A DNA stretch of 58,869 bases from Candidatus Yanofskybacteria bacterium RIFCSPLOWO2_02_FULL_44_18 (lineage in GTDB: Bacteria > Patescibacteriota > Minisyncoccia > 2-02-FULL-40-12 > GWA2-44-9). The translations under genes and the position numbers were made by a program. The notes under the pieces were generated by a model. It was given only the letters and a program-made list of their open reading frames with translations. It was not told the DNA's origin and ran no database searches. Shown in pieces: positions 1 to 58,869 of this stretch. The stretch covers positions 63,156 through 122,024 of the forward strand of contig MGKT01000002.1 in the NCBI GenBank assembly GCA_001794755.1, read 5' to 3'. Within the stretch, counting starts at the first letter, position 1. Each line of letters starts with the position of its first letter.

Positions 1-30
1 GCCCTAACTGACACTCGCCTTCGGATGAAT

Positions 31-125
31 CTATCAAAACTGATTCTGTGAGAAGCGGGTTCCCTGCTTCTCACCTTTTTTCTGTTTCGTAGCTATTAGT
101 GCTACGGCCCAGAAAATAGGTTCCT
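31..125 (+). ncRNA. 3' end of a truncated preceding structured unit (U0) plus trailing hairpin domain
   Basis: tCTATCa-AAACTGATTC resembles the 3' end of downstream units; followed by hairpin GTGAGAAGCGGGTTCCCTGCTTCTCAC, then TTTTCTG...CAGAAAA stem and GGTTCCTTT. Confidence 0.5.
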
Positions 126-138
126 TTAATAAAAAATT

Positions 139-388
139 GAATCAGTTTTCTTGACTGCTGTGCATTGGTACAAGCGGTATAGCCGTTTGCTCTGTGCCGG
201 TCGTTTGAACCGACTTTGAACCAAGGTCGGTGAGACCGCGGTCCTTAGGGATTGCCACCTCTTACGGCCTTCGGGATGGCTACGCCATCTGTCTCGCCGT
301 GAGAGTGTCAATCGTAAAGAACACGACCGGGCTTCGCCCTTTGACATCTCACGGCGAGACACCTCCAGTGTTCAATCAAAACTGATTC
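139..388 (+). ncRNA. structured repeat unit U1
   Basis: Outer helix GAATCAGTTTT(139-149)/AAAACTGATTC(378-388); inner helix GACTGC(153-158)/GCGGTC(238-243); nested hairpin GTCTCGCCGTGAGA...TCTCACGGCGAGAC. Confidence 0.75.
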
Positions 389-390
389 AG

Positions 391-467
391 ATGAGCGAGT
401 TGTTCCAACTCGCTCATCGCTCTTTTTCTGGATCTCAATAATGGGGTGCAGAAAAAGAGTTCTTTCC
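391..467 (+). ncRNA. trailing domain after U1 (hairpin + enclosed stem)
   Basis: GATGAGCGAGTTGTTCCAACTCGCTCATC hairpin, then CTCTTTTTCTG...CAGAAAAAGAG 11-bp stem, then GTTCTTT. Confidence 0.65.
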
Positions 468-474
468 AAATCGT

Positions 475-747
475 TCCGGTTTGCTTGACCATGTGTGCGA
501 TGGTAATCACCACAGCAGCATGTGCGGATTGCTTGAACTGTTTCTGTTTCAGAAACAGCGAGATCCGTGGTCATTAGTCTCGGCCAAGCCCCGCTCGTTA
601 CGAGTCCGTTACGACCCCGTAACGATGCCGTCACGCCCCTTCGGGGACGGGCTTTGCCCTCGTGACGCCACCGGCTCCGCCTTCGTTACGGGGTCCGGCT
701 CCGCCTCGTAACGGACTCGTGACGACCAGACTTCTATCCAAACCGGA
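475..747 (+). ncRNA. structured repeat unit U2
   Basis: Outer helix TCCGGTTT(475-482)/AAACCGGA(740-747); inner helix GACCATG(487-493)/CGTGGTC(566-572); nested CGAGTCCGTTACGA...TCGTAACGGACTCG. Confidence 0.8.
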
Positions 748-755
748 CAATTTTC

Positions 756-1017
756 TTTAGTCTGCTTGATCGCACTAACCCATAGTGTGCGTATGGAGCG
801 GTGTGGTTCATCACTGCACGGCCATACGGCTGCCGCAGAACTTCCTCTGTTCCGGAGAAAGCGAGGCAGCGGTCCCAAGAGTGAGCCGGACCCGTTGACC
901 CTTTGGGTCAACTGATTCCAACTGAAATCAACTGAATTCAACCCAAAGTGCGTGTTGAATTTTCGCCTTCGGCCAGTTGATTTACAGTTGAAATCCCAGG
1001 CCTCTATCCAGACTGAA
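756..1017 (+). ncRNA. structured repeat unit U3
   Basis: Outer helix TTTAGTCTG(756-764)/CAGACTGAA(1009-1017); inner helix GATCGC(768-773)/GCGGTC(869-874). Confidence 0.78.
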
Positions 1018-1021
1018 CAAT

Positions 1022-1286
1022 TTCTTCACTTTGCTTGACCGCGCTTGTTCGCAAGTGTTGGTAAACTACCGCACTACGCATAAGCGTTGCCGTTGAGGTT
1101 TCCTTGCATCAAGAAAACCAAGGCAGCGGTCCAGAGCGGATGCCGTACCCCGGGACGGATAATTTCCGAATTTTACGGGCTTTCAGCCCTCTGAAATTCT
1201 GAAATCCCTACGGGAATCGGCGCAGACGCCTTTTCAGAATTTCAGAAAATTCGGAAATTCCAGAGGCATCAATCCAACGTGAAGAA
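1022..1286 (+). ncRNA. structured repeat unit U4
   Basis: Outer helix TTCTTCAC(1022-1029)/GTGAAGAA(1279-1286); inner helix GACCGC(1037-1042)/GCGGTC(1126-1131); nested AATTTCCGAATTTT...AAAATTCGGAAATT. Confidence 0.78.
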
Positions 1287-1357
1287 GGCGAGTGTTTCAC
1301 TCGCCACTCTCTTTCCGAGCCTTACATTGTAGGACTTGGAATAAAGGGTTCTTTACA
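1286..1357 (+). ncRNA. trailing domain after U4
   Basis: GGCGAGTGTTTCACTCGCC hairpin, CTCTTTCC...GGAATAAAGGG weaker stem, GTTCTTT. Confidence 0.5.
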
Positions 1358-1363
1358 TTTTTT

Positions 1364-1700
1364 TCCGTTTGCTTGACCATGCTACGCTTGCTGTGTGCGA
1401 GCGAGCCGGTGTGGTATCTACCATCACCGTTCGGCTGCCGGTACACTTATTCTGATTCAGAATAAGTTAGGCAGTGGTCCATAGCCTGCGCCTAACCACT
1501 CACAGCATTCGCTGTGAGTCCCAGCTCACATCAGCGTGACGTATCCGTCACGTCCCCGTGAGATCCCTTCGGGACCGGGTTTCACCCTTCTCACGGGGAC
1601 CGGCTTCGCCTCGTGACGGATACCGGGCAAAGAACGCCCTCGTCACGCCGACCGGCAAAGAACGCCTTGTGAGCCGTGTAAAGGCTTCTATCCAAACGGA
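1364..1700 (+). ncRNA. structured repeat unit U5
   Basis: Outer helix TCCGTTT(1364-1370)/AAACGGA(1694-1700); inner helix GACCAT(1375-1380)/GTGGTC(1474-1479); four-step nested hairpin with side hairpins. Confidence 0.8.
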
Positions 1701-1703
1701 AGT

Positions 1704-1957
1704 ATCCATTTTGCTTGACAATCGGCGCGGATCGTCGGGTTGTATCTAACCGTCGTTTCGCTCCGGCGAGATCTGTGACCGGTTTTGTTCCAAAATCGGT
1801 AGATCTTGGTCCATAGCAAATGCGAGGACCCGCACTTTGTACGGACGGGTGACATCGAGCGTAACCGTCCAAAAGACGGACCGGGCTTCGCCCTCGGTTA
1901 CGCTCGACCGGTGCTAATGCACCTTGTCACTCCGTTTCGTCTCTATCCAAAATGGAT
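1704..1957 (+). ncRNA. structured repeat unit U6
   Basis: Outer helix ATCCATTTT(1704-1712)/AAAATGGAT(1949-1957); nested GTGACATCGAGCGTAACCG...CGGTTACGCTCGA...TGTCAC. Confidence 0.75.
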
Positions 1958-1959
1958 AC

Positions 1960-2037
1960 CGGGCAGTGTACCACTGCCCACTCTCGTTCTGGTCCTGACA
2001 ATGGTGTCGGGTTCAGAACACGGAGTGGTTCTTTTCA
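1960..2037 (+). ncRNA. trailing domain after U6, leader of the AAA+ gene
   Basis: GGGCAGTGTACCACTGCCC hairpin, CACTC..GTTCTG [CCTGAC..GTCGGG] CAGAAC..GAGTG stem, GGTTCTTTT. Confidence 0.6.
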
Positions 2038-2063
2038 ATATTGTGTATGGAGGCACGCATCGC

Positions 2064-3206
2064 ATGGCCGACTTACTTCTCATTCGCGCCCACAATGGCG
2101 ATGGCCTGACGTGGAAGTTTGTCGACCAGACGATGGTTGGCTACAAGATCGTGCTCGATCAGCCACCGACGATCGCCATCTCCGATGGCGATATCTGGCA
2201 GGTCGAGCTGGTCAATACTTCCAGCGTCAAGGGCAAACGGCAAAAGATTGCCACCGTCCGGCTCGTGGCCAAGGTGCAGCAGCTGAAAGCCTGGGAGAAG
2301 ATAGCTGAACTGCCGGATCATTGGATTGATCCGGTTGATCTGAAGTGTATTCTCACATGGCTGCACAGCGGCACCGACATCATCCTGATCGGACCCAAGG
2401 GCAGCGGCAAGACAAGCCTCGGGTTCGTCATCGCGCGCACCCTCGGCTGGCAGGATCCGTACAAGGTCGACGTCTACACGATCAAGCGGACGACCGACCT
2501 CTTCGGCACCGACGCCGCTCACCAAGGTTCGACGCTGTTCGTCCGGTCGGGACTACTCGATTACATCGAGCGGGCCCAGATCGCGCTCGAGAGCGGCCTG
2601 GATACCCATTTCCTGGTCATCCTCGACGAGATCAACCGCGTCCATGCCAAGGTCAACGAGAGTCTTCACGGACTTTTCGATGACACGCGACAGGTGACGG
2701 TGGTCACGACCGAAGGATCGAAGACGATCAAGCTGCCGCCGAACCTTCACGTTGTCGGGACCATGAACATGGGCGCTGAATATCTCGGCGTTCATGGTCT
2801 GGACGAGGCACTGAAGGATCGGTTTGCGCCGGTGAAAGTCCGGCCGATGCCTGTCGACTACGAAGTGACAAAACTGGTGCGCGAGACGAAAGTCCTCGAA
2901 CAGCAGGCGTTGGCAGTCGTGAAGGTCGCTCAGGCGTTGCGCGAATCAGCGACCGGCGGACAGATCTCGTTCGCGCCCAGTTACCGGGCTTGTCGGAATG
3001 TGGCGCGGCTCCTGAATCACGGCCTGGACCTCAAGACGGCAATCATCAAGGGGTTCCTGGGCTGGTATGAGGGAGAACTCGCGCTCGATCCGCGAGGCGA
3101 GGTGGCGCAACCGAACACTGAAATGGCGAAGGCCTATTCGGCGTTGCGGATGCGCGGCGTGGCTCAGGCCAAAGACCTGATCCAGGTCGCGGCTCGTGAA
3201 ATGTAG
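2064..3206 (+). CDS. MoxR-family AAA+ ATPase
   Basis: Within ORF 1806..3206; ATG at 2064 preceded by GGAGG; Walker A GPKGSGKTS, Walker B VILDEIN, arginine-finger-like DRFAP. The upstream part of the ORF overlaps U6 and is unlikely to be coding. Confidence 0.85.
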   Translation: MADLLLIRAHNGDGLTWKFVDQTMVGYKIVLDQPPTIAISDGDIWQVELVNTSSVKGKRQKIATVRLVAKVQQLKAWEKIAELPDHWIDPVDLKCILTWLHSGTDIILIGPKGSGKTSLGFVIARTLGWQDPYKVDVYTIKRTTDLFGTDAAHQGSTLFVRSGLLDYIERAQIALESGLDTHFLVILDEINRVHAKVNESLHGLFDDTRQVTVVTTEGSKTIKLPPNLHVVGTMNMGAEYLGVHGLDEALKDRFAPVKVRPMPVDYEVTKLVRETKVLEQQALAVVKVAQALRESATGGQISFAPSYRACRNVARLLNHGLDLKTAIIKGFLGWYEGELALDPRGEVAQPNTEMAKAYSALRMRGVAQAKDLIQVAAREM

Positions 3207-3469
3207 TGCGTTTGCTTGTCAGCCGAGAAGATCTTTGGTTTAAATCGGCTAAATGCGACCAGCGTTCGCTTTACGCGGGGCTTCCGACTATTACCGATCT
3301 GGTAATAGTACGGCCTTGGTCCACAGACCTTGCCAGGGCTCGGCGCGGTAGCCGACAAGTGACACACCGTTACGGACTCCCTCCGGGGAGCTTCGGGGCT
3401 TCGCCCTCCGTAACGGTGCCGGTCCTTACGGACCTTGTCACTTGTATCGCTTCTATCCATACGCATTAC
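3203..3469 (+). ncRNA. structured repeat unit U7
   Basis: Outer helix GTAGTGCGT(3203-3211, containing the AAA+ stop codon)/ACGCATTAC(3461-3469); AGCCGA..TCGGCT; nested CAAGTGACACACCGTTACGGA...TCCGTAACGGTG...TGTCACTTG; inner P1 not clear. Confidence 0.7.
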
Positions 3470-3470
3470 T

Positions 3471-3542
3471 CGGGGACGTGTGATTCATGCGTCCCCACCC
3501 TTTCCAAGTATTTTTTAGAAAAATTTTTGGAAAGGGTGTTTC
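3471..3542 (+). ncRNA. trailing domain after U7
   Basis: GGGGACGTGTGATTCATGCGTCCCC hairpin then CCCTTTCCAA...TTGGAAAGGG stem. Confidence 0.55.
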
Positions 3543-3866
3543 CTTGACTGGCTCTGTATCAGAGCGCACAGCTGTGCAGGATCGGTATTCCACCGTTTCA
3601 CGCACTGCGTGGTCGTTTGAACTGATTTTGATTCAAGATCAGTGAGACCGCGGTCCGGAGAGATTGCTTGAAGGGTCTTGCTTACGCAAGGCATGTTCCG
3701 TGCCAGCTCTCGCAAGAGCGAGACCACTACGTTTCCGGCACGGAACCTGCAACAACTTCAGCTGCAACCCTCTCAGTCGAAACCCCCTTGTCCTCTGTAG
3801 CTTTGGCGAAGGAGGGTTGCTCGCTGTTTCAGCGAGCTCACCTTAACAATTTTCTCAACAAGGAGG
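3535..3866 (+). ncRNA. structured repeat unit U8 and trailing hairpins, leader of the vWA gene
   Basis: CTTGACTGG...GCGGTCC; GGTC[CTGATTTTGATTCAAGATCAG]GACC arm like U1; GTTCCGTGCC...GGCACGGAAC; GCAACCCTC(3764-3772)/GAGGGTTGC(3812-3820); GCTCGCTGTTTCAGCGAGC. Confidence 0.6.
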
Positions 3867-3869
3867 CCT

Positions 3870-5552
3870 ATGGCCAACGTAATTCCGCTACACAACATGC
3901 GGGAAACAGGCGATGACCTCTTTGAGAGTTCAACGCCTGACGAAGAAGCGGCACGAATCCTGGAACGTGAATTGCCCCACCTCTGCAACGACATGGGTAT
4001 GCTCATCAGTCGGCCGTTCCGGCTTGTCTGGGATCCCAGTGTCCAAACGGCCTCGACCGATTGCATCGCCGAGGTCCGAATTGCACCCCAGCCGTTCCTC
4101 GAAGGACGGCGGGACATCGGCTACGGCACGGCCTATCACGAAACCGGACACATCCGATATTCGGGGTACGGCCAGTGGCTACTCCGACGGGCAGACGAAG
4201 AAGGCGGACAGGTTCTGCGCGATTTGACCAACATCATCCTCGACCGAAAGGACGACATGTTGTTGGCCGATGATGCGCCGGGATTCGCCGAGACGCTGCG
4301 TAAGCGGCTTCTATATATCTGCACCATGGGCCAGCGCAAGCGCTATGCCCGATTCAAAGGCAACATGAGTGAAGAGAACTTCGAAGGATTCTTGCGGCAC
4401 ATTCGGCCGCGTGATCCCTATGAGGATTTCTTCCTCGCCGCCAAGTGGCACCGGACGCCGCGTTTCAAATCGACGGCTCGAGCGATGCGCTATGTTCGGC
4501 AGAATCGACTTCGCAAGGCTTCGCCGCAAGAGCTTCTCTGGATTGCCAAACGGGTCCAGGAAATCTTAGGCGATTTGCCGGAGAAGGAAAAAGAGGACGC
4601 CGAACAGAAATTCACGCGGTTGTACGGCCTCATGGCGGGAATCGAATGCAATGTGCCCGGTCATTCACTGGATCCAAAGCTCGATCGAGCTTTGAAGAAG
4701 GTGATGGCCAGGTACGTGGCTTCGCTCCGGCAAGGCGGCCTACGGCAGCTGTTGAATCAGCTCAAAGCGGTCGGGGTTGTTTGGCCCGGTCCGTTATCCG
4801 TTGGTTTGGAAGATCGTGTTCCGGTCCGAAAAGTTCTCCCGGACGCTGATTGTCGCGGGCTGTATCAGCAATTCCTCGGTCCGCTCCAGCAGTACGTGGA
4901 CGGGCTGAAGAAGCGACTGAAACAACTGGGTAATCCATCAGAGTTCGAGCTGTACGGCCGTGATGAAGGCGATCTCGATCTTTCAGAGAGCGCTCGCATC
5001 GCAACCGGCCTCTCGGGCTACTACATGGAAACCGTGGTCGAGCGGGACATTGATGCCGAAATACATCTGGCAATCGACGCCAGCGGTTCAATGGCCAACA
5101 AGAAGATCGCAATCGCGAAGGGGATTGCAACCGTCTTTTCAGAGGCGATTCTGGCAATCCATCCGGCCTGTGAAGGTCGGATCTGGAGCTTTAACAGCGA
5201 CGAGATCTGTGATTACGGCCCGGTCAGTCAAAGCTCTGCGTTCGTCCGAGCTGAAGGCCACAACGGCAACTCCGATACCCATATGCTCAATGTGGTGGGC
5301 AAGGAGTTGGCTCATTCACGCAAGCGACGAAAAGTTCTGATCGTGCTGTGCGATGACGGTCCGGATGACATCGAAATGGTCAAACGGCTTTCGCGCCAGC
5401 TTGTTGCTCGAGGTATCATCGTGGTCCATCTCTTGGTTGGAGTGCATGGCACGCCGGACATCTATCCGGTGGAGCTCCTCTACACATCGATGCAGGAGTG
5501 CCTTGATGAGTTCGCTGATCTCCTGATGACCATCGTCGGTCATCTTAAGTAG
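3870..5552 (+). CDS. zincin-like + vWA domain protein (CobT-like), partner of the AAA+ ATPase
   Basis: ATG preceded by AGGAGG; HExxH motif YHETGH; MIDAS DASGS at C-terminal third. Confidence 0.8.
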   Translation: MANVIPLHNMRETGDDLFESSTPDEEAARILERELPHLCNDMGMLISRPFRLVWDPSVQTASTDCIAEVRIAPQPFLEGRRDIGYGTAYHETGHIRYSGYGQWLLRRADEEGGQVLRDLTNIILDRKDDMLLADDAPGFAETLRKRLLYICTMGQRKRYARFKGNMSEENFEGFLRHIRPRDPYEDFFLAAKWHRTPRFKSTARAMRYVRQNRLRKASPQELLWIAKRVQEILGDLPEKEKEDAEQKFTRLYGLMAGIECNVPGHSLDPKLDRALKKVMARYVASLRQGGLRQLLNQLKAVGVVWPGPLSVGLEDRVPVRKVLPDADCRGLYQQFLGPLQQYVDGLKKRLKQLGNPSEFELYGRDEGDLDLSESARIATGLSGYYMETVVERDIDAEIHLAIDASGSMANKKIAIAKGIATVFSEAILAIHPACEGRIWSFNSDEICDYGPVSQSSAFVRAEGHNGNSDTHMLNVVGKELAHSRKRRKVLIVLCDDGPDDIEMVKRLSRQLVARGIIVVHLLVGVHGTPDIYPVELLYTSMQECLDEFADLLMTIVGHLK

Positions 5553-5573
5553 CAGATAGATTTAGTTCTTTGC

Positions 5574-5612
5574 GAGGGTGCTTGACCAACGCGGTCGGGC
5601 ACCCTCTTTTTT
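5574..5612 (+). terminator. rho-independent terminator
   Basis: GAGGGTGCTTGACCAACGCGGTCGGGCACCCTCTTTTTT. Confidence 0.85.
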
Positions 5613-5629
5613 AGTGTCAAAATTGGCTA

Positions 5630-5659
5630 TTGACAGAGGGCCATAGAGTGTGCTATAAT
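5630..5659 (+). promoter_or_regulatory. sigma70-like promoter
   Basis: TTGACA (5630-5635), 18-nt spacer, TATAAT (5654-5659). Confidence 0.8.
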
Positions 5660-5690
5660 ATAGATATACTGCATATTCAAGGAGCCGCAG

Positions 5691-5975
5691 ATGATACGAT
5701 TGATGGACGAGAAGCCGGATTCGTTCGGGAGGGTGCGGGTCGAGGTCGTGGCAGATGGCGCCAAGAGGGTGTCGTTCGCCCGGCTGGGCGCGCTCGTCGC
5801 GAATCACGCGACGGGCTTCTACGACCGGGTGCTCATCGGCGCGCCGCGCCTGTGCGAGGTCAAGAGCGGCGACGTCGTGACGCGACGAGAAGTCGCGCAG
5901 ACGTACGTCGTGCCGACGACGATCAGCATCCGGTCATCCGCGAGCAAGGCGCCGGCCATCCGCCGCGCGGCGTAG
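5691..5975 (+). CDS. small hypothetical protein
   Basis: ORF 94 aa downstream of strong promoter, AAGGAG upstream. Confidence 0.6.
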   Translation: MIRLMDEKPDSFGRVRVEVVADGAKRVSFARLGALVANHATGFYDRVLIGAPRLCEVKSGDVVTRREVAQTYVVPTTISIRSSASKAPAIRRAA

Positions 5976-6164
5976 TAGTTTGAAACGCCCCGCGTTTGGC
6001 GGGGCCCGTAAACCACGGCGTCGGCCATAGCCGCCGCCTTCCTTGGGAAAGGTATTTGTAGATGAAGATATAGACCAGTCGTCGAGCGGGAGTCTCGGCT
6101 CACACGGCTAAGGGTTTGCCGACCCGGGGGATACAGCCTGAACCAACCCCCAAACAAACTCCCT

Positions 6165-6189
6165 GGAGCGTCACCGACGCTCCTTTTTT
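6165..6189 (+). terminator. rho-independent terminator
   Basis: GGAGCGTCaccGACGCTCC followed by TTTTTT. Confidence 0.8.
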
Positions 6190-6218
6190 ATTTGTAATTG
6201 ATTTTATTTTGATGTTTA

Positions 6219-6761
6219 ATGATTCCAATGAGGAGATCCTATGAAAAATCCGGAATGACCGGAAAAATAGTTGAGCAAGAACTGTTCGGGAAAAGTCTGT
6301 ATGAACGTGAAACAAAAGAATTATTTCCCGATTATTCTTACGCTGACAAGTTAAGGTGTCTTGATATTATTAAAAAACACCAACCTTCGAGCCCCACAAA
6401 TCCACAAAGAGAATTTGCCCACCATGTCCGGTCCCGCGTCTGCATTTTATTAGGTGTCGATCAGAAAATTGTCAGGTTTTATACGGCAGTTGACTCGCCC
6501 TTGGATCAATTTCATCAAGTTGATGGCTGGTTTGAGATCAAATTTAGGGGCGTTAATATTTTGGTCACCGTTGATTTAACCTCAAGGCCCGAAAAAGACA
6601 AAACCAGATCGGATATAATTTTTCACGTCCCTATTGAAGGGCTTTCGAGCGCTGTTGACGAAACAGAGTTTTTGAGTTATGCTAATGATATGTCAGAGCA
6701 AGTAGTGCTGGAATTTCAAAGACAGGGAATTCCGTCACGGAAAGGAAGCCATCATGGCTGA
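6219..6761 (+). CDS. hypothetical protein
   Basis: 180-aa ORF; start may be internal (6240s, after GAGGAG). Confidence 0.6.
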   Translation: MIPMRRSYEKSGMTGKIVEQELFGKSLYERETKELFPDYSYADKLRCLDIIKKHQPSSPTNPQREFAHHVRSRVCILLGVDQKIVRFYTAVDSPLDQFHQVDGWFEIKFRGVNILVTVDLTSRPEKDKTRSDIIFHVPIEGLSSAVDETEFLSYANDMSEQVVLEFQRQGIPSRKGSHHG

Positions 6762-7071
6762 CGAAACCAACAACCGAAAGCTTTTCGGAAATATCACAGG
6801 GCCCAAGAAATCGGGCGGCCACACGCCGTCTCATGGAGAGCTTGTCAGACTTCTTAGTGGCCCAGACTCGGAATTTCCATCTGAGGTTGCCAATGTTTAC
6901 TGCGCGGGTTGTGGCGAAATTCAAGGCGTGAACACTGATGGCGCGGCGGAACTTTCAAAAAGGGCCGGCGTGCCGAGGCCAGAGGATTTTCAAAAAAAGT
7001 ACTTCGAAGTTCAGGGCTGCATTTTTTGCAGCGATAACTTCGAGGAAGTGGTGCTTAAACGAGTCATCTGA
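6754..7071 (+). CDS. hypothetical protein with two CxxC pairs (CAGC/CIFC)
   Basis: 105-aa ORF, overlaps preceding stop. Confidence 0.6.
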   Translation: MADETNNRKLFGNITGPKKSGGHTPSHGELVRLLSGPDSEFPSEVANVYCAGCGEIQGVNTDGAAELSKRAGVPRPEDFQKKYFEVQGCIFCSDNFEEVVLKRVI

Positions 7072-7157
7072 CACGGAGCGGTTCAAACAATCGCTCCTTT
7101 TTTATTTCTAAAGTCCGTCAAGTTGCTATTTTGTTGAATATTTCAGATAATTAATCC

Positions 7158-9383
7158 ATGGGTAGACACAAAAAAAGTCGAGACAGGTTTGATAAAAGAG
7201 ATTACGAAAAAAAGCCGAAATTCGACATATCGCAGGAAACCAAAAACAGCATTTGGGGCATAGCCAGTTTTATATTCTCCGTCCTCACGGTTCTCTCGTT
7301 CCTGGGCCGAGCCGGCCGGGCCGGAGATATTTTTAACCTATTCGCCCGCATGCTTTTCGGTTGGGGCTTTTTCATAATTCCGATAGCTTTTCTTCTTCTG
7401 GGCTTCTCATTCTTTAAATCAGTAACAAGAAGAATATATTTCAGCGCCGTATTCGGTACCACGTTGTTTACTCTGGCTTTCCTGGCCATTCTTTACATAT
7501 TCGGAAACGGAGATTTTTCACGCCGAATCATTCAAGGCGGATATCTCGGAGCGATACTGGGTCTGCCTCTTTTAACGTCAGTCGGGTTTACGGCGGCGAT
7601 AATAATACTTGTGGCGGCTTTGGCCGTATCGGTTCTGGTTTCTCTGGATATTTCAATTCCGAATTTGATATGGGGCAAAAAAGAGGAACTAGAGAAGGAC
7701 AAGCCGATGGAGGCTATGGTTGTGAAGAGGAACAATGAAATAGTGTCAGATAAAAGGGAAACTTCCGCCAAATCGGTTCCCGCCGCCGTACCGATTAAAA
7801 CCGATAGCGGAGAATTTGTTATCAAGAATTTAAAACATGGCAAATGGATATTGCCGCCTTTGAATTTGGTAAATGACGATCAGGAAACGGCGACGACGGG
7901 GGACATAAACGCCAACGCCCTGGTAATAAAAAGAACTCTTCAGAATTTTGGCATTGACGTCGAGATGGGGGAGGTGGCCATCGGCCCGACTGTAACCCAG
8001 TTCACGATGCGGCCGGCCGTCGGGGTAAAGCTTTCCCGAATAACGGCCCTAAATTCCGATCTTTCTTTGGCCTTGGCCTCTCATCCAATTCGTATTGAAG
8101 CGCCGATTCCAGGCAAAGCCCTTGTCGGCATTGAAGTGCCTAACAGAAAAGTGGCCATAATCGGATTGAGAAATCTTCTCGAAGAAGAAGATTTCGGCAA
8201 GTCTAAATATTTCCTACCCTTAGCCTTGGGCCGGGATGTTTCCGGTTCTCCCGTATTCGCGGGATTGGATAAAATGCCCCACCTCTTAATTGCCGGTGCC
8301 ACCGGGACGGGCAAATCGGTGATGATAAACACGATTCTGCTTTCGATGCTGTACAAACATTCTCCGGAAATGCTCAAGCTGATATTAATCGATCCGAAGC
8401 GAGTCGAGCTTTCTTTGTATAACGGAATTCCCCATTTGATAACGCCGGTTATTACCGACAACAAAAAAGTTCTGGGAGCTTTAAAATGGACGGTTAACGA
8501 AATGGAGCATCGTTACGAGCAGCTGTTAAAAGGGGGATCTAGAGATATCATGTCGTACAATACGCATATGGCTGAATCAAAAGAACCTGTTATGCCGTAT
8601 ATTATAGTGGTTATAGACGAGTTGGCGGACTTGATGGCTTCATACGGCCGGGATGTGGAGGCGGCGATTGTGCGTCTGGCCCAGATGTCTCGGGCCGTCG
8701 GCATCCACCTGATAGTCTCCACGCAAAGGCCTTCCGTCGAGGTGATAACCGGCCTCATTAAAGCCAACATCACATCTCGTATAGGGCTGCAAGTTGCCAG
8801 CCAGATTGATTCAAGAACGATATTAGACATGGCCGGAGCGGAAAAACTTTTGGGCAAAGGCGACATGCTTTTCCTGTCCGGCGACTCATCTAAACCCAGA
8901 AGATTGCAAAGCCCTCTGGTATCGGAAAAAGAAGTTAAAGATGTCGTCAAATTCCTCGCGACTCAAGCCGAGAAAGCTCAAATGCAGGAAGAAACCGGAC
9001 TATCAATTGATTTTGATGCCGGTGTTCCGTCGGGCGGAAGATTTGCAAATGAGGATGAAGATGCTGATGACGATATGTACAAAGAAGCGAAGGATGTTGT
9101 TATTCTGGCAGGCAAAGCCTCGGCATCATTGCTGCAAAGACGTTTACGCGTCGGTTACGCTCGCGCCGCGCGATTGCTGGACATACTTGAAGAAAACGGC
9201 GTCATTGGGCCTGGCGACGGAGCAAAGCCGAGGGAAGTGTATTTGAAACCGGCCGGCATAGCCGATAGCTTGCCTGAAATTGAACCATATTCGGAACCCG
9301 ATGAAATGGTCCCGGAGACAGCCTCGGCAACGATAAATTCCCCGGTTCCCAATTCCGATGATCTTGAAAAAGAAAATAAGTAG
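7158..9383 (+). CDS. ftsK: DNA translocase FtsK/SpoIIIE
   Basis: N-terminal TM segments; Walker A AGATGTGKS, VVIDELADLM; C-terminal winged-helix gamma-like domain. Confidence 0.95.
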   Translation: MGRHKKSRDRFDKRDYEKKPKFDISQETKNSIWGIASFIFSVLTVLSFLGRAGRAGDIFNLFARMLFGWGFFIIPIAFLLLGFSFFKSVTRRIYFSAVFGTTLFTLAFLAILYIFGNGDFSRRIIQGGYLGAILGLPLLTSVGFTAAIIILVAALAVSVLVSLDISIPNLIWGKKEELEKDKPMEAMVVKRNNEIVSDKRETSAKSVPAAVPIKTDSGEFVIKNLKHGKWILPPLNLVNDDQETATTGDINANALVIKRTLQNFGIDVEMGEVAIGPTVTQFTMRPAVGVKLSRITALNSDLSLALASHPIRIEAPIPGKALVGIEVPNRKVAIIGLRNLLEEEDFGKSKYFLPLALGRDVSGSPVFAGLDKMPHLLIAGATGTGKSVMINTILLSMLYKHSPEMLKLILIDPKRVELSLYNGIPHLITPVITDNKKVLGALKWTVNEMEHRYEQLLKGGSRDIMSYNTHMAESKEPVMPYIIVVIDELADLMASYGRDVEAAIVRLAQMSRAVGIHLIVSTQRPSVEVITGLIKANITSRIGLQVASQIDSRTILDMAGAEKLLGKGDMLFLSGDSSKPRRLQSPLVSEKEVKDVVKFLATQAEKAQMQEETGLSIDFDAGVPSGGRFANEDEDADDDMYKEAKDVVILAGKASASLLQRRLRVGYARAARLLDILEENGVIGPGDGAKPREVYLKPAGIADSLPEIEPYSEPDEMVPETASATINSPVPNSDDLEKENK

Positions 9384-9424
9384 CGCCGCCTTGCTTTTTA
9401 AATTACGTTTTGTAAACTAGGCCC

Positions 9425-10447
9425 ATGGCAAAAAAATCTCAAACGTCCGGAAACGGAACCAGTGATTCCAAATCAAAACAAGTCGAACTGACAGTGAAAC
9501 AGCTCCAGGAAAAATACGGGGAGGGTTCGATTATGAGACTTGGGGATGTGGGAAAGGTTGATGTGGATGTCATACCCACCGGATCAATTTCCTTGGATCT
9601 TGCTTTGGGCGTCGGTGGAATACCGAGGGGGAGAGTCGTGGAAGTATACGGACCGGAGAGTTCGGGCAAAACAACGCTTTGTCTGCATATTGTGGCTGAA
9701 GCCCAAAAGATGGGCGGCGTGGCAGCGTATATAGACGCGGAACACGCGCTTGATCCCGATTATGCCAAGAAGATAGGGGTCAAAATTGAGGATCTTCTGA
9801 TTTCCCAGCCCGACACCGGAGAGCAGGCGCTGGATATATTGGAAAGTTTGGTTAAGTCCGGTAGTGTCGACGTTGTCGTTATCGACTCCGTGGCGGCTTT
9901 GACGCCAAGAGCTGAAATTGAGGGGGAAATGGATCAGCAGCATGTCGGTCTGCAGGCTCGCCTGATGTCTCATGCCTTGCGAAAACTCACAGCTATAGTC
10001 GCCAAGACCAAGACCACAGTTATTTTTATAAATCAGCTGCGCATGAAAATCGGTGTGATGTTTGGAAATCCGGAAACAACGACCGGCGGGATGGCGCTTA
10101 AATTCTATTCTTCCATTAGAATCGAAATTCGACGGGCGGCCCAGATTCAGGCGTCGGAAAAAATTGTCGGAAACAGGGTAAAGGTTAAGATTGTAAAAAA
10201 TAAAGTAGCGCCGCCGTTCAGAACGTGTGAATTTGATATCTTGTACAATGAGGGCATTTCCAGATATTCCGATGTTGTAAATTCAGGTGTTCAGTACGCG
10301 GTCTTAACCAAGGCCGGAAGCTGGTATAACTACGGAAGCCATAAATTAGGGCAAGGAATTGAAGGATCAAGGCAGTTTTTGAAAGAAAATCCCAAGATTG
10401 AAAAAGAAATTGTCGACAAGATTCGGCTGGCCGCACTGGCCCAATAA
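9425..10447 (+). CDS. recA: recombinase RecA
   Basis: [10 protein letters not shown] Walker A, full-length 340 aa. Confidence 0.98.
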
Positions 10448-10499
10448 TTTTTAGAATAAATAAAAACCGCCCCGAGCTTTGTCGAAGGGCGATTTTTGT

Positions 10500-10709
10500 T
10501 TATTTAACGGTCTGATTTCTGGTAAATGGCATGAGAGCCATGTATCTTGCGAGTTTAACCGCGTTGGCCAGTTTTCTCTGATGCTTGTCGCACAATCTGT
10601 TCCTCTTGCTGGATGCAATCTTAAACTGGGAAGTAACAAACTTCCTTAAGAATCTTGTATCTTTGTAATCGACATGATTTATTCCTTCTTGGCAAAAATG
10701 GCATTCCAT
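10500..10709 (-). CDS. rpsR: 30S ribosomal protein S18
   Basis: DYKDTRFLRKFVTSQFKI...RNRLCDKHQRKLANAVKLARYMALMPF. Confidence 0.95.
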   Translation of the reverse strand: MECHFCQEGINHVDYKDTRFLRKFVTSQFKIASSKRNRLCDKHQRKLANAVKLARYMALMPFTRNQTVK

Positions 10710-10712
10710 ATA

Positions 10713-11216
10713 TTAAAAAGGCAAATCTTCTTCTTTTATTTTTGTTTCATCTTCCTCGACCATCATTGGCGGGTTGACCGGCTCATCGGCGTTTATTATC
10801 GGTATTTCCGGTTCTTGAGGCTTATCCGGCGCGCTGTTGAATGATTGTTTCGGCTTAATGTCGCTGATGGGTTCTTGGCTGTATCCGGCCGGTCTTGGCC
10901 CAAGCTGCAGATTTTCGGCGATGATTTCGGTAAAATATCTTTTAACATTATCGTTTCCCGTCCAGCTTCGGGTTTGAATGCGGCCTTCAATTAAAACTAA
11001 CCCACCTTTTCTCAAATATTTGGCGGCAATCTCACCGAGTCTTTGCCAGGCGATGACGGTATGATATTCGACGCTTTCCTTCCTCTGGCCACTGGCATCG
11101 TTCCATGTTCTATTTGTTGCTAATCTAAGCGTGGTAACGCTTTGTCCGGCCGGCGTGGCTCTTGTTTCCGGGTCTTGGGTTAATCTTCCGATTATATATA
11201 CTTTATTTAAATTCAT
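10713..11216 (-). CDS. ssb: single-stranded DNA-binding protein
   Basis: MNLNKVYIIGRLTQDPETRATPAGQSV OB fold; acidic EEDLPF tail. Confidence 0.97.
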   Translation of the reverse strand: MNLNKVYIIGRLTQDPETRATPAGQSVTTLRLATNRTWNDASGQRKESVEYHTVIAWQRLGEIAAKYLRKGGLVLIEGRIQTRSWTGNDNVKRYFTEIIAENLQLGPRPAGYSQEPISDIKPKQSFNSAPDKPQEPEIPIINADEPVNPPMMVEEDETKIKEEDLPF

Positions 11217-11409
11217 ATTTTAACTTGCCGATCGCTCTGCTGTCTCGCTTCGCTCGACTAAGCAGTACGCTCTTGGCCAATTTCTTCGTTAAAGTTTTCG
11301 CTTGCTCGTCACCATATCATATATATGGTTCCTCGCATTGCTCGACTTTGCCTCGAACTTGGCCAAGTCGGCTACGTTAATATTTTATACAGTTTAGTTC
11401 TACTTAGTT

Positions 11410-11847
11410 CTACAACTTTTCGATAACATCTTCAAGTTGTTTTTCCATTTCTTTTGTTTCCTGCTCCGTCGCCTTGGGCACCGGTTTTTTATCCAATCTG
11501 TCGTGGGGCCGGTATTGTCGGGATTGGGCTTTCCTTTTGGCGGCATCGGATGGGAGCTTCAAAATCAGATATCTCATCACTTCCGGCATGAGTTTTATCT
11601 GGCCGTCGAGGGAATTGAGACCTTCGCCGTTTTGGAGAGTGAAATTGAAATATCCAAAGAAGCTGGACTGGGAATGTCCAATCGGATACGAAAGGCGAGT
11701 CTTCTCGGGTTCTTTCGTGAACGTAATTACAGCGCCAATGCCGTTTAAATCTCTCTCCAAATGTTGTCTGGCCGCTGTTAAACTCGCTTCATCCGTGTCG
11801 GGATTGATGTGATACGCGAGTTCATAATTGTGGCTTCTGTCCGCCAT
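11410..11847 (-). CDS. rpsF: 30S ribosomal protein S6
   Basis: S6-like sequence, upstream of ssb-rpsR. Confidence 0.9.
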   Translation of the reverse strand: MADRSHNYELAYHINPDTDEASLTAARQHLERDLNGIGAVITFTKEPEKTRLSYPIGHSQSSFFGYFNFTLQNGEGLNSLDGQIKLMPEVMRYLILKLPSDAAKRKAQSRQYRPHDRLDKKPVPKATEQETKEMEKQLEDVIEKL

Positions 11848-11980
11848 GCGTTAGATTGAATTTGATTTCGCCGATAGTGCGCCGGAAGCGGACTAATGGG
11901 TGCTCTGCGAATTCAAAGCAATCTTTATTTAATCTGCTGGATATTATCACTATTTAATTTATCTGTCAACATTTTCGCTC

Positions 11981-12946
11981 TTAAATCTTAATCTCCACGA
12001 CGTCTCCTTCTTGGATGACGTAGTCGCGGCCCACCGTTTTAATCATGCCTTTCGATTTGGCATCAATCCAGCCACCGATTTCCAGAAGAGTTTTCCAGTT
12101 GATTACATCGGCCCGTATGAATAATTTTTCAAAATCAGTATGAATAGCTCGGGCGGCCTTGGGAATCAGGTCTCCGATTCGGGCTGTCCAGGCCCGGGTT
12201 TCGTCTTCGCCGGTAGTCAAGAATGTCAGCAAGCCGAGAGTATGATAGCTCTTTTTAATCAGAGCATCCAATCCGCTTTCCTTTATATTAAATTCGGCCA
12301 GATATTCTTTTTTCTCGTCCTGCGTTGACTCGGAAAGTAAAAGTTCAAATGGCGTGGAAAGAATGATGTAATCGGCGCTGCCGATTGCGGATTTTAATTT
12401 TTCATCCGGCTGCCAATTTTCCGATAGCTGTTTTTCCGAAACGTTAAAAACATATATCACTTTTTTATCCGATAACAGGTTAAGGGGCGGCAAATCCTTG
12501 CCCCTGTTTGATTTATCAGCCCGCTTTTCTTTAGATTCCAAATCCGCCAGTTCAAGCTCTGTATTTATAATTGAAATATCGTCCGTTGGGTCCACTCGGT
12601 TATGAACGTGAGTAATGCCATTATCGGGGAACACGCGGACGACATGGGCGATAGCATCCACTTCTCTGATATTCGCCAGAAATTTATTACCCAAGCCTTC
12701 TCCCTGCGACGCGCCCTTGACCAGTCCGGCAATATCAAAAAATTCAATCGTCGTATAAATCTTCCGAGCGGAATCCGAAAGCATGGCCAAGGCATCCACT
12801 CTCTCATCGGGTACGGCAACGACACCCACATTTGGCTCGATAGTGGTAAATGGATAATTCTGGATATCAACCTGCTTATTCGTGATAGCCTTAAAAAGCG
12901 TGGATTTTCCCACATTCGGCAATCCGACAATTCCGAGTTTGAGCAT
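11981..12946 (-). CDS. ychF: redox-regulated GTPase YchF/Obg-like
   Basis: [14 protein letters not shown]-type C-terminus ending GDVVEIKI. Confidence 0.95.
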
Positions 12947-12999
12947 CTTTGGATTGTAGCAAATAGGCGCACTTTAAGCCAGTTATCAATAACGGAAGA

Positions 13000-13029
13000 T
13001 TGACAATATGTCTTGAGTGATGTTATAAT
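13000..13029 (+). promoter_or_regulatory. sigma70-like promoter
   Basis: TTGACA, 18-nt spacer, TATAAT. Confidence 0.8.
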
Positions 13030-13066
13030 CATAAGTCAGGTCTTTTACAATGAGGAGGCGCAGGCG

Positions 13067-14881
13067 ATGAAATTTCATCGACAGTTTTTGCGACAGGCAT
13101 GGGCCATATTCGGGCCCCTGAAGTGGCGGATGCTACTTGTTCTGGGAGTGATCTCCCTGATTCAAGGGATGTCGTTGATCGGGCCGTATATCCAAGGCAC
13201 GATCCTCGACAACATCAGTCACGGCAAGGCGATGGCCCAGACCTACTGGCTCATTGCTCTGGCCGGAACTGTTTGGCTCGTCAGCCACTGGGTGCTCCAA
13301 TTCCCACGAGAGATGTACGAGGTGCAGAAAGTGGACTTCGACATCGACGAGCGGGCGTCGGATCAGACAATGGTGCAGATGACAAGTCTCTCAGTGGGGC
13401 AACACAATACGTTGCACTCGGGGATGAAGCAGAGCATCATCAACCGCGGCCAGACTTCTATGACGGCGTTAGTGAACATGTTCGTTTATGAGATCGTGCC
13501 AACGATCAGTCGAGCGTTCATCATGACAATGGCGATGTGCTGGCTGTCCATGGCAATGGGTCTCATCGTGTTCTCGGCGATTGCCTTATTTGTCTGGCTG
13601 ACGCTTTGGATGAACCACACTTTCAAGGGCGACCTCAAGAAGCTCGAGAAGATGTGGAATCAGGAATCCAAGTTCCGAAGCGAGATCATTCAGCACATCA
13701 GCCACGTGCTCGTAAACGCACAAGAGAAGAAAGCTCGGGCTGAAGCCGACGCCAAGTACGCGGAGACCGTGGCCTTTGCCAAACCTCTCTGGCGTCGATT
13801 CCTGGTCTTTGCCTACATGAAATCAATGGTCATTATCGTCGCGAGAGTGGCGGTCATGGCCCTTGGTGCCCACTACATTTACAGTGGCCGACACACGTTC
13901 GGTACCATCGTAGTGTTCTGGGCGTGGTCCAACAACGCGTTGGACAGTGTCTGGAATGTGGGCAGTCTGCAACGGCAGATCATCAGGATGTGGACGTCGA
14001 TCAGGCGTTACTGCGAGTTCCTGAACATGGAGACCGATGTCAAAATCATCTCCAATCCAGTCGTACTGGACCCTGTTCGGGGTCGCATCGAAGTTCGCAA
14101 CCTATCCTTCATGTACGATAGCCGTATGGCTATGTCGCAAGACGAAGAGGACGAGGAAAAGCCGAAAGAAGTCGAGAAGTCGAAGCGGCCAGCCCTCATC
14201 GATGTGTCGTTCGTCATCGAGCCCGGAGAGACAGTGGCCATCGTCGGCGAGTCTGGTTCAGGCAAAACCACACTGGCAAACATGCTGGTGCGGTCCAGTG
14301 ATCCGACATCGGGTCAGATCCTCATCGACGGGCAGGACCTTCGGGTTCTGGATCTGCGGAAGTTCAGGTCAAAGGTTGGTATCGTCGAACAAAACGTGCC
14401 ACTCTTCGACCGAAGCATTCGTGAAAACATTCTCTACGGTCTCAATGGGAAAGCCAAGGACGTGACCGAAGAGGAGTTGCAACGGATCGCTCAGATCTCG
14501 CAGATCAGCAGGTTCTCGCACAAGCTCGAAAAAGGGTTCGATACCCTGATCGGCGAGCGCGGAATCAAGCTCTCCGGCGGTGAACGCCAGCGAGTCGGGA
14601 TTGCCCGAGCACTCATCAAGGACCCCGCGATCATCATCTTCGACGAGGCGACCAGCAGTCTGGACGCCGCCGTGGAAGCCGAGATCCGGGACGCAATCAA
14701 CGAAGCGTCAAAGGGACGGACCACTGTCCTCATTGCTCACCGGTTCTCGACCATCCGATATGCCAACCGCATCATCGTGATGGAAGAAGGCCGAGTGGCT
14801 GGCGAAGGAAAGCACGAAGATCTGTACAAGTCGTGCCCGCCCTATCGTCGGCTCGTCGATCATCAGGTAGCTACGATCTGA
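13067..14881 (+). CDS. ABC transporter, fused TM + ATPase
   Basis: Within ORF 13013..14881; GESGSGKTTL, LSGGERQRVGIARAL, DEATSSLD. Confidence 0.92.
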   Translation: MKFHRQFLRQAWAIFGPLKWRMLLVLGVISLIQGMSLIGPYIQGTILDNISHGKAMAQTYWLIALAGTVWLVSHWVLQFPREMYEVQKVDFDIDERASDQTMVQMTSLSVGQHNTLHSGMKQSIINRGQTSMTALVNMFVYEIVPTISRAFIMTMAMCWLSMAMGLIVFSAIALFVWLTLWMNHTFKGDLKKLEKMWNQESKFRSEIIQHISHVLVNAQEKKARAEADAKYAETVAFAKPLWRRFLVFAYMKSMVIIVARVAVMALGAHYIYSGRHTFGTIVVFWAWSNNALDSVWNVGSLQRQIIRMWTSIRRYCEFLNMETDVKIISNPVVLDPVRGRIEVRNLSFMYDSRMAMSQDEEDEEKPKEVEKSKRPALIDVSFVIEPGETVAIVGESGSGKTTLANMLVRSSDPTSGQILIDGQDLRVLDLRKFRSKVGIVEQNVPLFDRSIRENILYGLNGKAKDVTEEELQRIAQISQISRFSHKLEKGFDTLIGERGIKLSGGERQRVGIARALIKDPAIIIFDEATSSLDAAVEAEIRDAINEASKGRTTVLIAHRFSTIRYANRIIVMEEGRVAGEGKHEDLYKSCPPYRRLVDHQVATI

Positions 14882-14896
14882 AAGTAGAGGAAAGTA

Positions 14897-14935
14897 TGGG
14901 GGTGTCTGACCAACGCGGTCGGGCACCCTCTTTTT
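14897..14935 (+). terminator. rho-independent terminator, near copy of that at 5574
   Basis: GGGTGTCTGACCAACGCGGTCGGGCACCCTCTTTTT. Confidence 0.85.
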
Positions 14936-15282
14936 AATTTTTATAAAATAGTTTACCCGACTTGTCGCTCTAATCTTTATTTATTGGAGCAGTAGAGTGA
15001 AGTATTCTACCTTGCTGGTTTCTTTCTAATATTAGTCTCTCATAGCAAGGTGGAGGAAGTTTTATCGTGAAATGAAATGGTATGTATTTAACGCTGTTAT
15101 CGCTAATGTCAGGTCGTATTGTGTTTATATCGTACCGATACTTAGTTTTGAAACAGACATATAAAAACTTAGTAAAATTATAGACTTTTAAACTCATTGA
15201 CTTTTCACTATGGCCTGATATATAATGATTGTATCACGACGAAAGAGCACTTCTGTGGGTTTCGTTCCATAGCGGTGCTTTT

Positions 15283-15780
15283 TCATTTTTGGTTAGTTTT
15301 ATACTCCAGTTTACTTTTAAGGTTATCCATATAATCAATCTTCTCCCGAGCTTTTTTCTGGAGCAAGATAGAGCACTTTTTCTTATGAGAAGCTAATACA
15401 ATTTTTAACTTATTTTTTGAGTAGAGATATTCAACTAAGGAATAAAAATCTCCATCACTGGTTACGATAACAGCCTTGTCATAATTTTTATATTCAATCA
15501 TCGTGTGGAGAACTAAGTCTGCGTCGACATTTCCCTTTGGTTCTCTAATTTTTGAAACAAGGATCGGTTTAAATATGAGAATATAGCCATATTCTTGAAG
15601 AGATATGTAAAGTTCTTGGTTCTCAGGAATTAAACCGATAAACAGATATGCTTTTGAAACTTTGTATTTATCATTTAAATAAACTCGAAATCTTTTGTAA
15701 TTTAGCTTCCAACCCAAACCCTGAACCCCAAGGTATAAATTCTGACCATCAATAAAAGCGTAATTATTCTCTTGTTTCAT
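15283..15780 (-). CDS. NYN-domain (LabA/PIN-like) protein
   Basis: AFIDGQNLY, VDADLVLH, AVIVTSDGDFYSLVEYL. Confidence 0.85.
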   Translation of the reverse strand: MKQENNYAFIDGQNLYLGVQGLGWKLNYKRFRVYLNDKYKVSKAYLFIGLIPENQELYISLQEYGYILIFKPILVSKIREPKGNVDADLVLHTMIEYKNYDKAVIVTSDGDFYSLVEYLYSKNKLKIVLASHKKKCSILLQKKAREKIDYMDNLKSKLEYKTNQK

Positions 15781-15796
15781 CTGGTTTTATCGTAAC

Positions 15797-15811
15797 AAAA
15801 AGGCCATAAAT
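15797..15811. repeat. 15-bp direct repeat copy 1 (AAAAAGGCCATAAAT)
   Basis: identical to 15889-15903; brackets the promoter. Confidence 0.7.
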
Positions 15812-15826
15812 AAGCTAGATTTCGGC

Positions 15827-15855
15827 TTGACTTTTTGTGTGAAAAGGAGTATAAT
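15827..15855 (+). promoter_or_regulatory. sigma70-like promoter
   Basis: TTGACT-17-TATAAT; similar to 17027-17055. Confidence 0.75.
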
Positions 15856-15888
15856 TGATATGTTAAGGGTGGATAGCGATTTGGGGCT

Positions 15889-15903
15889 AAAAAGGCCATA
15901 AAT
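15889..15903. repeat. 15-bp direct repeat copy 2 (AAAAAGGCCATAAAT)
   Basis: identical to 15797-15811. Confidence 0.7.
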
Positions 15904-15973
15904 CGCTGTTCACTCAGGAAAGTTCGTCGACAATCAATCATTCACTCACTCGTTCAATCAAGGAGATGCGACC

Positions 15974-16927
15974 ATGAAGATCGTGCGTGCGTTGGTGTCG
16001 GTGTTGGTGGTCATGGGGATTGCGGCGTCCGTTTCGGCGGCGCCGAAGAAGGCGTCGCGATCGCAGCAGTCGAAGCACGAGCATCGGTACAGTACGGCTG
16101 CGGATCCCCAAGGGATCGACCTCGTCAAGTATCCGAAGGACGAGAAGGCTCCCATGTCCATCAAGCGTCAGATGGAGCTCGGCCTCAAGGTCGCGCAGCT
16201 CCGCTACGATTGGTGGGGTCTCAACTGGCATCGCGAGATCGAGGGGGGCCGCTGGCTTTGGGAAAAGATCCCGGCCGGCAAGATCGTCCTCGTCGACAAG
16301 AACGGCAACCAGATCTACAAGGCGGATTGCGTGAATCGCCTTGTGTGGATGCCTCGGAACCCGTTTACGGGCCTGCCGTGTCCGAAGTGTCCACCGGTTG
16401 CCGGCGGAGGCAACGGACGTGGGGGTGCGCAGGATGGTGGGTCGGGATTCTTTCAGCGTTTGGCTGACGGAATCAAGTCGCTGGCCCTGACTCTTTTCCG
16501 AGGCTTCGGCCACGGATTGAGGGCCGTGGGTTGGATATTGGCGGCGCTCGGCGCGCTGCTGCTCAACATCTTGCCTTGGCTGCTCTTGGCTCTTGTCCTG
16601 TACTTGCTCTACCGCTTGATTCGTTGGATCGCGGAAGCGATTCGCGACTGGCGGCAGGGGCGACAGGCGCGAGTGGGCGGACAACCGGGCGGACAACCGG
16701 GCGCCCTGATTGGTCCGGCAGCGGTTCCGGCCGGTGGCGCCGGTCAAGCGGGAGCGGCGGGTGGTGCGGCACCGATTGCCGGCGGTGGTCAAGGCGCTAA
16801 TGCCGGCCGCCGGTTCGTATCGCATGATGTGGATCTTCCCGCCGAGAGGCTCCAGTATGAGGGGTACTCCCGTGTCCACATGGAATACATGGGGGACGGG
16901 ACCACATATATCCGCATGGTTCGGTAG
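15974..16927 (+). CDS. secreted/membrane hypothetical protein, Gly/Ala-rich C-terminal region
   Basis: Signal peptide MKIVRALVSVLVVMGIAASVSAAPKK, central TM, AAGGAG SD. Confidence 0.75.
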   Translation: MKIVRALVSVLVVMGIAASVSAAPKKASRSQQSKHEHRYSTAADPQGIDLVKYPKDEKAPMSIKRQMELGLKVAQLRYDWWGLNWHREIEGGRWLWEKIPAGKIVLVDKNGNQIYKADCVNRLVWMPRNPFTGLPCPKCPPVAGGGNGRGGAQDGGSGFFQRLADGIKSLALTLFRGFGHGLRAVGWILAALGALLLNILPWLLLALVLYLLYRLIRWIAEAIRDWRQGRQARVGGQPGGQPGALIGPAAVPAGGAGQAGAAGGAAPIAGGGQGANAGRRFVSHDVDLPAERLQYEGYSRVHMEYMGDGTTYIRMVR

Positions 16928-16948
16928 ATCACTCACTCGTGGGGCAAG

Positions 16949-16986
16949 TCCCCGGAGGCGTTCATCGCTTCCGGGGAATTTTTTTA
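16949..16986 (+). terminator. rho-independent terminator
   Basis: CCCCGGAGG...CTTCCGGGGAATTTTTTT. Confidence 0.75.
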
Positions 16987-17026
16987 TTTGGAATATAGTT
17001 TTTTGACAAAATTCCATGACAAAGCC

Positions 17027-17055
17027 TTGACTTTTTGGTTAAAAAGGCGTATAAA
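17027..17055 (+). promoter_or_regulatory. sigma70-like promoter
   Basis: TTGACT-17-TATAAA. Confidence 0.65.
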
Positions 17056-17096
17056 TAATAATACAGATCCTCGACAATTCAATACCAAGAAAGGGG

Positions 17097-18641
17097 ATGG
17101 AAATGATAGGACTGATCATTCAGGCGGTACTAATCGCCGCTATCGTGGGGATCGTGGCCAAATTGATACTTGATTATGTACGCCACGAGATGGAGATCAC
17201 CTGGGGTGAGTACGGGCTGGGTTTGACAGTCATCAGTTTTGTACTCGTGCCTTTGGTGGTCTGGGCCGGATGGTCCACCGCCAAGGGGAGTAACCTCTCG
17301 TTCAACGAATTCAAGAACGGGTGGGAGCTCGAAGCTGTCAGACAGCCGATTATCTGCACGCGCGACGGCCCATGCTGGTACGAGTACGATTGTGACCCGT
17401 ACCTTGTCGCTTACAGCTGTAACTGTAAGACAGACAAGAACGGATCAACCGACTGCGATACTTGTTACCGGACCGAGTACCATTCGTGTCCCTACGTCAC
17501 GGTGGAGAACAACTTTGTGGTGCGGACCACATTGGGAAACTTCACGATTGCTAGGCATCGATTTCCCGATGACCCCCATCGTAACAGGTGGGAACCCTAT
17601 CGGAGAGAGCGATTGCCTCAGAGTGTCATCGATCGGGCAGGAGTGGGTGCGCCCGTGTTTTGGCAGCAGGCCTCAGCGCGGGTAAAGGCCGGGCGGCCTG
17701 GTCCGGTGACCATGCGCTCGACTTACGACAACTACATATTGGCAAGTGACTCAACCATTCTGACGCAATACTCAGGCGTGGTTGACAATCTAAAAGCCAA
17801 GAACATGCTGCCGCCCGTGTCAAAAGAGATCTACGGCCACTACAGCGAACGGAAAGCTTATCGGGTTGGGTCTATTCCCAACATCAATATCGATCCTTGG
17901 ATCGATAAGCTCTCCTACGCTAACGCGGCCCTGGGCTCTGAGATGCAGGGTGACATGCATGTCGTTCTCGTTTTTGACCCCGACTTGAGAAAGGCCGGGT
18001 CAAACCCCGATGAGTACGCTCTGGCGCTGAAGGCTTACTGGCAAAATCCCAAGAACTTTAGGGATGATACCTTGAGCAAGAATGCCATCGTCGTAATCAT
18101 CGGTACCGAGGACGGAAGAGTTGTCAGCTGGGCTAGGGCATTTACCGGTATGCCTCTTGGCAACGAGCGGATGACTACGGAAGTCAGGAATGGCTTAACC
18201 GGAGCGTCGTTCTCGTCGGAGGAAATTATCGGTAACATCCGGGCGTACTTTGAGGTGTACGCTCAAAGCGTCAAAAGCGACCATGAACGAAGAGGTCGCT
18301 TGGGTTCTATCGTCTGGGGTCTTGCTGATCCGGTGAGCAGATTTAAGAGGATTAGCATGACTGCCAACGATAGTTCAGATACCGGTCAGGGGTTTACATA
18401 TCTCGCGAACGAGATAACCTTGACCGGTTTCCAGAGGGGCATGATTTTGACCTTTGCCTTTCTGGGATGCGCAGCGGTGTGGTTTGTAGCGGCGGCTAAC
18501 GGAATCAGAGACAGACGCAGTTATTCCGGGCCGTTCGACTTCAACCACATCGAAGCGTACTGGCGTAACCAGTGGACTTGCACGAAAGTGTGGGTTTCGT
18601 CAACAATCGCGAACATCAGACAAGGAAGGACACGATCATGA
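17097..18641 (+). CDS. membrane protein with TPM/YgcG-like segment
   Basis: N-terminal TMs, Cys-rich loop, region VVLVFDPD...NAIVVIIGTEDGRVVSWARAFTGMPLGNERMTTEVR resembling TPM domains, C-terminal TM. Confidence 0.6.
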   Translation: MEMIGLIIQAVLIAAIVGIVAKLILDYVRHEMEITWGEYGLGLTVISFVLVPLVVWAGWSTAKGSNLSFNEFKNGWELEAVRQPIICTRDGPCWYEYDCDPYLVAYSCNCKTDKNGSTDCDTCYRTEYHSCPYVTVENNFVVRTTLGNFTIARHRFPDDPHRNRWEPYRRERLPQSVIDRAGVGAPVFWQQASARVKAGRPGPVTMRSTYDNYILASDSTILTQYSGVVDNLKAKNMLPPVSKEIYGHYSERKAYRVGSIPNINIDPWIDKLSYANAALGSEMQGDMHVVLVFDPDLRKAGSNPDEYALALKAYWQNPKNFRDDTLSKNAIVVIIGTEDGRVVSWARAFTGMPLGNERMTTEVRNGLTGASFSSEEIIGNIRAYFEVYAQSVKSDHERRGRLGSIVWGLADPVSRFKRISMTANDSSDTGQGFTYLANEITLTGFQRGMILTFAFLGCAAVWFVAAANGIRDRRSYSGPFDFNHIEAYWRNQWTCTKVWVSSTIANIRQGRTRS

Positions 18642-19294
18642 GAAGAGAGAATGGCACAGTTCCGGTTCTGCTGCTCGTCGCGGGGGCTCTGCTCGGAGGG
18701 GTGTTCATCGTTGGAATCTCCGTCTATGGATATTTCAACGGAGTGCGTAACGAGCTGGTTCGTCAGGAAACTGCTCTCAATGGGCAGTATCAGGACAACC
18801 AGAACGAGCTCTCGTCCTACGAGGTCTCGTTCTATGAACAGACCGGGTTGGCCAACCTCAAGTCCGAGAAGATGGACAAGATTATTACCGACGCCATCAA
18901 GGGTCGGTATGAAGGCAAGGACGGCCAGCCGGTGGAGCGGGGACAGGGCGGAGCATTTTTCTCCGCTATCGTTGAGGCTTACCCCGGCGTGGAAGGCCTC
19001 AACGTCTACGACAAGATCATCAGCTTCGTGGCTGCCGGCCGTGAGGCCTACAAGTCCAAGCAGTCAAAGCTGCTGGACATGCTCCGAGCCTATGAGAGCT
19101 ATCGGGCAACGAACTATATCCGAAGCTTCTTCGTGGGCCAGCTGGGCTTCCCGGCCCTGCGGGCTCAGATCGGGACGCGGGTTGTCCGTGGCCAAGAAGC
19201 CCTCGATCAGATGATGCTGATCGTGACGACCGAAGGAGGGCAGAAGTCGTATCAGACCGGTACGATGAAGCCCCTCTCGGTGAACGAGAAGTAA
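18638..19294 (+). CDS. LemA-like membrane protein
   Basis: N-terminal TM then YFNGVRNELVRQETALNGQYQDNQNELSSYEV; start codon at 18638 overlaps previous stop. Confidence 0.65.
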   Translation: MRRENGTVPVLLLVAGALLGGVFIVGISVYGYFNGVRNELVRQETALNGQYQDNQNELSSYEVSFYEQTGLANLKSEKMDKIITDAIKGRYEGKDGQPVERGQGGAFFSAIVEAYPGVEGLNVYDKIISFVAAGREAYKSKQSKLLDMLRAYESYRATNYIRSFFVGQLGFPALRAQIGTRVVRGQEALDQMMLIVTTEGGQKSYQTGTMKPLSVNEK

Positions 19295-19315
19295 CATTGT
19301 TCTGAAAGGAATTTG

Positions 19316-19343
19316 CCGGCGGGTAACAACCGCCGGTTTTTTT
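19316..19343 (+). terminator. rho-independent terminator
   Basis: CCGGCGGGTAACAACCGCCGGTTTTTTTA. Confidence 0.8.
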
Positions 19344-19459
19344 ATCCGGAAAATAGAGTTTTGATAAAATTCCATGATTTGACCAGTCACCAATTTCATG
19401 TATAATTATGCCAGTACTCGGCGTTCGGAAACTCGGGACTCGACTCGTCGAAAGGGGGG

Positions 19460-19666
19460 ATGGCCATGACGAGCCCAGAAGTCGCACCGCTCGCCATCAA
19501 GTGCGTCGTGAAAGACGTGCTTGAGCTGGCGGGTGAGTTCGAGTCGAAACTGGAGCCGGTGAAACTGGCCAAGTTGCGGATCGTGCACGGCAGTCTCGTG
19601 GACGAGGCGGCCAAAGTCGCGGCGGAAATTCAGCGGCGCGAATTGCTGCTGAAGGAGGTGGAGTAG
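19460..19666 (+). CDS. small hypothetical helical protein
   Basis: 68-aa ORF after promoter TTGACC(19379)-16-TATAAT(19401) and GGGGGG SD. Confidence 0.6.
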   Translation: MAMTSPEVAPLAIKCVVKDVLELAGEFESKLEPVKLAKLRIVHGSLVDEAAKVAAEIQRRELLLKEVE

Positions 19667-19716
19667 GGCCCTCGACCGCATAAGGGGAGGCCACGATGAC
19701 AACGTCGGCGTTCGTT

Positions 19717-19760
19717 CGGTAAAGCGCCTACTCGGGTATACCGCAGAGGCGCTTTTTTGA
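19717..19760 (+). terminator. rho-independent terminator
   Basis: AAAGCGCCTac...GAGGCGCTTTTTT. Confidence 0.75.
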
Positions 19761-19782
19761 TTCTTTTGGTATAATAATATCA

Positions 19783-20922
19783 ATGCGAATACTAATAATC
19801 GGCGGGGGAATTGCCGGTCCCAGTCTAGTAACACAGCTCAAGAAGCACAATGTTAAGTGCGATGTGACTCTCGTCGAGCAAGCCCCTGAATTTAGAAACA
19901 TAGGATATGGAATAGCTTTATGGGGCAATGGCCGGAGGACATTAAAAGAAGCTGGGATTGACGACCATATAATCGATAAAGAGGGATATGAAGTGCCTTG
20001 GGAAGCTTTTGAAACTACCCGGAGGAAAATTTTAAAATCTTTCGTTTTTAATAACTTCAAGTCTTTGGGCGGCCCGATTTTTATTCCAAGAGCGCTACTG
20101 CATAAAACGATTGTCGATCGGCTTAATCCTGCGATTATCAGGCACAATATAAAACCTGTAGCCATAAGGAATTTTCCTGAAACAAAAATAGCAGCCGTTG
20201 AATTTAGCGACGGATCGAAAGGGGAATATGATTTAGTTGTCGGAGCGGATGGCGTGAATTCATGGACGAGAGAACACGTCTTCGGCTCCGGCCTGAAGAA
20301 ATATTACAGCCGGTCACTATGGATAATGTGGATAGACAAAAAATTTACTTTATCCAAAGGCGCCGTTGCAATTGCCGGCGGCGGCAAATTAGCACTACTC
20401 CTTCCCCTGAAAGACAAATGCCAGCTTAGCTTATACGCCAGTCGTACGCCGGGCATTCAAGGAGATGTCGCGACTAGAAAAAGGGATTTGAAAGATTTAT
20501 TCTATGAATTCGGAGACGCGATTCGGCATATGATTATGTCAGTACCGAGCGGACAAGACATATTGTTTAACGATGCCGCATATATTTCCATGAAACATTG
20601 GTATAAAAACCGCGTCGTGCTGATTGGGGACGCACAGCATGCCATGTCGCCGATGATGGGCATGGGAGCTTCGTTGGCAATTGAGGATTCGTGCGTACTT
20701 GCCCAAGAAATAGCCAATGAAGAAAATGTAGATGAAGCTCTGAAAAAATTTGAACACAGAAGAAACAAAAGGTTGAATATATACAAAAAACAAGCGCATA
20801 TTATCGAGGATATAATTATGGCAGATGGGCTGATGGCGAGGGCGAGAGAGCTGTTTATGCCGTTAATGCCGAATGCAATCAGCATGAATCCCCTAAAAAG
20901 ACTTCTGGAAGAGGAAATTTAA
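19783..20922 (+). CDS. FAD-dependent monooxygenase/oxidoreductase
   Basis: MRILIIGGGIAGPSLVTQL; GDAQHAMSPMMGMGASLAIEDS. Confidence 0.88.
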   Translation: MRILIIGGGIAGPSLVTQLKKHNVKCDVTLVEQAPEFRNIGYGIALWGNGRRTLKEAGIDDHIIDKEGYEVPWEAFETTRRKILKSFVFNNFKSLGGPIFIPRALLHKTIVDRLNPAIIRHNIKPVAIRNFPETKIAAVEFSDGSKGEYDLVVGADGVNSWTREHVFGSGLKKYYSRSLWIMWIDKKFTLSKGAVAIAGGGKLALLLPLKDKCQLSLYASRTPGIQGDVATRKRDLKDLFYEFGDAIRHMIMSVPSGQDILFNDAAYISMKHWYKNRVVLIGDAQHAMSPMMGMGASLAIEDSCVLAQEIANEENVDEALKKFEHRRNKRLNIYKKQAHIIEDIIMADGLMARARELFMPLMPNAISMNPLKRLLEEEI

Positions 20923-20955
20923 AAATATGATATACTTCAGCAGTGAGTAACTACA

Positions 20956-21615
20956 ATGGTTCAGTATAAAATCAACCAAAAGAAGAATATGGCCATCAGT
21001 CTCCGTCGGGGTGGATATTCTTATTCCGAAATTCAAAAAATGGTTCCGGTCGCGAAGGCAACATTGTCCCTGTGGTTAAAAAATGAAAAAATGAGCGAAC
21101 CCCAGATAAAAAGACTTTTCCAAAAGAAACAGGAAGCTATGTCTCGGGGACTGAAGACAAGAAAACAAAACGTACGCAACGCAATTGAAAAAATTCGAGA
21201 GAGCTCTGCAAAAGAAATCGGCTCATTGTCCAAGCGGGACGTTTGGCTGCTAGGGCTGGCCGTATATTGGCGGGAAAGATTTCTTAATAAAAGCGACGAG
21301 GACTTAATAAAGGGAGTCAGGTTTACAAGCTCCGATCCAAGCCTGATAAAATTATTTTTGAAGTGGCTTCGGGAAATTGGAGGGCTATCCAATGAGGAAA
21401 TTGTATTTGACCTTTTTGTTAAAAATCGGAAAGCGAGGGCTGATTGCGTGAAGTATTGGGCAGCCATAACCAGCTATCCCGCGGAGGACTTTACGAGGGT
21501 CTATGTTCAAAAAATGAAAGCCAAATTCGGTCTCCTACGTGTTCGCGTTAGAGCGAGCTCAATGCTTGCTAGACAGGTATCAGGTTGGATACATGGTATT
21601 GAAAAAGAATTATAA
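20956..21615 (+). CDS. HTH protein with possible LAGLIDADG-like C-terminal region
   Basis: N-terminal HTH (YSYSEIQKMVPVAKATLSLWLKN); C-terminal LGLAVYWRERFLNK...RFTSSDPSLIKLFLKWLR. Confidence 0.55.
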   Translation: MVQYKINQKKNMAISLRRGGYSYSEIQKMVPVAKATLSLWLKNEKMSEPQIKRLFQKKQEAMSRGLKTRKQNVRNAIEKIRESSAKEIGSLSKRDVWLLGLAVYWRERFLNKSDEDLIKGVRFTSSDPSLIKLFLKWLREIGGLSNEEIVFDLFVKNRKARADCVKYWAAITSYPAEDFTRVYVQKMKAKFGLLRVRVRASSMLARQVSGWIHGIEKEL

Positions 21616-21706
21616 ACATTAATATTATAATATTAATGTTTATGAATGTTATTGTTCATGCTCACTATTATAATGTAAGAATATCACCGCGGGTACGTCT
21701 GTAATT

Positions 21707-22219
21707 ATGTCAGACAACATTCTCATAGAACAAAAATTTCTTAAAGCGTATGATGAGTATTCTGACGCAATTTTCCGACATTGCTATTTTCGCGTGTCGG
21801 ATCGTGAAAAGGCAAAGGATTTGACCCAAGATACTTTCACCAAGACCTGGGAGTATGTGTTGAAAAACGGCGAAGTCACCGACCTTAGAGCTTTTTTATA
21901 TAAGGTGGCCAATAATCTCATCATAGATACATATCGAAAAAAGAAGGAGGATTCATTGGATGATATGATGGAAAATAGCAGTTTCGATATAGGCGAAGAC
22001 GAAACGGAACAGCTTTTCAATTCAATAACCGTCAATCAGATTCAGGGCCTTTTTGCAAAACTGGACGACATATACAAGGACGCGATTGTAATGAGATATA
22101 TAGATGACGCATCGCCAAAAGAAATAGCCCGAGCTTTAAATGTTTCCGAAAATGTCGTTTCAGTGAGAATTTACCGGGGCTTAAAAAAATTAAGAGAATT
22201 ACTAAAACATGACGAATAA
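21707..22219 (+). CDS. ECF-type RNA polymerase sigma factor
   Basis: region 2 RVSDREKAKDLTQDTFTKTWEY; region 4 SPKEIARALNVSENVVSVRIYRGLKKLRE. Confidence 0.9.
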   Translation: MSDNILIEQKFLKAYDEYSDAIFRHCYFRVSDREKAKDLTQDTFTKTWEYVLKNGEVTDLRAFLYKVANNLIIDTYRKKKEDSLDDMMENSSFDIGEDETEQLFNSITVNQIQGLFAKLDDIYKDAIVMRYIDDASPKEIARALNVSENVVSVRIYRGLKKLRELLKHDE

Positions 22220-23276
22220 AATATTCAAAGAAATCTATAAGATAAAGCTGGAAGGCTCGGAGAAAGCCCGTATTAAGATGGGGATTGTTAATTTCATGGT
22301 AAGAAATCAGGCCCCCAATCGTTATCAATCGCATAGGTCGAACATATTAACATTATTTAAATTTAACCAAATAAAAAACATGCCAATATTACTTGCATTA
22401 GCAATTTTGCTTTCCGGCGGTACTTCAGTTGCCGCTCAAAGTTCCTTGCCGGGCGATCCGTTGTATCCGGTAAAAATCAACTTCAACGAGGAAGTCCGTT
22501 CATGGTTTGCTATTTCTAAGAAAGCCAAGGCGAACTTCAACACGGAGCTTGCCGCGGCCAGACTAGAAGAAGCGTCCCAATTGGCAGCCGAAAACAAACT
22601 CGATGCCAAAACAGCCGCTGAAGTTAAAGCCAATTTCAAGGCTCGAACCGACGCGGCCAACAGATTCATAATTGAATTGAAAACTGACGGCGATACGCAA
22701 GCGGCCGCCGAAGCATTAGCCGATCTCGGTTCAGCTTTGGAAGCGCATGCCCAGGTTCTGGCTCAATTGAGCGCCAGCGGCGCCACTAAAGCGGAAATAA
22801 AGCAGAAGGTTGAAGAAATTCGAACTGAAATCCGAAAGGAAATCAATGCGAATAATTCAGTCAATGCCGACGTAAAAATCAAAATTTCTGCCGATAACAG
22901 CGCTGATATGCAGACAGCGGTTGAAAACAAAATAGCATCGGTTGAGAATAAGATAGAGGGAGTCAGTGCGTTCATTGAGGCAAAAGAGGAAAATGTTGAA
23001 GCATCGGTAATTGCAAATGCCAATGCCAAACTGGATGCCGCCAGCGCCTTGATTATTCAAGCCGAAGCTGACATAGCAGCCAAGGATTACGGCAAGGCAT
23101 TCGTCAAAGCCCAGGAAGCCATGAAAATGGCCCAGGAGGCAAAACTTATTGTCGCGACAAATAACAAGATTGAACTGAAATTAAGAACAGAGATGAATAA
23201 GGGCGACGAAAATAGAGCCAGTGCCAGCTTCGACGCAAAGACCAGGACAAATATCAAATTAGATCTCGGACTGTAA
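22209..23276 (+). CDS. DUF5667-type membrane protein (putative sigma-associated)
   Basis: TM then SSLPGDPLYPVKINFNEEVRSWFA; overlaps sigma gene. Confidence 0.75.
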   Translation: MTNKIFKEIYKIKLEGSEKARIKMGIVNFMVRNQAPNRYQSHRSNILTLFKFNQIKNMPILLALAILLSGGTSVAAQSSLPGDPLYPVKINFNEEVRSWFAISKKAKANFNTELAAARLEEASQLAAENKLDAKTAAEVKANFKARTDAANRFIIELKTDGDTQAAAEALADLGSALEAHAQVLAQLSASGATKAEIKQKVEEIRTEIRKEINANNSVNADVKIKISADNSADMQTAVENKIASVENKIEGVSAFIEAKEENVEASVIANANAKLDAASALIIQAEADIAAKDYGKAFVKAQEAMKMAQEAKLIVATNNKIELKLRTEMNKGDENRASASFDAKTRTNIKLDLGL

Positions 23277-23289
23277 CATATCGCTGTCC

Positions 23290-23322
23290 AAAAACTCCGC
23301 CTTCACAAAAGGCGGAGTTTTG
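23290..23322. terminator. hairpin terminator
   Basis: AAAACTCCGCCTTcacaAAAGGCGGAGTTTT. Confidence 0.7.
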
Positions 23323-23336
23323 ATATTATTAATTCA

Positions 23337-24725
23337 ATGAAAACAGATAAGACTGAAAACAAAAAAATTACTCCGCGGTCGGAAGATTTTTCGCAATGGT
23401 ATCTAGATGTCATTCAAGCGGCCGGGCTAGCCGAACATGCTCCCGTCAAAGGCTGTATGATTATAAAACCCAACGGCTACGCTATATGGGAAAATATCCA
23501 GGCCAATCTGGACGCGGAATTCAAAAAGAAGGGCGTACGCAACGCTTATTTCCCCCTTCTAATCCCGGAAAAATTTCTGCGCAAAGAAGCCCAGCATGTC
23601 AAAGGTTTCGCGCCCGAGGTCGCGGTGGTGACCCATGCCGGCGGGAAGAAACTTGAAGAGCCTTATGTAATCCGGCCGACATCAGAGACGATAATAAACG
23701 ATTCTTTCGCGAAATGGATTCAATCTCACCGCGATTTGCCCCTGCTCATCAATCAGTGGTGCAACGTAGTGCGCTGGGAGCTGCGGCCCCGCCTTTTCCT
23801 GCGCACGACAGAATTTTTGTGGCAGGAAGGGCATACGGCTCATGCCACGGAGGCGGAGGCCGACGATTTTGCCAACCAAATGCTCGAAGTTTATAAAAAT
23901 TTCGTCCAAGACATTTTGGCGATTCCGGTTTACGCCGGTTTAAAAACGGAATCGGAGAAATTCGCCGGAGCCGACAAAACATACACCATAGAAGCCATGA
24001 CCCAGGACGGCAAAGCTCTGCAGATGGCCACATCCCACAATCTCGGCCAGAATTTCGCGAAAGCTTTTGATATCCAATACATGGATGAAAACAATTCGCC
24101 CCAATACGTATGGCAGACAAGTTGGGGTCTTTCGACTCGCACCATCGGCGGCATGATTATGGTTCACAGCGACGACACCGGTCTCATATTACCTCCGCGG
24201 ATTGCACCTCTGAAAGTAATAATTATTCCGATATGGAAAAATGATGCCGAGAAAGATAGTGTAATCGGTCAGGCTGGCAAGCTGGCTGAAGGCATAAAAG
24301 AGGCAAATATTTCCGTCAAGGTTGACGAAACCGACGGCCGGCCCGGCGAAAAATATTTCAATTGGGAAAGACAGGGCGTGCCGTTGAGAATAGAACTGGG
24401 ACCGAAAGAAATTTCCGACAGCTCCGCGGTTTTAGTCCGCCGCGACACGGGGGCCAAGGAAACCGTAAAGACAGATTCTCTGATTAAGGCTCTAGCCGCC
24501 GCGCTTGATTCGATTCAGTCGAATTTACTGGAAAGAGCCAGATTGTATTTTGACTCCAACACGATTGACGCGGACAATATGGCTGATTTGAAAAAAGCAA
24601 TCGGAAGTGGTAATTTCGCCAGAATGAAGCGGGACTTGCTTGACGAGAAAGAAATAAAAGAAATCAGTGCGACGGTAAGATGCGTGCTGGCGGACGGAAA
24701 CGTGATTGTGGCAAAAGCATACTAA
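23337..24725 (+). CDS. proS: prolyl-tRNA synthetase
   Basis: class II aaRS motifs: VIRPTSETIINDSFAKWI, FLRTTEFLWQEGHTAH, TRTIGGMIMVHSDDTGL. Confidence 0.96.
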   Translation: MKTDKTENKKITPRSEDFSQWYLDVIQAAGLAEHAPVKGCMIIKPNGYAIWENIQANLDAEFKKKGVRNAYFPLLIPEKFLRKEAQHVKGFAPEVAVVTHAGGKKLEEPYVIRPTSETIINDSFAKWIQSHRDLPLLINQWCNVVRWELRPRLFLRTTEFLWQEGHTAHATEAEADDFANQMLEVYKNFVQDILAIPVYAGLKTESEKFAGADKTYTIEAMTQDGKALQMATSHNLGQNFAKAFDIQYMDENNSPQYVWQTSWGLSTRTIGGMIMVHSDDTGLILPPRIAPLKVIIIPIWKNDAEKDSVIGQAGKLAEGIKEANISVKVDETDGRPGEKYFNWERQGVPLRIELGPKEISDSSAVLVRRDTGAKETVKTDSLIKALAAALDSIQSNLLERARLYFDSNTIDADNMADLKKAIGSGNFARMKRDLLDEKEIKEISATVRCVLADGNVIVAKAY

Positions 24726-24793
24726 ATTAAAAAACCGAGACCGAGGGGCTGAAGCCAGAATATTCTTGCTTTAACTTGCAGGCTCGGAACAAG

Positions 24794-25351
24794 ATGATGA
24801 CTCGCAAATGGTGGATTATCGTCGGAATCATAGTACTAGCCGCTTTGTGGTTGGGCGGAACATATAACGGGCTGGTAAAAAGAAATGAAGCCATAAACGG
24901 GCAGTGGGCCCAGGTTGAAACCCAGTATCAGAGGCGGTTTGATTTGATTCCCAATCTGGTCAATTCCGTGAAAGGAATAATGGCCCAAGAGCAGAAAGTT
25001 TTCGGCGATTTGGCCGAAGCCCGAACCCGCTACGCGGGCGCATCATCGCCGGAGGCCAAAGTCAGGGCGGCAAACGATGTTGAAAGCGCGTTGGGGAGAT
25101 TGCTGGTGATAGTCGAAAACTATCCGCAGTTGAGATCGTCAGAAACGGTTCAGACCCTGATGATTCAATTGGAGGGGACGGAGAACAGGATTAGCGTGGA
25201 AAGAGGCAGATACAACGATGCCGTTAAAGACTATACCGTCCGGATAAAAAGATTTCCAACAAATATTGTCGCCGGTCTCTTTGGTTTTGACGAGCGGTCA
25301 TATTTCCAATCTCAATCAGGCGCCGAGAATGCTCCGACAGTAACATTTTAA
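24794..25351 (+). CDS. lemA: LemA family protein
   Basis: TM + YNGLVKRNEAINGQWAQVETQYQRRFDLIPNLVNSVKG. Confidence 0.93.
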   Translation: MMTRKWWIIVGIIVLAALWLGGTYNGLVKRNEAINGQWAQVETQYQRRFDLIPNLVNSVKGIMAQEQKVFGDLAEARTRYAGASSPEAKVRAANDVESALGRLLVIVENYPQLRSSETVQTLMIQLEGTENRISVERGRYNDAVKDYTVRIKRFPTNIVAGLFGFDERSYFQSQSGAENAPTVTF

Positions 25352-25356
25352 AAATC

Positions 25357-26175
25357 ATGAAACTTGTGACTTCTGCCACAATAATGCTGGCAGCGGCTTT
25401 GCCGGTTTTCGGGTACTACAATCTCGGCCAGCCGGCCGGGTTCGTTAACGACTTTGCCCAAATGATTTCCGACGAGCAGAAGCAGAATCTGGAAATAAAA
25501 CTTCAGAATTTTGAAAAAGAAACTAGTAATGAATTATCGGTCGTTACCATCAATAGTCTTCAAGGTGATACAATTGAAAATTTTGCTGAAAAACTTTTCA
25601 AAGATTGGGGAATAGGGAAGGAAGATAAAGATAACGGCGTATTACTATTGATATCTTTGGAAGACAAGAAGATGAGAATAGAAACGGGCTACGGTCTGGA
25701 AGGGGCCCTTACGGACGCCCAGAGCTTTATAATCATCGATTCGATATTAAAGCCGGCATTTCGCCTCGGCAACTACTATGACGGAATTGACCGGGCGACG
25801 AATGCCATTATTGACGGCACTAAGGGAGAGTATCAGCCTCAAGCGTCGAAAAAATCGATATCCAACTATCTGGATTGGTCATACGTGTTCATCTTGGCAT
25901 TTGTGTGGCTGGCCAGTATTCTGGGCCGATCAAAATCATGGTGGCTGGGCGGAGTTATAGGGGGAATTATGGGTTTGATTATATGGAGTATTATGTGGGC
26001 CGCCAGCCTTATTATATTCGGCCTTATCTTCGATTTCATCGTCTCAAGAGCGTATCATCGGGGCCGTCAAACCGGACATTACCCATGGTGGATCGGAGGC
26101 GGAAAGTCCGGCGGGGGATTTGGCGGCTTTGGGGGCGGTCTTTCCGGCGGTGGCGGCGCGTCCGGGGATTGGTAA
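25357..26175 (+). CDS. TPM domain (YgcG-like) protein
   Basis: GFVNDFAQMISDEQKQNLE...GIGKEDKDNGVLLLISLEDKKMRIETGYGLEG; GGGFGGFGGG tail. Confidence 0.9.
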   Translation: MKLVTSATIMLAAALPVFGYYNLGQPAGFVNDFAQMISDEQKQNLEIKLQNFEKETSNELSVVTINSLQGDTIENFAEKLFKDWGIGKEDKDNGVLLLISLEDKKMRIETGYGLEGALTDAQSFIIIDSILKPAFRLGNYYDGIDRATNAIIDGTKGEYQPQASKKSISNYLDWSYVFILAFVWLASILGRSKSWWLGGVIGGIMGLIIWSIMWAASLIIFGLIFDFIVSRAYHRGRQTGHYPWWIGGGKSGGGFGGFGGGLSGGGGASGDW

Positions 26176-26205
26176 TATCGAACGCCCGGCGCGCCCGTTC
26201 TCAGT

Positions 26206-26469
26206 CTAAATTGATTTCGGTCCTCTGAAGGCCCGGCTGATGGCGATAAGGATTATGCCGCCGATGACAGCGACAACTATGCTGTATAAATTAAAACCGG
26301 TGATGCCGGACTGACCGAGAGCGGTCATGACCCAGCCGCCCAGGAAAGCGCCGACAATCCCCAAAACGATGTCAAGCAATAATCCGTCCTGAGCCCCCAT
26401 AATCAGGGAGGCGAGCCAGCCGGCAATGGCGCCGAATATTATCCAAGCAAGAATACTCAAATAACCCAC
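26206..26469 (-). CDS. GlsB/YeaQ/YmgE family membrane protein
   Basis: LAWIIFGAIAGWLASLIMG...LDIVLGIVGAFLGGW. Confidence 0.88.
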   Translation of the reverse strand: MGYLSILAWIIFGAIAGWLASLIMGAQDGLLLDIVLGIVGAFLGGWVMTALGQSGITGFNLYSIVVAVIGGIILIAISRAFRGPKSI

Positions 26470-26606
26470 CTCCTTAGCCGTAATTTATATAAAATCATAG
26501 ATTTAATCTTTAATCGGAGAAATGAATATGGAATGAAACTGTTGAAAACTAATTCGGCACGCTTGATATAATGAAAGTGGAAATGAAAATACGAAGATGA
26601 AAGGAG

Positions 26607-26822
26607 GTGCGGAAATTGAATAAATTAACAGGCTTGGATTGGCTGGCTTTGGTGCTTTTAATAGTTGGCGGCTTGAATTGGGGTTTTATCGGTCTTTGGG
26701 ATATGAATGTGGTAATGAATATTCTCGGCTCGGGAACCCTAACCAATATCGTTTATGATTTAGTCGGGTTGGCGGCTATTTACGCCATTTGGGCGTCTAT
26801 GAAATGGGGGCGCAAGATGTAA
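26607..26822 (+). CDS. DUF378 membrane protein
   Basis: LALVLLIVGGLNWGFIGLWDMNVV; AAGGAGG upstream (TTG at 26616 is an alternative start). Confidence 0.85.
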   Translation: MRKLNKLTGLDWLALVLLIVGGLNWGFIGLWDMNVVMNILGSGTLTNIVYDLVGLAAIYAIWASMKWGRKM

Positions 26823-26836
26823 TTTGATCTCATATT

Positions 26837-26865
26837 AAAAAGACCGGGTACGCCCGGTCTTTTTA
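26837..26865. terminator. bidirectional terminator
   Basis: AAAAAGACCGGGTACGCCCGGTCTTTTT between convergent genes. Confidence 0.85.
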
Positions 26866-26870
26866 ATCGT

Positions 26871-27191
26871 TTATCTTATTTCCGCTCCTGGACTGATGTC
26901 GCGCATCGTGGTCAGGACGGAAATTTCATTTCCGTCGCTGGCCGCTAAAACCATGCCCTGGCTTTCCAAGCCCATCATCATTCTGGGTTCCAGATTGGCG
27001 ACTATCACGATGTTTTTCCCCACCAATTCTTCCGGTTCATATTGTTTGGAAATCCCGGCCAGAATTTGCCTTTCTTCCGCTCCCAAAGAAACTTTTAATT
27101 TCAATAATTTCTCCGATCCTTCAATTCTTTCGGCCATTATAACTCTGGCCGTCTTTAATTCTATTTTTTTAAAATCATCTATCGTTATCAT
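26871..27191 (-). CDS. tRNA-binding domain protein (MetG C-terminal/Trbp111-like)
   Basis: IELKTARVIMAERIEGSEKLLKLKVSLG...ANLEPRMMMGLESQGM. Confidence 0.88.
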   Translation of the reverse strand: MITIDDFKKIELKTARVIMAERIEGSEKLLKLKVSLGAEERQILAGISKQYEPEELVGKNIVIVANLEPRMMMGLESQGMVLAASDGNEISVLTTMRDISPGAEIR

Positions 27192-28468
27192 ATTATTTTA
27201 TATATTTCGGTTATGACATCAGAATCAGAGATTTCATTTTGCTCCTTGGTTTTTAGATTTTTAATCTGGACGGTATTCTTGTCGACTTCATCTGCCCCGA
27301 TAATTACAGCCGCCGAAAACCCTTTTTTGACGGCGTATGTCAATTGGCCGGTCAGGCTTGTTTCCGATCCTTGGTACAGCTCAACGGATATATTATTGTT
27401 TCTAAGGGAGCTCGATACGGACAAGCATTTGGGCAGGGATTGCTCGTCGAAATTCAACACGATGACTTTGGCGATGCTGGCAGTCGCATTAACCAGCCCC
27501 AGTTCGGATAAAGCGGCATAAAGCCGATCAATTCCGAATGATGTTCCCGTGGCCGGAAGGGAATCGCCGCCAAAGCGAGCCGTCAAACCGTCATATCGGC
27601 CGCCGGAACACACGCTGCCAATAGAAGGTAAATCAGTAAGAATCGTTTCAAATACCGTCCCGGTGTAATAACCGAGGCCGCGGGCGACGGATAAGTCTAT
27701 TTTCCAGGCCGAGCGGGGAATATCCATGGCGTCTAGATATGAGGCGATTTCATTTAGTTCCGGATCATCAGTTTCCGATTTTGACGTGAATTCTTTAATC
27801 AAAGAAATGCTTTTATCGGAGAGACCCTCGTTTTTCAATTCTTCTTCAACCTTTTGCCAGCCCTGCTTGTCTTTTTTATCCATGGCCCGAAGAACCATAT
27901 TCGTTTTTTCTTTGTCGAAATCGGCAATGGCGTATAAATTATTTAATATTTTGCGATTATTTATTCTTATCTCAAAATTTTTAATTCCCAAGTCTTTCAT
28001 GGCCGTATATATGATGGCGATTATTTCCGCGTCCGCCAGCATACTCTTTGCGCCCACAATATCAGCGTCGCATTGGACAAATTCTCGGTAGCGGCCGGCT
28101 TGGGGCCGCTCGCCCCGCCAGACCTTTCCTATTTGATATCTTCGGAAGGGCTTTTTCAATTCCGGGTTGCCGGCCATAACGCGGGCCAGGGGCACGGTCA
28201 AATCGAACCGCAAAGCCATGTCTTCTCCGGATTCATTTATCCGAGCCTTGAAAATATTCATCTTAAAATCGGGGTCTCCGCCGGTTAATATTTCTTCTTT
28301 TTCCAATCCCGGCGTATCGAGGGGGGCATATCCGAAGCGTTCGAAAACTGCCCGGATGGTGTCGAGCATTTTCTGGCGCGGAATCATCTCGTCGGGCAGA
28401 TAATCTTTGAATCCGCTGGCTAACGCCGGTTTTATGGTGTCTTTAGTCATCTTCGTAATTATATCCAA
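27188..28468 (-). CDS. hisS: histidyl-tRNA synthetase
   Basis: LRFDLTVPLAR, FRRYQIGKVWRGERPQAGRYREFVQCDADIVG, GLGYYTGTVFE. Confidence 0.96.
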   Translation of the reverse strand: MDIITKMTKDTIKPALASGFKDYLPDEMIPRQKMLDTIRAVFERFGYAPLDTPGLEKEEILTGGDPDFKMNIFKARINESGEDMALRFDLTVPLARVMAGNPELKKPFRRYQIGKVWRGERPQAGRYREFVQCDADIVGAKSMLADAEIIAIIYTAMKDLGIKNFEIRINNRKILNNLYAIADFDKEKTNMVLRAMDKKDKQGWQKVEEELKNEGLSDKSISLIKEFTSKSETDDPELNEIASYLDAMDIPRSAWKIDLSVARGLGYYTGTVFETILTDLPSIGSVCSGGRYDGLTARFGGDSLPATGTSFGIDRLYAALSELGLVNATASIAKVIVLNFDEQSLPKCLSVSSSLRNNNISVELYQGSETSLTGQLTYAVKKGFSAAVIIGADEVDKNTVQIKNLKTKEQNEISDSDVITEIYKII

Positions 28469-28544
28469 AAGCTATCCATAATACCACAATTTCATGAAAA
28501 ATAAAACGCCCGGATGGGCGTTGCCGACAGGTCTTGCCTGTCGG

Positions 28545-30014
28545 TCAGGATTTGAATTTGATTTGAGATCCCGATTTAATAACGATGAATTTTCTATTGG
28601 TTGCGCTGTGCCGGGCGACCAAGATTCCGCTCGAGCCGCCAATGATGATACCGATGGCAGCTCCTTTTTTGCCAGCAATCATACCGCCGATTACAGCTCC
28701 GCCGACCGCGCCAGCCAGGCCTCGCCAGAAGCCGGTCTTTAAGCTGTCGCCGTCAGTTTCGAATTTCTTAATTACGGGCGAAAGGCGACTGGAGCCTATT
28801 TCGTCGAGAGAAAGCGCCAGCACCACTTCCTGCTTTTCAAGGGAATTTTCCCTGATTGAAATTACGACAGGCGTATTTGCGGAAAAAGCTTTGCCGTTCT
28901 TCAAAGAAATGCGTTTGGCCAAACTGGCCGGAATCCTGTCGCCGACGCGTGCGTCGAACGAATAGATATCGGCGGCAGGGCTCACGCTGAATTCCACCCC
29001 TTTTTCTACCGAAACAAATTCAGTAACGGATTGTTCCGGATAGGTGAAAAGAGGAGGCGCAATATCAGATTTTTCGGATATCGGGATATTCTCGGCTTCA
29101 ACTGTTGGTTCCGGTGCCGGTTCTTTCGATTTTGCTTCCGGTTCTGGAATCACTGAAGCCTTTAGTTCTTTAATAATGTCATCTTCCAGATCATAAGAGA
29201 AAGGTTTCAGTTCTTCTGGGCAGTACGGATTTTGTCCGGGATTGTCGAACAGGCGATATGCGCCGTCGCATTTCCCGTACCAGTACAGATTCTTGCCAGT
29301 GTTAGGATTGTAGAGCTTCAACCGATTGCCCATGTCCGGCCCATATTTGCAAAGATGCCGTCCGTCGGAGCAAACTACAACATTAACTTCTCTGGCTGTT
29401 ACGCCGAATACCTCCAAAGCGGTATCCGACATCACGGCGCTTGCTTTGGGGAAAATCTTTTCGGACACAATTTTCGGCATGAATACCATCGGCGGCACGA
29501 TGAAAATCGTGATTGCGGCGGTGGCGATGAAAGGTTTCTGGGTAAATGAGTTTCTCTCTTGGAAGAAGATTGTTGTTGTCGCGGCAATGACAACAGCGAA
29601 AATCAAAATGTTCAGTAAAATAGGCGAGACAACCGCTAAGTGAGAAATGTACACGTAAAACGCAAGACACATGCCGTAGACGAGGACAATTGCCATCGCC
29701 CGCAAGACATTGGCCAGTGGTTTGTATTTGGCCGCAACTTGGACAATAACAAGAAGGGGAATTGCCACTCCCATCCAAAACAGAATAACGGACATTCCAA
29801 GAAGTACTCCCGCGACGGAAATGAAATTGAAACCCGTCCATGAGCCGAGCTTGATTATGCCCAGAGAAACAAATAATGCGATGAATGCTCCCAATGTAAC
29901 TTGGGCGAATCTTACAAGGTAATAGGCGACGGATTCATAAGCGACTTTTCCAACATTTTCGCCGAATTCAAGGGCTTGTCTCATAAATGCCTCGATGGCC
30001 GGCCACGTCGCCAC
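28545..30014 (-). CDS. multi-pass membrane protein, glycine-zipper-like segment near C-terminus
   Basis: several TM segments; GAVGGAVIGGMIAGKKGAAIGIIIGGSSG. Confidence 0.65.
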   Translation of the reverse strand: MATWPAIEAFMRQALEFGENVGKVAYESVAYYLVRFAQVTLGAFIALFVSLGIIKLGSWTGFNFISVAGVLLGMSVILFWMGVAIPLLVIVQVAAKYKPLANVLRAMAIVLVYGMCLAFYVYISHLAVVSPILLNILIFAVVIAATTTIFFQERNSFTQKPFIATAAITIFIVPPMVFMPKIVSEKIFPKASAVMSDTALEVFGVTAREVNVVVCSDGRHLCKYGPDMGNRLKLYNPNTGKNLYWYGKCDGAYRLFDNPGQNPYCPEELKPFSYDLEDDIIKELKASVIPEPEAKSKEPAPEPTVEAENIPISEKSDIAPPLFTYPEQSVTEFVSVEKGVEFSVSPAADIYSFDARVGDRIPASLAKRISLKNGKAFSANTPVVISIRENSLEKQEVVLALSLDEIGSSRLSPVIKKFETDGDSLKTGFWRGLAGAVGGAVIGGMIAGKKGAAIGIIIGGSSGILVARHSATNRKFIVIKSGSQIKFKS

Positions 30015-30667
30015 TTGAACGGGAATATCCTTAAAGATTGCCGTTGCCGTTTAATGCGTTCGGCGGTATTCTTAAGTCCCTTGTTCTTCACTCCGAGGTA
30101 GTCCGATATTTCTTGAGTCCAATCTCGGAGTAATTCCCGAACTGTTCGATGATTTTCTTCGGCGAGAAGGGCCCGGCCTTCTGAATCAGAAGACATTACG
30201 CCAACAAATGTTCGGGCTGCGTCATTCAAAACTGCTCTCTTGAAGTCTACTCTCTCAATCGGCGACATATTCTTTACCAATGCGCCAAGAGTAATCATGT
30301 CGGAACTTGTAATTCTTTCAATATCAATGATTTCGGTGCGGCTAATTGGAATCGGCCCTCGCGGCTTTAAATTGCCAAGAATAAAATCTGGCGCGCTGCG
30401 GAAAATATCCTCGATAAAAGTCATCACCAAAAACATGGACGATTCGCCCATAAATCTGGAGAGCGGACCAAGCGGTTCCAGTTTCGGCCCAACAGCCCGC
30501 TCGAGGCGGCGTTTAGCGGTAATGGCTAGAACTCGAGCCAATCTCGACTGCCATTGAGTTTGAGAATCAAAACGGGTAGAAACTTGATCTTGATACGGAT
30601 CACGCAACATAACGCTCCTTGTCAAAGACCTTGAGAATATATTGGCAAAATATGCCTTGCTAAGCAA
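29981..30667 (-). CDS. hypothetical protein
   Basis: 228-aa ORF (start may be the ATG at ~30610). Confidence 0.55.
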   Translation of the reverse strand: MLSKAYFANIFSRSLTRSVMLRDPYQDQVSTRFDSQTQWQSRLARVLAITAKRRLERAVGPKLEPLGPLSRFMGESSMFLVMTFIEDIFRSAPDFILGNLKPRGPIPISRTEIIDIERITSSDMITLGALVKNMSPIERVDFKRAVLNDAARTFVGVMSSDSEGRALLAEENHRTVRELLRDWTQEISDYLGVKNKGLKNTAERIKRQRQSLRIFPFKWRRGRPSRHL

Positions 30668-31949
30668 GGGCGGACCTGCGGTGGAGATATCGGTAGTAGC
30701 TTATCGCAAAGCGGTGGGCTTCGGCGTCAATGGCTAAAATCAGATTTTTCGCAGCCGGGTGAATTGCCTTTAGGGCAACGGATTTTTTGGGTGCGGTAGA
30801 GATAAAAATATGATTGCCTTTGTGCTTGGCATCTTTTGTTAGTGCCAGAACTGGAATATTCTCAACTAAATCAAATTCCGCCATGACCGACTGGACCGCA
30901 CTGATTTGGGCTTTGCCGCCGTCGATGACAACAAGGTCTGGGTATTTCCATTCGGTGTGCCGGAGCCGGCGGGTCAGAATTTCCTTAATCATGGCTGTGT
31001 CATCCGCGCCTTTGACGGTTCTTATTTTAAATCGGCGATATTCATTTTTATCAGCTAGTCCGTCTATGAAAACAGCCATTGAACCCGTTGCGTAGCGGCC
31101 TTGGATATTTGAAATGTCATAACATTCGATTCTGTTCAATCTCGGCAAATTCAAAAATTCTCGCAGTTTTTCTATTCCGGGCGATTGGCGCTCATAGCGC
31201 TCATTCAGCCCTTGCAGAACTTTGGCGTTTGAAAAAATTTTTTCCAGAGAATCAATCTGTTCCCGAGTCCGAATTGCCTTTTGAAAATCATGCGCCTTGC
31301 CAGCCGCCACCATTTCTTTTTTCATTTTCTTGATTAGCGTATCTTTTTTTCCGGTCAGCATATCTTTAATGGCATTAATATTTTTCATGTACAATCTTCT
31401 GTCGGTTTTTTCCGGGTGTTTCAGACAGCAAAAACCGGGACATCTGTCGAGATGATAGTTGAGGCAGAAATTGTTGTGCTTCTGACGGCAGGTGCAATAG
31501 GGAAATGTCCGGCGCAGGAATTTTAATGTTTGCTTTAAGGTATAGCCTTCAGTAAAAGGCCCGACGGATTCAATTTCAAAATTCTTGAATTTAGAGTGGG
31601 GCTGGTGGGTTATAAAAATTCGGGGAAATTCTTCCTGCGTGAAAGCGGCATACGAATATTGCTTGTCATCTCGCATCAGAACGTTAAATTCCGGATGGTA
31701 TTTTTTTATGTATTGAGATTCCAGTATCAAGGCCTCAATTTCGTTTCCGGCTGGCACACGAACAAGGCCGGAGGCCTTTTCCACCATAATTTTAATGCGA
31801 GCATCATCCGGCGCGATATATGATTTTAAACGGGCGCGCAAATTCCCAGCCTTACCGACATACAGTTTCTTTGCGCCCTTGAACCAGATGTAAATTCCGG
31901 CTTCTCGGGGCATCAATTTTATTTTATTCTTTAAAATATTTAGTTTCAT
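30660..31949 (-). CDS. uvrC: excinuclease subunit UvrC (short form)
   Basis: GIY-YIG start AGIYIWFKGAKKLYVGKAGNLRARLKSY; Cys-rich CRQKHNNFCLNYHLDRCPGFC; IECYDISNIQG...VIDGGKAQ. Confidence 0.9.
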   Translation of the reverse strand: MKLNILKNKIKLMPREAGIYIWFKGAKKLYVGKAGNLRARLKSYIAPDDARIKIMVEKASGLVRVPAGNEIEALILESQYIKKYHPEFNVLMRDDKQYSYAAFTQEEFPRIFITHQPHSKFKNFEIESVGPFTEGYTLKQTLKFLRRTFPYCTCRQKHNNFCLNYHLDRCPGFCCLKHPEKTDRRLYMKNINAIKDMLTGKKDTLIKKMKKEMVAAGKAHDFQKAIRTREQIDSLEKIFSNAKVLQGLNERYERQSPGIEKLREFLNLPRLNRIECYDISNIQGRYATGSMAVFIDGLADKNEYRRFKIRTVKGADDTAMIKEILTRRLRHTEWKYPDLVVIDGGKAQISAVQSVMAEFDLVENIPVLALTKDAKHKGNHIFISTAPKKSVALKAIHPAAKNLILAIDAEAHRFAISYYRYLHRRSALA

Positions 31950-32024
31950 TTTGGCGGATTATATCACAAAAAACGGCCGCGGGTGCGGCCGGTGCCGAGA
32001 AGAAATCTCAGCAGCGAATGTGTT

Positions 32025-33242
32025 CTAGTACGCCATGGTCCGGATGAAGCGTGGTCGGACGAATGTCCAACCAGCATTGTTGGTGAGGCCGCCCAGTTCA
32101 ACCTGGGTCTTGCCTTTATCCGGTGTATACCGGATACCAACACCGGCGTACCACGTCCACGGCTTGCCCTGCGTACGGCGGGCGCCGACGTCAGGTGCGA
32201 TTGACCACCGGGTCGATCCGATTTTGATATTCGGATTGGGGCCGATGGCGAAAGAGTGAATCGGCGGGCCATGAACCTTGCGTTCCCAGCGCAAGACCGG
32301 CAGAGCGAAAAATCCGAACCGACCGGACCGGAAAATCTGGACTCCGGCTCCGATTCTCGCCCCCGCTCCGCTGGCATCTGTCCAGAGGACATCGGCCAGT
32401 ACTTTTGTTTTGCCCGTGCCTGGGACCCAGAGGCCGGCGACGATATCGCTGGACCAGCTTCGATTCCGCGGATTGAACGTGGAAACCGTTTCCACGAGTC
32501 CTTTCCGTCGCGAGTTCGTCACGCGAACGAAGAGGCCGGGATTGGGCGGGCCCTCGCTCGTATAGAGCGAGACCCGGGCATCAATCTGAAGGGTTTGACC
32601 GGCTTTGTCTTTCTGCTTGTCGGACGCCGCCTTTTTCACGGTCTGGGCAACTGCTCCGCCGGCGACAGAAAGGAGGAAAGAGATTGTACAACCGCAGACG
32701 TAGACCAGCTTAGCCAGTCCCCAGAGTTTCATCAGGCCGGCGAGGCCGACCAGACAGAAAGCTAGGCAGAAGGGGAACATCTTGCCGGCGTGTTCTCGGA
32801 GTACGTTCCAATGCCACGTCGTCTCCGTCGGCTCTCTGAGTGTACGCCAGGCAGGATCGCTCTTCTGGAGGCTGTCGAGTTCCCACATCATGCGGCGGTA
32901 TTCAGGATGGGATAAGTAGGCGTCCATGTTCATTTTCGCCAGCCGTCGAACAGGCTCCTGGGCCGCACCGATGGACGCATTGCCGATGATCTCATTGACG
33001 AAGATCAGATTCCGGTGGACGGTAGCGATGTCGATGTTGCCCGTCATGTTCACCAGTTGGACTATTCGGCTCGAGGCCTCCTTCCTCGCGGTCTCATCTG
33101 TCCATCGGGGATGACCGTAGGTGAAGATCTTGACCGTCCGAGCCTCGGTCCATGTCCGGGCGTTCCATGGGATGAGCACGGCGATTGCGGCCGTGAAGGT
33201 CGCGACGACGACTGCATAACCGAACGCGCGGTCGAATTTCAT
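32025..33242 (-). CDS. membrane-anchored hypothetical protein
   Basis: 405-aa ORF with TMs; own promoter on minus strand (TTGACG-17-TATAAT, 33287-33315). Confidence 0.65.
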   Translation of the reverse strand: MKFDRAFGYAVVVATFTAAIAVLIPWNARTWTEARTVKIFTYGHPRWTDETARKEASSRIVQLVNMTGNIDIATVHRNLIFVNEIIGNASIGAAQEPVRRLAKMNMDAYLSHPEYRRMMWELDSLQKSDPAWRTLREPTETTWHWNVLREHAGKMFPFCLAFCLVGLAGLMKLWGLAKLVYVCGCTISFLLSVAGGAVAQTVKKAASDKQKDKAGQTLQIDARVSLYTSEGPPNPGLFVRVTNSRRKGLVETVSTFNPRNRSWSSDIVAGLWVPGTGKTKVLADVLWTDASGAGARIGAGVQIFRSGRFGFFALPVLRWERKVHGPPIHSFAIGPNPNIKIGSTRWSIAPDVGARRTQGKPWTWYAGVGIRYTPDKGKTQVELGGLTNNAGWTFVRPRFIRTMAY

Positions 33243-33355
33243 GTCTACCCTTTTAAAGTGCTGCAGGGGAAATACCCTGATACCTAATTATATCATGATA
33301 ATACTAAAACGTCAATATTTAAAGCAGTGCTGAATTTTAATAGCATTGCAGAAAC

Positions 33356-34375
33356 ATGACATCTCTACGGAACGCAATTTTGGCGACAATTACTTACTAC
33401 GACATTTTGGAGATGCCTTTGACTTTGCTTGAAGTCCACTCTTACCTTATCAATCCGGCCCGCTTCCTGGTTCGCAAGAGAGCAATCGGAGATATTTCCA
33501 TATTCCAAATCGCCAAAGAAATGGAACAGCTTTGCCGGATAAATATTCTCGAAGAAATAAACGGCATGTATTGCCTGTCCGGCCGCCGGCATATATACAA
33601 ATTAAGGATTGGGAGACAGCTTTTAGCCGCGAAAAAATGGAAAAAATTTTTAAGATATGTTTCCTGGCTTAGCCTGGTCCCGTATGTGCGAGGCGTATTC
33701 GCGAGCGGATCTATGGCGTTAAATAACACGAATCTTGAAAGCGATTTTGATGTTTTGGTCGTAATTCAGTCCGGCCGATTGTATAGCGGCCGCCTCATAT
33801 TATCGGCCTGGACATCTCTTTTGGGCATACGTCGGACCAAAGATGATTTAATTGCGCCCGACAAACTGTGCTTTAATCATTACATTACTGACGGCAATTT
33901 GAAAATAAATCATGAAAGCCTCTTTAACGCCTCGACATACGCCCGTCTGATTCCGGTGAAAGCGAGCAATCAGATATATTTTTCATTTTATGACCGGAAT
34001 GGCTGGATTAATCAATACGTCTACCATTTTAAGCCGGTGGCGCATTTTCCCAAAAGGCAGGCCAAAACATATTCTTGGATGGAAAAAATCGGAAGATTCG
34101 GCGAGTCAATTTTAGATACTTGGTTCGGAAATGTATTTGAATACATATCCCGCTGGTATCAGCAAAAGAGAATAAGAGAAAATCCGGCCACATATGCCCA
34201 AGGCGGGAGAATCGTATTTAACGATTCGGAATTGGAATTTCACCCGTATTCTTTTGAAGCTTATTTAATCGGGAACTATAACTCGGGATTGAAAAAGTTA
34301 GGCATAATGCCTTTCATTGAAGAAAGAGACTCCGGGCTTCTCGCCGGGCCGATCTCCATGATGATTGCGAATTGA
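33356..34375 (+). CDS. nucleotidyltransferase-fold protein
   Basis: ASGSMALNNTNLESDFDVLVV (GS...D.D). Confidence 0.7.
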   Translation: MTSLRNAILATITYYDILEMPLTLLEVHSYLINPARFLVRKRAIGDISIFQIAKEMEQLCRINILEEINGMYCLSGRRHIYKLRIGRQLLAAKKWKKFLRYVSWLSLVPYVRGVFASGSMALNNTNLESDFDVLVVIQSGRLYSGRLILSAWTSLLGIRRTKDDLIAPDKLCFNHYITDGNLKINHESLFNASTYARLIPVKASNQIYFSFYDRNGWINQYVYHFKPVAHFPKRQAKTYSWMEKIGRFGESILDTWFGNVFEYISRWYQQKRIRENPATYAQGGRIVFNDSELEFHPYSFEAYLIGNYNSGLKKLGIMPFIEERDSGLLAGPISMMIAN

Positions 34376-34959
34376 TATTTCATTTAGTATATGCTAATCT
34401 GGGTCAGTTTTTTGGAGGCCTTGTGTTTAGAACACGAGTCATCTCTGATGATGTCCCTTACAATTCCATAGGAGAAGACGAGCAAGCCATTATTGAAAGA
34501 GCAATGCGATTCTTCTGCACCCAACACTACATTTTCTATCCATGTGAATTTTTCCATGACACCGCAAGTCTTCGGACTATATCTGAAATGCAATTCATTG
34601 AAGAATATCGATGTAACCTTCATTATCCTGATTTAAAAAAGCAGAAACACTTTCCGTCAGGCATAAAAATCATTGTTGCAAAAATTTCTTACGGATTCAT
34701 TGATAGGGTAATTAACTCTATTCATGCGCCGGGGAAGGTGAGTGGTTACCACATATTATTTTGGCCGCTCAATGCGCACAATGCTCCGAGTATAACTGAT
34801 TGGCGATTATCTTTTACAATTCACGAACTTGAATCAGCGATTAAGATCGGATTGCAGGATTTTATGACCAAGCGATTGTTAGAAAAAATGGAAGATGCGC
34901 TGGAAGTTGAACATTTAATTTTAGAGTCTGCCTACGAACCCAGTCCAAGCACCGCATGA
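34372..34959 (+). CDS. hypothetical protein
   Basis: 195-aa ORF overlapping previous stop. Confidence 0.6.
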   Translation: MIFHLVYANLGQFFGGLVFRTRVISDDVPYNSIGEDEQAIIERAMRFFCTQHYIFYPCEFFHDTASLRTISEMQFIEEYRCNLHYPDLKKQKHFPSGIKIIVAKISYGFIDRVINSIHAPGKVSGYHILFWPLNAHNAPSITDWRLSFTIHELESAIKIGLQDFMTKRLLEKMEDALEVEHLILESAYEPSPSTA

Positions 34960-34971
34960 GGTGCTTTTTTG
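34948..34971 (+). terminator. rho-independent terminator
   Basis: AGCACCgcatgaGGTGCTTTTTT. Confidence 0.75.
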
Positions 34972-34982
34972 ATTGGGGTCAC

Positions 34983-35011
34983 TTGACAGCAAATTAGCAG
35001 TCCGCTATCAT
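34983..35011 (+). promoter_or_regulatory. groESL promoter
   Basis: TTGACA-17-TATCAT. Confidence 0.75.
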
Positions 35012-35020
35012 GAGTGCCAG
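34994..35020. promoter_or_regulatory. degenerate CIRCE (HrcA operator)
   Basis: TTAGCAGTC-N9-GAGTGCCAG versus consensus TTAGCACTC-N9-GAGTGCTAA. Confidence 0.75.
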
Positions 35021-35039
35021 AAAATAACCGTACACACAT

Positions 35040-36958
<1,919 letters not shown>

Positions 36959-36964
36959 ATGAGA

Positions 36965-36986
36965 AGGTCCCCAAAGGGGACTTTTT
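36965..36986 (+). terminator. rho-independent terminator
   Basis: GGTCCCCaaaGGGGACTTTTT. Confidence 0.75.
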
Positions 36987-37057
36987 CATTGGGTTGACGT
37001 TTCAATATATCTTATGCATACTTGCGCCAAGAACTTTCACAACCGGAGGGAGGCAGC

Positions 37058-38029
37058 ATGGCTGACAAGCATCATGCCAACAAATCTCCGGTTGTCCAAC
37101 CGGAGAAAAGATGGCCCCCGAGGGCTTTCAAGGATTTCGGCCCCTGGCTTAATAAATTTCGTCTGCACGCTCCTGTTAAATCTGAATTGTTGGCGGGCAT
37201 TGTTGGATATATTGAGAGATTCCACAGGAAAATGGAAGAATCAAAAGAACACGCAATTAAATTAATGGAAGAAAGCCACGCTCGAGCTATGGCAGAGAAG
37301 AACGAGCAAATAAGGATACTGGCTAAATTATACGAAAAAGCCCTGGAAGATATTTATGTCATCAGGAACACGGAGAGAATGACCCTTTTGCTCAATAGGG
37401 TCGGCTTTACCGAAAAAATCACCTCATATATTCAACACGCAAGACACGTTACATGCGTTTTGGGTTTTATCGATGTTAATAGGTTTAAAGAAATTAATGA
37501 TGCCTACGGGCATGCCACTGGAGATGCGGTCATCAGTTCATTGACCGATATAATTTCATCGACAATCAGAACCCAAGAGGCTCGCGGCAATTCAATGATG
37601 ACTGATCTCCATGCGAGACTGGGCGGCGACGAATTTGCTTTTTTTATTCCCGATATTCCCGAACATGATGTAACTCTTGCGCCGATTATCATCGAAAGAC
37701 TGAACCACGCGATAGACGAATATCATTGGCAGCAGGTCGGAGTGCCCGATGTCTATATTTCAGTTGGTGTCGCGTGCATGATGATTGATGAAAATCAACT
37801 TAATGGTGATGACGCAAAAATCGTTGCGGCGGCGCTTTGCGCTGAAGCTGACAGGCTGATGTATCGCGCCAAGGCCGCTTCATCGAGTAATCAAGGCTTA
37901 ACGAATGAATCGCGCACTGAACGATATATTTTGAAGGGAAACGTAGTTGCACCAGGCCCCCCTCTTCTATTAAATACCGAAGATGATAGAAGGCGAATCC
38001 CCGACCGGCGGCAACATACCGAAGATTAG
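37058..38029 (+). CDS. GGDEF-domain diguanylate cyclase
   Basis: LGFIDVNRFKEINDAYGHATGD, RLGGDEFAF; ATG at 37058 after GGGAGG. Confidence 0.9.
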   Translation: MADKHHANKSPVVQPEKRWPPRAFKDFGPWLNKFRLHAPVKSELLAGIVGYIERFHRKMEESKEHAIKLMEESHARAMAEKNEQIRILAKLYEKALEDIYVIRNTERMTLLLNRVGFTEKITSYIQHARHVTCVLGFIDVNRFKEINDAYGHATGDAVISSLTDIISSTIRTQEARGNSMMTDLHARLGGDEFAFFIPDIPEHDVTLAPIIIERLNHAIDEYHWQQVGVPDVYISVGVACMMIDENQLNGDDAKIVAAALCAEADRLMYRAKAASSSNQGLTNESRTERYILKGNVVAPGPPLLLNTEDDRRRIPDRRQHTED

Positions 38030-38094
38030 GGCCACGAAGTGGCCCTTTAAATTGCCAGGCACATGTTTATTGGGTAAAATATTGTAAATTTAAC

Positions 38095-38181
38095 GGTGAG
38101 ATGGCTGAGTGGTCTAAAGCACCACGTTGGAAACGTGGCGTAGGGGAAACTCTACCGTGAGTTCGAATCTCACTCTCACCG
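38095..38181 (+). tRNA. tRNA-Ser (anticodon GGA)
   Basis: GGTGAGA...TCTCACC acceptor, CACGTTGGAAACGTG anticodon arm, long variable arm, GTTCGAATC T arm. Confidence 0.95.
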
Positions 38182-38202
38182 CCTTCGATATTTCTTATCG
38201 GA

Positions 38203-38217
38203 AGACCCGAGTGCCTC
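38203..38217. repeat. putative attL core
   Basis: AGACCCGAGTGCCTC, identical to 58701-58715; lies within TTATCGGA...TCCGATAA inverted repeat. Confidence 0.6.
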
Positions 38218-38303
38218 CGATAAAGAATTATTCAAAAACAGCGTCTGATATGATGCTGTTTTTGATGCTTGGCAAATAAAGAATTTTTGCTTTTAATGGC
38301 TAT

Positions 38304-39017
38304 ATGGAATTTAAAGAAGCAACTAAAATTCTCGATGCCATCCTCTCCAAAAAAAATCCACCATATTTTAACAGCTCGTGGATTTTAAAAAATGCTCCAA
38401 AAGTTTATCGATTCATTTGGACAAATATCAGAACAGAAAATAGAGATATAGATTGGGATAAAGTAACTCGATCCCTTAATCACAGATTTTGGAAAAGATG
38501 GCAACATCCCAGGAAAAGACCAAAACAATACTGGGATAAAAAAGAAGTTCATCGAGTATTAAAGATATATAAAGATAAGCTATATACATTTATAACTGCC
38601 CTAAATGACGAGGATAAATATCTTAGAGATATTATAAGCGTATCCCTGGTTAGACTAGCTCAAAATGGCAATAAATCAGCCAGTAAAGAACTCTCTGAGT
38701 TATTACGATACACAATAGACCATTGGATAGAGTATTGCTGGAAACTCAATCGTTGGCGAGGATATGAAGACAAAATTCAAGAAAAGATCGATTGCTGTAT
38801 CCGTCGCTATCGATATACCGGATCTTTCATGGCTTATCTGTTTAAAACTCTAGAGTATTCAAGCTGGGGTTTCAGGCTATTACATAAACACTCTTTAGAT
38901 GAATATATACCCGGAAGAACCGACAAAAGACGGATTGATAACGTAGTCCAAGATCCAGAAACAGGAGAAATTGGAATGTATGACAGGGCTAACCAATCTG
39001 GGATGCCGGATCTATAG
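38304..39017 (+). CDS. hypothetical protein
   Basis: 237-aa ORF, convergent overlap with recombinase 3' end. Confidence 0.6.
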   Translation: MEFKEATKILDAILSKKNPPYFNSSWILKNAPKVYRFIWTNIRTENRDIDWDKVTRSLNHRFWKRWQHPRKRPKQYWDKKEVHRVLKIYKDKLYTFITALNDEDKYLRDIISVSLVRLAQNGNKSASKELSELLRYTIDHWIEYCWKLNRWRGYEDKIQEKIDCCIRRYRYTGSFMAYLFKTLEYSSWGFRLLHKHSLDEYIPGRTDKRRIDNVVQDPETGEIGMYDRANQSGMPDL

Positions 39018-40332
39018 TAACAATTTTCTTAGTAAACTTTATCTTTGACTTGAAGCATCCCATCAATTCACGTTTCTCCTCATTAGCGCCTTCTTTGAGA
39101 ATATATTTGGCATAAGTTTTTAAATCTATGTCTTTATGTTTTGTCTTCTTATCAGAAAATCCTAGAACTCCTTTTTGGAACTTATTAAATCTTTTAAGTT
39201 CATCCTCAAATTTAATCTGTATTCCGGAATTGTTAAAATCAATTTGGTCTAGGAGCTTAATTAGCTGATCTATCAAATCTTCTTCTCGCAGGTACTCGTT
39301 TTTACAATGTCTATCCTTAGATCTGCCACAGCCATAGTATATGTATTTAGCTGTAGTCCCATCCTTAAGCTGTTTATACTTCTCCTCGGCTGATATCATT
39401 GAGCTACATAAGCCGCAGACCATTAATTTGGTAAAGGCGAATTCATGGCTGGTCCTAATAATATTATCCCTTTTAAGCTGTTCTTGGACTTTATCAAATA
39501 GCTCTTTATCGATAACCGGTTCATGTTTACCCTGGTACCATTGATTACTCTTTTTAGGATATTCGAAGATTCCGTAATAGAAAGGATTTTGAAGCATCCT
39601 AAATATATTGCTTAGAGCCATATTATGGTTGCCCACCGATTTGAAGTTTAATTCAAACTTAAGCCAATGATGTATCTTTCTGCCCGACCATTTCTCATGA
39701 GCCATTTTCTCAAATATCTTTTTAACAATCGGCGATCGATCAGGATCTAGGATCACCTGGCACTTTTTGTCCATGTGCTTTTGATTTAAGTATCCTATTG
39801 GGGCCACTCCCGGCCAGAGGCCCATCTCAACTCTTGTCCGTAGTCCTCTCTTTACGTTAATACCCCGGTTATCGTTTTCTAATTTAGCTTGAGAGCCTAG
39901 TATCATAAGAAGGAACTTCTCATTTGGATTATTTGAGAATCTTTGACCATATGTTCTGATTTCTTTTAAGATCCCCGCATCCATAAGATCTACTATCTTT
40001 CCTAAGTCTCCTGCATTTCTAGATATACGATCTGGTGCCCAGGTTAATATGCCGTCAAACTTATTCTGCTGAATATCCAGTATTATCTCGTTGAAGATTG
40101 GTCTTTGGCCTGTTTCTTTAGCTGAATGAGACTCTCTTTTTACCGTAACGATCTCCAATTGCTCTCTTTCGGCCAAAAGGAGCATCTCCTTGATCTGACT
40201 ATCAATAGAGAGTATTTGTTTTTCTTCTGATTCTGATGATTTCCTGGCATAGAGGCAATACCTTACCTTTGCTGGTATTGCCTGTGGCTGGGTCCCTGAA
40301 AGCCCTTGGATATTGTGATTATTCATATACAC
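38989..40332 (-). CDS. large serine recombinase
   Basis: YARKSSESEEKQILSIDSQI, PDRISRNAGDL, recombinase domain, zinc ribbon CGLCSS..CGRSKDRHC. Confidence 0.93.
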   Translation of the reverse strand: MYMNNHNIQGLSGTQPQAIPAKVRYCLYARKSSESEEKQILSIDSQIKEMLLLAEREQLEIVTVKRESHSAKETGQRPIFNEIILDIQQNKFDGILTWAPDRISRNAGDLGKIVDLMDAGILKEIRTYGQRFSNNPNEKFLLMILGSQAKLENDNRGINVKRGLRTRVEMGLWPGVAPIGYLNQKHMDKKCQVILDPDRSPIVKKIFEKMAHEKWSGRKIHHWLKFELNFKSVGNHNMALSNIFRMLQNPFYYGIFEYPKKSNQWYQGKHEPVIDKELFDKVQEQLKRDNIIRTSHEFAFTKLMVCGLCSSMISAEEKYKQLKDGTTAKYIYYGCGRSKDRHCKNEYLREEDLIDQLIKLLDQIDFNNSGIQIKFEDELKRFNKFQKGVLGFSDKKTKHKDIDLKTYAKYILKEGANEEKRELMGCFKSKIKFTKKIVTIDPASQIG

Positions 40333-40442
40333 AAGGGATGACGTAATCCCCTAAAGGAGTCCAGAGCGTCCCAGTTGGTAAGTTAAAATTGGATTAATAG
40401 CCTTCTTTTTGTTAGAATTTTCTAACAACCTAATGACCTAAA

Positions 40443-40570
40443 CCCGGTGACTTCATTGGGCATGGCACAAAACCACCTGCATACCAAACTTGTCGTTTGG
40501 CTTCCACGCATGTGGTTATAGAGGAAACTCTATAAAAGAGCTTATGCTCTAAGCCAGGCGACTTTTTTTA
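40443..40570 (+). ncRNA. structured RNA copy A, left of DGR
   Basis: four hairpins matching copy B with compensatory changes: CCAAAC/GTTTGG, TTATAGAG-GAAA-CTCTATAA, AGAGC/GCTCT; ends in T7. Confidence 0.75.
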
Positions 40571-41620
40571 TTGTTTGTTTAGCCGAAAGAAGATCTGGTT
40601 TTCAAGGTCTTGTTGAAGAATAAAAGAATTACTATGGCTTAAGATCCCCAGATAAGAATGGATGGTATGGTCAAGTGAGTCATAAGACAATGATCCTTGA
40701 TTATACGATTTAATTTTTTCGTAAATCTTGGCAAAAATTCTTTTCTCGGTTTTTATCCTTGGCAGTATGAAGTGTGGGAAACAAACATATCCAAGGAAAT
40801 CAACGCCTTGGCTTAATTTTCGAACCGTAATTTTATTGGGATGTAATTCAAGTTTCAACCTATCTTTCAGAAAATCTTTTATTAAATCCTGGATTTCAAA
40901 ACAATGCTCTCTTTGAGGATGAAGTATCACAAAATCATCGGCGTAACGAATGTAATGTTTTTCGTGAAGTTCGTGCTTCATAAACTGGTCGAGCTCATTG
41001 AGATAAATATTGGCAAAAAGTTGCGAGGTCAGGTTGCCTATCGGCAATCCCTTAGGCTCACTGGGATCTACTGTACGATCCGAACTAAAACTAGATATAA
41101 CTTCCTCAAGAAGTCGTCGAGTGTGTATGCTCCTAATACGTCCGAAAATTATATCTATGAGAATTTTTTGATCAACACTTGCAAAAAACTTTCTGATATC
41201 ACATTTCAAAATCCAACATGGCTGAGTATTGTTTTTGCTGACTATTCTTGCGTATCGGATAAGTTGTTCCACACCACGATGAGTTCCTTTATCTTTTCGA
41301 CACGAATAGGAATCATGGATAAAAGTTTTATCAAAGATTGGATTAACATGCTTAACGATGGCGTGATGGAGTACACGATCTCTAACCAGGGCTTTGTGGA
41401 TGTGGCGTAGTTTTGGGTCTTGCACGAAAAATGATGTATATCCGGAATGCTTGTAAGTTTTATCGGCCAGCTCTTGATGAAGCTCCCAAAGATTATCTTC
41501 TAAATTGCGTTCAAACTCTATAGTATCCAGCCGGTCCTTTTTGCCAATTCTAAATTCTTTCCAAGAGGTGATTAAATTATCGATCTTAACTATTTCGTCA
41601 AAAAGATTATGAACAACCAT
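40568..41620 (-). CDS. DGR-type reverse transcriptase
   Basis: GLPIGNLTSQLFANIYLNELD (DGR-like xGxxxSQ), YIRYADDFVIL catalytic motif; start MVVHNL at 41620 within ORF 40568..41701. Confidence 0.93.
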   Translation of the reverse strand: MVVHNLFDEIVKIDNLITSWKEFRIGKKDRLDTIEFERNLEDNLWELHQELADKTYKHSGYTSFFVQDPKLRHIHKALVRDRVLHHAIVKHVNPIFDKTFIHDSYSCRKDKGTHRGVEQLIRYARIVSKNNTQPCWILKCDIRKFFASVDQKILIDIIFGRIRSIHTRRLLEEVISSFSSDRTVDPSEPKGLPIGNLTSQLFANIYLNELDQFMKHELHEKHYIRYADDFVILHPQREHCFEIQDLIKDFLKDRLKLELHPNKITVRKLSQGVDFLGYVCFPHFILPRIKTEKRIFAKIYEKIKSYNQGSLSYDSLDHTIHSYLGILSHSNSFILQQDLENQIFFRLNKQ

Positions 41621-41989
41621 AAAAATACTGGACAGTTTAATTTGGAAACTCCGATCTTCAAAAAGACATACGACTTTTTGAAAGAATTCTACATTTTTCA
41701 ATTAGACTTTCCAAAGAAAGATCGCTACAGCCTGGGACAACGATGTGAGACTTATCTGCTCGGCGTACTTGAGGGTATCATGCTTGCCAGCCAGACGAGT
41801 AAAGATAGGAAATATCTTATTCTTCAGCAGGCCAGTGGCAAGTTAGATATGCTTAAGGTTTTCGTGAGATTAGCCGGGGACATCAAGATTCTCAGCGATA
41901 GCCGATACATAAAGTGTCAGAATCAAATTCAAGAAATCGGTAAGATGCTGGGTGGCTGGATGAAGTCTACCCACGAAGATCAGTTTTAA
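41609..41989 (+). CDS. avd: DGR accessory protein Avd-like (four-helix bundle)
   Basis: 126 aa, basic helical protein next to DGR RT and TR (KTYDFLKEFYIFQLDFPKKDRYSLGQRCETYLLGVLEGI). Confidence 0.8.
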   Translation: MNNHKNTGQFNLETPIFKKTYDFLKEFYIFQLDFPKKDRYSLGQRCETYLLGVLEGIMLASQTSKDRKYLILQQASGKLDMLKVFVRLAGDIKILSDSRYIKCQNQIQEIGKMLGGWMKSTHEDQF

Positions 41990-42028
41990 CTATCAGGCCT
42001 TCTCTAAGAGAAGGCCTGATAGTTAAAA
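41984..42028. promoter_or_regulatory. 21-bp perfect hairpin beside TR
   Basis: TTTTAACTATCAGGCCTTCTC-taa-GAGAAGGCCTGATAGTTAAAA; contains avd stop codon. Confidence 0.9.
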
Positions 42029-42041
42029 AACGACGATACTG

Positions 42042-42158
42042 CCGAGAGGGGCAGACACCGAGATTCGAATTCGCATTGTCGCGGGAATCGTTGTTCACGT
42101 TGAGACCGTCCGAGTCGAAGTTGCCAACGTTGACGGAGTTACCGTCGGAAGACTGCAC
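42042..42158 (-). repeat. DGR template repeat (TR)
   Basis: minus strand reads QSSDGNSVNVGNFDSDGLNVNNDSRDNANSNLGVCPSR with AAC/AAT at variable positions. Confidence 0.97.
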
Positions 42159-42539
42159 CGATATGTTTTATTCCCTCCATGAGCGCTCCATAGCCACTGG
42201 GGATTATCAAAAGATTCTCCCCTGAATTTTACCTGGTAGCAGTCCTTTGATTTACGCAGGACATCTACGCTGAAATAAAACACGTAGTTTCGTAGTTTTT
42301 ACTACTTTCCGGCCACGCCACTTCTTATAGCCAGGGCCATAAGAACTCCGGTGGATATCAAAAAGAGGAGGTTCGTAAGATTAAACTAGCCTGAGCCGAG
42401 CTTAATCTCTATTAACAAAGCTCAGTAATATTGTTGCATAAAATACCCGGTTATAAAAGGACTGGTAAAATTCTATTTTTGACTGTATATTTATGTAATA
42501 AAGTTCCGACTACACCACTTGTGGTGAGTTTATTGAACC

Positions 42540-43367
42540 ATGCCATTTGAAGCCTACAAAATCTACGAAGAATACGAGCCGGATAAGTTCAAAAACTCGA
42601 CTCAGAAAAAAGTTGAGCAGGCTTTAGATACCGCTAAAAAAGAAGGGCTAGTACCCGAGGCTAAAGAAACCAATATCGAATTCGATGAAGCTCGAGAAAT
42701 ATTTGGCAAAGACTTCTTGGGGCCAGAAGCAATTCAAACCACTTTCGGCGTTGAATTAACCCCAGACGAACTCAAAGAAGTAGAAGATATTCCTTTTACC
42801 AGAGAAGAGCTGGAACAAGCCAAGCAATTGGGTATGATGTTGGTTCTAAGAGTGCCCAGACTCGGTGAAGGCAAAACAGAGCGTCCTCTAACAATTGATT
42901 CTGCCAGAGAACTATTTAACAAGGGCGATTCCCTTGGCGATCCTAAGAAAAAGAAACAAAAAGTATTTTATGGCAAAAAGGGCGAGAGCTGGTATGATAA
43001 TGAAAAATTTGCGACCCAAGACACTCCTAAGCTTGGTTGGGGTTTAGTTATGAAATCGGTATTACCTGATTCACTAAGTAAAAACTGGAACCAGCAAGAG
43101 GAAGTTCTTAAGAAATGGGCAAAGGATAACAACATAAACCCCAGTCTTGTTAAGAGAAGGACACCCGTAGAAATTGCCTACGATACCCTGATATATTACG
43201 GTGAGAATAAGGAGTCATTGTTAGAGAATAGGTACGACTGGTCCGGCGTGCAGTCTTCCGACGGTGGCTCCGTCTACGTTGGCGGCTTCGACTCGGTCGG
43301 TCTCGGCGTGCGCTTCGATTCCCGCGACGGTGCGAGTTCGTATCTCGGTGTCTGCCCCTCTCGGTAG
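42540..43367 (+). CDS. DGR target protein T1
   Basis: 275 aa, VR at C-terminus; paralogous to T2 and T3. Confidence 0.95.
   Translation: MPFEAYKIYEEYEPDKFKNSTQKKVEQALDTAKKEGLVPEAKETNIEFDEAREIFGKDFLGPEAIQTTFGVELTPDELKEVEDIPFTREELEQAKQLGMMLVLRVPRLGEGKTERPLTIDSARELFNKGDSLGDPKKKKQKVFYGKKGESWYDNEKFATQDTPKLGWGLVMKSVLPDSLSKNWNQQEEVLKKWAKDNNINPSLVKRRTPVEIAYDTLIYYGENKESLLENRYDWSGVQSSDGGSVYVGGFDSVGLGVRFDSRDGASSYLGVCPSR
43251..43364 (+). repeat. variable repeat VR1
   Basis: 114-nt match to TR; 16 differences, all at TR adenines. Confidence 0.97.
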
Positions 43368-43476
43368 TTTCGAGATACTTGGGCACTTGGATTCCTTGAT
43401 TCTTATTGGTTTCCTTGGGTATTCGAAAATTTTTTGAGGGCTGGTAAAATACCATTTTTAATTGTAATATCCATAT

Positions 43477-45150
43477 ATGTCTAAAGAGCAAATCCCACAT
43501 ATTCCCAATGTTCTAACTACTCCGGAAAGGGTAATGGAGGAACATGGGCTAGATGAGTCAAAAGAGAAGGTAAAACTTTCTCCGGAACAGGTTGAAACTA
43601 ATGTTAATGAGCTAACGGAGCTTTCTGCTTCTCGTGCCGAAGCTTCTAAGCATGTTCGTGAGTCATATGGCGGTTTAACCAAATCTGAACGGGAAGAACT
43701 TAAAGAAAAAGGAGAAGGTGCCGTGGTGGCCCAGCTCGATGCATTAAATATTGATCCAGAATTAGCCGAGTTTTCTGAGGGAGTTTTGGCTGACTATGAT
43801 AAGAGGATTCAAGAATTGGGTAGTAACCCGAAAGTTCTAGAGGAATATAAGAAAAGATTCGAGAAACTTAAAGGAACCTTAGGTAATGTCGTGGCGTATG
43901 AGCATATTCAAGGTGAGCTAGATGCTGTTACTAAGAGCGAGCAAAAACTCCGATTGTTATATGAAAAAGTCGGCCGTGCACCTGGTCCGATTGAGAAGAA
44001 AAAACTAGCTGAACTAACAGAACACAAAAATACTCTTCAAGAACAATTAAATAAGTTTGAATTAGATCCGGCTTCTGTCGGCATGCTACGGCGTAGAGAA
44101 GTCAGAAAAATGCAACAAGATCTTGAACGATATAGTTTTGCCGAAACAGAGTCCCGAACCGAACTAATCAGAGAAGTTTTGCCCGACCTCATGCAGGGCG
44201 CCCCGATTCTTTTTCAAGGTGAAACTGGTTCCGGTAAATCTCAACTAGCAAAATATATTTCCGAACGATATCTGGGCAAAGAACCGGTTATTATTTCGGT
44301 CAGTGAACAGATCAAGGAATCACAGATTATGGGTACCCGCGGATTAGAAAACGGAGAGACTGTCTTCAACTATTCTGAGTTTATCAAAGCTCAACAAGAT
44401 GGACGACCGGTAGTACTTGATGAGGTGAATCTTATGCCTCACGAATTCTCCGGTCTTTTGCACGATCTTTTGCAGAAAAGAGTCGGCGATGTCTGGACTC
44501 ACCCTGTTACAGGAGAAGCAATCAAAATTACCGCCCCTATCATGGCTACTGCCAACCTTAAGTCAGAACGCTACAAACAGCGTTATGAGTTAGACGTGGC
44601 AACTCTCCGAAGATTCATCGGCGGAGCCGGAGCAAGAGAAATCCATTATTTGGACTTAGGCGAGAAAGACAAGGAAGGTAATTATATCGCTCCCGAAACA
44701 TTAAAAATCCTAGCTTCAGTAATAGCCGATAGAAATGGCAATATTTCTTGGAGCGTCGGGGAAGCTCCACAGAAAATGGAACAGCTCAAAAGATTCGTTC
44801 AGGCTTGCCGTAAAATTCAAGAAGATTTTACCTTGAGTGTTCGGGAAGGTGCTGAAGAATCGTTAGCCAAAAGTGACCGCCTAGCTTTTAGAGAGTTGGT
44901 CATCACTCTTAAGGATCAAATTGAGATTATGAAGGCCTGGAAAGCGTCTGGTTTTCAAGAACCTTTAGACCAAATCGTCTTGAAGGAATTCTTCCGAAAA
45001 GCTGAAATAAGCGGACGGGCAGCCAAAGACAGAGAGAATATGGTCAAGGTATTCATGGCTAATAAGTTTTTCCAAGACACTAAACCTGAAGATTTTAATA
45101 TCCAAGGCCTTTCGGCTAAAACAGTTCGCCAATGGCAAGGAAAAGAATAA
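43477..45150 (+). CDS. MoxR-like AAA+ ATPase with N-terminal coiled-coil region
   Basis: FQGETGSGKSQLAKYI Walker A, PVVLDEVN Walker B. Confidence 0.88.
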   Translation: MSKEQIPHIPNVLTTPERVMEEHGLDESKEKVKLSPEQVETNVNELTELSASRAEASKHVRESYGGLTKSEREELKEKGEGAVVAQLDALNIDPELAEFSEGVLADYDKRIQELGSNPKVLEEYKKRFEKLKGTLGNVVAYEHIQGELDAVTKSEQKLRLLYEKVGRAPGPIEKKKLAELTEHKNTLQEQLNKFELDPASVGMLRRREVRKMQQDLERYSFAETESRTELIREVLPDLMQGAPILFQGETGSGKSQLAKYISERYLGKEPVIISVSEQIKESQIMGTRGLENGETVFNYSEFIKAQQDGRPVVLDEVNLMPHEFSGLLHDLLQKRVGDVWTHPVTGEAIKITAPIMATANLKSERYKQRYELDVATLRRFIGGAGAREIHYLDLGEKDKEGNYIAPETLKILASVIADRNGNISWSVGEAPQKMEQLKRFVQACRKIQEDFTLSVREGAEESLAKSDRLAFRELVITLKDQIEIMKAWKASGFQEPLDQIVLKEFFRKAEISGRAAKDRENMVKVFMANKFFQDTKPEDFNIQGLSAKTVRQWQGKE

Positions 45151-45969
45151 ATGCCATTTGAAGCCTACAAAATATACGAAGAATACGAGCCAGATAAGTT
45201 TAAGACCACTACTCAAAAGAAAGTTGAGCAAGCTCTCGATACTGCTAAGAAAGAAGGGCTAGTTCCCGAGGCAAAAGAGGCCCACGTTGAATTTGAAGAA
45301 GCCAAAGAAATATTTGGAGCAGATTTTCTCGGTCCCGAATCTGTCGGGACAACATTTGGCGTTGAATTTTCTCAAGAAGAACTTAATCAGATAGAAAATA
45401 TCCCATTTACTCGTGAAGAATTAGAAAAAGCCAAAGAGCTTGGAATGATGCTGGTCTTACGCGTGCCAAGAGTTGGCAAGGATAAAACCGCCAAGCCACT
45501 TACGATCAAGCAAATGAGAGGCGTATTCAAGGGAGAAGATAAGCTCGGTGATCCTAAAAAGAAAAAATCTCAAATCTTCTACGATCAGGATTGGTATAAC
45601 AAAGAAGAATTCGCCACCAAAGACACGCCATCTCTTGGTTGGGGTCTTGTTATGAAGAAAATACTAGAAGAATCAAGAAGTAAAAACTGGGATCAGCAAC
45701 AAGAAGTACTTAAAAAGTGGGCAGAGGAAAACGGCATTGACTCCACTTCAATTAAACGCCGAACTCCGGTTGAGATAGCTTATGATACGCTTCTTTATTA
45801 TGGCGCGAATAAAGAGTCCTTGTTATCAGATACTTGGGATTGGACTGGCGTGCAGTCTTCCGACGGTCACTCCGTCTACGTTGGCTTCTTCGGCTCGGTC
45901 GGTCTCGTCGTGTACAGCGGTTCCCGCGGCGGTGCGTATTCGAGTCTCGGTGTCTGCCCCTCTCGGTAG
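45151..45969 (+). CDS. DGR target protein T2
   Basis: 272 aa, begins immediately after AAA+ stop; VR at C-terminus. Confidence 0.95.
   Translation: MPFEAYKIYEEYEPDKFKTTTQKKVEQALDTAKKEGLVPEAKEAHVEFEEAKEIFGADFLGPESVGTTFGVEFSQEELNQIENIPFTREELEKAKELGMMLVLRVPRVGKDKTAKPLTIKQMRGVFKGEDKLGDPKKKKSQIFYDQDWYNKEEFATKDTPSLGWGLVMKKILEESRSKNWDQQQEVLKKWAEENGIDSTSIKRRTPVEIAYDTLLYYGANKESLLSDTWDWTGVQSSDGHSVYVGFFGSVGLVVYSGSRGGAYSSLGVCPSR
45853..45966 (+). repeat. variable repeat VR2
   Basis: 114-nt match to TR; 16 differences, all at TR adenines. Confidence 0.97.
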
Positions 45970-46056
45970 TTTCGTAGGGTACTTGGGAGCTTGGACTCCT
46001 TGATTCTTATTGGTTCCCTTGGGTATTCGAAAAAAATTTTATATAACCACATCTAA

Positions 46057-48045
46057 ATGCCAGAATCATTTCCCATAAATAGAATAGAAGCTCCTCAAGA
46101 CGAACCTAAGCCAGAGGTTCCAAAACAGGAAAACGAGATTGACGCTCAAGCAGTTGAGGAATTTTTAAATAAGGAAACCGAAATATTAGGAGCCTATGGA
46201 TTGCGAGGCGATATTACCTTAGAACGAGGTAACGGTGGCTGGGCATTTGATTTTCAAAACAGAAAACTCATCTATGATCCAAAATTCTTCATAGAACGTG
46301 GCTATAGCCTCCAGGAAACTCTCTTTGCCACCACTCATGAACTCATGGCTCACTACGGTGAGCTAATGCGTGATCCGGAGCTTGTTTTAAAGGAAGCCAA
46401 ACGATATAGCGCCAAAGGCCACCTTCATCTTTTATACAATATCTTTGAAGATGTGCTGGGTAACAGACGTATAGTTGCCGAGCTACCGTTCTTAGAAGAA
46501 ACCCGGGAGCAACTTTACCGAGAAAAGATGTTTCCACCGACTGACTACACCGACAAATCTTCCCACGTTCAATTTACTTACGGCTTTATCCGCCAGATGA
46601 TGGTGCCCGGTGAAGCGGTACAGCTTGGTCCAGAAGCTCAGACCGCTTTGGATAAATTAAGAAGCTTTGGCTCAGATAAAATAGATATTCTCGATCTGGT
46701 CACTACTCCAACTATTGATCCTAAAGATCGCTTTCGAATCATGCGGACAATTGTTGAACCTATTTATCGAGAACTTTATGAAAAAGATTTGGAAGAAGAG
46801 AAGAAAAGTGGCAAGAGCAAGGATCAGGGCGAAGGATCACCCACAGACACTAAAGTTTCTGACAAACCGCAACAAGGCCAAGGTTCAGGTCAAGAGAAGA
46901 AAAAATGGTGGCAAAGAAAAAAGGAAGAACCTCAAGAAGGAAAAGGTAAAGAGCAACAACCTGGTAAGGGCGGAGATAAGAAATCCAGCGAGCGAGCCGC
47001 TAGAGAAGCGGCTGAAAAGAAGTTTAAGAAAGAATATAAGACCTATCACGATGGTCATCCCGAACCCATAACACATGCAGAAGAAAAACAAATCAAGAAG
47101 TTGATGGAAGAAATAGTCGCTAAAAAGGGCGGACAACCTACTCTTGAACAAAACATTCTTGAGGAATGGGCCCGTGAGCATGGAGTCAGCGCTGAGGATG
47201 TTCTCGGCTATCGCAAAGAGTATGAAGAGATTGCTCCCCTGGTGGCCGAGCTAAGAGAAGTTTTTAAAAAGATAATTGCTAGACGGTTAAAAGAACGCTG
47301 GCAATTTTCGCCTCAGCTTAAAACAGAAGGTGAGGAGCTAGCCGAGGATACATTAGTCGACTCTTCAATTGAATCACGAGCTGGAGGCCAACCGAGAGCG
47401 TTTAGAGAGATTGAAAGGCACAAGAGAGAACAGGAAGGCTATGGCATGCTGGATATGTCTTTGGTTAATGATTTATCCGGCTCGATGAATGAGGGTGGCA
47501 AACTTGAAATGGACCGTAAGAGTAAGCTGTTATTCTTAGAGTCTCTGGCTGATTTTCAAAAAGAAATAGAAGAAGCTGAATTTGAAAGTGGTGTTTCATT
47601 AGGCCTGCAAGTTAGAACCGAAACCAGAGCGTTTGGTGACTTTGGAGATGTAGAATTAAAATCGTTATCACCCGATTTATCGGAGAAAGACAGGATTGGG
47701 ATTTGGAAAAAAATGCATAAAGCCGGTGGCGGTACGCCAGATTATCTTTCTCTTGAAGAAGTTCTTAATTCAATAACTCCAGAACAAGAAAAGGAGTTAA
47801 GAGATAAGTCAAGAAGAAAAGTTATCGTCGTACTTTCTGATGGTGAGAGTCAAGATTCAGGCAAAGTTCAAGCTGTTTTACTCCAGCTAAGAAATAGAGG
47901 GGTTATATGTTTAGGATTGGGCATGACTGAATCAGGTCAAGCCGTCAAAGAAACATACAAGCCGGATGCCGAAGTAATAACAGATATCAAAGAGTTGCCA
48001 CAAGCAGTTCAAAAAGTTATTCTAAAATATACTCAAGATCTATAA
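46057..48045 (+). CDS. zincin-like + vWA domain protein
   Basis: ATTHELMAHYGE (HExxxH-like), low-complexity charged linker, MIDAS NDLSGSM. Confidence 0.85.
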   Translation: MPESFPINRIEAPQDEPKPEVPKQENEIDAQAVEEFLNKETEILGAYGLRGDITLERGNGGWAFDFQNRKLIYDPKFFIERGYSLQETLFATTHELMAHYGELMRDPELVLKEAKRYSAKGHLHLLYNIFEDVLGNRRIVAELPFLEETREQLYREKMFPPTDYTDKSSHVQFTYGFIRQMMVPGEAVQLGPEAQTALDKLRSFGSDKIDILDLVTTPTIDPKDRFRIMRTIVEPIYRELYEKDLEEEKKSGKSKDQGEGSPTDTKVSDKPQQGQGSGQEKKKWWQRKKEEPQEGKGKEQQPGKGGDKKSSERAAREAAEKKFKKEYKTYHDGHPEPITHAEEKQIKKLMEEIVAKKGGQPTLEQNILEEWAREHGVSAEDVLGYRKEYEEIAPLVAELREVFKKIIARRLKERWQFSPQLKTEGEELAEDTLVDSSIESRAGGQPRAFREIERHKREQEGYGMLDMSLVNDLSGSMNEGGKLEMDRKSKLLFLESLADFQKEIEEAEFESGVSLGLQVRTETRAFGDFGDVELKSLSPDLSEKDRIGIWKKMHKAGGGTPDYLSLEEVLNSITPEQEKELRDKSRRKVIVVLSDGESQDSGKVQAVLLQLRNRGVICLGLGMTESGQAVKETYKPDAEVITDIKELPQAVQKVILKYTQDL

Positions 48046-48046
48046 T

Positions 48047-48874
48047 ATGCCATTTGAAGCCTACAAAATCTACGAAGAATACGAGCCGGATAAGTTCAAA
48101 AACTCGACTCAGAAAAAAGTTGAGCAAGCTTTGGATACTGCTAAAAGAGAAGGTCTTGTGCCTGAAGCCAAAGAAGTAAACATTGAATTCGATGAAGCTA
48201 GAGAGATATTTGGTAAAGATTTCCTTGGTCCGGAAGCTATTAAAACAACATATGGTATCGAACTTACTCCAGACAAGCTACAAGAAATTGAGAACATACC
48301 ATTTACTAGAGAGGAATTAGAACAAGCAAAACAATTGGGAATGATGCTGGTACTTAGGGTGCCGAGTATTGGTGAGGGCAAGGAAGCTAAGCCCCTAACT
48401 ATTGATCAAATACGAGAGAAGTTTTCAGGCGGAGATACGCTAGGTGATCCTAAGAAAAAGAAGAAGAAAATGTTTTATCGAAGCAAGGGTGATGGGTGGT
48501 TTGATACGGAAAAGTTTGCTCTCGAAGGAACTCCCAAACTTGGCTGGGGCCTAGTAATGAAATCTGTTTTGCCGGACTCATTGAGCAAGAATTGGGATCA
48601 ACAAGAAGAAGTACTCAAAAACTGGGCTAAGCAAAATAACATTGATCCAACGTTAGTTAAACGCAGAACACCTGTAGAAATTGTCTATGATACTTTTCTC
48701 TACTACGGAGAAAATAAAGAAACTCTATTAGAAGATACCTGGGACTGGACAGGCGTGCGGTCTTCCGGCGGTTTCTCCGTCTACGTTGGCGGCTTCGACT
48801 CGGACGGTCTCGGCGTGGGCGGCGGTTCCCGCGGCCGTGCGGATTCGAATCTCGGTGTCTGCCCCTCTCGGTAG
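48047..48874 (+). CDS. DGR target protein T3
   Basis: 275 aa, starts 1 nt after vWA stop; VR at C-terminus. Confidence 0.95.
   Translation: MPFEAYKIYEEYEPDKFKNSTQKKVEQALDTAKREGLVPEAKEVNIEFDEAREIFGKDFLGPEAIKTTYGIELTPDKLQEIENIPFTREELEQAKQLGMMLVLRVPSIGEGKEAKPLTIDQIREKFSGGDTLGDPKKKKKKMFYRSKGDGWFDTEKFALEGTPKLGWGLVMKSVLPDSLSKNWDQQEEVLKNWAKQNNIDPTLVKRRTPVEIVYDTFLYYGENKETLLEDTWDWTGVRSSGGFSVYVGGFDSDGLGVGGGSRGRADSNLGVCPSR
48758..48871 (+). repeat. variable repeat VR3
   Basis: 114-nt match to TR; 18 differences, all at TR adenines. Confidence 0.97.
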
Positions 48875-49057
48875 TTTCATAGGGTGCTTGGGCACTTGGA
48901 TTCCTTGATTCTTGTTGGTCCCCTTGGGTTTTCGAAAAAATTTTATACTTCCCCTAATTAGTGAGTTGGCAACTTGCTTTACTTAGTTTTATGTCTAAGC
49001 TATGGTGGACGCCATGGTCGATATTTGATAAAATTCCCTTAACAATTCATTGCCTAA

Positions 49058-49195
49058 CCCCATTGATACCCTCAGTGGATATGGCATAAAACCCACCTGC
49101 ATACTGAACCCGTCGTTCAGCTCCATGCAGGTGGTCCATATCCGAAAGGGTATGGGAGGGCGCAAGCCCTCGGCTAGCGGCGGGCTTTGTGTTTT
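49058..49195 (+). ncRNA. structured RNA copy B, right of DGR targets
   Basis: CCATTGA/TCAGTGG, CCACCTGCAT/ATGCAGGTGG, CTGAAC/GTTCAG, CCATATCC-GAAA-GGGTATGG, GGGC-GCAA-GCCC; same layout as copy A. Confidence 0.78.
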
Positions 49196-49233
49196 TACAA
49201 AAAGCTCTCGCTGGATAAAACCCACCTGCACAA

Positions 49234-50019
49234 ATGAAAATAAAAATTATTGTACTTTATTTGTTTTTAGTTCTTTCAATTTTTGTAACTCAAAAGGTCG
49301 AAGCCGTTTCTGGCGCCTGCTCTTATCATGGCGGTGTAGATTGCGGTGCTGGCCCAGATTATGACGGTAGTGTTATCTGCAACGATGGCTGGCGAGATAG
49401 CTCTGTGGGGTATTACGGAACTTCTATGTGTAGAAGTAGCGATATTCCGCTTTGTGTGTATCCTGTTGGAATTGGATGCACCGATGAATCATCTTATAAC
49501 AGCATGAGAGCGATGTGGGCTCGCTCTGGATATCCGGATACGATGCTTTCAAATCTTCAAGAATGTCGTAATCAAATTGATGAATATAATAGATTAAAAG
49601 CTGAGTATGATTCCTGTCTATACAGAATGATGAATCCGACCCCGTATCCTACGCCGATACTTACTCCTCTCCCAACAGCAACTCCATATTATGACCCATG
49701 TCCTGAAGGCTGGATAAATTTAAAAAGTTTAAATCTTTGCATTAAACCTGCAACTCCTACACCAATTCCTCTTGTTACGCCAACCCCGACACCGACAGAG
49801 TTATTCAAGGACTTATTTAAAAATTACTCATCCACACCTGCTCCAAAACCAAAAGTAACACCAAAGGTTACCCTTACTCCAAAAATAAGACCCACCATGT
49901 CCCCATCCATAAATCCGGAACCAACAGCAACCATAGAGGCCAGAAAAGAGGCATTAGTTTCAAACAATAATACCCTGACAAGAGTATTTAATTTATTTAA
50001 GAAAATTAAGTTCTGGTAA
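49234..50019 (+). CDS. secreted Cys-containing protein with Thr/Pro-rich stalk
   Basis: signal peptide MKIKIIVLYLFLVLSIFVTQKVEA; TPTPIPLVTPTPTPT tracts. Confidence 0.7.
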   Translation: MKIKIIVLYLFLVLSIFVTQKVEAVSGACSYHGGVDCGAGPDYDGSVICNDGWRDSSVGYYGTSMCRSSDIPLCVYPVGIGCTDESSYNSMRAMWARSGYPDTMLSNLQECRNQIDEYNRLKAEYDSCLYRMMNPTPYPTPILTPLPTATPYYDPCPEGWINLKSLNLCIKPATPTPIPLVTPTPTPTELFKDLFKNYSSTPAPKPKVTPKVTLTPKIRPTMSPSINPEPTATIEARKEALVSNNNTLTRVFNLFKKIKFW

Positions 50020-50020
50020 T

Positions 50021-52126
50021 CTACTCATCATAACTACGCGCGCCGCCTTCGTATTCACATCTTGCGACATACAGAGGTTGAACATATGGTCTTCTAAGCT
50101 CAATCTCACGTTCACGGCTAAATGTTAACGCCAAAGCATCAATGGCATCTGGCGAAGAGAGGCCGTCATGCATCATCTCATCTCTTGTCTTTACCCCAAT
50201 CTTTTTATCCCCATGTACCTTATACTGCACCTGAGATAGTTGATTAAAAGCATTGTTTTCCAGAAGAACCAGATTTTTTTCAATCCAGTTTTTGAGACGC
50301 CAACAACTTTGGGATCGAAGATTAATGAAATTCTTGCCATCATTTTCTGGAAACTCAGGTTCACTGCCCGGTTTAACTGCCACTACTTTCTGGGCTATAT
50401 ACCAGTTGTGGTTATCCAGCTGATTACGAAGCAACTCATACACTTCTTCACCAAGACCAAAAGTCTCCACAAATATATTCGATGGCTTAATATTAAATCG
50501 TTTTACGAGTTCAATAACTTGGTCGGCAATGACCGTAGGGTTAGCATGAGCATCCTGATACATAACCTGACCACTGATAGCGGCTTTAAGCACGATCGTA
50601 GAAAACATACGTCCAGCACCTGTCGTGACCACTCCAATACGGAATGGCTCTGTCCATCGTTCCATCTTTGATATGTATGCTTGCTCCATCCGTTCCTTAG
50701 TTAGCAGATATGAGTATTCATCAATGGCAGTATCTTTTTCAAATACTTTAATAACGAGTGTGGTAAACGCGTCGATAAGATCGTCGTGTCGTTCTCTACC
50801 AAAGCCTAAGATCTGGTTGATGAGAATTTCGGCCCCTTGTCTAGGAAAGAGTACCTTAGCAGATTGAATAGCCGGAGCAGTCATGATCAATCGGGTCCGC
50901 TTATCATTCCCTCCAATTTTGAACTCCTCGGCTGGGAAGCCTTCGTCTCTTAACTGCTGAAAAAATGCCGATTGATATGCAACCGATTCAATAAATAAAT
51001 GGGCATATTCCATACTTCTTGATAGCTGCTTAGCTTGTTGAAGAGCAGTCGGAAAATCAAAGCGTTTATTAATAGGATTCGGCAAGATATATATCTTGAG
51101 ATTATCTCGGGTGCCATACACTCGGGCAGAAATCATGGCCGTGAAATCAGCACTATTAGATTCACTGATTGCTAGATCAATACCAATACCGGTAAAGCGA
51201 TAATCCAACGAACCAACATCCGGTAGGGTATCGTAATACTGAATCCATTCAGGATGGATAACCTGGTCATCATCCGGCAGAATATTGAGCATGAATTCTC
51301 GCTGAAAGGCACGTTCATCCATGGTGCGCTTAAGATCATCAATACTTTTATGATTTGGAAACTTTCCCGGCCAAGTGACTTGCTCGTTCTCATCAATCAA
51401 GGGATACCTTCGATATATGCCATCAAACTTTTTGCTTTTGATGTTCTGGATGAGTTTCATTAGAAGTGAGTCATTATGGAGAAGATTGCCGATGATGATA
51501 ATCCGAGTATGTAAATCACCGGCTGGAATGACATCGCCATTGAACCAAGCGAATAGCTTGTCCCGAGATTCCTGTGTTTTAACTGACTCAAGATCTTCTA
51601 AGTCATCTCCAATAATGAGGTCGGGGCGGTATTGGCCATGCCGGATACCGCGGATACTTTGCTCGGTAGAAGAAGCAAGGATCTTTGCACCATAGCGTGG
51701 GATGACTAACGCAAGCGAGCCCCACTCGTCCGTTTCTTCTTTGAACGGTCCCAAATCCATTTTTAGGAGGATATTAGTTTCCAACTCTTTCTTGATATTT
51801 AATAGATGTTGACGAGCTTGGCGTTGGGTCTGGCTGGCAATGACGATTAATTTTTTTTGCTGATCACCAAGTATCGCCCACAGCGGATACGACAAATTGA
51901 ATATGGTGGACTTTGCCGAATTACGGAATGCAATGATGACCGCATTCTTGATCTTGGCGTTTTCAGTAATACGAAAGAAGTCCGTATGGAATGGCGCCGC
52001 TCGACTTTTGATATAGTGATTTAGATAGATAGCGAAAAACCATTCATGACTTTGACGAGCTATATCTCTCCGGACTTTTCTATCATGAATGATTTTATTA
52101 ACTAATTTTTTTGATGGTTTTTTCAT
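50021..52126 (-). CDS. phage terminase large subunit, apparently with an extra C-terminal RNase H-like domain
   Basis: FRNSAKST, LIIGDDLED, GIGIDLAISESNSADFTA...RHDDLIDAF, then a second RIGVVTTG...SPDAIDALALTF block. Confidence 0.88.
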   Translation of the reverse strand: MKKPSKKLVNKIIHDRKVRRDIARQSHEWFFAIYLNHYIKSRAAPFHTDFFRITENAKIKNAVIIAFRNSAKSTIFNLSYPLWAILGDQQKKLIVIASQTQRQARQHLLNIKKELETNILLKMDLGPFKEETDEWGSLALVIPRYGAKILASSTEQSIRGIRHGQYRPDLIIGDDLEDLESVKTQESRDKLFAWFNGDVIPAGDLHTRIIIIGNLLHNDSLLMKLIQNIKSKKFDGIYRRYPLIDENEQVTWPGKFPNHKSIDDLKRTMDERAFQREFMLNILPDDDQVIHPEWIQYYDTLPDVGSLDYRFTGIGIDLAISESNSADFTAMISARVYGTRDNLKIYILPNPINKRFDFPTALQQAKQLSRSMEYAHLFIESVAYQSAFFQQLRDEGFPAEEFKIGGNDKRTRLIMTAPAIQSAKVLFPRQGAEILINQILGFGRERHDDLIDAFTTLVIKVFEKDTAIDEYSYLLTKERMEQAYISKMERWTEPFRIGVVTTGAGRMFSTIVLKAAISGQVMYQDAHANPTVIADQVIELVKRFNIKPSNIFVETFGLGEEVYELLRNQLDNHNWYIAQKVVAVKPGSEPEFPENDGKNFINLRSQSCWRLKNWIEKNLVLLENNAFNQLSQVQYKVHGDKKIGVKTRDEMMHDGLSSPDAIDALALTFSREREIELRRPYVQPLYVARCEYEGGARSYDE

Positions 52127-52511
52127 GTTTATTTTTAGGCGATGAAGATACTAATCTCAAGGCCTGTTTAATGAGAGCTTCTTGCTCTGGGGTTAATTTT
52201 TCGGATGAATGTTTAAGGTGACCGCTAATTTCTAAGCGATCTGTATAGGTAGTATGATGGTTCTTGAGCCAGTATATGACAGCAGTCATATTTTTGTCTC
52301 TGATTGCAGAAATAAGCTGGGACTCGGCCATATCATTTATCAGAAGAGATCCTTCGCTTAAAGCTTCGTCCGAAGCTTTCGCAAATTCTGTATCGCTTTT
52401 TCGCCAACGATAATATGTCATGCGACTGATACCAAGTTTTTCACAAGCTATTTGTACAATGGGAGTCTTTTTAAGTTGTTCGAGCAATAATGCTTTTTGA
52501 TCTTTTTTCAT
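52098..52511 (-). CDS. terminase small subunit / HTH protein
   Basis: LKKTPIVQIACEKLGISRMTYYRWRKSDTEFAKASDEALSEG upstream of TerL. Confidence 0.78.
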   Translation of the reverse strand: MKKDQKALLLEQLKKTPIVQIACEKLGISRMTYYRWRKSDTEFAKASDEALSEGSLLINDMAESQLISAIRDKNMTAVIYWLKNHHTTYTDRLEISGHLKHSSEKLTPEQEALIKQALRLVSSSPKNKHEKTIKKIS

Positions 52512-53272
52512 GATATTTTATTAGCCTTCATGCCGGTTAACTTTTCCCATCTCTGAATGGCAGTAAGGCAATATTCGGAATCGATCTCTACTGCAAAGCA
52601 TCTCCTTTTTGTTTGTTCACATGCCAGTAGTGTGGTTCCGCTACCCAAGAAGCCATCGTAGACAATTTCGCCAATTTCAGAGCTATTGAGAATGAGTCGT
52701 CGTATAAGGCCAATGGGTTTAGTTGTCGGATGAAGTTTACTCTTTGATGGTCGTGGATAAAATATGACACTTTTATCTTTCGAGTGACGGAATCGGTGAA
52801 TACCATACCAGCCGTATAAAATAAGTTCGTGTTGGGGTGCGTAATCAAGGCGGCCTATTACTGCTTGCGATTTAATCCATACCAGGAGTTGTGCAATTTT
52901 AAATCCAGCATCAATCATGCCTTCTCGTAGGGACCAGACCATTTTATCAGCGTTAAATATATATGCGGTATTCTTTTTGGTTAGAAATGGAACAACCACC
53001 TCAAGCCATGCTCGACTGAATACTCGGTAATCATTATTTGATTGTAAGTGGTCATTAAAGATCTCCTTGTCTTTTGATAGCATTAAAAACCCACGCTTTG
53101 ATTCTACTACCGCCACACCGTATGGCGGATCGCAACAAATAAGGCTAATCTTTTCTTGCCCAACAAGATGTTTAAGAAGTTTTTGATCCCGGCAGTCACC
53201 ATATGTGAGACGATGTACTCCTAACTGCCACATAGATCCGTATTTAATTGATTTTTCTTGATTTTTCATTGG
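52508..53272 (-). CDS. DNA (N4/N6) methyltransferase
   Basis: ICCDPPYGVAV, GEIVYDGFLGSGTTLLACEQTKRRCFAVEID; start approximate within ORF 52508..53308. Confidence 0.88.
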   Translation of the reverse strand, partial: PMKNQEKSIKYGSMWQLGVHRLTYGDCRDQKLLKHLVGQEKISLICCDPPYGVAVVESKRGFLMLSKDKEIFNDHLQSNNDYRVFSRAWLEVVVPFLTKKNTAYIFNADKMVWSLREGMIDAGFKIAQLLVWIKSQAVIGRLDYAPQHELILYGWYGIHRFRHSKDKSVIFYPRPSKSKLHPTTKPIGLIRRLILNSSEIGEIVYDGFLGSGTTLLACEQTKRRCFAVEIDSEYCLTAIQRWEKLTGMKANKIS

Positions 53273-54527
53273 TAAGTTTTTCGTACCTATTAATCGCCAG
53301 CTGAACAAATACTGGCTCCTGTTCGATCATATATGCAGAACGTTTCAATTGTTGGCACGCAACCATAAGACTTGCCGAGCCAGAAAAAAGATCAAGTATA
53401 ATATCGTTCTGCTTAGTACATCGTCGAAGTGGCCGTTCGTGAAGACTTGGGGGCTTTTCCGTAGGATGCTCGTATTTAGAGCCACCAAGTCGTTTTACAA
53501 GCCAGATATCAATAAGATCGTAGATGTCATCAATGGTGCGATTACCGCTTCCCACTTCACGATTTAGAATTTCCGATAAATTTAAAACCCGATTGGATAG
53601 ATAGGGTTTTCCAATAACGCCATATATGCACGGCTCATATTGCTTATTAAAGGCAACCTTAGGTGTGGGCATGCTGTTATTCTTTATCCACAAACACGTC
53701 CGCTTGTAGGTTATGCCTAAGTCCCTATAAAGGTTCTGGAGAAGCCAGGCATAGCGTTGGTCGCAATAAGTGAAGATGTGAGAATCTTTAGCACAAACTG
53801 ACAAACCATTTTTAAGGGACTCCCGAAGAAACATTTCGTAATCACTGTCCGACTTTGCGTCATTAATCTTGCCGCCATAATTTCCATTACCACCGATGCC
53901 TTTGTCATAGGAAAGACCGATATTAAAGGGCGGATCAGTTAATATGACATTGGCTCGTTTGCCAGCCATAAGTTTGTGTATTGATTCGGGATCTGCACTA
54001 TTGGCACAGAGGATACGATGTGACCCAAGTTGATATAAATTGCCCGGCTTAACAGATGTCTTTCTAATTTTCTTTGTTTCTTTTTCTACATTGAACTCAT
54101 CGTCTTCAACTGTCAGATCGTCAAATATTAGCGATAAATCAGAATCTTCAAAGCCACTTGCCAAAATAGTCTCAATATCAAAGTTTTCCGCCAGTTTATC
54201 CCAGTCAAAATCTCCATGTAGACGATTGCTTGTAAGCAAGTATTGATTGTATTCTCTCTCTGTAAGCTTGCGATTTGGAATACGAACTGGGATTGATTCA
54301 TTTTCACGGCCAATCAACCGTAATGCCAAGAGCCTCTGATGCCCAGCAATTACCCGGTTGCCGAGATCAACAATTGGGATTTCAACTAAGCCAAATTTCC
54401 GGAGGCTCTTTTTCAAGTCATTGAGTTGCTTTGGACTGATAACCCGAGGATTCTTGGAATTCGGTACTAATTCTGCAACCACACGTTCCTCCGTATGCCA
54501 TTGTAACTTTGCTTTTATTTTGGTCAT
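53244..54527 (-). CDS. ParB-like N-terminal domain + adenine-type DNA methyltransferase
   Basis: VIAGHQRLLALRLIG ParB-like; VILTDPPFNIGLSYDKG; DIILDLFSGSASLMVACQQLKRSAYMIEQEP. Confidence 0.9.
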   Translation of the reverse strand: MTKIKAKLQWHTEERVVAELVPNSKNPRVISPKQLNDLKKSLRKFGLVEIPIVDLGNRVIAGHQRLLALRLIGRENESIPVRIPNRKLTEREYNQYLLTSNRLHGDFDWDKLAENFDIETILASGFEDSDLSLIFDDLTVEDDEFNVEKETKKIRKTSVKPGNLYQLGSHRILCANSADPESIHKLMAGKRANVILTDPPFNIGLSYDKGIGGNGNYGGKINDAKSDSDYEMFLRESLKNGLSVCAKDSHIFTYCDQRYAWLLQNLYRDLGITYKRTCLWIKNNSMPTPKVAFNKQYEPCIYGVIGKPYLSNRVLNLSEILNREVGSGNRTIDDIYDLIDIWLVKRLGGSKYEHPTEKPPSLHERPLRRCTKQNDIILDLFSGSASLMVACQQLKRSAYMIEQEPVFVQLAINRYEKLTNEKSRKIN

Positions 54528-54537
54528 AAAATAAAAC

Positions 54538-54589
54538 GTCCCGAAATTAGGACCCGTCTTATCTAAAAGACAGAGACTAATTTCGGGAC
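54538..54589 (-). promoter_or_regulatory. leader hairpin upstream of methylase operon
   Basis: GTCCCGAAATTAG/CTAATTTCGGGAC 13-bp stem with inner GTCTT/AAGAC; T-rich run then ATG. Confidence 0.7.
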
Positions 54590-54704
54590 TTGTTTACCGA
54601 CATGAGTAGCAGTCAGCTATTCATGGCACGCAATAATGCGTTAACTATTCAATTAATTTAATTATACAACATATCCTGGGAGGGTCAAATAAAACTGTGG
54701 ATAT

Positions 54705-55436
54705 CTATTTCTGGTCAGATCTTTTTAATGCTTTCAACTCTTCTATTCTCTTGTCCCAGGCCGATAAAGGCAAGAGATCAAGCTGCTTTTGCACTTTTTG
54801 TGCCATTATCTCATGCTTATCATTTCTTTCATGTATAAATTTTTCTTCTTCATCTAAGAGCTTTGTATATTTTTCGGTATCGGCGTATATATTCTTTATC
54901 TCCTGCACGCCCAGCTCTTTTTTAAGATGTTTTAGGCGAGATAAGGCCTTAAATTTATATGCCATTGAAGCTAAGATTAGAAATTGAATTTGGCATTCAA
55001 ATTTATCAAGTCTCCAAGTTCTTATAAATTCTGCGTAGACCATGGCTAAGTTCTTATTACTATCATCTGTCATTATTTTGTATATTTTTCTCTGATTTTC
55101 CGATAAGGTTTCTAAGAATTTTAATTTCTCTCTTTGGGTTAATCTCGGTATATTGCTGAACCTAAAATCAAAATAATCAAGTTTATCGGCATTTAATCTG
55201 GCCATGATTTTGTCCTGTCGCTTTAAAATATCGTCCAGAAGACTAGATTCAAATTCATTATCTTGTTTACATCCAGGACATTTTGCTTGTATTTGATCAA
55301 AAGTAATATCAATTTCAGTCTGATCCTTTTTAGAGCGTATTCTTATGCCGGAGCCGGATATAAGATCAATATCAAAGCGGTAGCCACATGGACAGTATAG
55401 TTTGCCATCTTCGACAATTGATTTTACGGGAAACAT
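54705..55436 (-). CDS. hypothetical protein with CxxC pairs
   Basis: CPCG...CPGC, helical remainder. Confidence 0.6.
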   Translation of the reverse strand: MFPVKSIVEDGKLYCPCGYRFDIDLISGSGIRIRSKKDQTEIDITFDQIQAKCPGCKQDNEFESSLLDDILKRQDKIMARLNADKLDYFDFRFSNIPRLTQREKLKFLETLSENQRKIYKIMTDDSNKNLAMVYAEFIRTWRLDKFECQIQFLILASMAYKFKALSRLKHLKKELGVQEIKNIYADTEKYTKLLDEEEKFIHERNDKHEIMAQKVQKQLDLLPLSAWDKRIEELKALKRSDQK

Positions 55437-55449
55437 TTAAATATTTATC

Positions 55450-58053
55450 TTAAATTGGTAACCATTTTTTAGTTTTTCTTGTTTCTTTTTTTCTAGGCTC
55501 TAGTAATCCTATAAGCTGAGTGATGAGGGCTTTATTCTGTTCATCTACCGTTTTATCTTCGATATTTTTAATCTCCCTTAGCAGGGTGCTTCTAGTTCGT
55601 TGACTTGAAACTATGTAGTCAACTGATTTAATGAGTTCTTCTAATTTTGAAAGGATATAAAAACGTCTTTGTTCATTCCCTGAACCTAGTTGTTTGGCCA
55701 AGCTTTCTAAAAAGGGAATCAATCTATCCCCGAACTCTTTTTTCATATCTGGGTGGAATATGGCATTAACAATTTGATCAAGATCAGCATCACTGGCTTT
55801 TTTGGCATTATCAATATAAATTTCTACAAACTTATTAAAATCAATGTCTGGGAGATTGACTCTTGACTGTATCATACCTGCCACAAAGACTTGGTCAGCC
55901 ACATTCGTGCCACTGGCAATAGTAAACAATGCAGCCTCAATCTCGTTAATTCTTGCTGAAGTAATATTACCTCGAAACTGGTTAATCAAGTCTATCACTA
56001 GCTCTTTTTGATTGTTGGCCTTATTCTTTAGTGCTTCGACAAGATTGTGTTGGATGGTCTCAGATTCAGTGAATCTCTCTGGAAACAACTTCTTTATAAA
56101 ACCTAGTGCAGCATCAAAGTCTTCGTCAGACCCTGTCAGTTTTTCTGCTATCAAGTTTTCGAATCCCTCAGCGATTTCGGGAGTTAAAGACTTTTGCTCA
56201 GCGATAAATGCATTTATAATCTGGCTTCTTGTGGGAGCATCGATGAACGGAGGTTCTTTTACTAAGACGTCAGCTGATTCTTTATCAATAAAAGGTAGTA
56301 TCTTTTCGATATCTATAGACTGTAAAGCTGCCAATTCTGTAGCGTACTTTTGTCGCGAGATAACCAATAACTCTTTTATTCTCTGAAGACGTAGTCGTGG
56401 TTCTTCCAATAGAGATACTGCGTGAAATAAGCTTCTTATGATGTTAATTTTTTCTGGTGCTTGAGTTTGTACTAAATCATACTCAGCTTTGATGCCTTCT
56501 ATGTAAGAGTTCCTGGGAAGATCGGTCAGTCCTGTAATAATTTTTGTCAGATTTTCGATGTCACCATTTTTGGCCAGTGCCTTTATCTCTGTCGGATCAA
56601 CTGTTCTAGTCTCCGTAAATCCGGTTGATCCAGAAAAGTGTAGGAAATAATAGGGATCAATTGTTTTTTCTTCTTCAGATCGGTTTATCGAATTAAAGAA
56701 TTTCGGCTCTTGGGCTATGAGCTTTTGTAGATCCTTATCTTCTGCTATCTCGCCGCTCTCATATCCCTGAAGAAGCTTTGGCTCGTTGGGTAATTTTTCA
56801 TAGAAATCTGGAAAGCGATCTTGAATAATCAATATCTTGCCTAACAACTCCGGAGAGTTTTTAACTTTAACTAGATTTGTATATTCTTGACTATTCTTGT
56901 TTGCGATACTATTCAGCTTTCCTTGGACAGCTTCTAGCTGGAAAAACAGGGTTCTAAGAAAATGCTTTATCTTTCTCGGATTACTATCAAAATTATTTAG
57001 TGCCAAGTCGATAAGATACTCCTTGGCGTATGGATGAGTAAAATTGAGAACTGACGTTGCATCGATCATCTGATTTACCCATGGCCCTAAGACATCCTTT
57101 GTAGCTTTTGGCAGAATAAAGTTAATCTGAAATATCTTTTTTAAATACTCGGTTGCTTCCTTCTGTTTGACCTCGGTAGTTTTCTTTATATCCACTAACC
57201 CCGTAGTGTCGTTAAGCTCAGGATCAAGATTCAGAAAATTACTAATATAGCGACGAATTACTGTATGGTCAGCAGTAATCACATACACGCAATGAGGATT
57301 ATTGAAAAACGTAAATAGAGCTGTAAGTATCTGCTCGACTTCTTTGTGATTACAACGATCAAGATCGTCCACAAAGATAACTATCCGTTTGGGCGGATTC
57401 CCCGACGCCATCAGTTCTTCAACGACCTCATTAAATTTATCTTCGAACTGCTCGGCCGATTCTATTTTAGGGATTATCTGTTTGACCTTTATTTCTGTGA
57501 CCTTTTGTATTACTGGTATAAAAGCAAGGAAAATAGGAAGTAAAAGATTATTAAGAAGAGTTTGAGTTACATTGAGGCGTACTCCCAATATATGTTTTAG
57601 TGACCATACAACAACTACAAATCCCATACCCAAGAGAAAGGCGTGCTTTAGAAAGATATTTATTTGTCGTGTAAATATGTCATCATACTCTTCTTTTGTT
57701 AAATCCTTATCTTTCTGGATTTCGGCATAAAATTCTCCGTGATCAATTTTCTTATCGAGTTGAGAGTATATGTCAATAATAAATTTTCTTTTTATAGAGA
57801 TTTCATCTTGTGTGTATTTCCACGGCTCAAACTTAAGAACTTTATAATTTAGAGCTTCTAGCTTTGGTTGGAGTTGCTGCAATATGGATGACTTGCCCTC
57901 GCCCCATCTTGCTGATATTCCGAAGTTGAAACCTTCATCAGAGTCTTCGATTGTTTTAACAATGGCGTCTACAAACGGCTCTCTACCAAAGAGATCATTT
58001 TTTGCTGGGTTATCCCACTTGCTTACACCGTGAGTTTTATCGGACTGTATCAT
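55450..58053 (-). CDS. KAP-family P-loop NTPase
   Basis: FGISARWGEGKSSILQQL, TM insertion, IVIFVDDLDRCNHKEVEQILTALFTFFNNPHCVYVITAD. Confidence 0.9.
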   Translation of the reverse strand: MIQSDKTHGVSKWDNPAKNDLFGREPFVDAIVKTIEDSDEGFNFGISARWGEGKSSILQQLQPKLEALNYKVLKFEPWKYTQDEISIKRKFIIDIYSQLDKKIDHGEFYAEIQKDKDLTKEEYDDIFTRQINIFLKHAFLLGMGFVVVVWSLKHILGVRLNVTQTLLNNLLLPIFLAFIPVIQKVTEIKVKQIIPKIESAEQFEDKFNEVVEELMASGNPPKRIVIFVDDLDRCNHKEVEQILTALFTFFNNPHCVYVITADHTVIRRYISNFLNLDPELNDTTGLVDIKKTTEVKQKEATEYLKKIFQINFILPKATKDVLGPWVNQMIDATSVLNFTHPYAKEYLIDLALNNFDSNPRKIKHFLRTLFFQLEAVQGKLNSIANKNSQEYTNLVKVKNSPELLGKILIIQDRFPDFYEKLPNEPKLLQGYESGEIAEDKDLQKLIAQEPKFFNSINRSEEEKTIDPYYFLHFSGSTGFTETRTVDPTEIKALAKNGDIENLTKIITGLTDLPRNSYIEGIKAEYDLVQTQAPEKINIIRSLFHAVSLLEEPRLRLQRIKELLVISRQKYATELAALQSIDIEKILPFIDKESADVLVKEPPFIDAPTRSQIINAFIAEQKSLTPEIAEGFENLIAEKLTGSDEDFDAALGFIKKLFPERFTESETIQHNLVEALKNKANNQKELVIDLINQFRGNITSARINEIEAALFTIASGTNVADQVFVAGMIQSRVNLPDIDFNKFVEIYIDNAKKASDADLDQIVNAIFHPDMKKEFGDRLIPFLESLAKQLGSGNEQRRFYILSKLEELIKSVDYIVSSQRTRSTLLREIKNIEDKTVDEQNKALITQLIGLLEPRKKETRKTKKWLPI

Positions 58054-58066
58054 ATTAGATCAAAGA

Positions 58067-58591
58067 TTATTCAAGAGTAGTATGAACATGAAATCCACAT
58101 GCTCGACAGATCCCATTCATGTTCGTATCCCCATTAACTGCGAATTCGAATCGGCTTTCTTGGCAAACAGGACATTGAACTGAACCCCATTTTCTTTCGT
58201 GAGCTTCTACTCTTCTGATAACCTCTCTGACATTTTTAACATACCCATCGACTTCGGGTTTGTTATCAAGATAGCCTTGAATCCATAGGTCAGTAGTAAT
58301 TCTGCCGGCAGATGTTTCCTTGTATAGAATCTTTCCTTCATTCAAAAGTTTTTCCCAGTACTGTCGGGACTTACCATATTTATCTGCGATATCTCGAGAA
58401 GACATGACCTGAGCATTGAAGGGAATATACCCCGACTGCTCCATACTTTCATAGCAAGCCCTTATAGCGTCTGCAATTATTCGCTCTTTTTCGCTTTTAC
58501 TAAATTTGCCAGTGAGGTCCACACCTAAACTAAGAGTGCCGCCACTACTAGTATTTGCATGCCAATAAAATTTTCGATCATCAGTATCCAT
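58067..58591 (-). CDS. hypothetical protein with C-terminal zinc ribbon
   Basis: CPVCQESRFEFAV..GICRACGF. Confidence 0.6.
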   Translation of the reverse strand: MDTDDRKFYWHANTSSGGTLSLGVDLTGKFSKSEKERIIADAIRACYESMEQSGYIPFNAQVMSSRDIADKYGKSRQYWEKLLNEGKILYKETSAGRITTDLWIQGYLDNKPEVDGYVKNVREVIRRVEAHERKWGSVQCPVCQESRFEFAVNGDTNMNGICRACGFHVHTTLE

Positions 58592-58700
58592 AATCCCAGC
58601 CTACTATACTTGGTTTCTTTTGGCAACCTGTTATTGTGGATAGTGACACGTCTATATCCTTTTATGGTGTAACATTTGTAACATTTTGATTCCTGGACCT

Positions 58701-58715
58701 AGACCCGAGTGCCTC
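58701..58715. repeat. putative attR core
   Basis: AGACCCGAGTGCCTC, identical to 38203-38217. Confidence 0.6.
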
Positions 58716-58792
58716 AAAAGCAGCCCTTTTCAGACCACTCAGAAACCCTTATACTGCCTTATACCCACTGGTACTTAACCCGAGTGGCCCGC

Positions 58793-58869
58793 CATGGGTA
58801 TTGCATTCGCTTTTCTTGCTCTTATTTTTTGGGGGATTGGGGATTTTTTAATTCAGCGAAGCGTCCGAA
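58793..58869 (+). CDS. EamA/DMT-like transporter N-terminus (truncated by window end)
   Basis: ATG reads MGIAFAFLALIFWGIGDFLIQRSVR. Confidence 0.5.

What the first reader, a model, noticed from the sequence alone, without database searches (positions are those of the whole stretch)
139..3866. Tandem array of at least eight related, covarying structured elements around a MoxR AAA+/vWA pair
SEEN: units U1-U8 each carry a GCTTGAC-like string, a GGTCC string and (U1-U7) a CTATCC-like string (CAATCa in U1). In U1-U7 the bases just before GCTTGAC are complementary to those just after CTATCC, and the helix sequence differs every time: GAATCAGTTTT/AAAACTGATTC, TCCGGTTT/AAACCGGA, TTTAGTCTG/CAGACTGAA (one G-U), TTCTTCAC/GTGAAGAA, TCCGTTT/AAACGGA, ATCCATTTT/AAAATGGAT, GTAGTGCGT/ACGCATTAC (one G-U). 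A second helix (GACC../..GGTC) also covaries (GACTGC/GCGGTC, GATCGC/GCGGTC, GACCATG/CGTGGTC). A fragment at 31-46 suggests the array extends left of the window. INFERENCE: this is a multi-copy structured RNA (or structured ssDNA) family. I do not recognise it as a group I/II intron, hammerhead, HDV, twister, OLE, GOLLD, ROOL or HEARO RNA.
Basis: partly seen in the sequence, partly recalled or inferred. Interest (0 to 1): 0.92.

Follow-up and report, generated by a model that had tools for sequence, protein, structure and literature searches.

The report
Retron with nine template RNAs
A tiny uncultured bacterium carries one retron-type reverse transcriptase next to nine related but different template RNAs and a two-protein ATPase machine, where retrons described so far have one RNA per enzyme; this may be an immune system with many sensors instead of one.

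Summary
Eight units lie at 139-3789, and the fragment at 31-46 is the 3' end of a ninth (U0) that starts left of the window. Each unit's ends pair with each other and not with those of other units (0 of 200,000 shuffles), and the inner helices covary. Rfam has no match.

The missing piece lies 197 bp outside the window: a 437-aa reverse transcriptase. By profile, solved-structure sequence and fold it is retron-type. The units have retron anatomy: a1/a2 helix, conserved scaffold (msr) and variable long hairpin (msd).

The order RT - units - MoxR/NorQ-like AAA+ - units - HExxH+vWA protein recurs in other Patescibacteria genomes, with 1 to 9 units each. In two relatives, units share 97-100% of the msr but have different msd hairpins: constant scaffold, exchangeable payload.

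I read it as a multi-template retron, probably a phage-sensing system with several parallel msDNA sensors (function inferred). Caveat: this copy's catalytic motif is WTDN, not YxDD; one relative has YADN. No paper in the held library describes such arrays.

The parts
1..47 (+). 3' end of unit U0 (end of msd, CTATC, a2 AAAACTGATTC). U0 starts at L001:12982, 22 bases after the stop of the retron-type RT gene L001:11646-12959 (window coordinates -1510 to -197, outside the window)
48..136 (+). spacer after U0: hairpin H1 (48-74) and H2
139..388 (+). unit U1: a1 139-149, msr to GGTCC 240, msd, a2 378-388
389..473 (+). spacer after U1: H1 with TG-TTC-CA tip (390-418) and H2
475..748 (+). unit U2
756..1016 (+). 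unit U3, no H1/H2 spacer between U2 and U3
1022..1287 (+). unit U4, no H1/H2 spacer between U3 and U4
1287..1361 (+). spacer after U4: H1 with TG-TTT-CA tip (1287-1305) and H2
1362..1702 (+). unit U5
1703..1958 (+). unit U6, directly after U5
1959..2035 (+). spacer after U6: H1 with TG-TAC-CA tip (1961-1979) and H2
2064..3206 (+). MoxR/NorQ/GvpN-like AAA+ ATPase, 380 aa (P0002)
   Evidence: same gene next to the RT in the relatives
3203..3469 (+). unit U7; a1 overlaps the MoxR stop codon
3470..3529 (+). spacer after U7: H1 with TG-ATT-CA tip (3472-3496) and H2
3530..3789 (+). unit U8; outer helix with one mismatch
3805..3845 (+). hairpin after U8, H1 type with TG-TTT-CA tip (3819-3837)
3870..5552 (+). 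560-aa protein (P0003): N-terminal domain with invariant HExxH, C-terminal vWA with MIDAS, NorD/CobT-like
5574..5606 (+). strong intrinsic terminator at the end of the cluster

Best explanation
This is a retron-type system of Patescibacteria (CPR) whose single reverse transcriptase serves an array of nine msr-msd-like template RNAs. In each unit a1 pairs with a2, and a conserved scaffold (msr) presents a UG-NNN-CA triloop hairpin that the RT most likely recognises. The long variable hairpin (msd) is the template, so that up to nine different RT-DNA (msDNA) hairpins would be made. Shown by computation: the RNA structures, the retron-type RT, the conserved order RT - units - MoxR - units - vWA, and a constant msr with a replaced msd in relatives. 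Inferred: reverse transcription primed by the invariant G of YUYG next to a1; control of the MoxR/NorQ AAA+ and HExxH/vWA (NorD-like) pair as effector by the RT-msDNA particles; release when phage activity damages or modifies any one of the msDNAs, so that the array acts as several parallel sensors on one effector. My confidence is about 0.9 for retron-type RT plus array of templates and about 0.5 for the parallel-sensor defence model.
For: RT: PADLOC retron profiles to 7.6e-33, NCBIfam retron_St85_RT 3.7e-34, PDB profile search with the 12 best sequences all retron RTs, Ec86 4.1e-30, fold search with the 18 best hits all retron RTs, retron marks NAXXH and VTG. RNA: own-end pairing 0 of 200,000 in two independent sets, covariation, a model from two loci finds units in four others. 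Synteny RT - units - MoxR - units - vWA in the relatives. msr 97-100% identical with unlike msd in L059 and L002. RNase HI fused to or next to the RT in two relatives.
Against: The catalytic box of this RT is WTDN, not YxDD (YADN in L058; DD in the other nine), so this copy may make little or no DNA. No TAGC priming motif; the only invariant G next to a1 is in YUYG. No expression, msDNA or defence data. MoxR/vWA is not a described retron effector in the papers held. L057 has only one complete unit, so an array is not essential in every member.
Confidence: 0.8

Rival explanations
1. RT-bound structural RNAs without cDNA: in this copy the RT is catalytically impaired and acts only as an RNA-binding protein. 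The array RNAs themselves, not DNA, hold the MoxR/vWA effector in check.
For: WTDN here and YADN in L058 replace the second catalytic Asp, while RNA structures and partners are kept.
Against: Nine of 11 members keep DD, two clusters carry RNase HI fused to or beside the RT, and the msd is a long hairpin in every unit, as expected of a template. A GDN box is active in other polymerases (negative-strand RNA viruses; general knowledge).
Confidence: 0.2
2. Gene dosage: the units are interchangeable copies that raise the amount of one kind of msDNA, and the msd sequences drift because only a hairpin is needed.
For: D and E of L002 are identical 366-bp tandem duplicates; the msd parts share a shape but not a sequence.
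Against: In L059 and in D/F of L002 the msd differs entirely beside an almost identical msr, which drift would not give; it needs replacement of the msd.
Confidence: 0.25
3. A stand-alone structured RNA class without relation to the RT.
For: Strong structure and no Rfam family.
Against: In the own genome the units occur only at the RT locus, and in all relatives found they lie between RT, MoxR and vWA.
Confidence: 0.03
4. The msd hairpins are baits with repeated recognition words for phage DNA methyltransferases or DNA-binding proteins.
For: Recurring words such as CGTTACG and CGTGACG in U2, U5 and LC; methyltransferases trigger some retrons (PMC12548924).
Against: Palindromic 6-mers are few: none in U1, U2, U5 and U7. 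Long hairpins with short side hairpins can explain the repeats.
Confidence: 0.1

Closest known systems
Retrons (Ec86/Eco1, Ec67/Eco2, Ec78/Eco7, Eco8; St85-family RT)
   Same: RT family by sequence, profile and fold; NAXXH and VTG; a1/a2 helix, msr with stem-loops, msd hairpin
   Different: Up to nine msr-msd cassettes per RT, placed after the RT and around the effector genes; AAA+ plus HExxH/vWA partners; WTDN box and no TAGC motif in this copy; RNase HI fused or adjacent in some members
Retron type XIII (PADLOC RT_XIII)
   Same: Best RT profile for the window, L002, L061 and L063
   Different: L055 and L059 match type VI best and L064 type X; the partners are MoxR and vWA, not those of type XIII (ARM and WHSWIM proteins, from general knowledge)
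MoxR-vWA conflict systems (PMC7159879) and NorQ/NorD, RavA/ViaA, CobS/CobT pairs
   Same: AAA+ of the MoxR group encoded with a vWA protein; vWA fold closest to NorD
   Different: The link in PMC7159879 between RTs and MoxR-vWA is to DGRs, not retrons; here an N-terminal HExxH domain and an RT with template RNAs
CRISPR and TIGR arrays
   Same: Constant scaffold with variable payload in tandem (analogy only)
   Different: Each payload is a self-paired hairpin of about 110-210 nt, not a guide; no match in phages or elsewhere in the genome

Membership tests
Retron | RT of the retron family by sequence and fold | tested here: met
Retron | NAXXH in region X | tested here: met
   NAGHH in P0001, NAETH in L002
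Retron | VTG at the start of region Y | tested here: met
   IVTGLVV in P0001; ALGLV in L002
Retron | YxDD-type catalytic box | tested here: not met
   WTDN in this copy, YADN in L058, xDD in nine of 11 members; hence the clade is retron-type, the activity of this copy is open
Retron | Complementary a1/a2 ends of the ncRNA | tested here: met
Retron | Priming guanosine next to a1, usually in TAGC | tested here: inconclusive
   an invariant G in YUYG follows a1 in all aligned units, but not in an AGC context
Retron | msd that folds into a long hairpin | tested here: met
Retron | 2'-5' branched msDNA is made | not testable with these tools
   needs expression or sequencing of RT-DNA
Retron | Accessory effector controlled by RT-msDNA | not testable with these tools
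   conserved MoxR and vWA genes are candidates
Retron type XIII | ARM and WHSWIM partner genes | tested here: not met
   the partners are AAA+ and HExxH/vWA
Diversity-generating retroelement | Avd and TR/VR at this locus | tested here: not met
   no bAvd-like match among P0001-P0003; a separate DGR-like cassette lies at 40571-41986
Any Rfam family | Score above the gathering threshold, or a convincing match below it | tested here: not met

The most novel reading that the evidence does not exclude
A modular, multi-sensor retron: the msr scaffold is constant while msd payloads are exchanged between or into units, so that one RT and one AAA+/vWA effector read out many independent DNA sensors, a reverse-transcribed counterpart of a CRISPR-like array.
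Probability: 0.4. Interest if true: 0.95.

Novelty: new variant of a known kind. Interest (0 to 1): 0.85.

Why it matters
Retrons are described as one RT, one ncRNA, one effector. A conserved lineage with 1-9 diverged templates per RT, in genomes of about 0.6-1.3 Mb, would show how one effector can be wired to many triggers. It would add a new effector type (MoxR/NorQ with HExxH/vWA). It would also offer a natural way to make several different RT-DNAs from one enzyme, useful for multiplexed ssDNA production. The RNase H fusion in one member bears directly on how RT-DNA is freed from its template.

Tried and rejected
Rfam at gathering and permissive thresholds: nothing relevant. DNA search of the array in phages and in the own genome: no match outside the locus worth keeping. 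RT in phage records, plasmids and viral contigs: only distant RTs at 21-28% identity; vWA in viral contigs: none. Palindromic bait words in msd: few, and none in several units. H1 as plain intrinsic terminators: three score so, but the U-tract is missing in several relatives while the TG-NNN-CA tip stays. Assignment to one PADLOC retron type: the best type differs among members (XIII, VI, X). Literature: no paper held joins retrons with multiple ncRNAs, with MoxR as a partner, or with CPR arrays.

Full report
OBSERVATION. The units are real and at the stated places. A test that needs no folding compares the 14 bases before CTTG with those after ATC. Own pairs score 17.0, other pairs 7.9, and none of 200,000 permutations reaches the observed sum. 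The same test on 13 further units from two other genomes gives 15.0 against 8.9 and again 0 of 200,000. On an alignment of 13 msr parts, 18 pairs were counted: 88% of cells pair (71.7% in shuffles, 32-46% when slid), and 12 pairs change on both sides. U8 also has an outer helix, and the fragment at 31-46 is the end of a ninth unit, U0. Rfam finds nothing there.

WHAT LIES LEFT OF THE WINDOW. The window is C2:63156-122024 of a 631-kb genome in 9 contigs, by size and relatives a patescibacterium (CPR; inference). The DNA to its left (L001) holds two long ORFs that I read as rpoB and rpoC (L001:4637-11525, from sequence, not searched). After them comes a 437-aa ORF at L001:11646-12959 (P0001), followed 22 bases later by U0. 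26 bases of U0 are masked. A promoter-like site precedes the ORF (L001:11579-11607) and a strong terminator follows the vWA gene (window 5574-5606; promoter matches are at chance level). The cluster therefore reads as one unit: RT - U0-U6 - MoxR - U7, U8 - vWA.

THE RT. Profiles of retron RTs match best (PADLOC RT_XIII 7.6e-33 and many other types; NCBIfam retron_St85_RT 3.7e-34, below its cut-off). A profile of 11 family members finds retron Ec86 RT in the PDB at 4.1e-30, and the 12 best sequences are all retron RTs. The AlphaFold model (pLDDT 75, pTM 0.66) has retron RTs as its 18 best hits. NAXXH and VTG, named as retron marks in PMC6868368, are present. The catalytic box is WTDN; among the 11 members one more has YADN and nine have xDD. 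Since D-to-N occurs twice in a family that keeps everything else, simple decay is not obvious, but activity of this copy is open.

RELATIVES. The same gene order was found in nine other genomes: L002 (Ca. Uhrbacteria RIFOXYC2_FULL_47_19) and, from a sample of its class, L055, L057, L058, L059, L061, L062, L063 and L064. L056 and L060 are cut by contig ends. Two subfamilies exist: RTs with 40-51% and with 28-31% identity to P0001. A covariance model built from two loci finds units in L055, L056, L057 and L058, which were not used to build it (E 3.9e-6 to 5.3e-11 for the best of each). In the own genome all units lie at this locus. Units counted: window 9, L002 6, L055 9, L058 5, L059 3, L057 1 plus a remnant. 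In the distant subfamily repeated cores suggest 2-3 units each (L061-L064), with boundaries less sure. L055 has an RNase HI domain fused to the RT (PF13456 2e-26), and L057 has an RNase HI gene just upstream of the RT.

SCAFFOLD AND PAYLOAD. In L059 the three msr halves are 97-99% identical while the msd halves are not alike (54-66% in a global alignment that includes shared flanks and gives about 50% for unrelated pairs). In L002, D and E are exact tandem duplicates, and F has the same msr and base stem but another msd. In the window the msr halves have diverged too (58%), but the fold is kept. The msd parts are long hairpins, often with small side hairpins on the 3' arm. Thirty-six of 51 triloop hairpins with at least 8 pairs in these regions are closed by TG-NNN-CA. 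These are the msr hairpin of each unit and the H1 hairpin that follows a2. The shared tip suggests that one protein, most likely the RT, reads both (inference).

THE PARTNERS. P0002 is a MoxR/GvpN-like AAA+ ATPase. P0003 and its relatives have an invariant HExxH in all ten members and an invariant MIDAS DxSxS. The vWA part of the model (pLDDT 81) folds like NorD of the NorQD complex (2.2e-9) and the Rea1/MDN1 MIDAS domain; sequence matches to CobT and NorD are weak. An AAA+ ring with a vWA partner is a remodelling machine; the HExxH domain could be a metallopeptidase (inference).

HOW IT MAY WORK. Retrons hold an effector in check with an RT-msDNA particle and release it when a phage disturbs the particle (PMC12548924, abstract). 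Here the RT would make several particles that differ mainly in the msd. The effector would be the AAA+/vWA-HExxH pair. Several different particles on one effector would widen the set of triggers, or raise the dose. The structures, the synteny and the constant-scaffold/variable-payload pattern are shown by computation; msDNA production, defence and release are inferred.

NOVELTY. No paper found in the held library describes several msr-msd cassettes per retron RT or an AAA+/vWA retron effector. The main classification paper is not held. I rate it a new variant of a known kind: retron-type by RT and RNA anatomy, different in the array, the effector and this copy's active site.

Noticed in passing
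P0001 motif C (L001:11646-12959); L058 RT (L058:2576-3811): The second catalytic Asp of the RT is Asn (WTDN here, YADN in L058) in a family otherwise with xDD; the first Asp is invariant. Effect on activity unknown.
   Followed up: partly
window 48-136, 389-473, 1287-1361, 1959-2035, 3470-3529, 3805-3845; gaps of L002, L055, L058, L059: A spacer of two hairpins (H1, H2) follows most units; H1 has the same TG-NNN-CA triloop tip as the msr hairpin (36 of 51 triloop hairpins). Role unknown: processing, partial termination or a second RT site.
   Followed up: partly
msd of U1, U2, U4, U5, U6, U7: Small side hairpins (GGCTTCGCC-like) sit on the 3' arm of the msd main stem only.
   Followed up: no
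L055:10634-12184 (-), L057:12258-12680 (-): RNase HI domain fused to the retron-type RT, and an RNase HI gene beside it in another relative; known retrons rely on host RNase H1 (PMC8989520, abstract).
   Followed up: partly
window 38992-41986, 40435-40551, 49051-49171: A DGR-like cassette (RT 40571-41701 minus, bAvd-like 41609-41986 plus), a serine recombinase (38992-40332 minus) and two LOOT RNAs.
   Followed up: no
G000:C4:40071-40700: A third RVT_1 gene in the same 631-kb genome.
   Followed up: no
L002:13278-14237: Units D and E are exact tandem duplicates; F has the same msr but another msd, a possible snapshot of array growth and payload replacement.
   Followed up: partly
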